Shown here piece by piece: positions 1 to 45,843 of a stretch of DNA of 45,843 nucleotides; positions within the stretch are counted from its first letter, which is position 1; every line of letters starts with the position of its first letter. A program made the translations under genes and the position numbers. Source of the DNA: a virus. The notes under the pieces are model-generated. The model made no database searches. It was given only the letters and a program-made list of their open reading frames with translations, and was not told where the DNA came from. The stretch lies in the IMG/VR virus record IMGVR_UViG_3300044733_000781, positions 1-45,843 of that record, one strand, 5' to 3'.

Positions 1-411
1 AGTAGTGCGTTCTTCAAACCCATACCGCTTCCACAATCTGGCTATAGCGGGACGAGCCATTCCTTGAATCTTTGTTGCTCCAGCATGTCTTAATATGTTG
101 CTCATCTGTTCAAACGTATCTTTATTAGATATTAATTTTCCGCCAATAAGCGTTATAAAAGCGACTCGGTTCTTAGGATAATTAGCAAATGACACCGTTG
201 CTGCTCCGTGCACTTGATTACTATCATCTATAGCAACTAACAACGTCCACAAGCCCGAAGTCAAAAAACCTTGAACATGGGAAATGTCGTAGTTGTCGCT
301 CCATTCAGGTACCGGTTCTCCTTTTTCTAACGCTTCCTTTAAATATGTTTCTACAAAAGGCCAAGTCTGCGCTACGTAATCAATTCCGACTGGCTGAATC
401 TTTAAATCCAT
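1..411 (-). CDS. GNAT-like acetyltransferase, 3' end outside window
   Basis: Starts at the ATG at 411-409 and is still open at base 1, so 137 codons are visible. The segment KIQGMARPAIARLWKRYGFE near the visible end looks like the last helix-strand of a GNAT N-acetyltransferase fold, a type often found at the end of phage structural operons. An earlier hydrophobic stretch (LWTLLVAIDD) fits a central beta strand. The start overlaps the stop of the preceding gene by one base (TAATG), which suggests translational coupling. The substrate is unknown. The call rests on fold-like patterns only, because the acetyl-CoA loop is not clear. Confidence 0.55.
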   Translation of the reverse strand, partial: MDLKIQPVGIDYVAQTWPFVETYLKEALEKGEPVPEWSDNYDISHVQGFLTSGLWTLLVAIDDSNQVHGAATVSFANYPKNRVAFITLIGGKLISNKDTFEQMSNILRHAGATKIQGMARPAIARLWKRYGFEERTT

Positions 412-1796
412 TAGGCTGGCATGTATCGGTTAGCTTTAACTGCTGGGGCTTGCTTTTTTTTACCTGTACGAGCTTTACGTACTTTGTCCATCATGGCATA
501 TAACTGCTTAGCGCCAGCATCTGTAGAGCCATTACCTAAGTGACTAACCACGTCAGCTGGGACCACAAACTCCCCATCAGCCAATCGAGCAGGTTGTCTA
601 TTCCCAATAGAAGCAGGAATAGAATCAGACATACCATCACCAGGTCCCTTAAGCATTCTGCCACCATCTGAGTATCCTCCTAATGAAGAAATACCACCAC
701 TAGCCATGTTAACCATCTTGCCTTCTTTAAGAGCTTTTTGCATTTCTATGATGGAATTACCACGACCATATATGTTTTGGTACATTTCGGGGCTTAAACC
801 TTGAGCTTTGGCAGATTCTAAAATTTGTGTGATACCACCTTCAGCCATCAGCATTGGGTTAGAACGCTCATAGGCAGGCGCTTCCATTACCAACTCAGAG
901 CTTACTGGGCGCTGAATAGGGGTGGCGTACTGGGTCTTGTCAATCATCCCTTGTGGATATAGACCACCTTGTGGGTTCATTGCCGTGTTCATCATAGACA
1001 TACGCTCTACAGGACCGCCGTTAGCCAACCGCATAATCCCGCCTTCAGCTGCTTCTGTATAGTCCCTATATTCAGGCACATAGACACCTTCAGGTGCGTA
1101 AGTAGGTTCAGATCGTCTAAATTTGGTTGGGTCAAAAGAACTTATATAATCTTCTTGACCAGGCACACCAAAGCGATTACGTTCAGCTTCCATCATGGAG
1201 CCAAGTAAAGAAGTACCGCCAATTACACCTAATTTTGTATTAGATAGCGCAGGAGCCATACCAGTGAAGTTTCCTGGGAGAGAAGCCGCAGCACCAGGCA
1301 TAGTGGCAGCACCACTAGCGTACATACCTGGAGTATATCCAGCAGCACCAAACCCTGCACCGCCACTAGCCGCACCAATTCCACCAAACCCAGCACCCCC
1401 ACCAACAGCACCTGTACTGGCACCGCCTAAAGTACCAAAAGTACCTCCCCCCGCAGTGCCTCCTAAAGTACCCCCACCAACAGCGCCTGTACCAGCACCA
1501 CCTAACGTACCAAAACCAGCGCCACCAGTAGCAGAAAGAGCTCCAGGAGTAACAGCAGCACCCGCACCCCCAGCGACTCCGCCAGCACCTCCACCCGCAG
1601 CCCCACCAGCACCCCCAGTTGCAGTACCACCAGCCGCACCAAATCCAGCACCTAAACCACCACCAACGGCACCCATAGCACCGCCAGTTAAAGCGCCTTT
1701 AAGAGGATCACCACCCTGAATAGCCGCACCAGCGCCACCTGCCGTAGCTCCGACAGCAGCACCAATTAACATCGCCTCGCCTACACCGGTTCCCAT
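411..1796 (-). CDS. Gly/Ala-rich low-complexity virion protein
   Basis: About 461 aa. The first half is almost entirely Gly, Ala, Thr and Ser with internally repeated blocks such as GTLGGAGTGAVGGG; the second half is an ordinary soluble sequence. Near the C-terminus LADGEFVVPADVVSHLGNGS is a recognisable block of late phage proteins, followed by a basic tail. I chose the ATG at 1796 because GAGG lies 8 nt upstream; the reading frame extends further only through a TTG without a ribosome site. Position after the tail genes suggests a structural or ejected protein. No enzymatic motif is visible. Confidence 0.6.
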   Translation of the reverse strand: MGTGVGEAMLIGAAVGATAGGAGAAIQGGDPLKGALTGGAMGAVGGGLGAGFGAAGGTATGGAGGAAGGGAGGVAGGAGAAVTPGALSATGGAGFGTLGGAGTGAVGGGTLGGTAGGGTFGTLGGASTGAVGGGAGFGGIGAASGGAGFGAAGYTPGMYASGAATMPGAAASLPGNFTGMAPALSNTKLGVIGGTSLLGSMMEAERNRFGVPGQEDYISSFDPTKFRRSEPTYAPEGVYVPEYRDYTEAAEGGIMRLANGGPVERMSMMNTAMNPQGGLYPQGMIDKTQYATPIQRPVSSELVMEAPAYERSNPMLMAEGGITQILESAKAQGLSPEMYQNIYGRGNSIIEMQKALKEGKMVNMASGGISSLGGYSDGGRMLKGPGDGMSDSIPASIGNRQPARLADGEFVVPADVVSHLGNGSTDAGAKQLYAMMDKVRKARTGKKKQAPAVKANRYMPA

Positions 1797-1845
1797 AAGA
1801 TATACCTCGCCTAATTTAAGTAGTACTTTATCATTGTTATGCTCC

Positions 1846-2517
1846 CTATGGAAGCCTAGATACAAAGGTTATTGAGCCTATTACCGAAGGCACTGCGGGT
1901 CTTGCATATGGTACGGTTTGAGCTGCGTCATGGAATATATAAATGCCATCTGTTGCTGGTGACGTATCATAGGCTTTTTCAGTAGCCCAATAGAGTTCAA
2001 CCTCGTCTCCCGTTTCAACCTCAAAAGTAACCTCGGAATATCCAGCTACATAAGAAGGTACAAGAGCGCTTTTACGAGCTGGAATACTAAAAATAGTAGC
2101 AGAATTGGCTACATCCGTGTTGTTTACTTTTAACCAAAAAGTAGCGGTATGAATAGCATTGTCGGTGTTTACCAATTGAGCACTGTACGTTATTTTGTAC
2201 GTTCCCGATATCTGTGCAACAGCCATACCTGGAGCTTGTAAATCAAAACCTAGCCCAGAATCTAGCGTATTAAAAGCAATTACCGTAGGAGTGTTGTCTG
2301 CCGTAGCATACTGGTCAGTAGAGTCCGATGCTGCAATATAAGGAAAACTTAAGGTTGACCCGCCCGTATTAGATAATAAAAAAGCCATGCCGTTATCAAT
2401 CTGGTTAAAGTACAAACGTAAGGCGTTGTTAAGCTGATCAATATATTGCTGTTGATACTGGGTCGGCGCAACCAGTAAGTTGGGTGCTTTTGGTGGGCGT
2501 AACGGGGTATATGCCAT
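1846..2517 (-). CDS. Structural protein with a likely beta-sandwich C-terminal domain
   Basis: 223 aa. The N-terminus (YTPLRPPKAPNLLVAPTQYQ) is Pro-rich, followed by a helix (QQQYIDQLNNALRLYFNQID) that could mediate oligomerisation. Residues from about 75 onward alternate as beta strands (ISGTYKITYSAQLVN, TATFWLKVNN, EVTFEVETGDEVELYWAT), resembling jelly-roll, C1q/TNF-like heads on phage fibres and decoration proteins. The start overlaps the stop of the nozzle-like gene by one base (TAATG). A tail appendage or head-fibre role is inferred from this pattern and from the neighbours. Confidence 0.55.
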   Translation of the reverse strand: MAYTPLRPPKAPNLLVAPTQYQQQYIDQLNNALRLYFNQIDNGMAFLLSNTGGSTLSFPYIAASDSTDQYATADNTPTVIAFNTLDSGLGFDLQAPGMAVAQISGTYKITYSAQLVNTDNAIHTATFWLKVNNTDVANSATIFSIPARKSALVPSYVAGYSEVTFEVETGDEVELYWATEKAYDTSPATDGIYIFHDAAQTVPYARPAVPSVIGSITFVSRLP

Positions 2518-4736
2518 TACCTACGTCCGTCATTCCTAATATCTATACGAGGAGTACCTAACTGCCAAGCCACACCTAAACCAGTTGACGTAATCCTAAA
2601 TGCCATCTGGCGACCTCGTAGGCGGGTATATACCTGACCGTCAAACTCTTGCACGTCATAGGTACGCTGGTTTGTGTAGTTCTGGGTGCTAGGTACTTCT
2701 GGAGTATCTGCCGTTCCATATGGGGCACCTGAGTTCCTGCGTGGGCGAACCGTCATTGTTACTTTAGGTTGGTTTACATTTGACCCATTAAAGGTAATAT
2801 CAGGCAAGATACGCCAGACAAATCCAAAGTTATGCCCGTCCCCAATGTCAAAGTCAGAGGACTGGATATAGGCTTCAATCGGTACAGGGGTTAGTCCTGA
2901 TACATCGTCTACGGCGGCTTCGTGGTACAGAACACGATTATTTAATCCGTCAGCTGCCATTGGATATTGCCGTAAACCAGAGTCTAACCAAGCGGTGCGC
3001 TCCATAGTGCCGTATGCCCAACTGCGTTCTAAGTAGTTGTAAATGATATAGCTGTCTACTGTATTGCTATTTTGTGAGCAATAGAACCACCACACCTCGT
3101 TATATGACTCATTTGAACCAGCAAATATTTGGAAGGATTGATCTTTATTAATATCATCAAAGATAAACTGCCACAACGAGCATGGGAGCGTCTCTACACG
3201 ACCTGTATACGAGAAGAACTTATCCGTACCCATCCAGTAGGTCACATTATTAATGGTTATAGCCGCATTAGGCGACATGATTGTGATGTTGTCCTGCAAC
3301 AACTGAAAACCCCAAATATAGGGAGGTCCTAGGTACTGCATAGAATAAATAGCCGCATCAGACCAAACCAAAATCTCCTGACGGGTTGAACGAGCGGAAA
3401 CAATGGTTGACCCAATATTTAGTCGATACTCACCCGACTGATTAGTAGCATCTGGCACCCACATAAATGGGTCTTCTTGGTCAGACCAACGAACTAATAA
3501 GGGATCAAATGGTGTAACTGGGTCAGTTGGATCGTAGGGGTTTGAACCAAATGTAATAACAAAACGTTGAATAGCCGAACCAATAATTTGATTAGTTCGA
3601 TTTGGCACAAAGTCTGCATAGGTATAAGAAGTGCCAGGAACTGTTGAACTTGAAGCCAAAGTGCTTAGTTCTACTGCCCGTACGCTAATACCTGTAGTGG
3701 CATCCCAATAATAGATAGCGCCACCACGGGGGGCAATAATTAAGTCTTCACCAAAGTTGTCATTTGTCCATAAGCGAAGCTGTTGCCCAATACCTATATC
3801 TGCTGCGGCGCCCCAACCACGTACAGGAGCTACGGGAGTAGAAACAACCACCGTGCCACCCGTTGGGCCGTTATCAGAGGTGGTGTATGTATTAGATCCA
3901 ATAATCGTTGAGAAGGTATAAGCGTTGGCGTTAACTACTGTAATCGGCAGCGCCTTAATAAATGGTGCAGAAGCTATACCGCAGACGTTGCCAGAAATAC
4001 TATTAAAAGCTACGAAATTGCCATTGCTTAAACCATGTGCGGTTTGCGTTACAGTGACGGTTGTACTAGGACTTGTACAAGTAAATGGGTTGGTCAACGT
4101 GCTTGTAATATAAGAAGGCCAAGTTCCAGCACCCCAGCCTGTACCCTGGATAAACACATCCAATCCAGTTTGGATTTGGAACGCCATAGTAATCGTGTTT
4201 CCACCACCAGAGCCAGTAGAGTTTGCTACATTTGCTACGGTAAAACTAAATTGGGTTGTATCAATATAGGTAATCTGGTGTTCTTGATTTAAATCTGCGG
4301 CAGTAATTGATCCAATTGCGTTAGCGCCCGTTACAGTAACAAAGTCATTTGTCAGACCTCCGTAACCAGTTAAAGTTACAGTTACTACATTAGAGCCATT
4401 GGTCGTAGCAATGCAGTTCACTGTGTTTGGAGATGAATTTGCCGTAAAAGTAACTCGTATAGGGGTTACATCGTTATAGTCACCACCTTGCTCAATATAG
4501 TATTTAAGGTTTGTACCAACACCCAAAAGGTTAGCGCCGTTTAAAGTAACCCAATTCCACAGCGCACGAGCAATACCTAAAAAGGTTTCGTTAGATAGCC
4601 GAATCCAACCACCAATCTTTTCAGGAAAGCCTGAACGAAAGCGCACTTTATCGCATGCGTACCAACCACCTTCGTTAGAGTAGTCAGTACCTTCTCGGTT
4701 GATTCCTGGGCGGAACTGTAATTTTTGTAATGGCAT
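2517..4736 (-). CDS. Large tail-nozzle-like structural protein with FCCH-like insertions
   Basis: 739 aa. The N-terminal segment LQFRPGINREGTDYSNEGGW and the later GWIRLSNETFLGIARALWNW occur in large podoviral proteins at the position of P22 gp10 / T7 gp12, the nozzle that closes the tail. Inside are two Gly/Thr-rich beta modules, roughly residues 105-185 and 215-290. They carry the pattern HGLSNGNFVAFNSISG then VVNANAYTFST, which resembles the FCCH-type beta repeats common in phage structural proteins. No membrane segment is present. The nozzle role is inferred from length, N-terminus and gene order; it could be another tail-hub protein. Confidence 0.55.
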   Translation of the reverse strand: MPLQKLQFRPGINREGTDYSNEGGWYACDKVRFRSGFPEKIGGWIRLSNETFLGIARALWNWVTLNGANLLGVGTNLKYYIEQGGDYNDVTPIRVTFTANSSPNTVNCIATTNGSNVVTVTLTGYGGLTNDFVTVTGANAIGSITAADLNQEHQITYIDTTQFSFTVANVANSTGSGGGNTITMAFQIQTGLDVFIQGTGWGAGTWPSYITSTLTNPFTCTSPSTTVTVTQTAHGLSNGNFVAFNSISGNVCGIASAPFIKALPITVVNANAYTFSTIIGSNTYTTSDNGPTGGTVVVSTPVAPVRGWGAAADIGIGQQLRLWTNDNFGEDLIIAPRGGAIYYWDATTGISVRAVELSTLASSSTVPGTSYTYADFVPNRTNQIIGSAIQRFVITFGSNPYDPTDPVTPFDPLLVRWSDQEDPFMWVPDATNQSGEYRLNIGSTIVSARSTRQEILVWSDAAIYSMQYLGPPYIWGFQLLQDNITIMSPNAAITINNVTYWMGTDKFFSYTGRVETLPCSLWQFIFDDINKDQSFQIFAGSNESYNEVWWFYCSQNSNTVDSYIIYNYLERSWAYGTMERTAWLDSGLRQYPMAADGLNNRVLYHEAAVDDVSGLTPVPIEAYIQSSDFDIGDGHNFGFVWRILPDITFNGSNVNQPKVTMTVRPRRNSGAPYGTADTPEVPSTQNYTNQRTYDVQEFDGQVYTRLRGRQMAFRITSTGLGVAWQLGTPRIDIRNDGRR

Positions 4737-4742
4737 ACGGGT

Positions 4743-5336
4743 TTACCCTAGTATTGATTCGGCTTTAGCAATAGCAACTTTTCTAGCATCCAAACCAAGC
4801 AAGCCACCATTGATCCTTTTTGTCATTGTCTCAATATCTGACTTATCTGCCAAGTCATTTAGATTATGTTTGTTCCAAAACCAGCCAGCGCTTAAAGCCG
4901 CATATTTAGGATCTAATAACTTATCAGGATCACTGACAAGATCCACACCCAAAGCCTCACTACAACGCTGGTAATTCTCTTTGCCAGTCAGCTGTTTGAT
5001 ACCACGACCACGGTACTTCCAGCCTTCGCCAGAGCTTTCATCCGCATTACCCATGCGCCCACCATATACTTTATTGGCAATCTTTTCAGGATTACGAGCA
5101 TACTGGTTTGCCATTTCTTCCGTTGGGAATCGGCTGGGCCATGTGTTCATCAAAGCCTTAGCGCTGTAATTTAGGTTCTCTTCAAGGAGCTTGAAGCCCC
5201 CAGACTCGTGCATACACTGCCCAATAAAGGCAGCCTGACGCTTAGCCGTATCAATGTTGTACTTCTCAAAAGTCTCTTTAAGCGGTTCAAGCCACTTACC
5301 GTCAATACCTAGAGCAAGTAACTGCGACTCAAGCAT
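4743..5336 (-). CDS. Endolysin, glycoside hydrolase family 19 type
   Basis: 197 aa. A GH19 chitinase-like fold used by phages as a peptidoglycan hydrolase. The catalytic Glu is expected at about residue 44 in QCMHESGGF and the second acidic residue at about 53 in EENLNYSAK. The family block YRGRGIKQLTGKENY lies near residues 108-122. There is no signal peptide, so it should reach the cell wall through the holin encoded just upstream, whose gene overlaps this one by 8 bp. The length fits single-domain phage GH19 lysins without a binding module. Confidence 0.9.
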   Translation of the reverse strand: MLESQLLALGIDGKWLEPLKETFEKYNIDTAKRQAAFIGQCMHESGGFKLLEENLNYSAKALMNTWPSRFPTEEMANQYARNPEKIANKVYGGRMGNADESSGEGWKYRGRGIKQLTGKENYQRCSEALGVDLVSDPDKLLDPKYAALSAGWFWNKHNLNDLADKSDIETMTKRINGGLLGLDARKVAIAKAESILG

Positions 5337-5739
5337 CTTTCTTTTCCTTTGACTTCATATCCATAATCTTCTCCAAAGTACGCCCACCAAAATAGAAGGA
5401 CATAATTAACATACCCCATTGACCAAGTAGCTCCACATACTTCTCATTGGCGTTATTACCAAAGGCGCTCATCATGGCAAATAAGAAGTAGGCAAACAAG
5501 ATAAAGATTAAAGTCATTGGGCGGATGTTTTTAGATAGCCATGAGTCTGAGTTCATGTCCGCTTCTTGGCGTTTAGTTAGCTCTTGAGCCTCGATATTAT
5601 CGGCATTCAGTTCAGCTAGTCTGCCTTCTTGTTGCATTTTAAGAAGCTCGGCTTGAGCTTTAGCTTTGGCTTCTGGGTCGGGAATAAACTTGTCTAGGAC
5701 TTTCATCCCAACGTCTACTAGTGCTGTTAACGGAAACAT
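5329..5739 (-). CDS. Holin of the GTA 3-TM type
   Basis: 136 aa. The N-terminal half is a charged helix (IPDPEAKAKAQAELLKMQQE). It is followed by SWLSKNIRPMTLIFILFAYF, a first membrane segment, and a second near GQWGMLIMSFYFGGRTLEKI. This layout matches the gene-transfer-agent-type holin family, whose members have a hydrophobic N-terminus plus two clear helices. It would form inner-membrane lesions that release the GH19 endolysin. It sits between the coiled-coil membrane gene and the endolysin with overlapping ends, making a compact lysis cassette. Confidence 0.85.
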   Translation of the reverse strand: MFPLTALVDVGMKVLDKFIPDPEAKAKAQAELLKMQQEGRLAELNADNIEAQELTKRQEADMNSDSWLSKNIRPMTLIFILFAYFLFAMMSAFGNNANEKYVELLGQWGMLIMSFYFGGRTLEKIMDMKSKEKKDA

Positions 5740-6191
5740 TATTTTTTAAACCCCCATACCATGTAATAAGCAATCCAGCCCGCTGCTAAAAAGCACCAGA
5801 ACTGCACCCATCTAACCTTTGACAACTCCGCATCAAAATACTTGCGGTCTTCCTTCTCTAGCTTCTCAATCTCCGTCTTGATGTCTATTAGCTTCTGCCA
5901 CTCTTTTGTGCCGTACTGCTTAATAAAATCAATTCGTAACTTATACTCCTCATCCGAAATCTTCTTACGGTGCTTGTACTCCTCAAGGGCTTTAAATATT
6001 GCCCGTTCTTTCCTTAACTCTGCTTCTCTGCGCTCACGAATCTTGGCATTTGCCCGTTCTTTCGCTACATCTACCGCTTCTTTTTGAACATCCTCGATGT
6101 TCTTACCAATCTCCCGCCCAGCCTCACGCCCAGTCTTAAGCCCCTCGCTGATCCCCTTGGCACCAGCCGATAAACCGAGTTCGTCTGACAT
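5739..6191 (-). CDS. Coiled-coil protein with C-terminal membrane anchor, lysis cassette
   Basis: 150 aa. A long, highly charged alpha-helical region (about residues 20-125) ends in one membrane helix (VQFWCFLAAGWIAYYMVWGF) near the C-terminus. The stop overlaps the holin start. Tail-anchored topology is the reverse of classical i-spanins, so a spanin call is not justified. It may assist lysis or tether a complex at the inner membrane. No closer family is recognised. Confidence 0.6.
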   Translation of the reverse strand: MSDELGLSAGAKGISEGLKTGREAGREIGKNIEDVQKEAVDVAKERANAKIRERREAELRKERAIFKALEEYKHRKKISDEEYKLRIDFIKQYGTKEWQKLIDIKTEIEKLEKEDRKYFDAELSKVRWVQFWCFLAAGWIAYYMVWGFKK

Positions 6192-6209
6192 ATATCACTG
6201 TTCTTTGCC

Positions 6210-6419
6210 TCAGAGTGTTGAACCACCAAATGACATATTTGCCACCACGATAGCTACGTGCTGTTCTGGTTCCTCAAGGCTATGCCCACAATCACTGCAC
6301 ATCTTGGCTGCAAGCTCGGCTTCAGAAACATCGTACCCACAGTTAGGGCAGTAAATTTCAATCGTATGGCGTGGCTTAAATTCACCACCATCTACAGAGT
6401 CTTGAATAGTTTTAATCAT
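6210..6419 (-). CDS. Small zinc-ribbon protein
   Basis: 69 aa. Two CxxC knuckles, YCPNCGYD and MCSDCGHS, are spaced by 13 residues and would bind one zinc ion. A good ribosome site (AAGGA) precedes the ATG. The gene lies between a fibre gene and the lysis cassette. Small zinc ribbons are frequent in phages and give no specific role; nucleic-acid or protein binding are both possible. Confidence 0.65.
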   Translation of the reverse strand: MIKTIQDSVDGGEFKPRHTIEIYCPNCGYDVSEAELAAKMCSDCGHSLEEPEQHVAIVVANMSFGGSTL

Positions 6420-6428
6420 GTTGGTTCC

Positions 6429-7676
6429 TTAATATAGTTCAACCCAATTAGAAAGCGACGGTGTTCCTGAAGTTACAATAACGCCATATGTTGCACCAGG
6501 TGGAACTATAAAACCAAGAGAGTCCCCAGTATCTGTTTGGTTATTACCAGATTCATAATTAATGTCTTGACCATTTACGCTAGATTTAACAGAATTGCTA
6601 CCTGTTGCTGGATAACCAACAGAAACAATGACCATAATTGGATAGCTATTGGAGTTTGTGTAAGTAATATTTAGCGCTCGTGACCCAGTAACACCGTTCC
6701 AAACTTCCCCAGTAATACCCAAGCCTAATTTAGTTAAACCAAATACTGCGTTTGCATTTGAGGCTGTTGTAGCGTTTGTGGCATTTGTGGCATTTGTGGC
6801 ATTTGTGGCATTTGTGGCGTTGGTAGCAAAGGCAACCGACTGACTTCCTATATTGCTTGAAGTTATGAATGAACCGCCAGAAGCTGGGCTAGTTGCAAAA
6901 GTAGCGTTAGTAGCGTTAGTGGCGTTAGTGGCATTGGTAGCATTGGTGGCGTTAGTGGCGTTAGTAGCCGTACCTGTTAAATTGGCTGTTATAGTATTAG
7001 CTGTAAAGTTTCCACCAGAGTCCCGTGTAACAATGGTTGATGCACCATTAGAAGAAGACGCCGTGGTTCTAGCATTAGCAATTGTGCCAGCGCTTATATT
7101 TGATGCGTTAATTGAAGTTATGGTTAAACCAGCACCAATAAAATTTGCTGCGGTTACGTTGCCAGCGGTTGAGTAATTAAGAGCGACTACGTTACCTGTA
7201 TAAGTGGCAGCTAGGGCGTTGGTGTTACCTGTAACAGATAGATTGCCGTTGACCTCAAAGTTTCCTACGGACTCAGTACCAACAGCATTAAAGTTAGTAC
7301 CATCGCAGTAAACCCAGACAGTCGCCCCATTAGGCACGGATACAGAAGACCCGCTGGATGCACGAATATTGACGGCAAATCCACCAGAAGTATTATTCCT
7401 GACCACATAGAGCTTCTCAACTAATGGAGCAATAATATCCCGCACTGCAGCATTTGTACCACCCACCACCAAAACAGCGTTACGGGCTTCATCGGATACG
7501 CCGTTAAAGTTAGTTAGCGTGTAGTTGGCATCGGTCATAGTAATAGACACAACGCCTGTAATAGACTGTTCTAGTAGAGTTCCTAAATTGGTATTGGTAG
7601 TCTGACCCCAGATACCTGACTGGTCGCCATCGCCAATTAGCTCTAGCCGTAGTGTCTGCGAAAATGTACTTGCCAT
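6429..7676 (-). CDS. Tail fibre protein with Asn-Ala-Thr tandem repeats
   Basis: 415 aa. The N-terminus (MASTFSQTLRLELIGDGDQS) resembles fibre-attachment segments of podoviral fibres. The middle contains one copy of the INASNISAGTIANARTT module that recurs in the 685-aa fibre at 12726-14783. It is followed by two tracts of repeated Ala-Thr-Asn triplets encoded by 9-bp units. The C-terminal domain (about residues 310-415) is beta-rich and has the recognisable pattern VPPGATYGV, a likely receptor-facing head. The repeats probably form a stiff trimeric shaft. Confidence 0.75.
   Translation of the reverse strand: MASTFSQTLRLELIGDGDQSGIWGQTTNTNLGTLLEQSITGVVSITMTDANYTLTNFNGVSDEARNAVLVVGGTNAAVRDIIAPLVEKLYVVRNNTSGGFAVNIRASSGSSVSVPNGATVWVYCDGTNFNAVGTESVGNFEVNGNLSVTGNTNALAATYTGNVVALNYSTAGNVTAANFIGAGLTITSINASNISAGTIANARTTASSSNGASTIVTRDSGGNFTANTITANLTGTATNATNATNATNATNATNATNATFATSPASGGSFITSSNIGSQSVAFATNATNATNATNATNATNATTASNANAVFGLTKLGLGITGEVWNGVTGSRALNITYTNSNSYPIMVIVSVGYPATGSNSVKSSVNGQDINYESGNNQTDTGDSLGFIVPPGATYGVIVTSGTPSLSNWVELY
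6772..6825. repeat. 9-bp tandem repeat, six units, in fibre gene
   Basis: Six consecutive 9-bp units (GCATTTGTG and close variants) that encode Ala-Thr-Asn on the minus strand. Four units are identical. The array is in frame, so gain or loss of a unit would change fibre length without a frameshift. Confidence 0.9.
6904..6966. repeat. 9-bp tandem repeat, seven units, in fibre gene
   Basis: Seven 9-bp units (GCGTTAGTG / GCATTGGTA variants) encode a second run of Ala-Thr-Asn triplets. The protein motif matches the neighbouring tract, but the codons differ (ACT/AAC instead of ACA/AAT). The two arrays therefore did not arise by one recent expansion. Confidence 0.9.
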
Positions 7677-7685
7677 GGTATGTCC

Positions 7686-8399
7686 TTAATTATCAAAGCC
7701 CGAAGGCACTAAAACATCTGTCCAGTTAGGCGTTTGGCTAGGGGTAATCTCTGTCCATCCAGAACCAGCGCCTGGCACAATTGGCGCCCAGTTAGGTGTC
7801 TGATCGGTATTAATATCACCCCAAACGTTTACAACCTTAAGTTTAACAACAGCCTTGACGCCTGTCACGTTTACTACAGCATTACCTGAGACCGAGACGT
7901 TGCCAATTAGACCTACCGCATAGACGCCTGTAACAAATATTACCGCACTACCAGATACGTCTACATTACCTAGTCGGCCTACTGCACTAACGCCTGTCAG
8001 GTCTACAACTACACTACCCGTTACCGTGACGGAGCCAGTAACTCCAATAGCAGCTACCCCAGTAACCGTAACAACCGCACCAGCCTGAACGTCTACGTTA
8101 CCTATACGCCCTACAGCGTACACCCCAGTGACGTCAATAAAGTTATCGGTTTGGGTGGTAACCGTGCCAACTAAGACTGGGCTGTGAACACCCGTTACAG
8201 GAGCATTAGCACTAGCCTCTACAATGACATTACCAACCTGTCCTACGGCAGAAACGCCCGTTAAATCAAGATTGGCATCGCCCTGAATCGAGACATCCCC
8301 TACTTGACCTACAGCAGTAACGCCAGTTAAAGCAACAGCTACATTCGTCCCACCTAGCGAGGCAAACGGGGCGCCAGCAAATGGGATGTCAGCAAACAT
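7686..8399 (-). CDS. Repeat protein of eight 22-residue beta units, virion-associated
   Basis: 237 aa. Residues about 20-195 are eight consecutive 22-residue repeats with consensus V-T-G-V-x-A-V-G-x-x-G-N-V-x-V, for example DLTGVSAVGQVGNVIVEASA. Regular Gly and Val spacing suggests a beta-solenoid or stacked hairpins. The tail has two copies of a S/DQTPNW motif (DQTPNWAPI and SQTPNWTDV), seen at the ends of other phage virion proteins. It lies among fibre genes, so a fibre or head-decoration role is likely. I do not recognise a named family. Confidence 0.6.
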   Translation of the reverse strand: MFADIPFAGAPFASLGGTNVAVALTGVTAVGQVGDVSIQGDANLDLTGVSAVGQVGNVIVEASANAPVTGVHSPVLVGTVTTQTDNFIDVTGVYAVGRIGNVDVQAGAVVTVTGVAAIGVTGSVTVTGSVVVDLTGVSAVGRLGNVDVSGSAVIFVTGVYAVGLIGNVSVSGNAVVNVTGVKAVVKLKVVNVWGDINTDQTPNWAPIVPGAGSGWTEITPSQTPNWTDVLVPSGFDN

Positions 8400-8401
8400 T
8401 A

Positions 8402-8611
8402 CTATCCTTTAGGTTGTTCCAAAGACTCTTTTAACATCTTCAAAAATGCTTCTTTTCCTACTTGCAACTGCTGTGCTTGAAACTGCGTAGAGGCTAGTTT
8501 TCTGTCAAGGTCTAGGCAATGGTTGGTGAGCATGACTTGTTCCTCTGTAAAGGTGTTCGTGTCGTACTCTTTTCCATCTATCATAATGGGTTTCGCTTGT
8601 TTTTCGCCCAT
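8402..8611 (-). CDS. Small helical protein resembling DUF6447-type phage proteins
   Basis: 69 aa. A short N-terminal strand motif (IMIDGKEYDTNTFTEEQVML) leads into one long amphipathic helix. This layout, in which a statement of 'IDGxEYDT' precedes a coiled coil, is common to small proteins beside tail fibre genes in aquatic phages. They may act as fibre chaperones or trimerisation factors. The family assignment is from memory of the pattern only. Confidence 0.5.
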   Translation of the reverse strand: MGEKQAKPIMIDGKEYDTNTFTEEQVMLTNHCLDLDRKLASTQFQAQQLQVGKEAFLKMLKESLEQPKG

Positions 8612-8627
8612 GTCGTTCTCCTAAAAT

Positions 8628-8650
8628 GCTAACAAAGAAAGGCTGTTAGC
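8628..8650 (-). other. Perfect 7-bp hairpin between two small genes
   Basis: GCTAACA and TGTTAGC form a perfect 7-bp stem with a 9-nt loop. On the minus strand the stem contains the stop codon of the upstream gene and is followed by only ATTTTAG. It may be a weak terminator or a stability hairpin between these two genes. Confidence 0.4.
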
Positions 8651-8936
8651 TTGCCCAAGGTGTTCCTGACTCCACTACTGGATTCTTTTGTAGGGCAATA
8701 TTAGCTGTCAAAGATTCCTCGATAGCGTCTTTATCGACACCGCCAGCCCAACACCAGTCTAATACTTCTTGCATTGTTACCTGTGCATAAGGGATTGTTG
8801 GTGTGCCACTAAAGCCACAAGTGCCATATACAGATGCACTATATTCGCCATCAACTTCTGTGCAAGTCCAATGCGCTGTTGTGATAAAACCATTTGCGGT
8901 TTCGTAATTCGTTTGATTAATGTTCCATGTTGCCAT
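8646..8936 (-). CDS. Small conserved fibre-cluster protein
   Basis: 96 aa. The pattern is recognisable from aquatic phages: a Trp-rich N-terminus with TTAHWTCTEVDGEYSASVYG, then a helical VTMQEVLDWCW segment, VDKDAIEESLTANIALQKNP and the ending SGTPWAS. Such proteins are encoded next to fibres and are probably virion components or fibre accessories. No catalytic motif is visible. Confidence 0.6.
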   Translation of the reverse strand: MATWNINQTNYETANGFITTAHWTCTEVDGEYSASVYGTCGFSGTPTIPYAQVTMQEVLDWCWAGGVDKDAIEESLTANIALQKNPVVESGTPWAS

Positions 8937-8951
8937 TCTAATTCTCCTTAA

Positions 8952-10301
8952 TTAACAAGCCATTAATACACAAGGCACACAGTATGAACCGTCTGCGTAT
9001 GTGCAAGTTACATAGTTTGAAGTTACTTTAGCGATGGTCTTAGAACGAACAATATCATCGCCTTGTGGTTTAGCAGTTCCATCACCAGCAGACATAAGCA
9101 AATCACCTTTTTGAACTACAACATTTTGTGCAATACGAATAATCATATCGCCTGTCATAGCAATATTCATATCGTCTGAGTTGCAATCCTCATCTCTAGT
9201 CCAGTTTACAAATACGCCAGCAACATTTGTATCGCCTTCAACATTAGAAACTTGCATCTTGTTTAACTGTTCGTTATCTAAAACTGTGCTATCTTTAGTC
9301 CATACGCACATATCGTCAAGGTTGGTCATTACTGTACCTTTTAGGATTGTGTCGTCTTTAGAATTGTCAGGTAGTTGCGACCAGCGAGCAAGGTGTCCAC
9401 CATTATAAGAAACAGTAGAGCCTGAAACAGAGATTGTTCCTTCAAGTGCACTGTCTTGGTAAAACTCAACCAAAGTTCCATCGCTTGTTAATCTATTAAG
9501 AATTAAACATTCGCCTCCATTTGTTGTTACTCTAATATCGCCAGCACTTCTAAAAACGCAACCTACATTTGTGATACCAGTATCAGTTTTTGCCACCATT
9601 ACATTACCACTAGAGTCAATACGCATCCGTTCTGAGGCAGAAAAAGTAGAATTACTAGCAGTATTTCTAAAAATAATATTGTTGTTTGAGCCTGTTGTAT
9701 TTCCTAAACAATCAATATACATTCCATTGCTAGAACCAACAGATACTTCTTGAGAATTAGCTCCTTTAATAACCGCCGCTGCACTAGTTCCGCTCAAAAC
9801 AAGTCTAGGTGTCCAACCTGCTCCGCTTGTTATTGTGCTTGTACCAATACCTACATTACCACTAGAGTCAATACGCATCCGTTCTGCTCTAACTCCTGCA
9901 ACTCTAGAAGCAAAAGCCATTGCTACTTCGCCATCGCCAGTACGAATTGCACTAATTGCACATTGGCTGTTAGAGCCAACATCCATTTGAATACCAGTAT
10001 ATGCGCTAGTTGTTGTATTCGTATTTGTTAAATAAAGTTGATTTGAAGCGGCATCAAAATCGCCATAAGCAGTTGATACATTGATAGTCGATTGAAGTTG
10101 TCTTGATGGGTTAGAGTTGTTAATACCTAATCGACCATCTGAAGTAATCCTCATACTTTCAACACCACCCTCAGCAAACGCTATGGTGTCGGCTGCTGGG
10201 TAAAAAATACCTGTATTAGAATCATTTCCTTGGTAAGACGGTGTACCAGCAGAGCCATCAATGCCTGAGATTCCTGTGGATCCGTTCAAAATTAGCGGCA
10301 T
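8952..10301 (-). CDS. Tail fibre protein, non-S74 C-terminus
   Basis: 449 aa. Begins MPLILNGSTGISGIDG and carries GIFYPAADTIAFAEGGVESM, a block it shares with the 351-aa fibre downstream of it in the map. It has several repeats of SERMRIDSSGNVGIG type. Unlike the two neighbouring fibres it lacks the SDxRxK chaperone domain. Instead it ends in KGDLLMSAGDGTAKPQGDDI then RSKTIAKV and a Cys-rich tail (YCVPCVLMAC), a C-terminal type I associate with phage fibre shafts. It likely makes beta-helical trimers. Confidence 0.75.
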   Translation of the reverse strand: MPLILNGSTGISGIDGSAGTPSYQGNDSNTGIFYPAADTIAFAEGGVESMRITSDGRLGINNSNPSRQLQSTINVSTAYGDFDAASNQLYLTNTNTTTSAYTGIQMDVGSNSQCAISAIRTGDGEVAMAFASRVAGVRAERMRIDSSGNVGIGTSTITSGAGWTPRLVLSGTSAAAVIKGANSQEVSVGSSNGMYIDCLGNTTGSNNNIIFRNTASNSTFSASERMRIDSSGNVMVAKTDTGITNVGCVFRSAGDIRVTTNGGECLILNRLTSDGTLVEFYQDSALEGTISVSGSTVSYNGGHLARWSQLPDNSKDDTILKGTVMTNLDDMCVWTKDSTVLDNEQLNKMQVSNVEGDTNVAGVFVNWTRDEDCNSDDMNIAMTGDMIIRIAQNVVVQKGDLLMSAGDGTAKPQGDDIVRSKTIAKVTSNYVTCTYADGSYCVPCVLMAC

Positions 10302-10314
10302 ACTATTTAGCTCC

Positions 10315-11661
10315 TTATTTAGATTCTAATTCAGCGATGCGGACTGCTTGTGCATCTACTTTAGCGTTTAGTTCTTGAATTGCTTTAGTCAAAATAGGTA
10401 TTATGTTTTGATAAGCAACACTCATATATTCACCACCTTGTTGCACTACGCCATCAACATAAACTTCGCCTTCAAGAGCAGTTAATAGTTCTTGAGCAAT
10501 AAAGCCTGTTTGTGTGCTTTGGTCTTTTGACCATTCTTCTTTGTAGCGATAAGTTACAGGATTGAGTTTTTCTACAACATCAAGCCCTGATTGGATTGGT
10601 GCAATATCTTCTTTAATCCGAGCATCTGAACCATTGACATAAGCACCAGCACCCCAAACTCCTGTGCCATTACATTGAAGGTTATATGCTCCTTGGTCGG
10701 TTGTTCCAGCAATATAAACTTCACCACCAGAGGTAATACGCATCCGTTCTGTAAGACCACTATCGTATGTCCAAAACCCCATTCCAAATTTATTGGTTGC
10801 TTCCCAAAATTGTTGAACCCTAGAAACAGTATCTAACGAACCGCCAGAAGTTGTGATTGCTCTAAAATTAACAGAACTACCATAGCCCCAATCGGTGCTG
10901 TTAGTAATATCAATACCATTTGTATAATTAAATGCTTTAGTATCAATGGTTAAATTGTTTGTTGGACTTGATGTATTAATACCGACTGAACCACCAGAAA
11001 GAATACGCATCCGTTCTGTTCTAGTACCAGCATTGCTTGGCGAAAAAACTATTGACCCTGCTTCTGAACCAGCAGTATTGGTTTCTATTAAACCACCAAT
11101 ATAACCATATTCTGCTTGTGCGCTGCTTGAGTTATTAAATCGAAATGCAAATCCATTTCCATTGCTAGTAGTATTTGTTGGTCTATAAAACACAACGCCA
11201 CCATAGCTTGCAGTATTGGCTGTGCTATCAGCATTAAATAAAGCTGGAAGTCCACCTTTTGATTCAAACCTCCAACCACTTGTAACAGAAGTAGTACCAA
11301 TACCAACATTGCCTGACGAATCAATACGCATCCGTTCTGAATTATTGGTATAAAAAATTAAAGGTGTAGAAACAGTAGAACCAAAACCAGTAGAACCATT
11401 ACTTGCGGCAAAAAAAGCTACTTGTGTTCCTGCGGCTTGTAAATCAATTTCACCACCAGTTGAAGTTCCATTAATTGTTAGTGTTTTATATCCAGCATAA
11501 TTTGCAGGTGTATTTGTACCAATACCTACATTCTGATTTGTATCAATCGTCACCGCTGTAGTCGGCGATGCACCTGTTTTGATCTCTAATTGACCGCTGG
11601 TATCACCAGACAGCGTTAGGGCTGTCGTACTAGTTGTGGATGCCGATATAACTGATGACAT
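10315..11661 (-). CDS. Tail fibre with S74 intramolecular chaperone domain
   Basis: 448 aa. The N-terminal two thirds are repeated NVGIGTxxPxxxY and ERMRIDSSGNVGIG blocks. The C-terminal ~110 residues form a peptidase-S74 intramolecular chaperone, starting at SDARIKEDIAPIQSGLDVVE and ending in a coiled coil. The Ser and the Lys five residues later match the self-cleavage dyad of endosialidase-type chaperone domains. The domain would drive trimerisation and then cut itself off. The stop is 13 bp from the next gene and the start overlaps the stop of the 351-aa fibre. Confidence 0.85.
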   Translation of the reverse strand: MSSVISASTTSTTALTLSGDTSGQLEIKTGASPTTAVTIDTNQNVGIGTNTPANYAGYKTLTINGTSTGGEIDLQAAGTQVAFFAASNGSTGFGSTVSTPLIFYTNNSERMRIDSSGNVGIGTTSVTSGWRFESKGGLPALFNADSTANTASYGGVVFYRPTNTTSNGNGFAFRFNNSSSAQAEYGYIGGLIETNTAGSEAGSIVFSPSNAGTRTERMRILSGGSVGINTSSPTNNLTIDTKAFNYTNGIDITNSTDWGYGSSVNFRAITTSGGSLDTVSRVQQFWEATNKFGMGFWTYDSGLTERMRITSGGEVYIAGTTDQGAYNLQCNGTGVWGAGAYVNGSDARIKEDIAPIQSGLDVVEKLNPVTYRYKEEWSKDQSTQTGFIAQELLTALEGEVYVDGVVQQGGEYMSVAYQNIIPILTKAIQELNAKVDAQAVRIAELESK

Positions 11662-12716
11662 TATGTATTCTCCAAAGTTTCTATGCGGGCTTTGAGGTCG
11701 TTGATAATTTGCTGTTGTTCTTGAATTGCGGCGGTTAGTGTGGCAACTAAGAATGATGTATCAACACCTTGGTATTTAGGATTCCCTTTATTATCTACAG
11801 CATCTTTTTCGCCAGTTACAGCCTCAGGCACTACAGTTTGTAGTTCGTGAGCAATAAAGCCTTGACCAGCAAAACCATTAGATTTCCATACATAAGTAAC
11901 AGGTTTTAATTGTGCAACTTTAGTTAAAGCACCTGTCATTGGTGCAATGTTTTCTTTTAAGCGGTAGTCAGAAGTGGTGTTATAAGCTACGGCAGTATTA
12001 TTGTTATTAGTTATTGAGCCTCTAAATGTTCCACCACTTAGAAAGCTAGCATATACACCACCATTAACCGAGTCTGTGTCATTTATACCAAGACCTCCAG
12101 CTGAATTTCCAGCAAAATCAATAGAAATTATTCCAGAATTTCTAACTGTTGTAGTATTTACCAACAAATTACCACTAGAGTTAATACGCATCCGTTCGGA
12201 GAATGTAAGGGTAGCCCCTGCTGAACCTGATGCGGCTGTGCGCCAAATATGCTCACCTGTGTTTTGTTGGTATTGTGAAGCTGCGTCTGTAGTAATGTAT
12301 TTATAACTACTTCCGTCAAACAAGGCATTTGAACTAAGAAGTGCAGCTGAACCACTAGTATTACCTGCTAATGAAGTATTTAATCCAACTTCAAGTGCTT
12401 TGTAAGCAGACCAAGAACCAGGAGTAACACCAATTCCAACATTTCCTGACGCATCAATACGCATACTCTCAACACCACCTTCTGTAAAGGCAATAGTGTC
12501 GGCTGCGGGGAAGAAAATACCTGTGTTGGTATCGCTTGTGGTTGTGATAGAGGGTAAGGATACTGTGCCAGCTGCAAACTCAATAGTCTGCGCTCCGCTA
12601 TTTACAATTAAAGTTCCTGTTGTGGTTGGCAGAGTAAGCGTAGTAGTACCAGATACGGCTGGTGCTGCAAGAGTAACGCTGCCGCTGGTATCCCCACTGA
12701 TAACTAAATTTGCCAT
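11661..12716 (-). CDS. Tail fibre with S74 intramolecular chaperone domain
   Basis: 351 aa. The N-terminus (MANLVISGDTSGSVTLAAPA) with TTLTLPTTTGTL is a typical shaft opening. The centre shares GIFFPAADTIAFTEGGVESM with the 449-aa fibre. The C-terminal chaperone domain begins at SDYRLKENIAPMTGALTKVA and ends with a coiled coil (QQQIINDLKARIETLEN). Ser and Lys at +5 are conserved, as required for autocleavage. It is adjacent to a second S74 fibre, so the virion may carry two separately matured fibres. Confidence 0.85.
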   Translation of the reverse strand: MANLVISGDTSGSVTLAAPAVSGTTTLTLPTTTGTLIVNSGAQTIEFAAGTVSLPSITTTSDTNTGIFFPAADTIAFTEGGVESMRIDASGNVGIGVTPGSWSAYKALEVGLNTSLAGNTSGSAALLSSNALFDGSSYKYITTDAASQYQQNTGEHIWRTAASGSAGATLTFSERMRINSSGNLLVNTTTVRNSGIISIDFAGNSAGGLGINDTDSVNGGVYASFLSGGTFRGSITNNNNTAVAYNTTSDYRLKENIAPMTGALTKVAQLKPVTYVWKSNGFAGQGFIAHELQTVVPEAVTGEKDAVDNKGNPKYQGVDTSFLVATLTAAIQEQQQIINDLKARIETLENT

Positions 12717-12725
12717 GTTCTTTCC

Positions 12726-14783
12726 TTATAAAACTACGTGGCGTGAGCCAGACGGAATTGTAAAAGTCACACCACTACCGATGGTGAATGGTCCAGTGGA
12801 CATTCCGCTATAACCTAATGGCATGGAGTAGCTACTGCCCATCGTCTGGTTGTTGATAAACACACCGTTGGTTGCAATAACTTCTTCACCACTAATTTCG
12901 TTAGACGCAAAGTTACCACTAGCGTCCCTGAGAACCAAAGTATTTGCACTGTTAGCAGTGTTGCCTGTAGTTCTAGCATTTGCAATAGTGCCGCTTGAGA
13001 TGTTAGAAGCATTAATTGCGGTCAGTGCAACGCCGTTACCTGATATAGAAGTAAATGTTCCTACGTTAGCGGAAAAAGACCCGTTAGTATCACGAAGCAC
13101 AATAGTGGAAGCACCATTGGCAGAAGAAGCAGTAGTCCTGGCATTATCAATAGTCCCTGAAGCAATGTTGGAGGCGTTAATACCTGTCACTGTTGCAGCG
13201 TTACCACTAAGGGATACTGCGTTAACTAGGTTAGCCTCAAAGCTACCGCTTGAATCTCGTAGAACAATCGTAGAAGCTCCATTAGCAGAAGCCGCTGTAG
13301 TACGAGCGTTAGCTATGGTTCCAGATGAGATGTTGCTTGCGTTAATTGCATTAATCCCAGACCCGTCACCGCTAAACAAAGAGGCGCTAATGACGTTAGA
13401 GCCAAAGTTGCCAGAGGCATCCCGAAGGACTATTGTGTTTGCGCTGTTAGCTGTATCGCCAGTTGTACGGGCATTTGAGATCGTGCCGCTAGTAATGTTT
13501 GAAGCATTGATGTCTGTTAAACCTGCGGCATTGGCAGTAATGTTGGTGAAGTTACCAGTCGTTGCATTGACTGTAGTAGCAGTAACTACGTTGGCATTAA
13601 ACGAGCCGTTAGCATCCCGCAATACGATGGTATTAGCGCCGTTAGAAGAATTAGCGGTAGTTCTGGCGTTGTCTAGCGTACCTACAGTAATGCTAGAAGC
13701 GTTAATTGATACGTTAGCAGCGTTGGTAATCTGACCTTGAGCATTAACTGTAAATTGTCCAACAGCCCCATCGTTACCATATTGAGCCGCCGTAACAGCT
13801 GTATTAGCAATACTAAATGTTAAGTTAGAAAGGTTAAGCCCCGTACCAGCTGCATAAACCTGAGCAGAACTAATCTGCGCAAACGTAATATTGGTTGTGC
13901 CAAAAGTAATCGTACCTACGGTGTTACAGATGTATGTCTCACCCGCACCCGTGTTACCCGATTGAACAAAGAACGCATCACCCTGTCCCAGTGTATTGGG
14001 GTTTGCAAGACCAAAAGTATCGGCATCAGTTGCACGAGTTAAAACCCATTGTGCTGACACATTTCCTGGATTAGTAACTGTATAAACACCGTTATGTACT
14101 GCATTGGACTGTTGGTATACAAGAACACGAGCTGTATTGGATAGCGTTACACCATCAACCACAAGGGCTACGTTTGACCCAGAATTAGTCAGGGTTGCGC
14201 CTACACCATTTCCAGCACCGTTTGGCTGGTTATAAACAGCAACTAAAGCCGTTGGAGACTCAACTAAAACAGGCTCGTGGTATGAAATACCAGTGGAAAA
14301 AAGCCCGTCTACATAAGTCTTGTTGGTAATGTCAGTTGCATTTGAAGCATTGGTGGTAATCGTTCCAGCTGTTAACGTAACCGTGTTGGCAACTAGATTT
14401 GTGGTGTTAACTTGTGTAAAAGTAACCGTTGTCGTAGCATTGCCAGACGTATTAACGATATTTGTAGCATCGGTGTAAACGGCTTTTCCAGATGGCTGAG
14501 TGACAAATACGTCTTTGGTGCCCGCTGAGAAGTTAACAAGTGATCCTCCGTTGCTAGAAGAAAGAACTGTATCTCTACTTAAAGTAGTTCCGCTAGACGT
14601 GTATGTACCAATACCAACTTCCCATTCCGTGCCAATTTGGGCAGTAATGGTGTAATAGGTTGTGTTTCCATCGCCAATAGAGGCAAAGGATTGGTATCCA
14701 TCAGCAGCGCCAAGAAGTGTTACTGGGCCAGTACTAACTGTAGTAGTGGTTTCTTTAACACGATCTTTTAAGATCAGAGCCAT
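12726..14783 (-). CDS. Long tail fibre with five ~55-residue repeats
   Basis: 685 aa, the longest fibre here. The N-terminal ~120 residues (MALILKDRVKETTTTVSTGP ...) look like an attachment domain of podoviral fibres, followed by KTYVDGLFSTGISYHEPVLV. Residues ~355-640 hold five copies of a module, INASNISSGTIANARTT followed by NGASTIVLRDSSGSFEANLV; two central copies are exactly 55 residues. A short Gly/Ser-rich tip (STGPFTIGSGVTFTIPSGSR) ends the protein. The repeats imply a stacked beta shaft; the first position in the fibre block suggests that it anchors the others. Confidence 0.75.
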   Translation of the reverse strand: MALILKDRVKETTTTVSTGPVTLLGAADGYQSFASIGDGNTTYYTITAQIGTEWEVGIGTYTSSGTTLSRDTVLSSSNGGSLVNFSAGTKDVFVTQPSGKAVYTDATNIVNTSGNATTTVTFTQVNTTNLVANTVTLTAGTITTNASNATDITNKTYVDGLFSTGISYHEPVLVESPTALVAVYNQPNGAGNGVGATLTNSGSNVALVVDGVTLSNTARVLVYQQSNAVHNGVYTVTNPGNVSAQWVLTRATDADTFGLANPNTLGQGDAFFVQSGNTGAGETYICNTVGTITFGTTNITFAQISSAQVYAAGTGLNLSNLTFSIANTAVTAAQYGNDGAVGQFTVNAQGQITNAANVSINASSITVGTLDNARTTANSSNGANTIVLRDANGSFNANVVTATTVNATTGNFTNITANAAGLTDINASNITSGTISNARTTGDTANSANTIVLRDASGNFGSNVISASLFSGDGSGINAINASNISSGTIANARTTAASANGASTIVLRDSSGSFEANLVNAVSLSGNAATVTGINASNIASGTIDNARTTASSANGASTIVLRDTNGSFSANVGTFTSISGNGVALTAINASNISSGTIANARTTGNTANSANTLVLRDASGNFASNEISGEEVIATNGVFINNQTMGSSYSMPLGYSGMSTGPFTIGSGVTFTIPSGSRHVVL

Positions 14784-14792
14784 TCAAGCTCC

Positions 14793-15224
14793 TTAACTAG
14801 CGGTCAAACGAATAATTGCGTTGGTTGCATCAGCGGTTGGGAAATTAACTGCGAAAGTACCGTTAGTCGATGTTTTATCCCCACCAAACGCTAAGACCGC
14901 CACAGCAGCATTTGCTAAGTTGGCGTTATAAATCAAAGCACCGTTAGCGGTAATCGTTGCGTTTAACCAAGAAGTATTAGAGAACGAGATAAAAGCCACG
15001 TTTCCAGTATTTGTTGGGGTTACGCTAACCGATAAAGTATTGCCACCAGCCGAGTAGTTACCTGTTGAAGGCACTTCATTGCTTGTGGAATATGCAGTTG
15101 TATTTTCATCCAAACTAGCTGAGCTGGTATACAGCGCCAATTTAAACGTATTTGCTGAAAAATTTTGCTGACCATTCAAGAGTTGAACCTTGAACGATGT
15201 AGCCATTCCTTGGGTGATTGCCAT
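14793..15224 (-). CDS. Conserved virion/fibre-attachment protein
   Basis: 143 aa. The sequence is a well-known aquatic-phage type: MAITQGMATSFKVQLLNGQQ, then FKLALYTSSASLDENTTAYS and a Gly-rich YSAGGNTLSVSV. Predicted all-beta, no catalytic motif. It lies between the head-tail adaptor gene and the first fibre, so it may be a collar or fibre-base protein. Its function has not been established as far as I know. Confidence 0.6.
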   Translation of the reverse strand: MAITQGMATSFKVQLLNGQQNFSANTFKLALYTSSASLDENTTAYSTSNEVPSTGNYSAGGNTLSVSVTPTNTGNVAFISFSNTSWLNATITANGALIYNANLANAAVAVLAFGGDKTSTNGTFAVNFPTADATNAIIRLTAS

Positions 15225-15239
15225 TTTTTGCTCCTAAAA

Positions 15240-15887
15240 TTATCTAACAGGTCCAGGTACGGGCAGCCTGAGCTGTCCATCACGGTATGCGCTTCTTCTA
15301 TCTTTACCATCACCCAACTCTTTGAGCAACGCTAAGGATTCTTGGTATTTGGCTTCGTAGTAACTAACCATGTCTTGCTCCCCCTTTTGGAAGATCACGG
15401 CTTCTCTTAACGAACCATACAACAATACAGTTTCAAAATTATCACCTAACCAAGATGTCCCAGCAATAACAATAGACTGTGGGTAATAGTAGTAGTGCAG
15501 TTCTACATTGTAGTTTTGATCTGGAGTCGGGCCAATAATGTACGTATATGGCTCAAACTGAGCATAGTAACGAGGGGTGCCCTCATCAGTTGGGCTTGGG
15601 TAGGCTTGACGAATAAAGTTAACATCTTTATCAATTAAAAACTCCTGAGACCCATCAGCCAATATGACCGCCATAGAGAACGATGCCAAGTAGTCGCTTG
15701 GTAACGCAAGGTATTTGTCACCCTGAGTGAAGTTTCCAGTCTGATTCTTACGAATAGCTGGGATCTGAACGGCGTTATAAACCCGCTCTTCACACTGCTG
15801 GACAAACAGCGGAATATTGTCTACAAAAGCCTGTTCAGAGGACTCGGTGTAATCAATAATCGCTTGCGTTAACTGAGCGTAGTTCAT
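15240..15887 (-). CDS. Head-tail adaptor protein, SU10-adaptor type
   Basis: 215 aa, mostly helical. Motifs FVQQCEERVYNAVQIPAIRK, LALPSDYLASFSMAV and YYAQFEPYTYIIGPTPDQ followed by VELHYYYYPQ are characteristic of podoviral adaptor proteins that sit below the portal. The late LREAVIFQKGEQDMVSYYEA helix fits the same family. The start overlaps the stop of the small basic gene upstream by one base. It would link the portal dodecamer with the tail nozzle. Confidence 0.75.
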   Translation of the reverse strand: MNYAQLTQAIIDYTESSEQAFVDNIPLFVQQCEERVYNAVQIPAIRKNQTGNFTQGDKYLALPSDYLASFSMAVILADGSQEFLIDKDVNFIRQAYPSPTDEGTPRYYAQFEPYTYIIGPTPDQNYNVELHYYYYPQSIVIAGTSWLGDNFETVLLYGSLREAVIFQKGEQDMVSYYEAKYQESLALLKELGDGKDRRSAYRDGQLRLPVPGPVR

Positions 15888-16153
15888 TAGCCCATTTTCC
15901 CACTAGACATTTTGCCTTTAGTAGCAGCGCCAGTACCACGCATTTGAATCTTGCCGTAACGATTCTCAGGAGGGTAATTGCCCTTACTAATACCGCCAAC
16001 AGACATATTCATTGTGTCCATTACTTTAGCGCCAGGAGTGTAAGCACTGTCTGCAACGATGCTAGTAGCCTTACCATCCATAGTGTGCGGTGGGGCATAA
16101 ACCTCAGCAGGTCCTACTTCCTTACCGCCTTTTTTCATAGAGAACTTAGCCAT
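15887..16153 (-). CDS. Small Lys/Met/Gly-rich protein
   Basis: 88 aa. Basic and low in complexity, with a C-terminal RGTGAATKGKMSSGKMG stretch. It is one of a series of short Lys/Gly-rich proteins in the connector region (see 16153-16347 and 17727-19607). The one-base TAATG overlaps on both sides argue that it is translated. Function unknown; a virion-internal or DNA-associated protein is possible. Confidence 0.5.
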   Translation of the reverse strand: MAKFSMKKGGKEVGPAEVYAPPHTMDGKATSIVADSAYTPGAKVMDTMNMSVGGISKGNYPPENRYGKIQMRGTGAATKGKMSSGKMG

Positions 16154-16347
16154 TATCGACCCCTTCCAGATTTCTTTTGGTTCATTATCCGAGCCATATT
16201 GCGACCCATAGTCTTCATGTTTTTGTTCATTGGGCCAGAATTCTTCTTTGGACCCTTCTCAATGCCTACTGACGGGCCTGAATCACCTAAGTTTTTACCT
16301 TCGGTTTTACCCGTTTTAGTAATGCCATCTGCGCCTTTTTTATACAT
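16153..16347 (-). CDS. Very basic 64-aa protein
   Basis: About one third of the residues are Lys or Arg, and the rest is rich in Gly, Asn and Met (for example MNKNMKTMGRNMARIMNQKK). No folded domain is evident. Charge and late position suggest contact with packaged DNA or a capsid-internal role, but nothing proves it. Its stop overlaps the start of the 88-aa gene. Confidence 0.5.
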   Translation of the reverse strand: MYKKGADGITKTGKTEGKNLGDSGPSVGIEKGPKKNSGPMNKNMKTMGRNMARIMNQKKSGRGR

Positions 16348-16357
16348 TTTTAACTCC

Positions 16358-16783
16358 TTAAGTTATCTCTATCGTTACTGTACCAATAATTACTTGTTGT
16401 ACCAAGTCATTTGGGGTTAAACCTGCATCAGGTCCTCTACTGCCCCCGACTGGATTCCAACCCCACTGTATTACTCTACTACCCATTTCTGGGCTACCAA
16501 AACCATCTGGGCCAATGCCCGTCTGGTTAATCTGCAAGCCACTTTGTCCTGATACTAAATAACTCACGTCTGGTCTTGGCTCCCGCACCGCCTGTGGATC
16601 GTTTACTGGATACAAGCCTAGGGACAACTGAGGCTGATCTGGATCCCAACAAGACGGACAAACCTTAACTTGATACGGTTTTGTCTTTAATATCTGTATC
16701 TTTAACTCCGTAAGCTTATACCGCTGTGCACATCTGTCGCACTCCGCAATTGCATACTTACCTGAAGCAAATTTACTTGGCAT
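16358..16783 (-). CDS. Zinc-binding connector-region protein
   Basis: 141 aa. The N-terminal half has a zinc ribbon formed by ECDRCAQRYK and VCPSCWDPDQ. The C-terminal half (WGWNPVGGSRGPDAGLTPND then VQQVIIGTVTIEIT) is a beta segment. This zinc-ribbon plus strand arrangement is common near the head-tail joining genes of aquatic podoviruses. It is probably a structural component; role not established. Confidence 0.55.
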   Translation of the reverse strand: MPSKFASGKYAIAECDRCAQRYKLTELKIQILKTKPYQVKVCPSCWDPDQPQLSLGLYPVNDPQAVREPRPDVSYLVSGQSGLQINQTGIGPDGFGSPEMGSRVIQWGWNPVGGSRGPDAGLTPNDLVQQVIIGTVTIEIT

Positions 16784-16788
16784 ATCAT

Positions 16789-17730
16789 TTATCTATAATA
16801 AAACGAGTTACGTGGCACAAACCGAATAGCGGCTTTTTCCCGATCCTCTTGCTCTGCTAATGTCCACTGTTGTTCATAATCGGCTTTAAGCATCATAATT
16901 CTATTAGGATCAACCCCAGGCATTTTGGTACTTAGTTGATAAGCCAAACCCGCCACCATGCAAGGGATAAAACGGAACGGAATGTCCTGAGTCCTAATGC
17001 CCGTACCTGCGTCTTGGATTCTACGCATCCTGTAATACACAAAGGTATATTGGGTTCCAGGTGGGTTGGGGGTGGGCCAGACGTTAATACATGGCAAGTT
17101 GTTGGTGTAAACATCCGCCCCAGCCAAATGAGTGGTAGCTGTAGTGCCATTTTGCCCACGCCAAGCGTTAAGTATTTGATTACCTACAATGTTCTGGTAC
17201 CCAATAGTTTCGTTACCGATATTAATAAACCCTTGTGTGGGTAAATTAGCGGCATTTGTTAAAGTAATTGTGGTCTGATCCGTAGATGTTATAGGGTTTC
17301 CAACGGCTATAGTAGCCTGTGGGACGTTTGCCACATTGCCTGACTGTCGGTTAATCCAAACCTGAATGGGGCGCCCTGTAGCGTTTTTATTAGGTATGGT
17401 GATGTATGTAGACTCACTAATGCGGCTAATATTGATGTCAATCTGATTGTTACCCTGACCATTATTAGTACGCACCACAGTATCCAAGAGGTCAATTGTA
17501 TCTACGGGGATAGGATAAATAGCCTGACCTGTGTTCATTAGAATCTGTCCTTGCTCAACTGTCCACAAGTTAATGCCACGGTTTGCCCACTCAATAGTAA
17601 GCAGATTCAAAGATCGCCGTGCAGTACGGAAGTCATATCCAGAACGAACTTCAAGACCACAACGCTCAAACGCTTCCTCAATGAGGTCGTTCATGTCTAG
17701 GTTAAAGGCGGTAGTCCCTGTAGTAGTCAT
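16789..17730 (-). CDS. gp4-like tail accessory / head-tail connector protein
   Basis: 313 aa. The N-terminal helices LIEEAFERCGLEVRSGYDFR and ARRSLNLLTIEWANRGINLW resemble the start of P22 gp4-type tail accessory factors. A beta-rich insertion (about residues 95-200) and a C-terminal helical part (PFRFIPCMVAGLAYQLSTKM) follow. Such proteins bind the portal after packaging and close the head. The start overlaps the stop of the next upstream gene by 4 bp (ATGA). Confidence is moderate because only the N-terminal pattern is distinctive. Confidence 0.6.
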   Translation of the reverse strand: MTTTGTTAFNLDMNDLIEEAFERCGLEVRSGYDFRTARRSLNLLTIEWANRGINLWTVEQGQILMNTGQAIYPIPVDTIDLLDTVVRTNNGQGNNQIDINISRISESTYITIPNKNATGRPIQVWINRQSGNVANVPQATIAVGNPITSTDQTTITLTNAANLPTQGFINIGNETIGYQNIVGNQILNAWRGQNGTTATTHLAGADVYTNNLPCINVWPTPNPPGTQYTFVYYRMRRIQDAGTGIRTQDIPFRFIPCMVAGLAYQLSTKMPGVDPNRIMMLKADYEQQWTLAEQEDREKAAIRFVPRNSFYYR

Positions 17731-17975
17731 ATTTTCCTATACGGTTTTACTTTTGCTTTTACCTTTGGTGGCTGAGGCACGAACTGTTTTCCCTGTGCTT
17801 TTCCCGCCCGCTTTGCTTTTGTTGTTGCTGCGTATTCCTGCGGGCTTAGGGCTTCGATTGCTTTCTTGGGTAGGTACCTTTCGCCGGTTTCGGACGACTT
17901 TTTCCCCGACTTGGTTGTCCACTTCTGGTCTCCCCAAGCTTTTAAAGAACGTTGCGATTTTGCCAATCCACTCAT
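17727..17975 (-). CDS. Conserved small basic protein
   Basis: 82 aa. Contains SQRSLKAWGDQKWTTKSGKK then SSETGERYLPKKAIEALSPQ and EYAATTKAKRAGKAQGKQFV, a pattern I recognise from many aquatic phages without a known function. ATGA overlaps at both ends show that this frame is the translated one; an overlapping 82-codon frame shifted by 10 bp is a shadow. Likely DNA-binding or capsid-internal because of its charge. Confidence 0.65.
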   Translation of the reverse strand: MSGLAKSQRSLKAWGDQKWTTKSGKKSSETGERYLPKKAIEALSPQEYAATTKAKRAGKAQGKQFVPQPPKVKAKVKPYRKI

Positions 17976-18259
17976 TTATACCCACCGCCAGCCGCCTTAT
18001 ATCGTTTAGCCATCAACTGAGCTTTACGGGCTGACCATTGACCAGCACCAGTGCCTTGCACAGCAGCAGCTTTAATACTATTAAAAATCCGTTTACGTAG
18101 TCCTGGTTTGGTATAGTTACCAGCTTCGTTCACCTTGGACTTGGTCTGTCCACCTTCTTTATACATATCTACCGCGTCGGGGTTATCTCTACGGGTAATA
18201 ACCTTCTTTTTAGGCATCTTAGAAGGGGCTATAGCGCCCATTCCTCGGCTGGCTCTCAT
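17972..18259 (-). CDS. Conserved small basic protein ending AGQWSARKAQ...GGGYK
   Basis: 95 aa. The opening SRGMGAIAPSKMPKKKVITR, the middle SKVNEAGNYTKPGLRKRIF and the ending GAGQWSARKAQLMAKRYKAA then GGGYK are conserved among aquatic phages next to the connector genes. Strongly basic. ATGA overlaps with both neighbours support the start. A DNA-binding, virion-internal role is plausible but unproven. Confidence 0.65.
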   Translation of the reverse strand: MRASRGMGAIAPSKMPKKKVITRRDNPDAVDMYKEGGQTKSKVNEAGNYTKPGLRKRIFNSIKAAAVQGTGAGQWSARKAQLMAKRYKAAGGGYK

Positions 18260-18693
18260 ACCATTCTACCTTTGGTTTTACCACGAATAGCACACCCATC
18301 ACCGCGAGAAGAAGCAGAAGATACCGAACCACCAGATTTGTAGCTAGTAATACCGGCTTTTTCTCTCATAGACTTAAACAACGCTCCAAGATTTTTATAT
18401 CCTTTAGTGCCTTTAAAAAAAGAAGGTTCTTCTTTCTTTGCCTCTGCTTTTGGAGTTGCTTTAGGTTCTGCTTTTGGAGTTGCTTTAGGTTCTGCTTTAG
18501 GCTGAGGTTTTGGAGCAGATTTTTTAGCTTTTGGGGCTTCTCTGGTTTCAATCTCAGGAGCAGGTCTTTGCATTTCCTCAACATAATCTTGAGCACGGGC
18601 GCGGGTCATGTCATCAATCTGAGGGTTTTGCCCCATTTTAGATTCAAATTCTATTTCGCCACCCTCTTCAAATTTACGCATTTTCTTTTTCAT
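18256..18693 (-). CDS. Lys/Pro/Ala-rich protein with shared C-terminal tag
   Basis: 145 aa. The ATG at 18693 is chosen because it overlaps the upstream stop (TAATG) and AGGTGGG lies 8 nt before it. The middle is a disordered Pro-Lys-Ala-Glu linker made by a 24-bp tandem duplication (around 18444-18494, KAEPKATP twice). The C-terminus, RGDGCAIRGKTKGRMV, is nearly the same as the ends of two neighbouring proteins. Function unknown; the linker and tag suggest tethering to a common partner. Confidence 0.6.
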   Translation of the reverse strand: MKKKMRKFEEGGEIEFESKMGQNPQIDDMTRARAQDYVEEMQRPAPEIETREAPKAKKSAPKPQPKAEPKATPKAEPKATPKAEAKKEEPSFFKGTKGYKNLGALFKSMREKAGITSYKSGGSVSSASSRGDGCAIRGKTKGRMV

Positions 18694-19121
18694 TAGCACA
18701 TCCCACCTTTCTTCATAGCAATCATCTTGCCCTTTGTATGGCCCTTCATAACGCAACCATCAGCACGGGTTACGCCACCCTTAGCCATACCATGCATTTT
18801 CTTTTCATGGCCTTTAACGGCAGCGGTAGCAACCTTTTTCATCATTGGCATATCTTTGGCAATATCTGAATGTTTCATAAGTCCGCCTTTCTTTGCGTAT
18901 CCCATTTTGTTACGTACTTCGGTTGGTAATTTAGATAATCCTGGATTGTCTTCTGAGTCTACTGGTTTAAGTGCCATACCACCCTCTCTAAATTTTTTGC
19001 CTTTATCGGCGGTTAAAAACTCCTGCCCGACTTTAGCAGGGACTCCTACTTTCTTAGCAAAGCTAGGGTTTTTAGCCACGGCTGCCATGAAATTATGTTG
19101 TTTCTTACTTACGCTTGGCAC
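18693..19121 (-). CDS. Conserved basic protein, GTG start, shared C-terminal tag
   Basis: About 142 aa from a GTG at 19121. The sequence from there (VPSVSKKQHNFMAAVAKNPS then FAKKVGVPAKVGQEF) is how homologous aquatic-phage proteins usually begin, and AAGGA lies 10 nt upstream. The next in-frame ATG, at 19154, has no ribosome site and lies deep in the upstream gene. The protein ends in RADGCVMKGHTKGKMIAMKK then GGMC, a variant of the tag on its neighbours. Role unknown. Confidence 0.6.
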   Translation of the reverse strand: MPSVSKKQHNFMAAVAKNPSFAKKVGVPAKVGQEFLTADKGKKFREGGMALKPVDSEDNPGLSKLPTEVRNKMGYAKKGGLMKHSDIAKDMPMMKKVATAAVKGHEKKMHGMAKGGVTRADGCVMKGHTKGKMIAMKKGGMC

Positions 19122-19290
19122 GATTAATCCATCCTTGAACTGTTTTGGTTTCATAAATACGAATTACTGTCCAAACAATCGTAAATAAAGCCGCTACCGC
19201 AGGCAATATATCCACAAGGGTTCCTAGTACTGTCACCAAAGATAGCCCGTCTAGAACGTGCTTAGTGCCCTCAGTTAAATGGTCTTTCAT
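19105..19290 (-). CDS. Small single-span membrane protein
   Basis: 61 aa. One long hydrophobic stretch (LVTVLGTLVDILPAVAALFT then IVWTVIRIY) is followed by a basic end (WINRAKRK). AAAGGACGGT precedes the ATG, which overlaps the upstream stop (ATGA). Length and topology would suit a small holin-like or accessory membrane protein, but it is far from the lysis cassette. Confidence 0.6.
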   Translation of the reverse strand: MKDHLTEGTKHVLDGLSLVTVLGTLVDILPAVAALFTIVWTVIRIYETKTVQGWINRAKRK

Positions 19291-19607
19291 ACCATCCGTC
19301 CTTTAGTTTTACCACGAACCTCGCAGCCACCCCCACGAACTGATCCGCCTTCTTTGCAGTTCCAAGCCCGTAGGGACTTGTTGATGCGTGAGTCTGGGTC
19401 ATTAGCAGTTTTAGCAGATGTGAGTTTTTTCTTCATACCCTTCATGCGGGCACAGAACGAATCACGTCTTGAACCGCCTTCTGGTTGTGGACGTTTGAGT
19501 CCAGGCTTACCAGGATTGGCTGCGTTGTACGAAGCTCGCCCCTTAGCATTTAAGCCACCTTCAGGGTTCTTACCCTCTTTGCGAGTCCATGCAGGGGATT
19601 TAGCCAT
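19287..19607 (-). CDS. DUF6321-like conserved protein with shared C-terminal tag
   Basis: 106 aa from the ATG at 19607; a second ATG 21 bp upstream is possible. The blocks MAKSPAWTRKEGKNPEGGLN, AKGRASYNAANPGKPGLKRP, SRRDSFCARMKGMKKKLTSA and TANDPDSRINKSLRAWNC match a widespread phage family I recall as DUF6321. It ends in VRGGGCEVRGKTKGRMV, almost the tag of the 145-aa protein. The chemistry is unknown; the conserved Cys residues might bind metal. Confidence 0.65.
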   Translation of the reverse strand: MAKSPAWTRKEGKNPEGGLNAKGRASYNAANPGKPGLKRPQPEGGSRRDSFCARMKGMKKKLTSAKTANDPDSRINKSLRAWNCKEGGSVRGGGCEVRGKTKGRMV

Positions 19608-19890
19608 AAAATACTGTAATTGCAGCATTAGCTGGTAAGTCTAAATACAAACCATCAGTAAAACGAATACCCTCACCAGGTACCAGTGTAGAAATAACAG
19701 CTGTATTTGTAGTGATATTTAGTGTTAAACGCTCAGTTCCTGTAGCGGAATTAGCTGCAGTATCAAAAAACTTAATTTCACCAGCAGTTCCACCAGGAGC
19801 TAATTGATACGCTTTAACCCTAAGCGGTCCTACAACAGCTTGAACGTCTCCATCCGCATGTACTGCTAAAACGTCATATTGCATGCCCAT
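19600..19890 (-). CDS. Small beta-rich structural protein
   Basis: 96 aa. Alternating hydrophobic pattern (MQYDVLAVHADGDVQAVVGP, RLTLNITTNTAVISTLVPGE, YLDLPANAAITVFYG) without charged clusters suggests an all-beta virion protein. It shares codon style and position with the 168-aa protein upstream. Possible decoration or collar component. Confidence 0.55.
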   Translation of the reverse strand: MGMQYDVLAVHADGDVQAVVGPLRVKAYQLAPGGTAGEIKFFDTAANSATGTERLTLNITTNTAVISTLVPGEGIRFTDGLYLDLPANAAITVFYG

Positions 19891-19903
19891 AAGAGCCTCC
19901 TAA

Positions 19904-20410
19904 TTAGGCGCTTTGTTGACCAGCGTCAGCTACGTGATAAATGATTCGTCCACTTACCACACCAGCAATCGCATTAGCAGCACCTTGGGTATTAGTAACA
20001 ACAACTAAGTTAGTTGCGTTAGCTACGTTACCTAAAGAAGCACCGCCACCTGTACCGCCAGTAACAATAGTTACACGAGCAGATACGTTACCAGCAGAAA
20101 CAAAAGCCGCAGGAACGTTTGAGCCTAAAGTGGTAGTTTGACCAGGACCAACGCCAATTAGTGGGGTAAACCCTACGTTAGCTGTAGCATTACCGCCGCC
20201 ACCGCTAGAAACAATAACTTCAGTCACAACTGCGCCAGCTGGAAGAATTACCGCTGGAGAGCCAGTAGCTGAAGAAATTACCACATTTGAAGTTGCTGCA
20301 GTATTAGCAATATAGAAAGGGACTGCCATAACCATGGAGCCTGCTTCTGCAGTGCGTGTTTGATCTCCACCAGTGGAGCGCCATACGGCTGAGGTAGTTG
20401 CTGTTGCCAT
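19904..20410 (-). CDS. Beta-rich virion protein, likely decoration
   Basis: 168 aa. The start at 20410 has GAAGGA 9-10 nt upstream; an in-frame TTG at 20446 has nothing similar. The sequence is rich in Ala, Val, Gly and Thr (AGAVVTEVIVSSGGGGNATA, SARVTIVTGGTGGG), and resembles capsid-surface proteins of aquatic phages. It is the first gene after the terminator that follows the capsid gene, so it may need its own promoter or read-through. Confidence 0.6.
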   Translation of the reverse strand: MATATTSAVWRSTGGDQTRTAEAGSMVMAVPFYIANTAATSNVVISSATGSPAVILPAGAVVTEVIVSSGGGGNATANVGFTPLIGVGPGQTTTLGSNVPAAFVSAGNVSARVTIVTGGTGGGASLGNVANATNLVVVTNTQGAANAIAGVVSGRIIYHVADAGQQSA

Positions 20411-20525
20411 TTTAAATTGTCCTTCATACAAAGTTCCGCCTGCCAATCGTGTATGCGTCTGCTTTAGGGTTGGAAGCAGTTTGACAGACTAATTACCCTA
20501 TATTGAAATCTTACTACAAACAAAA

Positions 20526-20549
20526 CAAAAAGGGGGGATTTCTCCCCCC
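20526..20549 (-). terminator. Rho-independent terminator after the major capsid gene
   Basis: On the minus strand a perfect 7-bp stem GGGGGGA/TCCCCCC with a GAAA tetraloop is followed by TTTTTGTTTTG. It begins 6 bp after the capsid stop codon. It would end or reduce transcription between capsid and downstream late genes, raising capsid mRNA relative to tail mRNA. Confidence 0.9.
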
Positions 20550-20554
20550 AATTT

Positions 20555-21460
20555 TTAGGCTCCTGCGGAACCGAACATTCCCAATGGATCCGAGAATCCA
20601 AATGAGTAACGCTCACGTGCTTTATAACGTACGTTCCCAGTGTCAAAGTCTCCGTCCATTGAGTTTTGCAGTGGTGTACGAACAAAGTGCTTCATACCGT
20701 TAGGTACATCAGTGCACAAGAACCATGCATTGGTGTCGGTCAGATAGTGGTTAATGGTGTAACCCTCTGGGATCGAACCGTTGTTCTTGATTGCGTTGAT
20801 GTCGTTGTCGTTAGTACCAACACGGAGTTCGGTTTCTAGCAAACGAGTTGCAACGAACTGTAATGAAGGTGGAACGATCAACTTACGTGGTTTAGAAGCG
20901 ATTAACAGTCCACGCTCATCAGTCCACAAGCTAATTTGAATAACGGCGGCTTCCAAAGAAGTCTCGTTTAAATCAGCAGGGGTTGCTGGGATGTTACTGT
21001 TAGTACCGCCAGAAACCAAGGGGTGGCTTGCACTAAATAAAGGCTGACCATCACCACCAACAGCAGCGGTAAAGCCAGTATTTAATACAGAAGCAGCACG
21101 AACTTGCTTGGTATACGCCATGGAACGAGCTAACGCCTTGGTATAACGACCAGATAGGCTGTCATATAAGTTGTCCTCAATTGCCTCTTCCGTTAGGGAG
21201 AAACCTTGAGCAATCGTTACGTGGGTATAGCGAGCTGTGAAAGCCTCTTGTGCATTGTCATAAGCGATGGCAGAACCTTCGTTTTTGACTGGTGCAGCTG
21301 AGAAGCCAGACAGTTTAGTTTCTTCTTCAAAAGAACGCTCAGAGGTCTCTGTTTCATAGATCTCTTTATGTTCTTCACCATAGCGAGCGTACTCCAAACC
21401 GAACAATGCATTCAGGCCTGGGAGGAGCTCTTTGAGTAGTTGGGCACGAGAAATAGCCAT
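20555..21460 (-). CDS. Major capsid protein, Mu gpT-like (HK97 fold)
   Basis: 301 aa. The N-terminal helix MAISRAQLLKELLPGLNALF, the ETETSERSFEEETKLSGF segment and GEGxx-like YDNAQEAFTARYTHVTIAQG lead into GDGQPLFSASHPLVSGGTNS. The C-terminal RYSFGFSDPLGMFGSAGA is typical of gpT-like capsid proteins in aquatic phages. It follows scaffold and decoration genes, as expected. A good terminator lies directly downstream. No N-terminal delta domain is obvious, in agreement with a separate scaffold protein. Confidence 0.9.
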   Translation of the reverse strand: MAISRAQLLKELLPGLNALFGLEYARYGEEHKEIYETETSERSFEEETKLSGFSAAPVKNEGSAIAYDNAQEAFTARYTHVTIAQGFSLTEEAIEDNLYDSLSGRYTKALARSMAYTKQVRAASVLNTGFTAAVGGDGQPLFSASHPLVSGGTNSNIPATPADLNETSLEAAVIQISLWTDERGLLIASKPRKLIVPPSLQFVATRLLETELRVGTNDNDINAIKNNGSIPEGYTINHYLTDTNAWFLCTDVPNGMKHFVRTPLQNSMDGDFDTGNVRYKARERYSFGFSDPLGMFGSAGA

Positions 21461-21472
21461 TTTCTAAGCTCC

Positions 21473-22099
21473 TTAAGCTGTGTAATCCAGTGCGGCTGCA
21501 CGGAGGATTTGTGGGTTGTTGAGCTTCACTACTACTTCAGTGAAGGCCGTAGAGCTAGTAGCAGTTTCTGGAACTACTTCAACTACACGAACTGGAAGAG
21601 CTGCTGCGTTGCCTTCTGCATTGGTTGCATAAACAGAAACAGCGGAATCACCAGTGGTAGTAGAGCCAGTGCCTTGACGTACAGACATGTTGGTACCAAC
21701 AATGCTTCGGTTAACTGTAGTAACAGTTGCGTTACCACTAAAAGTAACCGCTACTTTAAAGGCTGCCATTGGATCATCAACTACATAAGCAACAGCGCTG
21801 GTAGCAGCGGCATTACCTGGATAGTATTGAGCCTGGACAGTTTGACCTTGAGCATTGACATACTGAACACCCATAAACACACCATAAGTGTTGTTTGCGG
21901 CTGCTGTAGTAGAGTCAACAGTTACAGTCGATTTTTCAATAATGCCACCTGCGGCTACACGAACAATATCCCCGTTAAAAATCGCAGTGTTATAAGTACT
22001 TGCGATTGGCAATTGACGGGTTGCACCAGCGTAGGGTTTGCCATCTACGCTGTTGATTGGTTGTAAGCCATAGGGAGCTGAAACGGTTGGATAAGCCAT
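21473..22099 (-). CDS. Head decoration-type structural protein
   Basis: 208 aa. The opening MAYPTVSAPYGLQPINSVDG then KPYAGATRQLPIASTYNTAI is a recognisable signature of a protein encoded just upstream of the capsid gene in many aquatic podoviruses. The rest is beta-rich (DIVRVAAGGIIEKSTVTV, YGVFMGVQYVNAQGQTVQAQ). It probably decorates or cements the capsid, although direct proof of function is unknown to me. Confidence 0.7.
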   Translation of the reverse strand: MAYPTVSAPYGLQPINSVDGKPYAGATRQLPIASTYNTAIFNGDIVRVAAGGIIEKSTVTVDSTTAAANNTYGVFMGVQYVNAQGQTVQAQYYPGNAAATSAVAYVVDDPMAAFKVAVTFSGNATVTTVNRSIVGTNMSVRQGTGSTTTGDSAVSVYATNAEGNAAALPVRVVEVVPETATSSTAFTEVVVKLNNPQILRAAALDYTA

Positions 22100-22120
22100 T
22101 TGATACTCCTAATTAATAAG

Positions 22121-22573
22121 TTAAGAACCTTTTCCAAAAGAACCCACCGTAACCTTCCCTTCATTGAAGAGAGGCATCCGAGGATCATTCTGGCGCATAA
22201 GAGTGTTCTCTACAGCCTTCATTTGAGCATCTGCTTGATCAGAGTAGTATTTGTTACGCTGTTCAACAAACTCAAGCGGGGTCTTGCAAAGTAACAACCC
22301 GCCAATCTCAATGTTGTCTTTATAACGACTATTGGGATCAGCTAGCAGTCGTAATGCAGGCTGCTCTTCCATTGACACTGGTTCCCAACCTTCTCTGAGT
22401 TTGGCAGATAGGTTACGTGGGTCAGGGTTATTTAAAGATGCAACACGAATCCAGCGATAAGCATACCCAGCCTGTTTGTCTGGCTCTGGTAACAACTCCG
22501 CGGGCGCCCACTGCTTGGGACGCTCTAAGGTTGCTCGGGTTTCTACTTCGCGGTCAATTCTTTTTTCAGCCAT
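22121..22573 (-). CDS. Conserved capsid-module protein
   Basis: 150 aa from the ATG at 22573, preceded by GGAGG at 6 nt. Contains YAYRWIRVASLNNPDPRNLS, AKLREGWEPVSMEEQPAL and GGLLLCKTPLEFVEQRNKYY, which are conserved in phages between scaffold and decoration genes. Soluble and mixed alpha/beta. An assembly role is inferred from position only. The start overlaps the scaffold stop by 8 bp. Confidence 0.65.
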   Translation of the reverse strand: MAEKRIDREVETRATLERPKQWAPAELLPEPDKQAGYAYRWIRVASLNNPDPRNLSAKLREGWEPVSMEEQPALRLLADPNSRYKDNIEIGGLLLCKTPLEFVEQRNKYYSDQADAQMKAVENTLMRQNDPRMPLFNEGKVTVGSFGKGS

Positions 22574-23546
22574 TTTGGGCCTCCAGTTTTTTGATTTCAA
22601 GAGCATATTGCTCCGGGGTTAGTCCTAACTTCTTCGCTAATGCAACTTGTGTGTTTGTCAGTTTTATCCGTTTGGGGGATGTGCTGCGCGTTGCAGGTGC
22701 GACTACGTTACTTGATTTCCGGACAGGTTCGGCTGTCGGTTTCTCAACCTCCGGTTCCTCAAATTGCTCTGGGAATCGTTTACGCATTGTTTCGTCAATA
22801 CGTTTGTAATACTCGTCAGAACCGATAGTAACACCATTTCGCTTAAGTTTTTCATGTAAACCAAGCGCGGTTGCGGTCATTTCTTCATCTTGACCAAACC
22901 AAGGGTTGTCTTCTTGCCATTCCGTTGCCTTTTTGTCGGGTTCTGGAGCTTTTTCAGTCTGTTGAGGTATTTGTACCTCATTTCTTTCTTCTTGTAAAGC
23001 GGGCATTTTGAAGTTTTTTATTCTATCAAGCTGCAAAGTGGCGTTTGTAATAGATTGCTGAGCATTCATCATGCCTTCGCTATCACCCCCCTCGTAAGCC
23101 TCTTTATAGGATTTTTTAGCCATTTCTAGCTGTAAATCAGCCGCTGTTTTCATGGCAACAACGTATTCTTTTTCCCCATTAGAGAGTAAATCCTTAATTC
23201 GCTTGTTTTCCTGCATCAAACGTTGAGCAGCATCAATAGCCGCTTGGCGCTCTCTATCTGAAGAATCCGCACGGCGGCGCTCGTCATGCCAGACCTTTTT
23301 CATCTGCACAAGTTTTTCTTTAGCTTCCAAACTGTATTTGTCTAGCTCATCAACTTCTAGCTTTTCAACCAATTCCTTGGGTAAAGGCTGACGGCCCCGG
23401 TCTTCCGGTGGGGTATCGTCTTCAATTTCAATCTCTATTTCTGGACTACCTTTAGCTTCCAGCTCTTCAGCAGGGGGCGCTTCTTCCTTGCCTTTTGCCT
23501 CTGCTTCGTCTGGAAACTCAAATTCTACTTTTTCCATTTCAGCCAT
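22566..23546 (-). CDS. Scaffolding protein
   Basis: 326 aa. The N-terminus is very acidic (FEFPDEAEAKGKEEAPPAEE, EIEIEIEDDTPP). A long coiled-coil region follows (about residues 60-180), then NPWFGQDEEMTATALGLHEK and a basic C-terminal segment (TRSTSPKRIKLTNTQVALAK). This acidic-helical-basic architecture is typical of internal scaffold proteins, whose basic end binds the capsid protein. Position between GroES-like and capsid genes fits. Confidence 0.8.
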   Translation of the reverse strand: MAEMEKVEFEFPDEAEAKGKEEAPPAEELEAKGSPEIEIEIEDDTPPEDRGRQPLPKELVEKLEVDELDKYSLEAKEKLVQMKKVWHDERRRADSSDRERQAAIDAAQRLMQENKRIKDLLSNGEKEYVVAMKTAADLQLEMAKKSYKEAYEGGDSEGMMNAQQSITNATLQLDRIKNFKMPALQEERNEVQIPQQTEKAPEPDKKATEWQEDNPWFGQDEEMTATALGLHEKLKRNGVTIGSDEYYKRIDETMRKRFPEQFEEPEVEKPTAEPVRKSSNVVAPATRSTSPKRIKLTNTQVALAKKLGLTPEQYALEIKKLEAQNG

Positions 23547-23560
23547 TTTTGTTAGCTCCT

Positions 23561-23968
23561 TTAAATAAACTTACGACTAATTCCGCGAGGGTCGTCAACA
23601 ACCGCCTCAACAGAATCATCATTAATAATACGAAATTCACGACCATGAATAACAAGACGTGTACCTGCGTTTGGTCGTACTAAGACAAAATCGCCTTTTT
23701 TACACCAAGCACCATTGGGGAAACGGGCCGGATCTTTGTAGCAATCAGGACCTAAATCCACGACAAACAATACAGTGGTCAATAACTCATCATAACGAAG
23801 GGTTTCGTCCGCTTTTGCTAGCCCGCTATCAAATTCTTTTTCCACTTCTGGAATAGCACAAAGAATCCTATAGCCTTGTGGTTTTGGTAACTGCTTTGCT
23901 TTTTCTTCTGCTTCTTTATTCAATACTGCTGTTAGATCTATTGCTTGTGATAAATCTAGATTACTCAT
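23561..23968 (-). CDS. GroES-like co-chaperonin (Cpn10)
   Basis: 135 aa. Contains PQGYRILCAIPEVEKEFDSG (strand followed by the mobile-loop region), GAWCKKGDFVLVRPNAGTRL and VIHGREFRIINDDSVEAVVD, which line up with the 'GDxVl...G..v...g.ey.i..e.dilavv' end of GroES. The protein is longer than bacterial GroES because of an N-terminal helix and a longer loop. T4 gp31 is a precedent for a phage co-chaperonin that helps the host GroEL fold a capsid protein; here it lies two genes upstream of the capsid block. Confidence 0.8.
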   Translation of the reverse strand: MSNLDLSQAIDLTAVLNKEAEEKAKQLPKPQGYRILCAIPEVEKEFDSGLAKADETLRYDELLTTVLFVVDLGPDCYKDPARFPNGAWCKKGDFVLVRPNAGTRLVIHGREFRIINDDSVEAVVDDPRGISRKFI

Positions 23969-24149
23969 CAGAGTGCTCCATCTTTTGTTTCAGGTCTAAT
24001 ACTTCTTGCCGCGCGATGAGCAGACCGTGTATCTCACCACACATCCTTTGGTAGTCGGCAAAGTCTTTGGCTTGTCCGCTTGCTACCCAATCCCGTTTTT
24101 GTACGAGTTCTCTATCTAGTTCTTGTACTAGAACATCAAATGCATCCAT
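23961..24149 (-). CDS. Small helical protein between portal and co-chaperonin
   Basis: 62 aa. Two helices around KDFADYQRMCGEIHGLLIAR then QEVLDLKQKME. A protein of this pattern is found next to portal genes in related phages. Overlaps both neighbours (8 bp and 1 bp), so it is translationally coupled. Function unknown. Confidence 0.65.
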   Translation of the reverse strand: MDAFDVLVQELDRELVQKRDWVASGQAKDFADYQRMCGEIHGLLIARQEVLDLKQKMEHSDE

Positions 24150-26614
24150 TAGTCACCTTTCTTAGGTTTCTTTTCCTTTTCAGGCCTTAGTGTTTCAAAA
24201 GCTTCTTTAATAAACATCTTCTCCTTTTCATCTCGCATTTGTGCTGCGGTCTTTAAGGCGTCAAACTTGTTTCGATCTGCGTCATTTTTGGCTTGTGTAG
24301 CCACACGCTCTTGGTCAACGGCAATTTGTTGTGCCTTGAGTATCGCGTCAACTTGATCCTTTGTTACTTTACGTTGCTGCTCTGCTTGTTTAATCTGGAG
24401 CTCTTGCATTTGCATTTGGATGAGTGGGTCCTGTGCTTGCTGCTGCGCCATTTGGGCTTGAGCTTCTTGTTGGGCTTGACCAAGCAGTTTGGAGCTGGCC
24501 TGAGCCATGAGACGAGACAATTCAACTTCAACACTCTTAGGTAATACTCGCTCTTCATCTTCTTCATCAATAACAGGAATATTAACGCCAAGAGTTGCCT
24601 CAATCTGTTTGCGGTACTCCATCCCCACGTGCTCATTAATATGGGCAGTCATTGCCGCCTGCATCACCTGGGCAATCTGTGGGTTCATACCTAAAACTTG
24701 TTGGATCTTAGGGTTCTGCATTGCGGTAGTATGCACTTGAATATGTGCCTGGTGGTCCTGATACATAAAGGCTTTTACTGGCTTGCCACGCAAGACATTC
24801 ATATTCTCGGTAACCGGATCCGTTGGCTTCTCGTCGTCTTCCATAGGCACCAGCTTTGCCGCGTTTTTAATTCCGAGCACATCAAGCATCTGACGATGTA
24901 AGAGGGGCATGTTGTAGAGTTGAGGAGCCTGTTGCGCCAACTGGAGTACCGCTTGGTACTGAACAATTTTTTGCGCCATCGTTGCTGCATTAGGGTCCGA
25001 AACCGGTATAACCTCAACATTGTCATAGTCCGATCTCTTCGCGCGAGGCGAGCCTTCAACTGGTACATAGCTGTATTCTTCTGGGGTGTACTCTGCAATA
25101 ATTTTCTTTAGGAGCTTAAACTCCCGCTTCATGGAGTAATGGATACGTGCTTGAACCGCACTCATTACCTTTAAAGTTCTTTCTAAGATTGCCAATGTGG
25201 TGCCTACCGGCGCATTCGCGCTCATGTCAGAAACCTTCATGTCGCTTACTGAAGCAAACGCACGGCCTTCTTGAATTACCTTATCAAGCAGTTGAGCCAA
25301 TACAATAGAAGGCTCTTTGTATGGAAGGGGTAGGATGTTATCCCGCATGGTTCCAGACGGAACGTCTACATCTCTAAACTCTCCAGGAGCGATTGGGGTA
25401 TCATCACCCTTTATTCGCAAGCCACGGGTCTTAAAGCCGCCCGGCAAGTTTGAGAGGGTTCCAGCATCGACAAGCTGTCGAAGCATAGAGGTACCAGACT
25501 TAGCAAAAGCCCCAATAAGATGAATGAGACCAAAACAATAGAAACCGAAACCAGGGATGTATCCGTAATGGACGAAGTGTTGTCTCTTTTGATGCGTTTC
25601 ATCGTCTTCCTCCCAATTACGACGGATTGCTAAAATTGTGTTGCTGCCTTTCTCAATCGTTACAACATATGGTAGGGCAATGCCAGTTTCTTCTCCGTCT
25701 TTATCTTTGTGCTCATAACCAGTAAGGTCTAACTCAACGTGCATCTCAAGAATTTTGTAGCGGTCATCCGTTGTAGCTCTAAAACCTAACTTCTCTGCAA
25801 TCTTTTTTTCTACTTCATCAAGGACGTTGTTGGGTTCACCTAAATTTACATCGCGATAAAAACCCGCATGTTGTAGCCGTTTTAAATCGTTCTCGGTCTT
25901 GCGCATTACGTGAGTAATACGTTCTGCAGTCTCTAAACTAGAGGCGCCATAGGGCACCACAATGTCTTCTGCGGGAACAAACATGGCAACCTGACGATCA
26001 AGCGCCGGGTCAATATAAATCTTTTTAAACGCGTTACCTGCAAGGCCTAAGCCCCACAACATTCTCTCGTGTTCAGGTCTGTACTCCTGCATCACATCGG
26101 TTAACTGGTAGTTCATGTCATCTTTGACACGCTCGGCGGCTTCTTTTTTCTCGGTGGTTTCTTTACCAATAATCTGTGTCTTAACGGGTCCCGCTGCGGG
26201 GAATGTAGACATCATCGTTTCCGATTGGAACTTGACTAGCGCTTCACTAAGGATGGGATGGTACACACCACAAGCACCTTCCCAAGGTTCTGTTCTTTCT
26301 TCGATCTTTAGACCGAGTAACTCTAGGCCATCAACATAGGTTTGAATCCAATCTTTTCTACTACCAATATCAGAATCAAAATCACCAATCAATTCACCAG
26401 CTAAACTAGTTAACTCACCCTCGCTCATGTATTCTGCAAGGTTGGCATCAAAATCTTCGTCTGTTTCTTTAGCGGGCTCAATCTCAATCTCTAACCCATC
26501 AACACCAATCTTTACCGACTCAGGATCCTCAATCTCAATCTCAATTTCCGATTCTTCTGCCGCCAAGGCTTCGATTCCTTGTGGGAGTTGGTATAGCGCT
26601 TTCTCTATTGCCAT
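24149..26614 (-). CDS. Portal protein, P22-type
   Basis: 821 aa, in the range of long podoviral portals. After an acidic N-terminus (EIEIEIEDPESVKIGVDGLE) come DSDIGSRKDWIQTYVDGLEL, WEGACGVYHPILSEALVKFQ and PAAGPVKTQIIGKET, typical of this family. GIALPYVVTIEKGSNTILAI and GYIPGFGFYCFGLIHLIGAF belong to the stem and wing region. The C-terminus is a Gln-rich coiled coil (about residues 690-790), like the barrel of P22 gp1. It forms the dodecameric DNA gate. AAGGA precedes the ATG. Confidence 0.9.
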   Translation of the reverse strand: MAIEKALYQLPQGIEALAAEESEIEIEIEDPESVKIGVDGLEIEIEPAKETDEDFDANLAEYMSEGELTSLAGELIGDFDSDIGSRKDWIQTYVDGLELLGLKIEERTEPWEGACGVYHPILSEALVKFQSETMMSTFPAAGPVKTQIIGKETTEKKEAAERVKDDMNYQLTDVMQEYRPEHERMLWGLGLAGNAFKKIYIDPALDRQVAMFVPAEDIVVPYGASSLETAERITHVMRKTENDLKRLQHAGFYRDVNLGEPNNVLDEVEKKIAEKLGFRATTDDRYKILEMHVELDLTGYEHKDKDGEETGIALPYVVTIEKGSNTILAIRRNWEEDDETHQKRQHFVHYGYIPGFGFYCFGLIHLIGAFAKSGTSMLRQLVDAGTLSNLPGGFKTRGLRIKGDDTPIAPGEFRDVDVPSGTMRDNILPLPYKEPSIVLAQLLDKVIQEGRAFASVSDMKVSDMSANAPVGTTLAILERTLKVMSAVQARIHYSMKREFKLLKKIIAEYTPEEYSYVPVEGSPRAKRSDYDNVEVIPVSDPNAATMAQKIVQYQAVLQLAQQAPQLYNMPLLHRQMLDVLGIKNAAKLVPMEDDEKPTDPVTENMNVLRGKPVKAFMYQDHQAHIQVHTTAMQNPKIQQVLGMNPQIAQVMQAAMTAHINEHVGMEYRKQIEATLGVNIPVIDEEDEERVLPKSVEVELSRLMAQASSKLLGQAQQEAQAQMAQQQAQDPLIQMQMQELQIKQAEQQRKVTKDQVDAILKAQQIAVDQERVATQAKNDADRNKFDALKTAAQMRDEKEKMFIKEAFETLRPEKEKKPKKGD

Positions 26615-26623
26615 AATATTTCC

Positions 26624-28153
26624 TTAGTAATACGCAACTTTGCGTCTAAACTCTCTTGGTTCATCTTCTTCATCTGAAGCCAACCGAATAAATCCACCTC
26701 TTCTAAACCGTAGCAATGCCTGGGTCAGTGAGTCCACCAAGTCGTCATGCTCTCCAGACGGGAACGAGGCTACTTCCTCGACTAATTCCTCCGCCCAGTG
26801 CGTTCTTGGTACCCACACTCTACCACTTGCAAAAATGTCTGCAACAGCATTCAATCTCGCTATCTTATCATTGCCTTTTGATGGTGTATATTCCTGCACC
26901 GGGATACCCATCGCTCTTAACTCAAATATTAACGGAGAACCCGCCGCTTTTGCTTCCACAATCAGGCTATCTGGGTCCCATTCTCTCCATTCTTCATACG
27001 CGCGTTGTTTAAGTTCTGGAAACTCCATCCTTTTCTTAAACGCATTGAGGGCAATAATGTTAGCTTGCTCCCGGCCGTTCGTATCTGGCGCATAAAAGAC
27101 TCCCCACGTCGTACACGCACTGTAGTCGCTTCGCTCGGTCTTTAGGAACGCCGTATCCCAGGACTGGATGAGGAAGTCACAGAACGGAGGGCTGTCGTCC
27201 TCCCACCACTGCCACCACTCCCGCTTAATAATCGCCGAGACGTCGCTTGTGGGCTGCTGCATGTACTGCGCCTGCCATTTGGCGTTGGGTAACTCCTGCC
27301 GTAGCGCAGTTAGCTCGTCAAGTTTCCAAAACTCAGGCCATAGAGGCTCTCCAGAAGGCAAAATCGCAGGAAAATCAATCACTTCCCAGTCTTCACCCTG
27401 TCGCTGCGCCGCCGCTTTGACCACCTGACCCGTTAAATCCTTCTTTGACCACCGCGTCATCACGATCACAATGGCACCACCTGGCTGTAAACGCTGTCTT
27501 GGACCGGATGTATACCATTCGTAGGTCTTGTCGTACACCTCTGGGTTGGTTTCGGCTATGGTTGCTTCTTGTTCTGAGTGAGGATCGTCGATAATGAGGA
27601 TGTCAGCGCCTTTACCCGTGACTGCACCGCCAACACCGATAGCAAAATAGTCTCCGCCATGGTTAGTGTTCCACCGCCCAGCAGCTTTAGAGTCAGACTG
27701 TAGTTCAACCGCCGGAAATAGTCGCTTATAGGTCTCGGAATCCACCAAGTTTCTGACTTTTCGTCCAAACCCAACAGCCAATTCAGCAGTGTGGGATGTC
27801 TGGATAACCTTTTTATGAGGAAATCGTCCCAAGAACCACGCAGGTAGCAGGTAAGAAGCAAACTCAGATTTAGTATGACGAGGAGGCATGTTAATAATAA
27901 GACGCTTAATATCTCCATTTGCTACCCTTTCAAAGGCTCTGGCCATTTTTTCGTGATGTCGCCCATGAATGAAGCCTGGCCATACTTCTTCCACAAATTT
28001 CATAAAATCTAATGCCGATTCTTGCCGTTTTATCCGGAGCGCAAGTTCATTTTTTAGGGAGGCAATGTGTAATCTGGCCGTTGGAGGCGCATTTTTGATG
28101 GCCGTTTCAATTTCAGCCACCGTAAAGTCGGATAACTTGGTTTTTGGCGTCAT
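26624..28153 (-). CDS. terL: Terminase large subunit
   Basis: 509 aa. The ATPase has a Walker A variant MPPRHTKSE (residues 89-97) and Walker B ILIIDDP (about 185-191), with a coupling MTRW motif. The nuclease domain shows SWDTAF (about 330), VEAKAAG (about 398) and GEHDDLVDS (about 468), the acidic residues of an RNase H-like fold. It cuts and pumps DNA into the procapsid through the portal. It is separated from the next upstream gene by 80 bp that contain a short direct repeat. Confidence 0.95.
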   Translation of the reverse strand: MTPKTKLSDFTVAEIETAIKNAPPTARLHIASLKNELALRIKRQESALDFMKFVEEVWPGFIHGRHHEKMARAFERVANGDIKRLIINMPPRHTKSEFASYLLPAWFLGRFPHKKVIQTSHTAELAVGFGRKVRNLVDSETYKRLFPAVELQSDSKAAGRWNTNHGGDYFAIGVGGAVTGKGADILIIDDPHSEQEATIAETNPEVYDKTYEWYTSGPRQRLQPGGAIVIVMTRWSKKDLTGQVVKAAAQRQGEDWEVIDFPAILPSGEPLWPEFWKLDELTALRQELPNAKWQAQYMQQPTSDVSAIIKREWWQWWEDDSPPFCDFLIQSWDTAFLKTERSDYSACTTWGVFYAPDTNGREQANIIALNAFKKRMEFPELKQRAYEEWREWDPDSLIVEAKAAGSPLIFELRAMGIPVQEYTPSKGNDKIARLNAVADIFASGRVWVPRTHWAEELVEEVASFPSGEHDDLVDSLTQALLRFRRGGFIRLASDEEDEPREFRRKVAYY

Positions 28154-28186
28154 TAATTAGGGTTTACGAGTATTTTTGGAGTCATG

Positions 28187-28235
28187 GGTTTAATTTAGTC
28201 GCGACTTTTTTGCAATTTGGTTCATTTTAGTCGCT
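28187..28235. repeat. Near-direct 17-bp repeat upstream of terL
   Basis: Copies at 28187-28203 and 28219-28235 agree at 14 of 17 positions (core ATTTAGTCGC / TTTTAGTCGC) and start 32 bp apart, three helical turns. They lie in the only sizeable gap in the terminase-portal block. They could be a packaging-recognition or regulator site. An 11-codon reading frame also lies here, without clear support. Confidence 0.45.
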
Positions 28236-28497
28236 AAATTGGTATCGGATCTAAAAACATTGGGGTTGTCTCACCCATATAGGCCCCTAGAATGTTGTAT
28301 TCGTAGTATTCGTACGCCTCTTCCTCGTCCATCCCATCTTCCATCAAGATTTCAATAATTTTTGATACGCTGTAACACACTACTGGGTCCCGATCTATCC
28401 GCGAAACAATCCCTACAACCGCCTCATCAAACCGCCCTGGCTCAAGCACCATCGCGCCTTCTGCAAATTCGTTCAAATAGTCCCGTTTATTCATCAT
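28234..28497 (-). CDS. Conserved small phage protein between terminase subunits
   Basis: 87 aa. The pattern RDPVVCYSVSKIIEILMEDG then MDEEEAYEYYEYNILGAYMG and ETTPMFLDP is common in phages next to terminase genes. Acidic, soluble, helical. AGAGGA lies 8 nt before the first of two adjacent ATGs. It overlaps the small terminase candidate by 11 bp. Function unknown. Confidence 0.7.
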   Translation of the reverse strand: MMNKRDYLNEFAEGAMVLEPGRFDEAVVGIVSRIDRDPVVCYSVSKIIEILMEDGMDEEEAYEYYEYNILGAYMGETTPMFLDPIPI

Positions 28498-29086
28498 TTT
28501 CTTTTTCCTCTAGTTTTGGTTTTCTGCCTAATTCTTCATCTAAATCAATACCTAGACTGGTACTTTCTTTACTCTCTACTACCTGCACCACACCCATGTA
28601 TTTACTAAGAGTGGCAACAAGCTCTTTCTCAAGCTCCTCGGTACTCTTGTTGTTGATATTCACCTCGAGGCGCTCCGTAAACAGCCCAATCTCACTAACC
28701 TTGCCCATGAGCTCCAAGGCCCGCAGCTGCTCCATTGGTTTTGTGTCACTCGTGGGGTCTGAAATCTCTAGGAGCCGGTTGACGATATAGTTCCGTGCTT
28801 GAATGTTTGAGTCAATGACCTGGTGGTCATACTCGGTGATGAGGGCTTTTAGTTGTCTGGCAACGGCTGATGAACTGGGAACTTGTGGTGCTAGCTCGCT
28901 ACCACTAAAAATTTGACGGGCTTCTTCTCTAGCCATTTCGTCAGGCTCTACATCTCCACCCGCTTCGCGGATTACTTCTGCGCTTTTAAAAAAAGCATCT
29001 GCACGGGCAGCAATTTCTGCCGGAGTCCCTTGTACATCTTGAATTAGCGGCACGTCCTTGTCTGTAGGAATCACCATCATTGTCAT
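28487..29086 (-). CDS. Probable terminase small subunit
   Basis: 199 aa, helical. A charged N-terminal region (PAEIAARADAFFKSAEVIRE) and central helices (AVARQLKALITEYDHQVIDS, LRALELMGKVSEIGLFTERL) precede an oligomerisation-like helix (STEELEKELVATLSKYMGVV). Length, helical content and position two genes before terL fit a TerS, which binds packaging-start DNA. No clear HTH is visible, so the call relies mainly on synteny. AAAGGT lies 8 nt before the ATG. Confidence 0.6.
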   Translation of the reverse strand: MTMMVIPTDKDVPLIQDVQGTPAEIAARADAFFKSAEVIREAGGDVEPDEMAREEARQIFSGSELAPQVPSSSAVARQLKALITEYDHQVIDSNIQARNYIVNRLLEISDPTSDTKPMEQLRALELMGKVSEIGLFTERLEVNINNKSTEELEKELVATLSKYMGVVQVVESKESTSLGIDLDEELGRKPKLEEKENDE

Positions 29087-29129
29087 CGCGTTTTACCTTT
29101 AGCCGTTTGTAGCTGTTGTTGCGATTGTA

Positions 29130-29618
29130 CTACGCATAAGCACTGCTGTGCTTTTTTGCTTTTCTGGGTTTGGCTTCGTGATGGATTTTGTACTTCCAAT
29201 AGATTGCGTTTTTAAACGACCAAGGATTACCTGGTGTGTAGATTTTGAACCCAGAATTAATTAACGAGTTTGCACTTGCCGGGTTGTCCGTTGTGTCCGT
29301 AATCACCCAGTTCCACCCTAGTTTTTTAGCCTGTTTGATCCGCGCTTGGATTAATCTTTTCTGTAACCCGTGCCCAGTATATTCATCAAGAACTCCAGAT
29401 CGGCACAAGTACCCCGTATCGGTCCACACCATCGAGCGCACTAGACCACCAAACGCTACGGGTTTTTCCGCTTCGGTATAAGCAATCCACCAATGACCAT
29501 GATCGGGTTTGTATAAGTTATCGCTAGGAAGAATTTCTTTTTGTAAATGCTTAATTACACTTACATGGGAGCTGTTGCGAATATCGACTTTGTGAATGAT
29601 AAATACTGGCTGGCCCAT
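29130..29618 (-). CDS. GNAT-family N-acetyltransferase
   Basis: 162 aa. Motif A is at about residues 76-95: CRSGVLDEYTGHGLQKRLIQ then ARIKQAKKLGW, with Y-x-G-x-G-L as the acetyl-CoA loop. It is followed by ITDTTDNPASANSLINSGFK (motif B) and a final strand (AIYWKYKI). The basic C-terminal tail may aid binding. Phage GNATs are thought to acetylate host proteins or antimicrobials; the substrate here is unknown. It is the first long gene of the left arm. Confidence 0.8.
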   Translation of the reverse strand: MGQPVFIIHKVDIRNSSHVSVIKHLQKEILPSDNLYKPDHGHWWIAYTEAEKPVAFGGLVRSMVWTDTGYLCRSGVLDEYTGHGLQKRLIQARIKQAKKLGWNWVITDTTDNPASANSLINSGFKIYTPGNPWSFKNAIYWKYKIHHEAKPRKAKKHSSAYA

Positions 29619-29648
29619 CTCAACCCCCCAAGAAGTTTAAAAAGTGGT

Positions 29649-29736
29649 GGAAGGCGTCGTGAGACTGTAGACAGCTAATTGTTTCAGGATTTAACCGAAA
29701 AAGACTGGTGTGAGCTTCTAGCCCAGCCGGCCTTCC
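29649..29736 (-). other. Imperfect structured element closed by a 7-bp inverted repeat
   Basis: GGAAGGC and GCCTTCC bracket an 88-nt segment upstream of the GNAT gene. On the minus strand the 3' arm is followed by ACCA and then CTTTTT, so the outer outline looks like a tRNA acceptor. The inside does not: no T-loop of the TTCRA type is in place and position 8 is not T. One internal hairpin (CTGG/CCAG) can be drawn. It may be a leader RNA or a terminator-like structure. Confidence 0.4.
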
Positions 29737-29758
29737 GAGATTAGTTTACTGTATTTTT

Positions 29759-29775
29759 AGGGGCGCGAGGCCCCT
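29759..29775. other. Perfect 6-bp GC-rich hairpin
   Basis: AGGGGC and GCCCCT form a stem with a GCGAG loop just after the stop of the 45-aa gene. The flanks are TTTTT on the left and GGCAC on the right, so on the minus strand it is followed by AAAAA rather than a U tract. It is a poor intrinsic terminator and may stabilise the upstream RNA 3' end. Confidence 0.4.
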
Positions 29776-29779
29776 GGCA

Positions 29780-29917
29780 CTATTTGACTAGGGTTTTTAA
29801 CTGCTTAAACCCGTTATCGATTGATTTTTCTACTTCTTTTTGCACACCGGCAAGGATCCCCTTGGTGTATTCGTACTGCTTTTCGATGGTTTCGAGGTAG
29901 GTTTTGAAAAAGTCCAT
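29780..29917 (-). CDS. 45-aa helical protein, first gene of the left arm
   Basis: The ATG at 29917 has AAGGAG 6 nt upstream. The protein is a Lys/Glu-rich amphipathic helix with MDFFKTYLETIEKQYEYTKG, ILAGVQKEVEKSIDNGF and a short end. It has a loose likeness to phasin-type helices, which I treat only as a description. As the first late-arm gene it could be a small regulator or structural aid. Good ribosome site and coding character support it. Confidence 0.7.
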   Translation of the reverse strand: MDFFKTYLETIEKQYEYTKGILAGVQKEVEKSIDNGFKQLKTLVK

Positions 29918-29944
29918 GATTGCTCCTTAGTTGTTGAAGTTTTT

Positions 29945-29973
29945 ATTTTAAATGGTTTTATGTTGCAGTGCAA
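29945..29973 (-). promoter_or_regulatory. Candidate left-arm promoter
   Basis: Minus-strand TTGCAC, 17 nt, TAAAAT. The -10 box matches 5 of 6, the -35 only 3 of 6. The -35 lies in the TGTTGCAGTGCAACA inverted repeat, so a regulator bound there could block or replace sigma contact. It would start RNA about 20 nt before the ribosome site of the 45-aa gene. Confidence 0.4.
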
Positions 29974-30316
29974 CAAAGTCTAAAAAATTTTTATATATAC
30001 CCCCCGGGGTGTTTCATTTAGAAGTCAAAGGGGGGTGTTTTTGTACAGAATAAGAAACAAATCTAGGGAAAACCCTAATAGGGGTGGGGGGTCTAATGCA
30101 ACATAAATGTTACTTTAAGTGGGTTAAGGATACGTTTATGTTACGTTAAAAAATTGCAGATCTACCGTGCAAAATACAGTGTATAGAGTGTATAGGAGTC
30201 CCGAGCTGTCAAAATGGGGTGTGGGGGGTCAAGAAATGGCTGGGAAAAATCGGTGAGGGGGTGGGGTAAAAGCTATCAAGAAAGCAAAACCCAATAGAAA
30301 AATACAATCAAAAACC

Positions 30317-30360
30317 TAGGGTTTGTACTGATGTATTTGTATGACAATGCCCTACAATTA
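30317..30360 (+). promoter_or_regulatory. Right-arm early promoter element (copy 1)
   Basis: TAGGGTTTGT ... TTTGTATGACAATG ... TACAATTA. The same order of blocks occurs upstream of 31906 with almost the same spacing (44 versus 45 bp), and in looser form at 33750. TACAAT is a plausible -10 box. It lies 48 bp before the first right-arm gene. Confidence 0.55.
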
Positions 30361-30407
30361 ATCCCATCGAAAGCAATAACGCAATCGATAAACACTAGGA
30401 GAAATAA

Positions 30408-30608
30408 ATGAAAGCAGAATGGAATGTAGTAAACATGATGTATCAATCAGGTTCAGGCTTTGAGTCTCGTCTTGCTGAATTGTGGATGCATTCTGATTTA
30501 GGTAATCGTGCCAAGTTAGAGAAAGCATTTCCCGAAACATTTAGCGAGTTTGAAGATAGGTACGAGAGACATTTAGAAATCATGATCGAGGCTAACGCTA
30601 ATCGATAA
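30408..30608 (+). CDS. 66-aa early protein
   Basis: Helical, with SGFESRLAELWMHSDLGNRA and FPETFSEFEDRYERHLEIMI. Preceded by the cassette CACTAGGAGAAA, which is reused before several genes of this arm. As the first right-arm gene it is likely expressed at once after infection and may act on the host. No family recognised. Confidence 0.65.
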   Translation: MKAEWNVVNMMYQSGSGFESRLAELWMHSDLGNRAKLEKAFPETFSEFEDRYERHLEIMIEANANR

Positions 30609-30615
30609 CACAACC

Positions 30616-30633
30616 CCCGGGGGTAACCCCGGG
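30616..30633 (+). other. Intercistronic hairpin 1 (CCCGGGG-GTAA-CCCCGGG)
   Basis: Perfect 7-bp GC stem with a GNRA (GTAA) loop and no U tract, 8 nt after the stop. It is followed by ATTCAAACACTAGGAGAAA and the next start. The same unit is repeated at 30994-31011. Confidence 0.85.
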
Positions 30634-30654
30634 ATTCAAACACTAGGAGAAAAT

Positions 30655-30987
30655 ATGAAACTCACTACACACAACGAAGCAGTCATTGAAACATCGGGTA
30701 CGCACCTACAAGGTTATATCCAAGCAAACTATGCGGATTTGATAAAGGTATTCGGTATCCCGAAGGTTTGGGACGATTACAAAACGGATGCAGAGTGGCA
30801 AATATGTTTTGAAGATGGTACACGGGCAACAATCTATAACTACAAGAATGGCAAAAACTATTGTGGTGCAGAGGGTTTGGACGTGCAAGATATTACCGAG
30901 TGGCATATCGGCGGGTTTGATAAAAAAGCAGTTGAGCAAGTCTTAGAAGCAGTTGGGGCTGTTAACCTTACAGAGTTTTTTGCTTAA
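30655..30987 (+). CDS. 110-aa conserved early protein
   Basis: Contains GTHLQGYIQANYADLIKVFG, YKTDAEWQICFEDGTRATIY, NYKNGKNYCGAEGLDVQDIT and EWHIGGFDKK. This pattern is widespread in phage genomes and some bacteria, with no function that I know. It is a compact alpha/beta protein with a regular WxI(c/e)FEDGT strand turn. A ribosome cassette (TAGGAGAAA) precedes it. Confidence 0.7.
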   Translation: MKLTTHNEAVIETSGTHLQGYIQANYADLIKVFGIPKVWDDYKTDAEWQICFEDGTRATIYNYKNGKNYCGAEGLDVQDITEWHIGGFDKKAVEQVLEAVGAVNLTEFFA

Positions 30988-30993
30988 TCAACC

Positions 30994-31011
30994 CCCGGGG
31001 GTAACCCCGGG
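30994..31011 (+). other. Intercistronic hairpin 2 (CCCGGGG-GTAA-CCCCGGG)
   Basis: Identical stem and loop to hairpin 1. The flanks also match: the following ATTCAAACACTAGGAGAAA is the same. The duplication therefore covers hairpin plus ribosome site. Confidence 0.85.
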
Positions 31012-31032
31012 ATTCAAACACTAGGAGAAATC

Positions 31033-31263
31033 ATGCAAAGCACAATCATTAATAAAACAATTCACGGGTATTTGGTGGAGCTCGAGCTTGACCCGGAGGT
31101 CGAATGGTCGGATTGTTGGGTCATGAAGGATGGGTTTGGGTCGTCGTTACAATTTCTAGAAACCTATGGAGAGTTATCGCATGACACGATTGGGGAGACC
31201 TTAGAAGTTAGCCCACACACGATTGAAGTAATCCGTAAATGGGCTGAGAAAAACGGGTATTAA
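31033..31263 (+). CDS. 76-aa early protein
   Basis: An acidic N-terminal beta part (GYLVELELDPEVEWSDCWVM) is followed by a helical end (VSPHTIEVIRKWAEKNGY). Preceded by TAGGAGAAA. No family recognised. It belongs to the hairpin-spaced early operon and is probably a small anti-host or regulatory protein (inference). Confidence 0.6.
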   Translation: MQSTIINKTIHGYLVELELDPEVEWSDCWVMKDGFGSSLQFLETYGELSHDTIGETLEVSPHTIEVIRKWAEKNGY

Positions 31264-31278
31264 AAAACTAACGCAACA

Positions 31279-31298
31279 CCCGGGGGATTTTCCCCGGG
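31279..31298 (+). other. Intercistronic hairpin 3 (CCCGGGG-GATTTT-CCCCGGG)
   Basis: Same 7-bp stem as hairpins 1 and 2, but with a 6-nt loop. It sits 16 nt after the stop and 18 nt before the next ATG. Base changes in the loop with a preserved stem point to selection on pairing. Confidence 0.8.
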
Positions 31299-31315
31299 AC
31301 TCACAAGGAGAAATT

Positions 31316-31618
31316 ATGAACTTAAAAGACATCGATTTAATTGAAGACGGAGCAGAGACCGAGACCGAGTACTACGAAGCAATACAGCGCGCAATCAATG
31401 AAGGTACAGCGTGGAAATTCCAAGGGTCATATGGTCGGACTATGATGGATGCCATTAGCAGCGGATATTGTTTGTTGGGTCGTCATCGTACCCAAGATTA
31501 TTGGGGTAACACTATTCCGAGTCGGGATGATGTTCAGGCGGGTACGAAGGGGTCATATGATTATGTAGTGCATATGCAAGGCCAAGAGTGGGCCGATACG
31601 ATGGGTGATATTTCTTAA
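31316..31618 (+). CDS. 100-aa early protein
   Basis: Contains WKFQGSYGRTMMDAISSGYC, LLGRHRTQDYWGNTIPSRDD and YDYVVHMQGQEW. Proteins with GRTMMDAI...G.C.LG....D.yGN.IPSR.ev pattern occur in phages and plasmids without assigned function. The acidic N-terminus (IEDGAETETEYYEAIQRAIN) is a helix. It is the last gene before a strong terminator. Confidence 0.7.
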   Translation: MNLKDIDLIEDGAETETEYYEAIQRAINEGTAWKFQGSYGRTMMDAISSGYCLLGRHRTQDYWGNTIPSRDDVQAGTKGSYDYVVHMQGQEWADTMGDIS

Positions 31619-31636
31619 AGCTTTCCTAGTAGTTGG

Positions 31637-31661
31637 CCCCCGGGAAACCGGGGGTTTTTTT
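31637..31661 (+). terminator. Rho-independent terminator after the first early operon
   Basis: CCCCCGG-GAAA-CCGGGGG, a perfect 7-bp stem with a GNRA loop, followed by seven T. It is preceded by TTCCTAGTAGTTGG, which also precedes the terminator at 32794. It closes the four-gene hairpin operon. Confidence 0.95.
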
Positions 31662-31675
31662 ATTCCCAAAATTTC

Positions 31676-31707
31676 TTGATGATAGTTTTCTAACGCGTAC
31701 GGAGAGG
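31676..31707 (+). repeat. 32-bp repeat R1
   Basis: TTGATGATAGTTTTCTAACG followed by CGTACGGAGAGG. One of four near-identical copies (31676, 31761, 32845, 32923), all on the same strand and all non-coding. Confidence 0.9.
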
Positions 31708-31760
31708 AGGTCGGGCGTGTTCGGGGAGGATTTTTCCGGCCTGTAGGTCGTTTTCCGGCC

Positions 31761-31792
31761 TTGATGATAGTTTTCTAACGCGTACGGGGAGG
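31761..31792 (+). repeat. 32-bp repeat R2
   Basis: Second copy of the R1 repeat with one difference (GGGGAGG for GGAGAGG), 85 bp after it. A 12-bp direct repeat (TTTTCCGGCCT with flank) lies between the two copies. Confidence 0.9.
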
Positions 31793-31830
31793 CCGGAGGG
31801 TTTTCGGGGAGGTCGCGCGGATTTATTGAT

Positions 31831-31875
31831 TAGGGTTTATCCCTATGGATTTTGTATTACATTGTCATACAATTA
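31831..31875 (+). promoter_or_regulatory. Promoter with TAGGG-TTTAT-CCCTA palindrome (copy 2)
   Basis: The element begins with a perfect 5-5-5 palindrome TAGGGTTTATCCCTA, followed by TTTGTATTACATTG and TACAATTA. It aligns with copy 1 at 30317. It lies 30 bp before the start of the GP88-like gene; TACAAT is a likely -10 box. Confidence 0.6.
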
Positions 31876-31905
31876 AGTTGTAGTAATTAACCACTAGGAG
31901 GATTT

Positions 31906-32532
31906 ATGAATATTAAAGAGGCTTTAGAAATTGTAGGCGGGTTATCTAACCCTTCAAAAATGCCATGTCATTCTTATGGGATATCAGCGCATTTATGTAT
32001 TACGGGGGCCAAGCTTGTCAAGATCGAGGGGAGCGTATGCGCGGATTGTTACGCTCTTAAAGGTATGTACGGGGATTGGAATAAGAATGTCAGTAATGCT
32101 CACGCAAAGCGAGCAGAGGCCATAAACCGGCCGGATTGGGTTAAGACCATGGCCTTTATCATTAACGCCAAGAAGATGGATTATTTTCGGTGGCATGACT
32201 CGGGGGATTTGCAAAGCTTTCAGCATTTACTAAATATTGTCGCAATTGCAGAACAATGCCCTAATACTCGTTTTTGGTTACCTACAAGGGAAAAGAAATT
32301 TATAAACCAGTATGCCGAGGCTTTCGGGGCCTTCCCTAAAAATTTAGTTGTACGGGTTTCGGCCACAATGCAAGATGAACCGGCCGGCAATTACAAAAAC
32401 ACGAGCACAGTACACCGGAATAAAAAACCTATCGGGCGCGGATGCAAGGCCCCTAGTCAAAACGGAAAATGCTTAGACTGTCGGGATTGCTGGAACCCCA
32501 AAATTAAAAATGTTTCTTATGCTTACCACTAA
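31906..32532 (+). CDS. Gene product 88-like phage protein
   Basis: 208 aa. Contains SNPSKMPCHSYGISAHLCIT, a CADCYALKGMYGDWNKNV segment with two Cys, YFRWHDSGDLQSFQHL, FWLPTREKKF and a C-terminal Cys cluster (GKCLDCRDCWNP). This matches the GP88 family known from mycobacteriophages and many other phages. Conserved Cys residues suggest bound metal; the biochemical role is unsettled. A TAGGAGGA ribosome site precedes the ATG. Confidence 0.8.
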   Translation: MNIKEALEIVGGLSNPSKMPCHSYGISAHLCITGAKLVKIEGSVCADCYALKGMYGDWNKNVSNAHAKRAEAINRPDWVKTMAFIINAKKMDYFRWHDSGDLQSFQHLLNIVAIAEQCPNTRFWLPTREKKFINQYAEAFGAFPKNLVVRVSATMQDEPAGNYKNTSTVHRNKKPIGRGCKAPSQNGKCLDCRDCWNPKIKNVSYAYH

Positions 32533-32547
32533 CCGGAGGATTTAAAA

Positions 32548-32778
32548 ATGCAAAACAGACCACTATTCACAATTGCCCGCGAAATTAAGGCCACATGGAA
32601 AAAACCTTATTTTGGTGCGGTGCCATATCTTGATGCGATGACCGAATTAAACCGGATTGAAGATAAGTATTTTTTCGATAGCGCGGAGTCGGTAGTTCAA
32701 TACTTTTTAGCTAATGCCGGAACATGGCGCGGGGATGACGCAAAGCGCATAAAGGCCGAATTAAAATCAATGCTTTAA
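32548..32778 (+). CDS. 76-aa conserved protein paired with GP88-like gene
   Basis: Contains FTIAREIKATWKKPYFGAVP, YLDAMTELNRIEDKYFFDSA and VVQYFLANAGTWRGDDAKRI, a pattern I have seen in many phages. Helical. It starts 15 bp after the GP88-like stop with CCGGAGGA as ribosome site and precedes a strong terminator. Function unknown. Confidence 0.75.
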   Translation: MQNRPLFTIAREIKATWKKPYFGAVPYLDAMTELNRIEDKYFFDSAESVVQYFLANAGTWRGDDAKRIKAELKSML

Positions 32779-32793
32779 ATTCCTAGTAGTTGG

Positions 32794-32815
32794 GGGCCCT
32801 TCGGGGCCCTTTTTG
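32794..32815 (+). terminator. Rho-independent terminator with UUCG loop
   Basis: GGGCCC-TTCG-GGGCCC followed by TTTTTG. The UUCG tetraloop is exceptionally stable. TTCCTAGTAGTTGG precedes it as at the first early terminator, so the two spacers share a common beginning. Confidence 0.9.
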
Positions 32816-32844
32816 TTTTTCTAGTACGCGGGTTAATTCCCGCG

Positions 32845-32876
32845 TTGATGATAGTTTTTTATCGCGTACGGGGAGG
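32845..32876 (+). repeat. 32-bp repeat R3
   Basis: TTGATGATAGTTTTTTATCG then CGTACGGGGAGG. Differs from R2 at two positions (TTAT for CTAA area). Confidence 0.9.
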
Positions 32877-32922
32877 GTGTCCGGAAAGGTCTTGGCCCTT
32901 TAAATTTGGGCGCGGATTATTC

Positions 32923-32954
32923 TTGATGATAGTTTTCTAATGCGTACGGGGAGG
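32923..32954 (+). repeat. 32-bp repeat R4
   Basis: TTGATGATAGTTTTCTAATG then CGTACGGGGAGG, 78 bp after R3. It differs from R2 by one base. Confidence 0.9.
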
Positions 32955-33114
32955 ATTCTCGCACCGGCCATAAAGTTCTAATTGTTCCGTAAAGTTCTAG
33001 GTGGCCGGAACTTTATAAAAGGCATGAAAAACAAGGGGTTATAAGTATAAATATATATAAAGTTACTTAGTTACTTAATAATTATATATATGAAGGTATT
33101 TTTTTATTAATATA

Positions 33115-33128
33115 TTTGTATTACAATG
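33115..33128 (+). promoter_or_regulatory. Partial copy of the promoter motif (TTTGTATTACAATG)
   Basis: The central block of the recurrent promoter element without the TAGGG half. It lies in the AT-rich region, followed by TATTTACTTTATTG. Possible promoter or remnant. Confidence 0.35.
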
Positions 33129-33310
33129 TATTTACTTTATTGTTTTTTTGGATAAGTTCTCGCTCTCGCTGAAAAAACACGGAACTTTAGGAACAAAGTA
33201 ACTTTATCAAAAAAACCCTTACAAAACAAGGCTTAGAAAAGTTCCGGCTTTTTTTCGCTCTTGGAACTTTATAGAACATTTCAGAACAAAGCGCACTACA
33301 AAAATTACAC

Positions 33311-33341
33311 TTGACTACATCGCAGTACACTATGATACAAT
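33311..33341 (+). promoter_or_regulatory. Candidate promoter for the RHH gene
   Basis: TTGACT with TATGAT 14 nt and TACAAT 19 nt downstream; neither spacing is ideal. Three ACAAT/CAAT repeats follow (TACAATTACAACGCAATACAAT). It precedes the regulator gene by about 45 bp. Confidence 0.4.
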
Positions 33342-33388
33342 TACAACGCAATACAATTAAACACAACGCAATGAAAGGTAATACAAAA

Positions 33389-33607
33389 ATGACTCAAAAA
33401 TCGTGCAACATTTCACTACGACTGGACACACCTACATACAATGTCTTACAGGCCTTGGCCACAAAAGAAGACACCACGCTATCGCAAATCATCCGCAGAC
33501 ACCTAAAAAGCGATCTGAAAAGACTGGGATTGCTGATGGAAGAGAGCAAGGTAAAAGCTCCGGTCGTGTCACCCGATGCAGTACTGCCGGAAGACTGGGA
33601 GGCCTAA
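33389..33607 (+). CDS. Ribbon-helix-helix DNA-binding protein
   Basis: 72 aa from the ATG at 33389, preceded by AAAGG at 10 nt; reading upstream codons would run into the promoter. The N-terminus CNISLRLDTPTYNVLQALAT then KEDTTLSQIIRRHLKSDLKR has a strand followed by two helices, typical of Arc/CopG-type dimers. RHH proteins bind short palindromes, so the TAGGG-N-CCCTA sites nearby are candidate targets. Likely a transcriptional repressor of this arm. Confidence 0.75.
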   Translation: MTQKSCNISLRLDTPTYNVLQALATKEDTTLSQIIRRHLKSDLKRLGLLMEESKVKAPVVSPDAVLPEDWEA

Positions 33608-33608
33608 A

Positions 33609-33746
33609 ATGTGGACTGTCGCGTTATATCTATTTATGTTGGGTCTATTTGTTCTTGGCCTAGTATTTGGCATTCTGTTTGGAGTTCTTATCGCGGACAA
33701 ACTCAGAGAAGATTTGGGAAACCAAGTAGGTAAAAGGAGATTTTGA
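33609..33746 (+). CDS. 45-aa single-span membrane protein
   Basis: Starts two bases after the RHH stop with GGGAGG 6 nt before the ATG. MWTVALYLFMLGLFVLGLVF then GILFGVLIADKL is one long membrane helix, followed by a charged tail (REDLGNQVGKRRF). Co-transcribed with the regulator. Function unknown; superinfection exclusion or membrane targeting are possibilities only. Confidence 0.7.
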   Translation: MWTVALYLFMLGLFVLGLVFGILFGVLIADKLREDLGNQVGKRRF

Positions 33747-33764
33747 TATTAGGGTAAACACCTA

Positions 33765-33793
33765 TAGACAAATGTAGGACAATGTAATACAAT
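33765..33793 (+). promoter_or_regulatory. Sigma70-like promoter
   Basis: TAGACA, 17 nt, TACAAT: 5 of 6 in each box. It belongs to the recurrent element that begins with TAGGGT at 33750. It should drive the 103-aa gene and perhaps reads on to the operon after it. Confidence 0.65.
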
Positions 33794-33842
33794 GTATTTA
33801 GAGCGTGAGGAAACGCTCTTTAAAACCACACTAGGAGGAATT

Positions 33843-34154
33843 ATGAAAGGTCTAGAAAGAAGTAGTGAGCAGTACACATATGATGTAAAAGAAGTTGAGC
33901 CGGCCAAACCACTTCATGCCGATCAGTACATCGATCAGCCCCACCATTTCTATGCAAGTTCGTTTTGCACATGGAAGACAAGCGAGGACATCCGCGAGGT
34001 TATCAAGCATATGGAGAGTGAGGGTTATTCGTATTCCCTGTGGTATGTGCCGGTGGATGACAACGCGAACTACCAAATTAAGTACTATGCACCACAAGTA
34101 GAAGGTGCGTTCTTGATCGGGTCGTTCGAGCCAAAGAAGAAAAGCCGGAAATAG
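33843..34154 (+). CDS. 103-aa early protein
   Basis: Start at 33843 has ACTAGGAGGA 4-5 nt upstream. Contains QYIDQPHHFYASSFCTWKTS, EDIREVIKHMESEGYSYSLW and YQIKYYAPQVEGAFLIGSFE, an alpha/beta layout. The C-terminus is Lys-rich. I do not recognise the family. Confidence 0.65.
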   Translation: MKGLERSSEQYTYDVKEVEPAKPLHADQYIDQPHHFYASSFCTWKTSEDIREVIKHMESEGYSYSLWYVPVDDNANYQIKYYAPQVEGAFLIGSFEPKKKSRK

Positions 34155-34165
34155 TGAGGAGGGGT

Positions 34166-34178
34166 TAGGGTTTATCCC
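34166..34178 (+). promoter_or_regulatory. Imperfect TAGGG-TTTAT-CCC operator-like site
   Basis: TAGGGTTTATCCC, the same left two thirds as the palindrome at 31831, lies 35 bp before the promoter of the main operon. It fits the series of possible repressor sites. Confidence 0.5.
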
Positions 34179-34212
34179 AAGTATAAAAACCCAATATTTT
34201 TTAAGATAATTC

Positions 34213-34240
34213 TTGACAAAGTAGTGAATTGTAGGACAAT
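34213..34240 (+). promoter_or_regulatory. Promoter of the overlapping small-gene operon
   Basis: TTGACA (consensus) with GACAAT 16 nt downstream; TTGTAGGACAATTG is a variant of the central block of other promoters in this arm. It is 24 bp from the start of the first gene and probably drives the operon up to 38.8 kb. Confidence 0.7.
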
Positions 34241-34264
34241 TGATAAACAGGACGAGGAGGAAGT

Positions 34265-34453
34265 ATGAAACGAGAGGAATTAATTGAGAAGTTGGTGGAC
34301 TTTGAGGTAGATCGGTTCTTTCAACGCTCGGACATGGCCGACTATGTTTCTTATATTTTTAGAAATGGGGTGCTCGGCTATGAAAAGTACACCGATGAAG
34401 AGTTGTTAGGTGAGTGCTTGGACTATGGGTTGATCGATGAGGAGGATTTATGA
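34265..34453 (+). CDS. 62-aa acidic protein, first gene of the main operon
   Basis: Helical and acidic (LIEKLVDFEVDRFFQRSDMA, YTDEELLGECLDYGLIDEED). Strong ribosome site GAGGAGGAAGT. It resembles small phage proteins with an EL(L)..CL.YGL end. Overlaps the next start by 4 bp (ATGA). Confidence 0.65.
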   Translation: MKREELIEKLVDFEVDRFFQRSDMADYVSYIFRNGVLGYEKYTDEELLGECLDYGLIDEEDL

Positions 34454-34659
34454 AGGTAATAACAGACGAAGAAATAGAACAAGGCCTACAACAATGCGAT
34501 AAGTGCGGAGCCATTCATTCAAGCGTAGATTTGTTTTGGAACATAGATTGGGACGAGCATACTGAGCGCGAACTTGTAGTGATTGATTGTATGGACGATC
34601 AAGGCTTTGATGCAGTATGTAGGGGTTGTTTTGACAAAATAATCGAGGAGGAAGTATGA
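34450..34659 (+). CDS. 69-aa zinc-ribbon-like protein
   Basis: CDKCGA near residue 16 and CRGC near residue 59 form two CxxC pairs that may bind zinc. The part between them is acidic. ATGA overlap on both sides. Function unknown. Confidence 0.65.
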   Translation: MKVITDEEIEQGLQQCDKCGAIHSSVDLFWNIDWDEHTERELVVIDCMDDQGFDAVCRGCFDKIIEEEV

Positions 34660-34907
34660 ACAGATTCAATGAGGAACTAGAGCAAGGCGCAGTACAGATC
34701 ACAATGAGTGCGGAAACCCTTGACGATAATTCGGTGGCCGTCAACTTCGATATGTGGGACAACGAGAACGGCCAAGTGGTAGCACAGGCCGGCTATGTAT
34801 TGACCCGCCAAGACGATCAGGACAAATGCTTTTATGTGACTGTCTTTAATGCAGAGGGCGATGTCTTATCCGAAACAGTTGTACCGATGCACTTTAACGA
34901 ATGCTAG
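34656..34907 (+). CDS. 83-aa beta-rich protein
   Basis: Alternating strands (AVQITMSAETLDDNSVAVNF, VVAQAGYVLTRQDDQDKCFY, VTVFNAEGDVLSETVVPMHF) suggest a small beta sheet domain. Start overlaps the previous stop (ATGA). No family recognised. Confidence 0.6.
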   Translation: MNRFNEELEQGAVQITMSAETLDDNSVAVNFDMWDNENGQVVAQAGYVLTRQDDQDKCFYVTVFNAEGDVLSETVVPMHFNEC

Positions 34908-34915
34908 GAGGAGCC

Positions 34916-35113
34916 ATGAAAAAAACCATAGGCGAGATTCAAGAAGAAATGAATGCTATGGAGTACGAGTTGGAGAAGTTACGCAAGCTCCAGTATTACG
35001 AGTGGCCTCTAGAAGATCGGATGCGTTACGGCCGGTTACAAGCAATGAAACAGAGGCGCATGGACGATTGGATAAGACAAACCAACAAAGACATTAGAGA
35101 GGAGGAAGTATGA
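34916..35113 (+). CDS. 65-aa coiled-coil protein
   Basis: Chosen start is the ATG at 34916, 6 nt after TAGGAGGAG. One long charged helix (EIQEEMNAMEYELEKLRKLQ, LQAMKQRRMDDWIRQTNKDI). The stop overlaps the ATG of a 24-aa membrane peptide. Function unknown. Confidence 0.65.
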   Translation: MKKTIGEIQEEMNAMEYELEKLRKLQYYEWPLEDRMRYGRLQAMKQRRMDDWIRQTNKDIREEEV

Positions 35114-35184
35114 TCAGTTTTTTATTAGGACTTATTGTGGGGTATGTCATGGCTTATGTCGTATGTAAGGGGGGTTGGGTATGA
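35110..35184 (+). CDS. 24-aa membrane micropeptide
   Basis: MISFLLGLIVGYVMAYVVCK then GGWV. A single hydrophobic span; ATGA couplings at both ends and GGAGGAA before the start argue that it is real despite its size. Such peptides can modulate membrane proteins, but no target is known. Confidence 0.6.
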   Translation: MISFLLGLIVGYVMAYVVCKGGWV

Positions 35185-35375
35185 GCATACAAGGAAAACT
35201 AGCAAGGGTCATCGAGGCTAACCGGATCGGTGGTGTCAAGGCATATGGGGAGTATGACTACAACGAGAGAAGTGCGGGGGGTTTACGAAACACGCGAATC
35301 CAAAAGCTAATGCAAGAATCCGTAGAGACCGGCAAGAAATTAAGAAGTATTGAACAGAAGGAGGAGGGGAAATGA
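35181..35375 (+). CDS. 64-aa basic helical protein
   Basis: MSIQGKLARVIEANRIGGVK, YGEYDYNERSAGGLRNTRIQ and KLMQESVETGKKLRSIEQKE. A G-rich ribosome site precedes the ATG. Coupled to neighbours by ATGA overlaps. Not recognised. Confidence 0.6.
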   Translation: MSIQGKLARVIEANRIGGVKAYGEYDYNERSAGGLRNTRIQKLMQESVETGKKLRSIEQKEEGK

Positions 35376-35548
35376 GAGTCACACCAATAGCACCGGTCGT
35401 GCCGGTACAGAAGGACAAGCCATACAAGAGCATCGAGGAGGCCATCGTAGAGACCAAGCCGGCAGTAGTGGTGGATATTACTTGGGTGCAAGGCTTTGAT
35501 AAATTCGTAGGTGAGTTAGTTCATGGGAGGGGATATGTTAAAAAATAA
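35372..35548 (+). CDS. 58-aa protein
   Basis: Starts with MRVTPIAPVVPVQKDKPYKS and continues IEEAIVETKPAVVVDITWVQ. GGAGGGGAA precedes its ATG, which overlaps the previous stop. It overlaps the next gene by 14 bp. Alpha/beta, no family recognised. Confidence 0.6.
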   Translation: MRVTPIAPVVPVQKDKPYKSIEEAIVETKPAVVVDITWVQGFDKFVGELVHGRGYVKK

Positions 35549-35759
35549 TGATGTCGAGAGTATGTTAAAGGTGGTGTGGGAGGCCTTACATGGGTACCGC
35601 GAGAACTGCATACCGGAGGGTGGTGGGGAAGGCCAATACGATAACGAGTGGAGCGACATCTGTACGGCCATGGCTTGGATCGAGGAAGACCTAGAGAACT
35701 ATCACAACAGAGACGAAGACACCCCACAAGACGATCCAAACTGGGAGAGGCACCTATGA
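35535..35759 (+). CDS. 74-aa conserved acidic protein
   Basis: Start at 35535 follows GGGAGGGG; an ATG 12 bp upstream is less well placed. MLKVVWEALHGYRENCIPEG, then GQYDNEWSDICTAMAWIEED, is a helix pair found in other phage small proteins. Acidic C-terminus. Function unknown. Confidence 0.65.
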   Translation: MLKNNDVESMLKVVWEALHGYRENCIPEGGGEGQYDNEWSDICTAMAWIEEDLENYHNRDEDTPQDDPNWERHL

Positions 35760-36007
35760 GAGATAGCACAATAGACTTAATCATGCGCGAGACGGCACCC
35801 TGTGACAATTGCGAACACGCACAGAAATGCAAAAACGAATTGATGGCCTGTAGAGTGTTTGGAATGTACACAAGAACCGGACGCTTTAGCAAAGAGTCAC
35901 CGCGCGATCCAAGCTATACCCTGTACAACAAAATCTTTTCGGAAGACGAGAAGGAGTTGATCAAAGTTTTGAAAGAGCTAAACAGGCGTGAGGCGAACGA
36001 TGTCTAA
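35756..36007 (+). CDS. 83-aa Cys-rich protein
   Basis: PCDNCEHAQKCKNELMACRV holds four Cys in a pattern seen in small zinc-binding phage proteins. A YTRTGRFSKESPRDPSYTLY turn and a C-terminal helix follow. ATGA overlap with the previous gene. Possible nucleic-acid-binding protein (inference). Confidence 0.65.
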   Translation: MRDSTIDLIMRETAPCDNCEHAQKCKNELMACRVFGMYTRTGRFSKESPRDPSYTLYNKIFSEDEKELIKVLKELNRREANDV

Positions 36008-36239
36008 AAACGAAAAGCTAGTTTGGTTTGGTGACATGGAATTTGGCCAGTTCATAGCGGGCGAGGAGTCTTATTCTTTTGTGGTGGTGCATGACATATT
36101 CGAGAAGATTAACCTACAAGAAGCGCACATCGAGGACTACGCAGAACAATGTGGGTACTCAGACTACTTGATCCCAAAAGATTTTGAAGGTGAGGTTGTG
36201 TTTAGTAAAACATTTTTGAGGAGGATGTTAGGACTATGA
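36000..36239 (+). CDS. 79-aa protein
   Basis: KLVWFGDMEFGQFIAGEESY, SFVVVHDIFEKINLQEAHIE and GYSDYLIPKDFEGEVVFSKT. Mixed strands and helices, acidic. GAGGCGAACG precedes the ATG, inside the previous gene's end. Not recognised. Confidence 0.6.
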   Translation: MSKNEKLVWFGDMEFGQFIAGEESYSFVVVHDIFEKINLQEAHIEDYAEQCGYSDYLIPKDFEGEVVFSKTFLRRMLGL

Positions 36240-36412
36240 GATACGAAGACGAAGAGTTGAGTTGGGATAATCGAAGCAAGCGAGTAAGTGATTTTGTTGA
36301 TCCGGAATACTTGGCGCGCGAGTTAGACGGGTGTTCTTCAAAGCGGACAATGAGGTGGATGCTAGAAAGAATGGAGGAGGATTTTGAACAGGATGGGGAG
36401 GGATGGAGATGA
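36236..36412 (+). CDS. 58-aa acidic/basic helical protein
   Basis: MRYEDEELSWDNRSKRVSDF, VDPEYLARELDGCSSKRTMR and WMLERMEEDFEQDGEGW. ATGA overlap with the previous stop, GAGGATGTTAGG upstream. Not recognised; short helix bundle likely. Confidence 0.6.
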   Translation: MRYEDEELSWDNRSKRVSDFVDPEYLARELDGCSSKRTMRWMLERMEEDFEQDGEGWR

Positions 36413-36687
36413 CGACATTTACAAGCGAGGATAGGGAGAATGCGATGAAAGACGAGGAGTATGCCGGTGGGATACCGATCCCGTTCATGGGGTGGGCGCA
36501 AATTGATCAAGAGGATACCGAGAAGATGCTCCGAGACCAGTTACACATGGTGAATCAGAGATTGCAGGAGGCCAACCAGTTAATTGGTGAGCAGAAAAAA
36601 GTATTAGAGTTGTACCAAGAGTTTGTGAAAGAAAACAATTTATTTAATGTATGGATGTTCTTCATGGGAGATAGAAAAGATGTCTAA
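36409..36687 (+). CDS. 92-aa protein with C-terminal coiled coil
   Basis: Start at 36409 has GGGAGGG 6 nt upstream and overlaps the previous stop. An N-terminal GGIPIPFMGWAQIDQEDTEK part leads to LQEANQLIGEQKKVLELYQE coiled coil. The order resembles other small phage proteins with an oligomerisation helix. Unknown role. Confidence 0.6.
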   Translation: MTTFTSEDRENAMKDEEYAGGIPIPFMGWAQIDQEDTEKMLRDQLHMVNQRLQEANQLIGEQKKVLELYQEFVKENNLFNVWMFFMGDRKDV

Positions 36688-36949
36688 TTTTGGAACAATG
36701 AGCGATGGTATTTGGACAACAGTTAATAATGTTGAAGAGTGCACTTACAAGATAAAAAATGTGGCGAATGTTCTTGAGATCATAGCGGTGGCCGAGACCG
36801 GTGATGTAGAAAGCGGTGCCTTGTGGTTGATGCGCGATAACCTGATGGAGCTAACCGATAAGATTGAGTTGTATACCCAAGACTTACTGGACTGCAGACG
36901 AGAGCTCATGGATGAGATGAACAAACCCAAAACGAGTAAGAAGAAATGA
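36680..36949 (+). CDS. 89-aa helical protein
   Basis: TYKIKNVANVLEIIAVAETG then DVESGALWLMRDNLMELTDK and Lys-rich end. The N-terminus has a short beta part (NFGTMSDGIWTTVNNVEE). Resembles phage/plasmid proteins in which a helix pair follows 'sGaLW.i.d.l', function unknown. Confidence 0.6.
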   Translation: MSNFGTMSDGIWTTVNNVEECTYKIKNVANVLEIIAVAETGDVESGALWLMRDNLMELTDKIELYTQDLLDCRRELMDEMNKPKTSKKK

Positions 36950-37254
36950 AACCAACGGATGAGTACAAGGTCTGTAGTTTGGAGGAAGCCGAGGAGTTTG
37001 CACAAAAGCGAGAAAAGGGGAGTGAGCACGGATACTGCCCGAAATGTGGAACTGACTTAGATGGTGGGTCGATATGGGAGCATTTCTACAAGTTGACTGG
37101 GTCAGAAGAGAAGGCCGACAAGAGCGCAGAAGCATATGGTGCCACTCGGGAGAAGGGGCAATGGGGTCGGGCTGTTGGTATTTACGATAGGGATTTAGAC
37201 CGGACTGTGGCATGGTTTTGTCCGGATTGTCATCATAAATGGGGGAGGGTATGA
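36946..37254 (+). CDS. 102-aa zinc-ribbon protein
   Basis: YCPKCGTDLDGG near residue 30 and WFCPDCHHKW near residue 90 form a zinc ribbon around an inserted helical region (KLTGSEEKADKSAEAYGATR). ATGA overlaps on both sides. Possible DNA- or RNA-binding helper. Confidence 0.7.
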   Translation: MKPTDEYKVCSLEEAEEFAQKREKGSEHGYCPKCGTDLDGGSIWEHFYKLTGSEEKADKSAEAYGATREKGQWGRAVGIYDRDLDRTVAWFCPDCHHKWGRV

Positions 37255-37547
37255 ACAAAAAGAATTTTCCACCGCACATTGTGGATGGTGGGGCTAGTTA
37301 TCAAAAGAAAGTGGAGGAGGCGCCATATCATCCAGGCTACGAGGATGCAGTTGTAACTCCGGCACCTAAATACACCGGCATGGATCCGGCCAAGATGTTA
37401 TGGAAACCAAAGCCGTTGAGTGATGAGGAAATAAAAGAGATAGCCACAAATCATATTCACATGACTTTAGGTGGTGAAAGATTTGGATATTTAGAATTTG
37501 CAAGAACTATTGAAGAAAGGCATGGAATTAAATGGACATCAAAATAA
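37251..37547 (+). CDS. 98-aa protein
   Basis: Pro/Lys-rich N-terminal half (NFPPHIVDGGASYQKKVEEA) followed by a helical end (DEEIKEIATNHIHMTLGGER, GYLEFARTIEERHGI). Overlaps previous and next genes by 4 and 16 bp. The C-terminal block is similar to phage proteins of unknown function. Confidence 0.6.
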   Translation: MNKKNFPPHIVDGGASYQKKVEEAPYHPGYEDAVVTPAPKYTGMDPAKMLWKPKPLSDEEIKEIATNHIHMTLGGERFGYLEFARTIEERHGIKWTSK

Positions 37548-37750
37548 AGATTGTTAAAGAAAACAAAGACGGGTCGGCCAACGCACAGGTGGACTTTGAT
37601 AAAGAAGGACTAGAGTTCTTGGTGCAGGAAGGACTGCTATCCATAATTACTCAGTTCATAAAGAACAACGAAAACGCGCAAAAAGGCATGGCTATGCGTA
37701 AACGGATTGCTACCAAGGAAAAGAAAAGTGCCATTAAAAAGAGTAAATAA
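37532..37750 (+). CDS. 72-aa protein
   Basis: MDIKIKIVKENKDGSANAQV then DFDKEGLEFLVQEGLLSIIT and a basic tail. This strand-turn-strand-helix pattern is common in small phage proteins of unknown function. Overlaps the HNH gene by 23 bp. Confidence 0.65.
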   Translation: MDIKIKIVKENKDGSANAQVDFDKEGLEFLVQEGLLSIITQFIKNNENAQKGMAMRKRIATKEKKSAIKKSK

Positions 37751-38186
37751 GATTGAAGGCCATCTTGTAACGAGACCGGCTAAAGATCACCCCGACTTAG
37801 CGTATTGGTTTGCATTAAGAAACCTCAAGGTAATTGATCAAGATTATCAATGCGCGACTTGTTGGCGATCAAGCGAAGATTATTCTATGGAGTTGCATCA
37901 CCGGCACTACGACAATTGGGGGCAAGAGCGCCTTGAAGATGTAGCGTTGTTATGTGTGAGTTGCCATGATGCGATTACAAACACAATTCGCAGTAGACGG
38001 AGGGCCCTAGGAGATCAGACTCTTAGTACTATCATCTCAGAGCCCAAACCAGTTCGGTCCAAAAGACCAAAGACTAGGAAAGTAAAAAATCCTAGAGCAG
38101 TAAAGGCCAAAAAGGTTGTGAAATCTAGAAAGCCTAAGATTAAAAAAAGAGTAGTTCCAAAAGTCAAACCTTATAAGGAGAATTAA
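37728..38186 (+). CDS. HNH endonuclease
   Basis: 152 aa from a GTG at 37728 with AAGGA 8 nt upstream; an upstream TTG would give no ribosome site. CATC and CVSC are the zinc knuckles around ELHHRHYDNWGQERLEDVAL, where the HH pair is catalytic. The last ~50 residues are Lys/Arg-rich, probably disordered, for DNA binding. Phage HNH proteins may act in packaging, mobility or attack on other DNA. The gene precedes the RAMP-like gene by one base. Confidence 0.8.
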   Translation: MPLKRVNKIEGHLVTRPAKDHPDLAYWFALRNLKVIDQDYQCATCWRSSEDYSMELHHRHYDNWGQERLEDVALLCVSCHDAITNTIRSRRRALGDQTLSTIISEPKPVRSKRPKTRKVKNPRAVKAKKVVKSRKPKIKKRVVPKVKPYKEN

Positions 38187-38187
38187 C

Positions 38188-38796
38188 ATGGCAGGATATA
38201 TGCAATACGATGTAACACTACAGGGCGACTCGTTGATCATGCACAACGGTCAAACCGCAAACCCACTTAACCCATTCTCAAAAGCAATGAAAGAGATTAG
38301 TGGTAAGCGTAAGAAAACAGACTCGGACTACGAGGCGATGTCCAACATCGAATACAAAGCGGGTTTATATGTGGATGCTAAAAATAATGTGATCATCCCC
38401 TCGCGCGTATTAGAGTCTGTACTGGCTGAAGGTGCCAAGAAATCAAAAGAAGGCAAATTGGCACTATCGGGTATGTTTGTGGATACCGATGCGCTTCTAA
38501 TTTATGATGGCCACCCCATGAGTCTTGATGAGTTGATGAATAGCCCTGAGCACAGACTGTGCGTGGCTGTACGGGTTGGGATGTCAAAGGTTATGCGTAC
38601 GCGCCCACATTTTAAAAACTGGTCGGCTAAGTTTAAGGTCTCTCTTAATGCCGATGTAGCCAACGAAGGCCAGTTACGTAGATGGGTTGAAGATGCCGGC
38701 GCATATGTTGGGATCGGTGACTGGAGACCACGCCATGGTCGGTATGAAATTGTGAAGTTTGAATCAGTCAGTAAGGGTCTCAAAAAGGTTGCTTAG
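38188..38796 (+). CDS. Conserved phage protein with possible RAMP/Cas7-like features
   Basis: 202 aa. Contains GDSLIMHNGQTANPLNPFSK, VIIPSRVLESVLAEGAKKSK, VRVGMSKVMRTRPHFKNW and GAYVGIGDWRPRHGRYEIVK. I have seen this pattern in uncharacterised phage proteins. The 'IPs..L...L....' helix and a C-terminal helix followed by a Gly-rich loop and strand (GIGDWRPRHGRYEI) recall RAMP folds such as Cas7. This is an inference from motif shape, with no proof of RNA binding. AAGGAG precedes the ATG. The unusual repeat array starts right after its stop. Confidence 0.5.
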   Translation: MAGYMQYDVTLQGDSLIMHNGQTANPLNPFSKAMKEISGKRKKTDSDYEAMSNIEYKAGLYVDAKNNVIIPSRVLESVLAEGAKKSKEGKLALSGMFVDTDALLIYDGHPMSLDELMNSPEHRLCVAVRVGMSKVMRTRPHFKNWSAKFKVSLNADVANEGQLRRWVEDAGAYVGIGDWRPRHGRYEIVKFESVSKGLKKVA

Positions 38797-39391
38797 GGTT
38801 TCACGGTTTGGTCGGGTGAGGCTGGTCGCCGCGCGGTGAGGCGAGGCACGGTAAGGTAGGGGTTTCTTGGTGCGGTATGTTCCGGTTGAGCACGGCATGG
38901 CTGGGTACGGTTTGACTGGGGTTTCAGGTTCCGGCAGGATTAGGGGTGGCACGGTGGGGCACAATTTGGTTTGGTACGGCTTGGGTTTCTAGGCTAGGTG
39001 GGGCGAGGTGTTGTGCGGTGATGCTTGGAGTGGTATGGGTATCAAGGTGTGGCACGGCTCGGTACGGTCGAATGCGGTGCGGTTAGGCAGAGCACGGCAC
39101 GGCTCGGGTTTTAGGGCGCGGTACGGTCCGGTTTATTTAGGCGGGTTGTGGCGGGGTCGTGCAGGGCAAGGGATTCGTGGCCGGGTGCGGTCGGGTTCTG
39201 TGCGGTGCGGTGAGTCATGGCTTTTTGTGGTGTGGCAAGGATTTCGCGGCGAGGCGGGGCGAGGTGTGGTTCAGCCAGGTCTGGTCTCGTAAGGTATGGC
39301 AAGGTAGGGATTTTATGGCTAGGTCAGGCATTTTCAGGTTGGGTCAAGCAATGTTAGGTGGGGTATGGTGGGGCACGGTTGGGACATCAAG
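38797..39391 (+). repeat. Degenerate phased G-N-N-N-G pentamer array with GGTTTC-like spacers
   Basis: 595 bp with no credible gene. Nearly the whole stretch can be cut into pentamers with G at positions 1 and 5, mostly GYNNG (GTACG, GCACG, GGxxG forms). They are interrupted by twelve 8-10-nt spacers such as GGTTTCACG, GGTTTCTTG, GGTTTCTAG, GGATTCGTG and GATTTTATG. Spacers start at 38797, 38861, 38920, 38984, 39038, 39107, 39171, 39220, 39240, 39309, 39328 and 39383. G far exceeds C on this strand (28 G, 8 C in 39001-39060). Confidence 0.85.
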
Positions 39392-39412
39392 GTTTTTTAA
39401 CAGGAGGAAGTT

Positions 39413-39655
39413 ATGGGAGCAGTTTTAGAATTAAGAAAATCAACATTAAATTCAGAGTTCATTGAAAAGGTTGCGCATTTCGCGCATGAGGGATTACCCT
39501 ACATGAAAAGCGGAGACAATTGGGTGGACTTCAATGACACATGGGTCGTTAATATTTGGTGGGATCCCACCGAAAACACATATCGCGCAACGATGTATAA
39601 AAAACATGGGGTAAACCATGAAGCAGATTTGCGTAGTGGTGTTGATTTATTTTAA
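39413..39655 (+). CDS. 80-aa protein after the array
   Basis: LELRKSTLNSEFIEKVAHFA, HEGLPYMKSGDNWVDFNDTW and VVNIWWDPTENTYRATMYKK. Strong ribosome site CAGGAGGAAGTT. Alpha/beta. Not recognised. It is the only gene between the array and a new promoter, and may be read from the array transcript. Confidence 0.65.
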   Translation: MGAVLELRKSTLNSEFIEKVAHFAHEGLPYMKSGDNWVDFNDTWVVNIWWDPTENTYRATMYKKHGVNHEADLRSGVDLF

Positions 39656-39669
39656 AAATTGTTTACAAT
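39642..39669 (+). promoter_or_regulatory. Candidate promoter for the nuclease-polymerase operon
   Basis: TTGATT, 16 nt, TACAAT (4 and 5 of 6 matches). It is 22 bp upstream of the GTG start at 39692, within the end of the previous gene. The ATTGTTTACAATG context resembles the other early promoters. Confidence 0.5.
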
Positions 39670-39691
39670 GTCAACGAAGAGGAGAAAAAAA

Positions 39692-39967
39692 GTGAACACA
39701 ATCAAAACAGGTATTGTGCTGGAGGGTTTGGATTTACAAAACCCCAAAAGCTTTCATGGCATTACAGACATACATCATTATGTAGGTAGAACAAGTCGGT
39801 CAGCAAGCGAAGCATTCAAAGATGCGCAGTACGCATACGCTCTAGAAAAACACAGTTCCGATTTAAGACACGCGCTCAATTGGTTTTCAGATTTAATTGC
39901 ATTTTTCTTTTGGGCGGGGTTTGCCATTAGCTTACCCATCATACTTGTTTACTGGATTACGAGGTGA
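39692..39967 (+). CDS. 91-aa membrane-anchored protein, GTG start
   Basis: GAGGAG lies 7 nt before the GTG; upstream ATG and TTG codons lack such a site. A soluble N-terminal part (GLDLQNPKSFHGITDIHHYV, SASEAFKDAQYAYALEKHSS) ends in a membrane helix (DLIAFFFWAGFAISLPIILV). Function unknown. Confidence 0.6.
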   Translation: MNTIKTGIVLEGLDLQNPKSFHGITDIHHYVGRTSRSASEAFKDAQYAYALEKHSSDLRHALNWFSDLIAFFFWAGFAISLPIILVYWITR

Positions 39968-39969
39968 TT

Positions 39970-40155
39970 ATGAAAGGTTATCAATTAAAACTAGATTTTG
40001 GTGAGGGCCAGGAATGCCACAAACTCTATGAAGAGTTTTTACAAGAAACCGGCATGGAAGATACTGCCGGGCAATGGGGTATGTTTATCAAATGCTATCA
40101 ATTAATTAATGAAATAAAAATTATGGAAGAAAGCAAGAGGCATACACTGCAATGA
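39970..40155 (+). CDS. 61-aa helical protein
   Basis: MKGYQLKLDFGEGQECHKLY then EEFLQETGMEDTAGQWGMFI and KCYQLINEIKIMEE. GAGGTGATT precedes the ATG. It overlaps the nuclease gene by 4 bp. Not recognised. Confidence 0.6.
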   Translation: MKGYQLKLDFGEGQECHKLYEEFLQETGMEDTAGQWGMFIKCYQLINEIKIMEESKRHTLQ

Positions 40156-40460
40156 CTCCGGAAGGCAAAGTTAAACAGCGGGTATCCAAAATCCTAAAAG
40201 AGCACGGCGCATATTATTTTTCGCCAGTGACCGGAGGGTTTGGTCGTAGTGGGGTGCCCGATATTGTGGCTTGCTATCAGGGAGTTTTTATTGGGATCGA
40301 GTGCAAAGCGGAAAACAATAAACCTACTGCTTTGCAGTTGAAGAACCTTGAAGACATTCATACGAATGGTGGATGGGGGATGATTGTGAACGAGGAAACC
40401 GCAGGGGATGTTAAAGCGGTGCTGTTATACATTAAACATTTACGGGAGAAAACAAAATGA
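40152..40460 (+). CDS. VRR-NUC-type nuclease
   Basis: 102 aa. PEGKVKQRVSKILKEHGAYY, TGGFGRSGVPDIVACYQGVF and GIECKAENNKPTALQLKNLE contain the PD...ExK active site (D in GVPDIV, E-x-K in IECKAE) and the Q in the following helix. Small phage VRR-NUC proteins are proposed Holliday-junction or flap nucleases. It precedes the DUF3310 and polymerase genes in the replication module. Confidence 0.85.
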   Translation: MTPEGKVKQRVSKILKEHGAYYFSPVTGGFGRSGVPDIVACYQGVFIGIECKAENNKPTALQLKNLEDIHTNGGWGMIVNEETAGDVKAVLLYIKHLREKTK

Positions 40461-40795
40461 ATTGGTTAGCAAAAGATCAGGAAGTAGCAGTAAATCCAGT
40501 ACAGGCAATTATTGCCAATGCTGAGAGCGGTAACTTAGAAAAGCCCACGATAGTTAAAGCAGTTATTAAGAAACGTAAGGATAAACTATTTAGCGATGTA
40601 GTAAATAGCCCAGCGCACTACACATATGGTGGCATCGAGACTATCGACTTCATTGAGGCCAAGCAATTAAGTTACCACTGCGGGAATGTAATCAAATACG
40701 TTTCTCGTGCCGGTAAAAAGGGCGAGCGTCTTGAGGATTTACGCAAGGCCCAATGGTATTTAAACCGTGAGATTGAGCGCTTAGAAAAAGAATGA
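40457..40795 (+). CDS. DUF3310 protein
   Basis: 112 aa. VNSPAHYTYGGIETIDFIEA, SYHCGNVIKYVSRAGKKGER and LEDLRKAQWYLNREIERLEK form the DUF3310 domain, widespread in phages and linked to nucleotide metabolism without proven activity. The first ~45 residues are an extra, low-complexity leader. ATGA overlap with the nuclease stop. Confidence 0.85.
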   Translation: MNWLAKDQEVAVNPVQAIIANAESGNLEKPTIVKAVIKKRKDKLFSDVVNSPAHYTYGGIETIDFIEAKQLSYHCGNVIKYVSRAGKKGERLEDLRKAQWYLNREIERLEKE

Positions 40796-40995
40796 ATGAA
40801 CAAGACAAAGAATATTTAGAAGCGCTGTACGCGGGCTTTGCCATGGTCGGCTATTTAATAAATGGTGATTATTCGCCTGGAGAAATACCCGGCCTAGCAA
40901 AGCGGATGGCAAGGGCTATGATGGAGAACGGAGAAAATGAAGGAGGAATCGTTGCAATCAAACCAAGACGAAAAGCCGAAAGAAAAAAGGATTAG
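40792..40995 (+). CDS. 67-aa protein
   Basis: LEALYAGFAMVGYLINGDYS and EIPGLAKRMARAMMENGENE, followed by a basic end. Pattern common in phage genomes near DUF3310 genes. It overlaps the next gene by 59 bp in another frame. Confidence 0.65.
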   Translation: MNEQDKEYLEALYAGFAMVGYLINGDYSPGEIPGLAKRMARAMMENGENEGGIVAIKPRRKAERKKD

Positions 40996-41152
40996 TAAAT
41001 TACCCGTCCCGGATCCGAACATGACCCAAAAAGAAATAGGGAGTGAGCTTAGAATGAATCGGCACGAGGTTGCTTGGGTTGAAGCGGAGGCACTTAGAAA
41101 ATTAAAACGCCGGCTCGAAGAAAAGGGCTACGACAAAGACAGTTTCTTTTAG
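40937..41152 (+). CDS. Sigma70 region-4-like HTH protein
   Basis: 71 aa. MTQKEIGSELRMNRHEVAWV then EAEALRKLKRRLEEKG matches the helix-turn-helix of sigma region 4.2, including the (V/I)xxIE/VEAxALRKL end. The N-terminal ~28 residues are charged and have no sigma region 2. It may direct host polymerase to late promoters or compete with host sigma. A 59-bp overlap with the previous gene is unusual, but no later start has a ribosome site. Confidence 0.75.
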   Translation: MKEESLQSNQDEKPKEKRISKLPVPDPNMTQKEIGSELRMNRHEVAWVEAEALRKLKRRLEEKGYDKDSFF

Positions 41153-41162
41153 AGGAGAAAAC

Positions 41163-41222
41163 ATGATTTATGTATTAGAAGCGCTATTTATTTTGTTTAC
41201 TATTTGGGTGTGCTTAAAATGA
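41163..41222 (+). CDS. 19-aa membrane micropeptide
   Basis: MIYVLEALFILFTIWVCLK. Strong ribosome site (AGAGGAGAAAAC) and ATGA overlap with the next gene. One possible membrane span. It could also serve only as a leader for coupling. Confidence 0.5.
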   Translation: MIYVLEALFILFTIWVCLK

Positions 41223-41524
41223 ACAAAGACATTAGAGACCTAGAGACCCACATTCATAGACTGTGGAGTGTTAAAGAACAGGTTAACATTTTGATGTGGA
41301 GATACTTAGATCACCCTGAACAAATGACCGAAGACGAGATGGCCAATCAATTAATGGCGGTCGAGCACACGTTAGATTTGTACTGCGAAAAACTATTTGA
41401 CGAGTATAAAAAGGTTTGTCAGATTGATGAGTACGCTCCATATGAAGTAAAAATGGAACGAGAAAAGCTACTTAGAAAACTATACAAAAAGAAAAAAGAT
41501 ATTGACATAGATGGTAGGTGCTAA
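41219..41524 (+). CDS. 101-aa helical protein
   Basis: MNKDIRDLETHIHRLWSVKE, MTEDEMANQLMAVEHTLDLY and a Lys-rich C-terminus. ATG overlaps the micropeptide stop. Not recognised; coiled-coil type. Confidence 0.6.
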   Translation: MNKDIRDLETHIHRLWSVKEQVNILMWRYLDHPEQMTEDEMANQLMAVEHTLDLYCEKLFDEYKKVCQIDEYAPYEVKMEREKLLRKLYKKKKDIDIDGRC

Positions 41525-41526
41525 AA

Positions 41527-42252
41527 ATGTTACCCAACTGCGAACTAGTAAAGACAGACGGCACACAGTTTCTTGTGTTCAAAGGGCAAGACTTAATCTC
41601 AAACCACTTGAAGCATGAATTATATGAAAATGATATACATCAACTATGTCTTAAACTTTTAATTAACGAAGAACCAGGTGTAGTGCTAGACATTGGTGCT
41701 AACTTGGGTACGTTTTGTGTGCCTTTGGCTAGAAAAGTATCAAAGCATACCTATCATGCCTTTGAACCACAACGGATAGTCTACTACCAGCTATGCGCCA
41801 ATACGTTCATTAATGGACTAGATAATATCCATTGCCATAATTTTGGGTTATCCGATAAAGAAGAACGGTTAGTACTGACGATGCCTGACTATACAGCCGA
41901 AGGCAACATTGGTGCATTTAGCATGGACAAAGAAGTTCGTGAGAATGAATACGAATGCAAAACCGAGGGTGTCAAAGAACCATTAGTAGTATTTACTTTA
42001 GACTCAGGTGCGCACAAGAATGTACGGCTAATTAAGATTGACGTAGAGGGTCATGAACTAGAAGTAATTAAGGGTGGTATCAAAACCATCAAGGCAAACA
42101 ACTACCCACCAATTATCTTTGAAGCATGGACATGGAAGCCATGGTTTGAACCTAAGCGTAAAGCATTGCTTGAATACCTAGAAGGTCACGGTTACAAGAT
42201 ACAACAGCTAGGCCATAACAATTTAGCCCAACATCCGGGCCAAGAGAAATGA
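41527..42252 (+). CDS. FkbM-family methyltransferase
   Basis: 241 aa from the ATG at 41527 (AGGTG 6 nt upstream). LDIGANLGTFCVPLARKVSK is the SAM-binding motif I. Then HAFEPQRIVYYQLCANTFIN and LIKIDVEGHELEVIKGGIKT, the hallmark FkbM block, occur in order. FkbM enzymes O-methylate sugars or similar groups. Two glycosyltransferases follow directly (ATGA overlap), so a methylated glycan on the phage or host surface is likely; DNA modification is another possibility. Confidence 0.85.
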   Translation: MLPNCELVKTDGTQFLVFKGQDLISNHLKHELYENDIHQLCLKLLINEEPGVVLDIGANLGTFCVPLARKVSKHTYHAFEPQRIVYYQLCANTFINGLDNIHCHNFGLSDKEERLVLTMPDYTAEGNIGAFSMDKEVRENEYECKTEGVKEPLVVFTLDSGAHKNVRLIKIDVEGHELEVIKGGIKTIKANNYPPIIFEAWTWKPWFEPKRKALLEYLEGHGYKIQQLGHNNLAQHPGQEK

Positions 42253-43007
42253 GCAAAGCGAGTAATTACACAGTAGCAGTCGTGACCTCTACCATTGGTC
42301 GACTTTTGCTAGAAGAAACTATACAGAGTGTTATGAATCAGACATATCCCGCTAAACATTATGTGTTTGTGCATGGCAAAGAGTTTTGGGAAAAAGCTAA
42401 AGTAATTTTAGATAAGTACCCACAAGTAGAAGCCCTGTACTTACCAAACAACAACGGTGCTGATGGTTATGGTATGGCTCCTGTGTTTGCGATGGCTGGC
42501 TGGGTTGTATCAGAAGATGTGGTTTGTTACCTTGACGATGATAATTGGTATGAGCCTAATCATATTGAAACTGCCATTAGTCTTATGGGCAGAAAAGATT
42601 TAGATTGGGTATTTTCGTTAAGACAAATCGTAGATTTTGATGGTACACACTTGGTAGACGACAACTGCGATAGCTTGGGGTACTACCAAAATACAGGCGG
42701 TGTCAATTTAGTAGATAACTCTTGCTTTGTGGTTAAGACTAAATACGCCCGTAACTTAGGGGCGGCTTGGTATGCAAAAGGTGTGTCCGATAGAAGTTTT
42801 TTAAACGCTCTGTTTACTTTTAAATTGTTAGGGGGGTGTACTGGGCTACGTACTACAAACTATCGACTATCTAAAGACGGGTCAAATACAATTACTAAAG
42901 AAAGTATTGAGCAATGCAACAAGATAATGGAAGAAAGGTACCCTGACGGATTTCCTTGGGTTAAAGAATCACACATGAAAATTGGAGAAATAAATGCTGG
43001 AAACTAA
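42249..43007 (+). CDS. GT-A glycosyltransferase, family 2-like
   Basis: 252 aa. TVAVVTSTIGRLLLEETIQS, SVMNQTYP and VCYLDDDNWYEPNHIETAIS form the GT-A nucleotide-sugar site with DDD for the divalent metal. The C-terminal half (CFVVKTKYARNLGAAWYAKG) carries the acceptor site. Soluble, so it likely acts in the cytoplasm. Overlap of 14 bp with the next gene indicates joint translation. Confidence 0.85.
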   Translation: MSKASNYTVAVVTSTIGRLLLEETIQSVMNQTYPAKHYVFVHGKEFWEKAKVILDKYPQVEALYLPNNNGADGYGMAPVFAMAGWVVSEDVVCYLDDDNWYEPNHIETAISLMGRKDLDWVFSLRQIVDFDGTHLVDDNCDSLGYYQNTGGVNLVDNSCFVVKTKYARNLGAAWYAKGVSDRSFLNALFTFKLLGGCTGLRTTNYRLSKDGSNTITKESIEQCNKIMEERYPDGFPWVKESHMKIGEINAGN

Positions 43008-43764
43008 TGAATTACAAACAACACAAAAACCAAAACTATTTGTAGCTACACCAATGTATGGTGGGTTATGCACAGGCGGTTACACCATGGGCATTCTTAA
43101 CTGTGTGCAGACGTTCTCGCCACGGGGTATACAGATGTATTACTCGTACATGATGAATGAGTCCTTAATTACTCGTGCTCGTAACGGCATGGCTTACGAC
43201 TTTATGCAGTCAGACGCAACACATCTGATGTTTATTGATGCGGATATTAGCTTTGACCCAAACGACATTGTGCGCATGATTGATGCTGACAAAGACATTA
43301 TCTGCGGGCTGTACCCCAAGAAAGAAATCAACTGGCAGTTAGTGTCGGATGCGGTCAAAAAGGGTGTGGACTACAAAGACTTGGGTAATTACACAGGATC
43401 GTTTGTAGTGAACCTAGTAGGTGGTGTACACGAAACAGTAGGCAATATCAATGAACCCATGGAGATTGATAACGGCGGTACAGGCTTCATGCTTATCAAG
43501 CGCAATGTGTTTGAGACGTTAAAGCCCTTAGTGCCAACCTATACCAATGACATGATTCTCATCGTGGACAAGAACCCAGTAAAGAAAATTATTAACGAGT
43601 TTTTTGATACCAGCATTGATGAGGATACAAACCGATTGCTGTCAGAGGACTACCACTTTTGCAAGATTGCTCGCAAAGCTGGCTTTAAAGTCTATGCGGC
43701 ACCTTGGGCAAACCTAACCCATAGCGGTACTTACAACTTTAGTGGTCAACTACCAAGGACTTGA
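42994..43764 (+). CDS. Second glycosyltransferase, GT-A with DAD motif
   Basis: 256 aa. LFVATPMYGGLCTGGYTMGI, SLITRARNGMAYDFMQSDAT and HLMFIDADISFDPNDIVRMI form a GT-A fold with DAD as DxD. GFMLIKRNVFETLKPL and LSEDYHFCKIARKAGFKVYA follow. This type (related to Anp1-like enzymes) is frequent in large aquatic phages. Sugar donor unknown. Confidence 0.85.
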   Translation: MLETNELQTTQKPKLFVATPMYGGLCTGGYTMGILNCVQTFSPRGIQMYYSYMMNESLITRARNGMAYDFMQSDATHLMFIDADISFDPNDIVRMIDADKDIICGLYPKKEINWQLVSDAVKKGVDYKDLGNYTGSFVVNLVGGVHETVGNINEPMEIDNGGTGFMLIKRNVFETLKPLVPTYTNDMILIVDKNPVKKIINEFFDTSIDEDTNRLLSEDYHFCKIARKAGFKVYAAPWANLTHSGTYNFSGQLPRT

Positions 43765-43772
43765 TTTAAAAC

Positions 43773-45593
43773 ATGAATATTATTACCCTTGACTTTGAGA
43801 CATACTATGATCGAGAATTCTCTTTGTCAAAAATAACGACAGAAGAATATGTTCGAGATGACCGTTTTGAGGTAATCGGCGTAGCTGTTAAGGAGAATGG
43901 TAATGAAACAAAATGGCTTAGTGGTACAGGAGAAGAAGTTTGTGGGTTTCTTAGGCAATACGATTGGGAAAACTCTTTCGCGCTGGCTCACAACGCTATG
44001 TTTGACGCCTCTATTCTTACTTGGCGGTTTGGTATTAAACCCTTGGCTTGGTTGGACACCCTCAGCATGGCCAGAGCCGTCCATGGAACAGAAATTGGAA
44101 ACAGCTTGGCAAAACTGGTGGAATACTACGAGCTTGGTAAAAAAGGCACCGAAGTCATAAATGCATTAGGTAAGCATAAGAAAGATTTTAGCAAAGCGGA
44201 AATCAATGCATATGGTGGATATTGTATTAATGATGTTGAGTTAACCTACGAACTTTTCCTACGGCTCTTACCTAACTTTAAACAACCCGAGCTAAAACTA
44301 ATTGATATAACCGTCAAGATGTTTTCTGAGCCCACACTTGAGTTGGACACCCCGCTCTTAGAGGCGCATTTAGAAGATGTAAAGAATCGCAAGGAGCTAT
44401 TGTTACAAGCGGTCCAGCAAGACCGGGAAGCTCTGATGTCAAACCAAAAGTTTGCTGAGTTACTACGTCAATGCGGGGTAGAGCCACCCACAAAGATTTC
44501 ACCAACAACGGGCCAGGAGACCTTGGCCATGGCCAAGAGCGATGAAGGGTTTAAAGCCTTAGCCGAACATCCGGACGAAAGAGTACAGGCCTTGGTCGCT
44601 GCTCGCCTTGGTAACAAATCTACACTGGAGGAAACCCGTACGGATCGGTTCATCAACATATCAAAGCGGGGCAAGATGCCGGTGCCGTTGTCATACTATG
44701 CAGCACATACAGGTCGTTGGGGTGGCGCAGACAAAATAAACCTACAGAATTTACCTAGCCGTGGGGCTAATGGTGGCAAATTAAAAAGGGCAATCATGGC
44801 GCCTAAAAGCCATGTAATAATTGATGCAGACTCTGCTCAGATTGAAGCACGGGTATTAGCTTGGTTGGCGGGTCAAACAGATTTAACGGAGGCATTTAAA
44901 AATGGAGAGGACGTATACAAAATCATGGCTGCTGCTATATATGGCAAGCCGAAAGAAGAAATTACCAAGGAAGAAAGGTTTGTGGGTAAGACGACCATCC
45001 TTGGCGCGGGCTACGGGATGGGAGCGCAAAAATTCCAAACACAACTCAAAACGTTTGGTACGGAAATTAACGAAGGGGAAGCTCGCCATATTGTGGCTGT
45101 CTACCGTGACACCTACGGAATGATCCCTAAACTATGGGAACAGGGCGGGTCTGCTATTGAAGCGATGGCTAACAATCAATCAGTTACGTTTGGTACTGGT
45201 GCAGTAGTGGTATCTGGTAGTAAGGGAGTACTTATGCCTAATGGTTTATACCAACGATACCCACACCTTCGGCAGATCCAAGACACTGACGGGCGGTATC
45301 AATATGTGTATGATGCTAGACGTGGGGTAAACAAAATTTACGGCGGTAAATTGGTAGAGAACATTTGCCAAGGAATCGCTCGTTGTATTATTGGGGAGCA
45401 AATGATTCGGATTGCAAAACGGTATAAAGTTGTACTTACCGTGCATGACGCCATTGCTTGTGTCGCATTAGAAAAAGAAGCCCAAGAAGCGGTAGCCTAT
45501 GTAGAAGAATGTATGAAATGGGTTCCGGAATGGGCTTCGGATTTACCGCTTAGTTGCGAGGTGGGTTTTGGAAAATCGTATGGAGAATGCTAA
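43773..45593 (+). CDS. polA: Family-A DNA polymerase with 3'-5' exonuclease
   Basis: 606 aa. Exonuclease motifs: LDFETYYD (D7, E9), AHNAMFDASIL (D78) and YCINDVEL (Y150, D154). Polymerase: TGRWGGADKINLQNLPSR (313-330), motif A DSAQIEAR (D353, E358), motif B R402-K406-L410-Y414 and motif C VHDA (H558, D559). Leu410 aligns with E. coli Phe762. Ala560 replaces the usual Glu of HDE in motif C. No 5'-3' exonuclease domain. It replicates the phage genome with the flanking nucleases. Confidence 0.95.
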   Translation: MNIITLDFETYYDREFSLSKITTEEYVRDDRFEVIGVAVKENGNETKWLSGTGEEVCGFLRQYDWENSFALAHNAMFDASILTWRFGIKPLAWLDTLSMARAVHGTEIGNSLAKLVEYYELGKKGTEVINALGKHKKDFSKAEINAYGGYCINDVELTYELFLRLLPNFKQPELKLIDITVKMFSEPTLELDTPLLEAHLEDVKNRKELLLQAVQQDREALMSNQKFAELLRQCGVEPPTKISPTTGQETLAMAKSDEGFKALAEHPDERVQALVAARLGNKSTLEETRTDRFINISKRGKMPVPLSYYAAHTGRWGGADKINLQNLPSRGANGGKLKRAIMAPKSHVIIDADSAQIEARVLAWLAGQTDLTEAFKNGEDVYKIMAAAIYGKPKEEITKEERFVGKTTILGAGYGMGAQKFQTQLKTFGTEINEGEARHIVAVYRDTYGMIPKLWEQGGSAIEAMANNQSVTFGTGAVVVSGSKGVLMPNGLYQRYPHLRQIQDTDGRYQYVYDARRGVNKIYGGKLVENICQGIARCIIGEQMIRIAKRYKVVLTVHDAIACVALEKEAQEAVAYVEECMKWVPEWASDLPLSCEVGFGKSYGEC

Positions 45594-45765
45594 GGTGGAG
45601 TACTCATCTTTTTATTTAGAAGCAGTAAAAGAAATTAAAGCAGCAGAGAAAGCATTAGTAGCGAGAAAGTTTCAAGAAGCATATGAACATTGTTTAAATG
45701 CGCAAACAGAAATGCGTTTATTAAGCGGTGCAGTTAAAACCTGGATACCAACGAAAGAAGACTGA
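45580..45765 (+). CDS. 61-aa helical protein
   Basis: MENAKVEYSSFYLEAVKEIK, KALVARKFQEAYEHCLNAQT and MRLLSGAVKTW form two helices as in a short TPR-like hairpin. The ATG overlaps the polymerase end by 14 bp. Such proteins are common just after polA in related phages. Unknown function. Confidence 0.65.
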   Translation: MENAKVEYSSFYLEAVKEIKAAEKALVARKFQEAYEHCLNAQTEMRLLSGAVKTWIPTKED

Positions 45766-45843
45766 TGCCATCCTGGAGCTATAGCAGCATTACGCTTTTT
45801 GAACAATGCCCTAAAAAATACTATCATCTTCGTATAGCCAAAG
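45765..45843 (+). CDS. RecB/Cas4-like PD-(D/E)XK nuclease, 5' end only
   Basis: The first 26 residues, MPSWSYSSITLFEQCPKKYY then HLRIAK, match the N-terminus of the PDDEXK_1/Cas4-like family, where the Cys in QCP and the Tyr-rich helix are typical. The catalytic part is outside the window. The start overlaps the previous stop by one base (TGATG). Usually an exonuclease for phage recombination or end processing. Confidence 0.7.
   Translation, partial: MPSWSYSSITLFEQCPKKYYHLRIAK

Follow-up and report, generated by a model that had tools for sequence, protein, structure and literature searches.

What kind of element occupies the roughly 595 nucleotides that directly follow a small gene in an uncultured phage genome and that read as an array of short, variable units held in strict register? 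The 45,843-nucleotide DNA analysed here (hereafter the window, meaning the whole stretch) carries genes for tail, capsid, portal, terminase and polymerase proteins, which mark it as a tailed phage. Its terminase is nearest to those of phage DSL-LC04 and of the Pelagibacter phages HTVC027P and HTVC023P (52–59%). A sequence-only reading had parsed positions 38797–39391 as G-N-N-N-G pentamers interrupted by twelve GGTTTC-like spacers, and had suggested an array bound by a repetitive protein, an origin or packaging zone, or a non-coding RNA.

The five-base period is borne out by autocorrelation, in which G recurs at lags of 5, 10 and 15 with values of 0.36, 0.39 and 0.26, respectively (z = 9.1, 9.2 and 6.7 against dinucleotide-preserving shuffles). 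The Fourier check proposed along with it failed over the full array length (G power 1.99 versus a shuffle mean of 0.98, not significant) because every junction moves the phase by 4 nt, an outcome consistent with the phase grammar that the reading had itself described. While the period stands, the definition of the unit does not: the repeat is GG-Y-N-N. In distinct modules from 15 related loci, about 95% of units have a pyrimidine (Y) at the third base and about 73% retain GG; the two N letters are free. Runs of at least four GGYNN units occur nine times in the array and nowhere else on either strand of the 45.8-kb window. The strong asymmetry of G over C that had been pointed out is likewise present (44% G, 16% C). 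Separately, short tandem repeats of 9 and 12/24 nt lie in the structural gene region, at 6754–6968 and 18443–18501.

Parsed with this unit, the array shifts by one base to 38796–39390 on the plus strand, and its first G is the final base of the upstream stop codon TAG (38794–38796). It consists of nine GGYNN modules of 10–14 units, each opened by a 9-nt junction of the form GGRTWTC-NN, which has the structure of a pentamer with four extra bases (GG-RTWT-Y-NN); a terminal junction, GGACATCAA at 39382 on the plus strand, closes the array. Ten such GGRTWTC-like junctions plus NN (at 38796, 38860, 38919, 38983, 39037, 39106, 39170, 39239, 39308 and 39382) take the place of the twelve spacers, at distances of 64, 59, 64, 54, 69, 64, 69, 69 and 74 nt. 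All nine distances equal 4 modulo 5 under a parser that was biased toward this value; an unbiased splitter returned 4 modulo 5 for 65 of 93 distinct modules from the 15 related loci, where 20% would be expected. In the first parse, intervals of 69 and 74 had been divided too finely, into 49 + 20 and 19 + 55; the 10-nt spacers at 39220 and 39328, which the two exceptions to the rule had followed, vanish on re-parsing.

Degenerate units, and the fact that some ORFs traverse the array, might suggest a functionless tandem repeat or a relic coding sequence, but module lengths in nucleotides cover all codon phases yet hold 4 modulo 5, and the phase is kept among phages that are roughly 20% diverged, so that this explanation has next to no probability. 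The earlier argument that spacing is selected and is not a product of slippage holds. The array lacks the identical direct repeats and unique spacers of a CRISPR array; its units differ while the phase is kept. An Rfam search of 38000–40200 returned no family, only sub-threshold chance matches to snoRNAs, and blastn of the array against named phages gave no match.

The gene that ends where the array begins (38188–38796, plus strand) encodes a single-domain RAMP protein of 202 aa. A Pfam search with this protein returned no family; it belongs to PHROG_4652, of unknown function, which is matched by 80 of 80 members of its family. Compared with the PDB, its profile gave one strong match, to 36pp_D, "SUSP1 Vipr protein" (E = 1.2e-41), and the single sequence matched the same chain at E = 9.9e-27. 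When an AlphaFold2 model of the protein (pLDDT 95.5) was searched with Foldseek, the best PDB matches were Csm3/Cas7 subunits of CRISPR type III (best E 5.5e-6), and the matches listed are Csm, Cmr and type VII CRISPR RAMP subunits. Judged by homology and by the structural model, the protein upstream of the array is a Vipr with a predicted Cas7-like fold.

Viral Interference Programmable Repeat (VIPR) systems were first described in a preprint of 27 April 2026 (PMC13142463), in which a Vipr RAMP protein is accompanied by vrRNAs of alternating GGY and NN, with 9–16 repeats. The NN letters of a vrRNA pair with DNA, and each repeat passes over a single base of the target, which mostly falls on the codon wobble position (PMC13142463). 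These systems form RNPs and repress transcription, with targets in satellites and prophages; vrRNA expression, Vipr binding and repression were demonstrated for SUSP1 and P. fulva, and predicted nucleases are confined to two defence-island VIPR types (PMC13142463). The window contains a Vipr homologue, GGY/NN repeats, an array beside vipr on the same strand and NN letters that can be read with a one-base skip. The element is real, well-defined and of an already known kind, a VIPR guide array, and confidence is high that the stretch supplies the guides (vrRNA) for a VIPR system encoded by the phage. The claim that no described phage element resembles it was accurate until April 2026 and has been overtaken since by the GGY/NN arrays of VIPR (PMC13142463). 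Of the original guesses, two had the correct kind of element: the non-coding RNA, here a vrRNA guide array, and the array to which a repetitive protein binds, here Vipr, which would sit once per repeat on the RNA.

Directly upstream of vipr lies an HNH endonuclease gene (37707–38186, plus strand; Pfam HNH, 9.6e-6), a candidate vipr-accessory (vap) gene. A homologue of the HNH gene occupies this same place next to vipr in the close relatives with coverage; weaker conservation extends to L021, L103 and L045. On the other side, the start region of an 80-aa ORF (39413–39655, plus strand) follows the last junction of the array; this ORF is swapped for an unrelated gene in L004–L013 and, as far as seen, lies outside the VIPR system. 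At L031, L035, L119, L136 and about 22 further loci, a protein of the PHROG_15946 family (~150–190 aa, unknown function) is encoded directly between or beside vipr and the array, and its gene is likely a vap gene.

The link between array and gene extends well beyond the window. A search with the 202-aa protein found 16 viral loci, and an array of the same kind lies directly downstream in all 16. In these arrays, whole modules have been inserted, deleted or exchanged. A protein-blind scan of viral contigs for seven GGYNN units only yielded at least 120 loci; the ORFs adjoining these arrays belong mainly to one family, that of the window Vipr itself. At the 101 loci with arrays of at least 12 units, a profile of the window protein's family detected vipr within 800 nt on the same strand in 79 (57 of them within 100 nt), on the opposite strand in one and not at all in 21. 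The association is independent because this second set of arrays was found without protein information. Two arrays often flank the vipr gene; Felixounavirus wV8, a relative of SUSP1, has arrays on either side of it.

The intergenic position and the strong GC skew would suit an element that works as DNA, such as a replication origin, a packaging site or some other array of protein-binding sites, and the sequence-only reading had counted an origin or packaging zone among its guesses. However, the array follows vipr across unrelated phages and positions, in 79 of 80 cases with the orientation of vipr transcription, the gene is often flanked by two arrays, and modules are exchanged piecemeal; the guess is unsupported, and a DNA-level role is improbable in the extreme.

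Variations on the VIPR layout were seen at several loci. L021, whose Vipr is 52% identical to that of the window, has the same head-to-tail layout with GGACTTTAG junctions. A divergent relative (L016:544-2130) has arrays with another junction (CGTACAACTCACGGC) that flank another small gene. In the actinophages MakoManhole and LittleE (L307:2894-3200 and L309:3660-4000), GGYNN tracts alternate, by eye, with tRNA-like or hairpin-rich segments, which may be processing handles. Five GGYNN arrays stand apart from vipr (L085:10438-10586, L126:10563-10897, L112:492-832, L096:569-1318 and L109:6011-6070), and the ORFs adjacent to these five include no vipr homologue better than E 0.1. Such arrays are possibly orphan guides that borrow Vipr or that are served by another protein, and some may be chance or truncated.

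The nine modules of the window, taken as guides, can be compared with potential targets. Guide 1 (38796–38859, plus strand), with the NN letters AC TT CG GA TG GC GC GA GA AC AA AG, decodes as T-F-R-[DE]-W-A-A-[DE]-[DE]-T-[NK]. Its 18-base core occurs in four viral contigs, in all four within the tyrosine integrase motif STFRDWAAEET and in codon phase, and its first 22 bases occur in seven stretches from six bacterial genomes, all seven within the same integrase motif in codon phase 0. These genome matches cover 22 of 24 bases, with ~0.03 random matches expected by our own arithmetic; the full 24 bases had no exact match in the bacterial genomes. Motif and surroundings suggest that the matched ORFs encode P4-type integrases, and the predicted target is the catalytic motif HGFRSTFRDWAAEETN of a prophage/satellite-type (P4-type) tyrosine integrase. 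The core of guide 1 is common to sister guides in L007, L011 and L014: the L014 version, which ends T-D in place of T-N, matches three viral integrases at 22 of 22 bases, and the L011 version starts one codon later at the same site. A variant in L003 was rejected, as its two matches fall in short ORFs that are not integrases.

The remaining guides, all on the plus strand, are less readily assigned, and no convincing target was found for seven of the nine window guides, with guide 7 tentative besides. Guide 2 (38860–38918) has 11 units, TT GC AT CC TG AC AT TG AC TT TG, and guide 4 (38983–39036) has 10, TA TA GG GA GT GC GA TT GT AT. The parse gives 12 units each for guide 3 (38919–38982) and guide 6 (39106–39169), 13 for guide 5 (39037–39105) and 14 for guide 9 (39308–39381). 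The first 11 NN units of guide 5 are identical in L004, L005 and L009, while several of its G/G/Y letters differ; no target for it was found in viral contigs, 44 viral records or 340 bacterial genomes. Guide 8 (39239–39307; 13 units) is conserved in L002, L003, L014 and L015, and its four viral matches, at 18–20 of 26 bases and with three in one unrelated gene family, were treated as chance.

Guide 7 (39170–39238; 13 units) reads antisense as [FL]TT[NK][IM]SAA[DE]RART and matches the ribB motif VTTGISAADRARTI at 23 of 26 bases in 28 of 369 gammaproteobacterial genomes, with no match for a reversed-pattern control. The five loci inspected are ribB-like by eye. The assignment of ribB as its target is tentative because three mismatches remain in every case, and no target for guide 7 was found in the 44 viral records. 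Together with a sister guide in L015 that by hand decoding reads the same ribB motif, these matches would fit a VIPR array whose targets include host genes such as ribB and not rival elements alone. This broader targeting is unlikely, however, given the three mismatches in every ribB case and given that guide 1 and a guide of the sister phage L012 point to mobile elements and phages.

The L012 guide came from a decoding scan in which the NN letters of 97 distinct clade modules were compared with 3 Mb of viral DNA, both strands, with arrays masked. Matches with at most two mismatches numbered 0, 38, 2 and 0 for skips of 0, 1, 2 and 3 bases, a comparison that rests on one independent match family. 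The best 22 of the 38 skip-1 matches involve a single guide, the last of L012, and a single homologous site; polymerase matches in many phages were counted as one homologous site and one independent event, and the integrase matches likewise. The site lies at the start of the polymerase gene, in the exonuclease region, in many phages including the window, where it occupies 43827–43859 (plus strand) of the DNA polymerase gene (43773–45590) and encodes S-K-I-T-T-E-E-Y-V-R-D. The guide, TC AA AT AC GC GA GA TA GT CG GA, meets the codons TCA AAA ATA ACG ACA GAA GAA TAT GTT CGA GAT with 21 of 22 NN bases matched, in codon phase, with the skipped base always at position 3 and at skip 1 only; the chance expectation for such a match is ~0.002 by our own arithmetic. 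The lone mismatch sets guide G against displaced-strand A, which an rG-dT wobble might accommodate. The corresponding site in the polymerase of L012 itself has five mismatches. Read from these sequences, the sister phage would silence the polymerase of its competitors and spare its own. An 8-unit word scan over all arrays minus the pattern-fetched loci gave 2, 11, 10 and 2 matches for skips of 0 to 3 and was discounted as support for skip 1, being noisy (11 for skip 1 versus 10 for skip 2).

Comparison of homologous modules indicates which letters are maintained. Per-site mismatch is 0.15 and 0.12 for the two G letters, 0.24 for Y, and 0.12 and 0.16 for the two N letters: the pyrimidine toggles freely between C and T, and NN is held within a guide lineage and variable between guides. 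These frequencies bear on the proposal that Vipr controls its own mRNA through the array, which would then act as a regulatory 3ʹ UTR or an RNA scaffold and have no part in DNA targeting. Such self-regulation would account for the position of the array, which comes right after the vipr stop codon and has the same orientation, but conservation of the NN letters equals that of the G letters while the pyrimidine toggles, the NN strings at skip 1 spell out real genes in wobble phase, and targeting has been shown for relatives (PMC13142463), which leaves self-regulation highly improbable. Whole guides are exchanged between phages. Guides at L005:6068, L011:6096 and L015:649 have in common with window guide 9 the NN run TA CA xx xA TG CA xx TA, which starts at a different unit from guide to guide; it looks as though a single target site had been acquired, or moved into a new register, in steps of whole codons. 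With sister guides displaced by entire codons along a shared site, the question of guide acquisition becomes concrete.

If the stretch is read as a VIPR guide array, the following course of events may be proposed. A single transcript probably carries both vipr and the array, because the latter starts at the stop codon of the former. This RNA would be used as nine guides of 10–14 pentamers each, presumably cut at the junctions, with the last two letters of each 9-nt junction still part of the guide. The small Cas7-like RAMP protein Vipr would coat each guide with about one protomer per GGYNN, keeping hold of GGY and displaying NN. Pairing of NN with double-stranded DNA would follow the pattern NNxNNxNN, in which one base is skipped, usually at the codon wobble position, and the bound guide would shut off transcription of genes that belong to competing elements: sibling phages (DNA polymerase), prophages or satellites that carry an integrase, and perhaps others. 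The HNH gene may also have a role in the system. RNA production, RNP formation, the skip rule and repression are taken from the preprint on relatives (PMC13142463), and the array grammar, the identity and fold of Vipr, the co-occurrence, the module exchange, the L012 polymerase match and the guide-1 integrase matches come from this analysis.

VIPR has been described as a possible ancestor of CRISPR, and the window provides, as far as checked, an independent case in uncultured phages, in which the one-base-skip code is supported by sequences found without the use of that code. Its new content lies in natural targets, a self-sparing sister guide and a compact architecture. The compact array may correspond to the "staggered arrays with overlapping vrRNAs" mentioned in PMC13142463. 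It is possible, though rather doubtful, that the window represents an undescribed VIPR architecture: nine head-to-tail guides delimited by 4-nt insertions, tail-less, paired with an HNH gene and possibly cutting. If so, a phage VIPR might cut, and not only silence, the polymerase genes of siblings and integrase-bearing elements.

Among known systems, the closest likeness is to the type II VIPR of SUSP1 (PDB 36pp), which shares a homologous Vipr, GGY/NN repeats beside vipr on the same strand and a 1-nt skip at the wobble position; the window Vipr is 32% identical to that of the SUSP1 relative wV8. The layouts differ. SUSP1 has four vrRNAs of ~100 nt with folded 3ʹ tails, whereas the window has nine guides separated by 9-nt junctions only, with no structured 3ʹ tail after its repeat tracts. 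Similarly, wV8, of the virus group of SUSP1, has short repeat tracts with a long tail after each, while the window guides run head to tail. The neighbouring gene in the window encodes an HNH protein, in contrast to the predicted DNA-binding protein of the type II vap. With Class 1 CRISPR-Cas systems (Csm3/Cas7), the window shares the RAMP fold, a programmable array of guide modules and a periodic interruption of pairing. Unlike those systems, it has neither identical repeats nor contiguous spacers; it employs one small protein, and its guide letters are interleaved with the scaffold.
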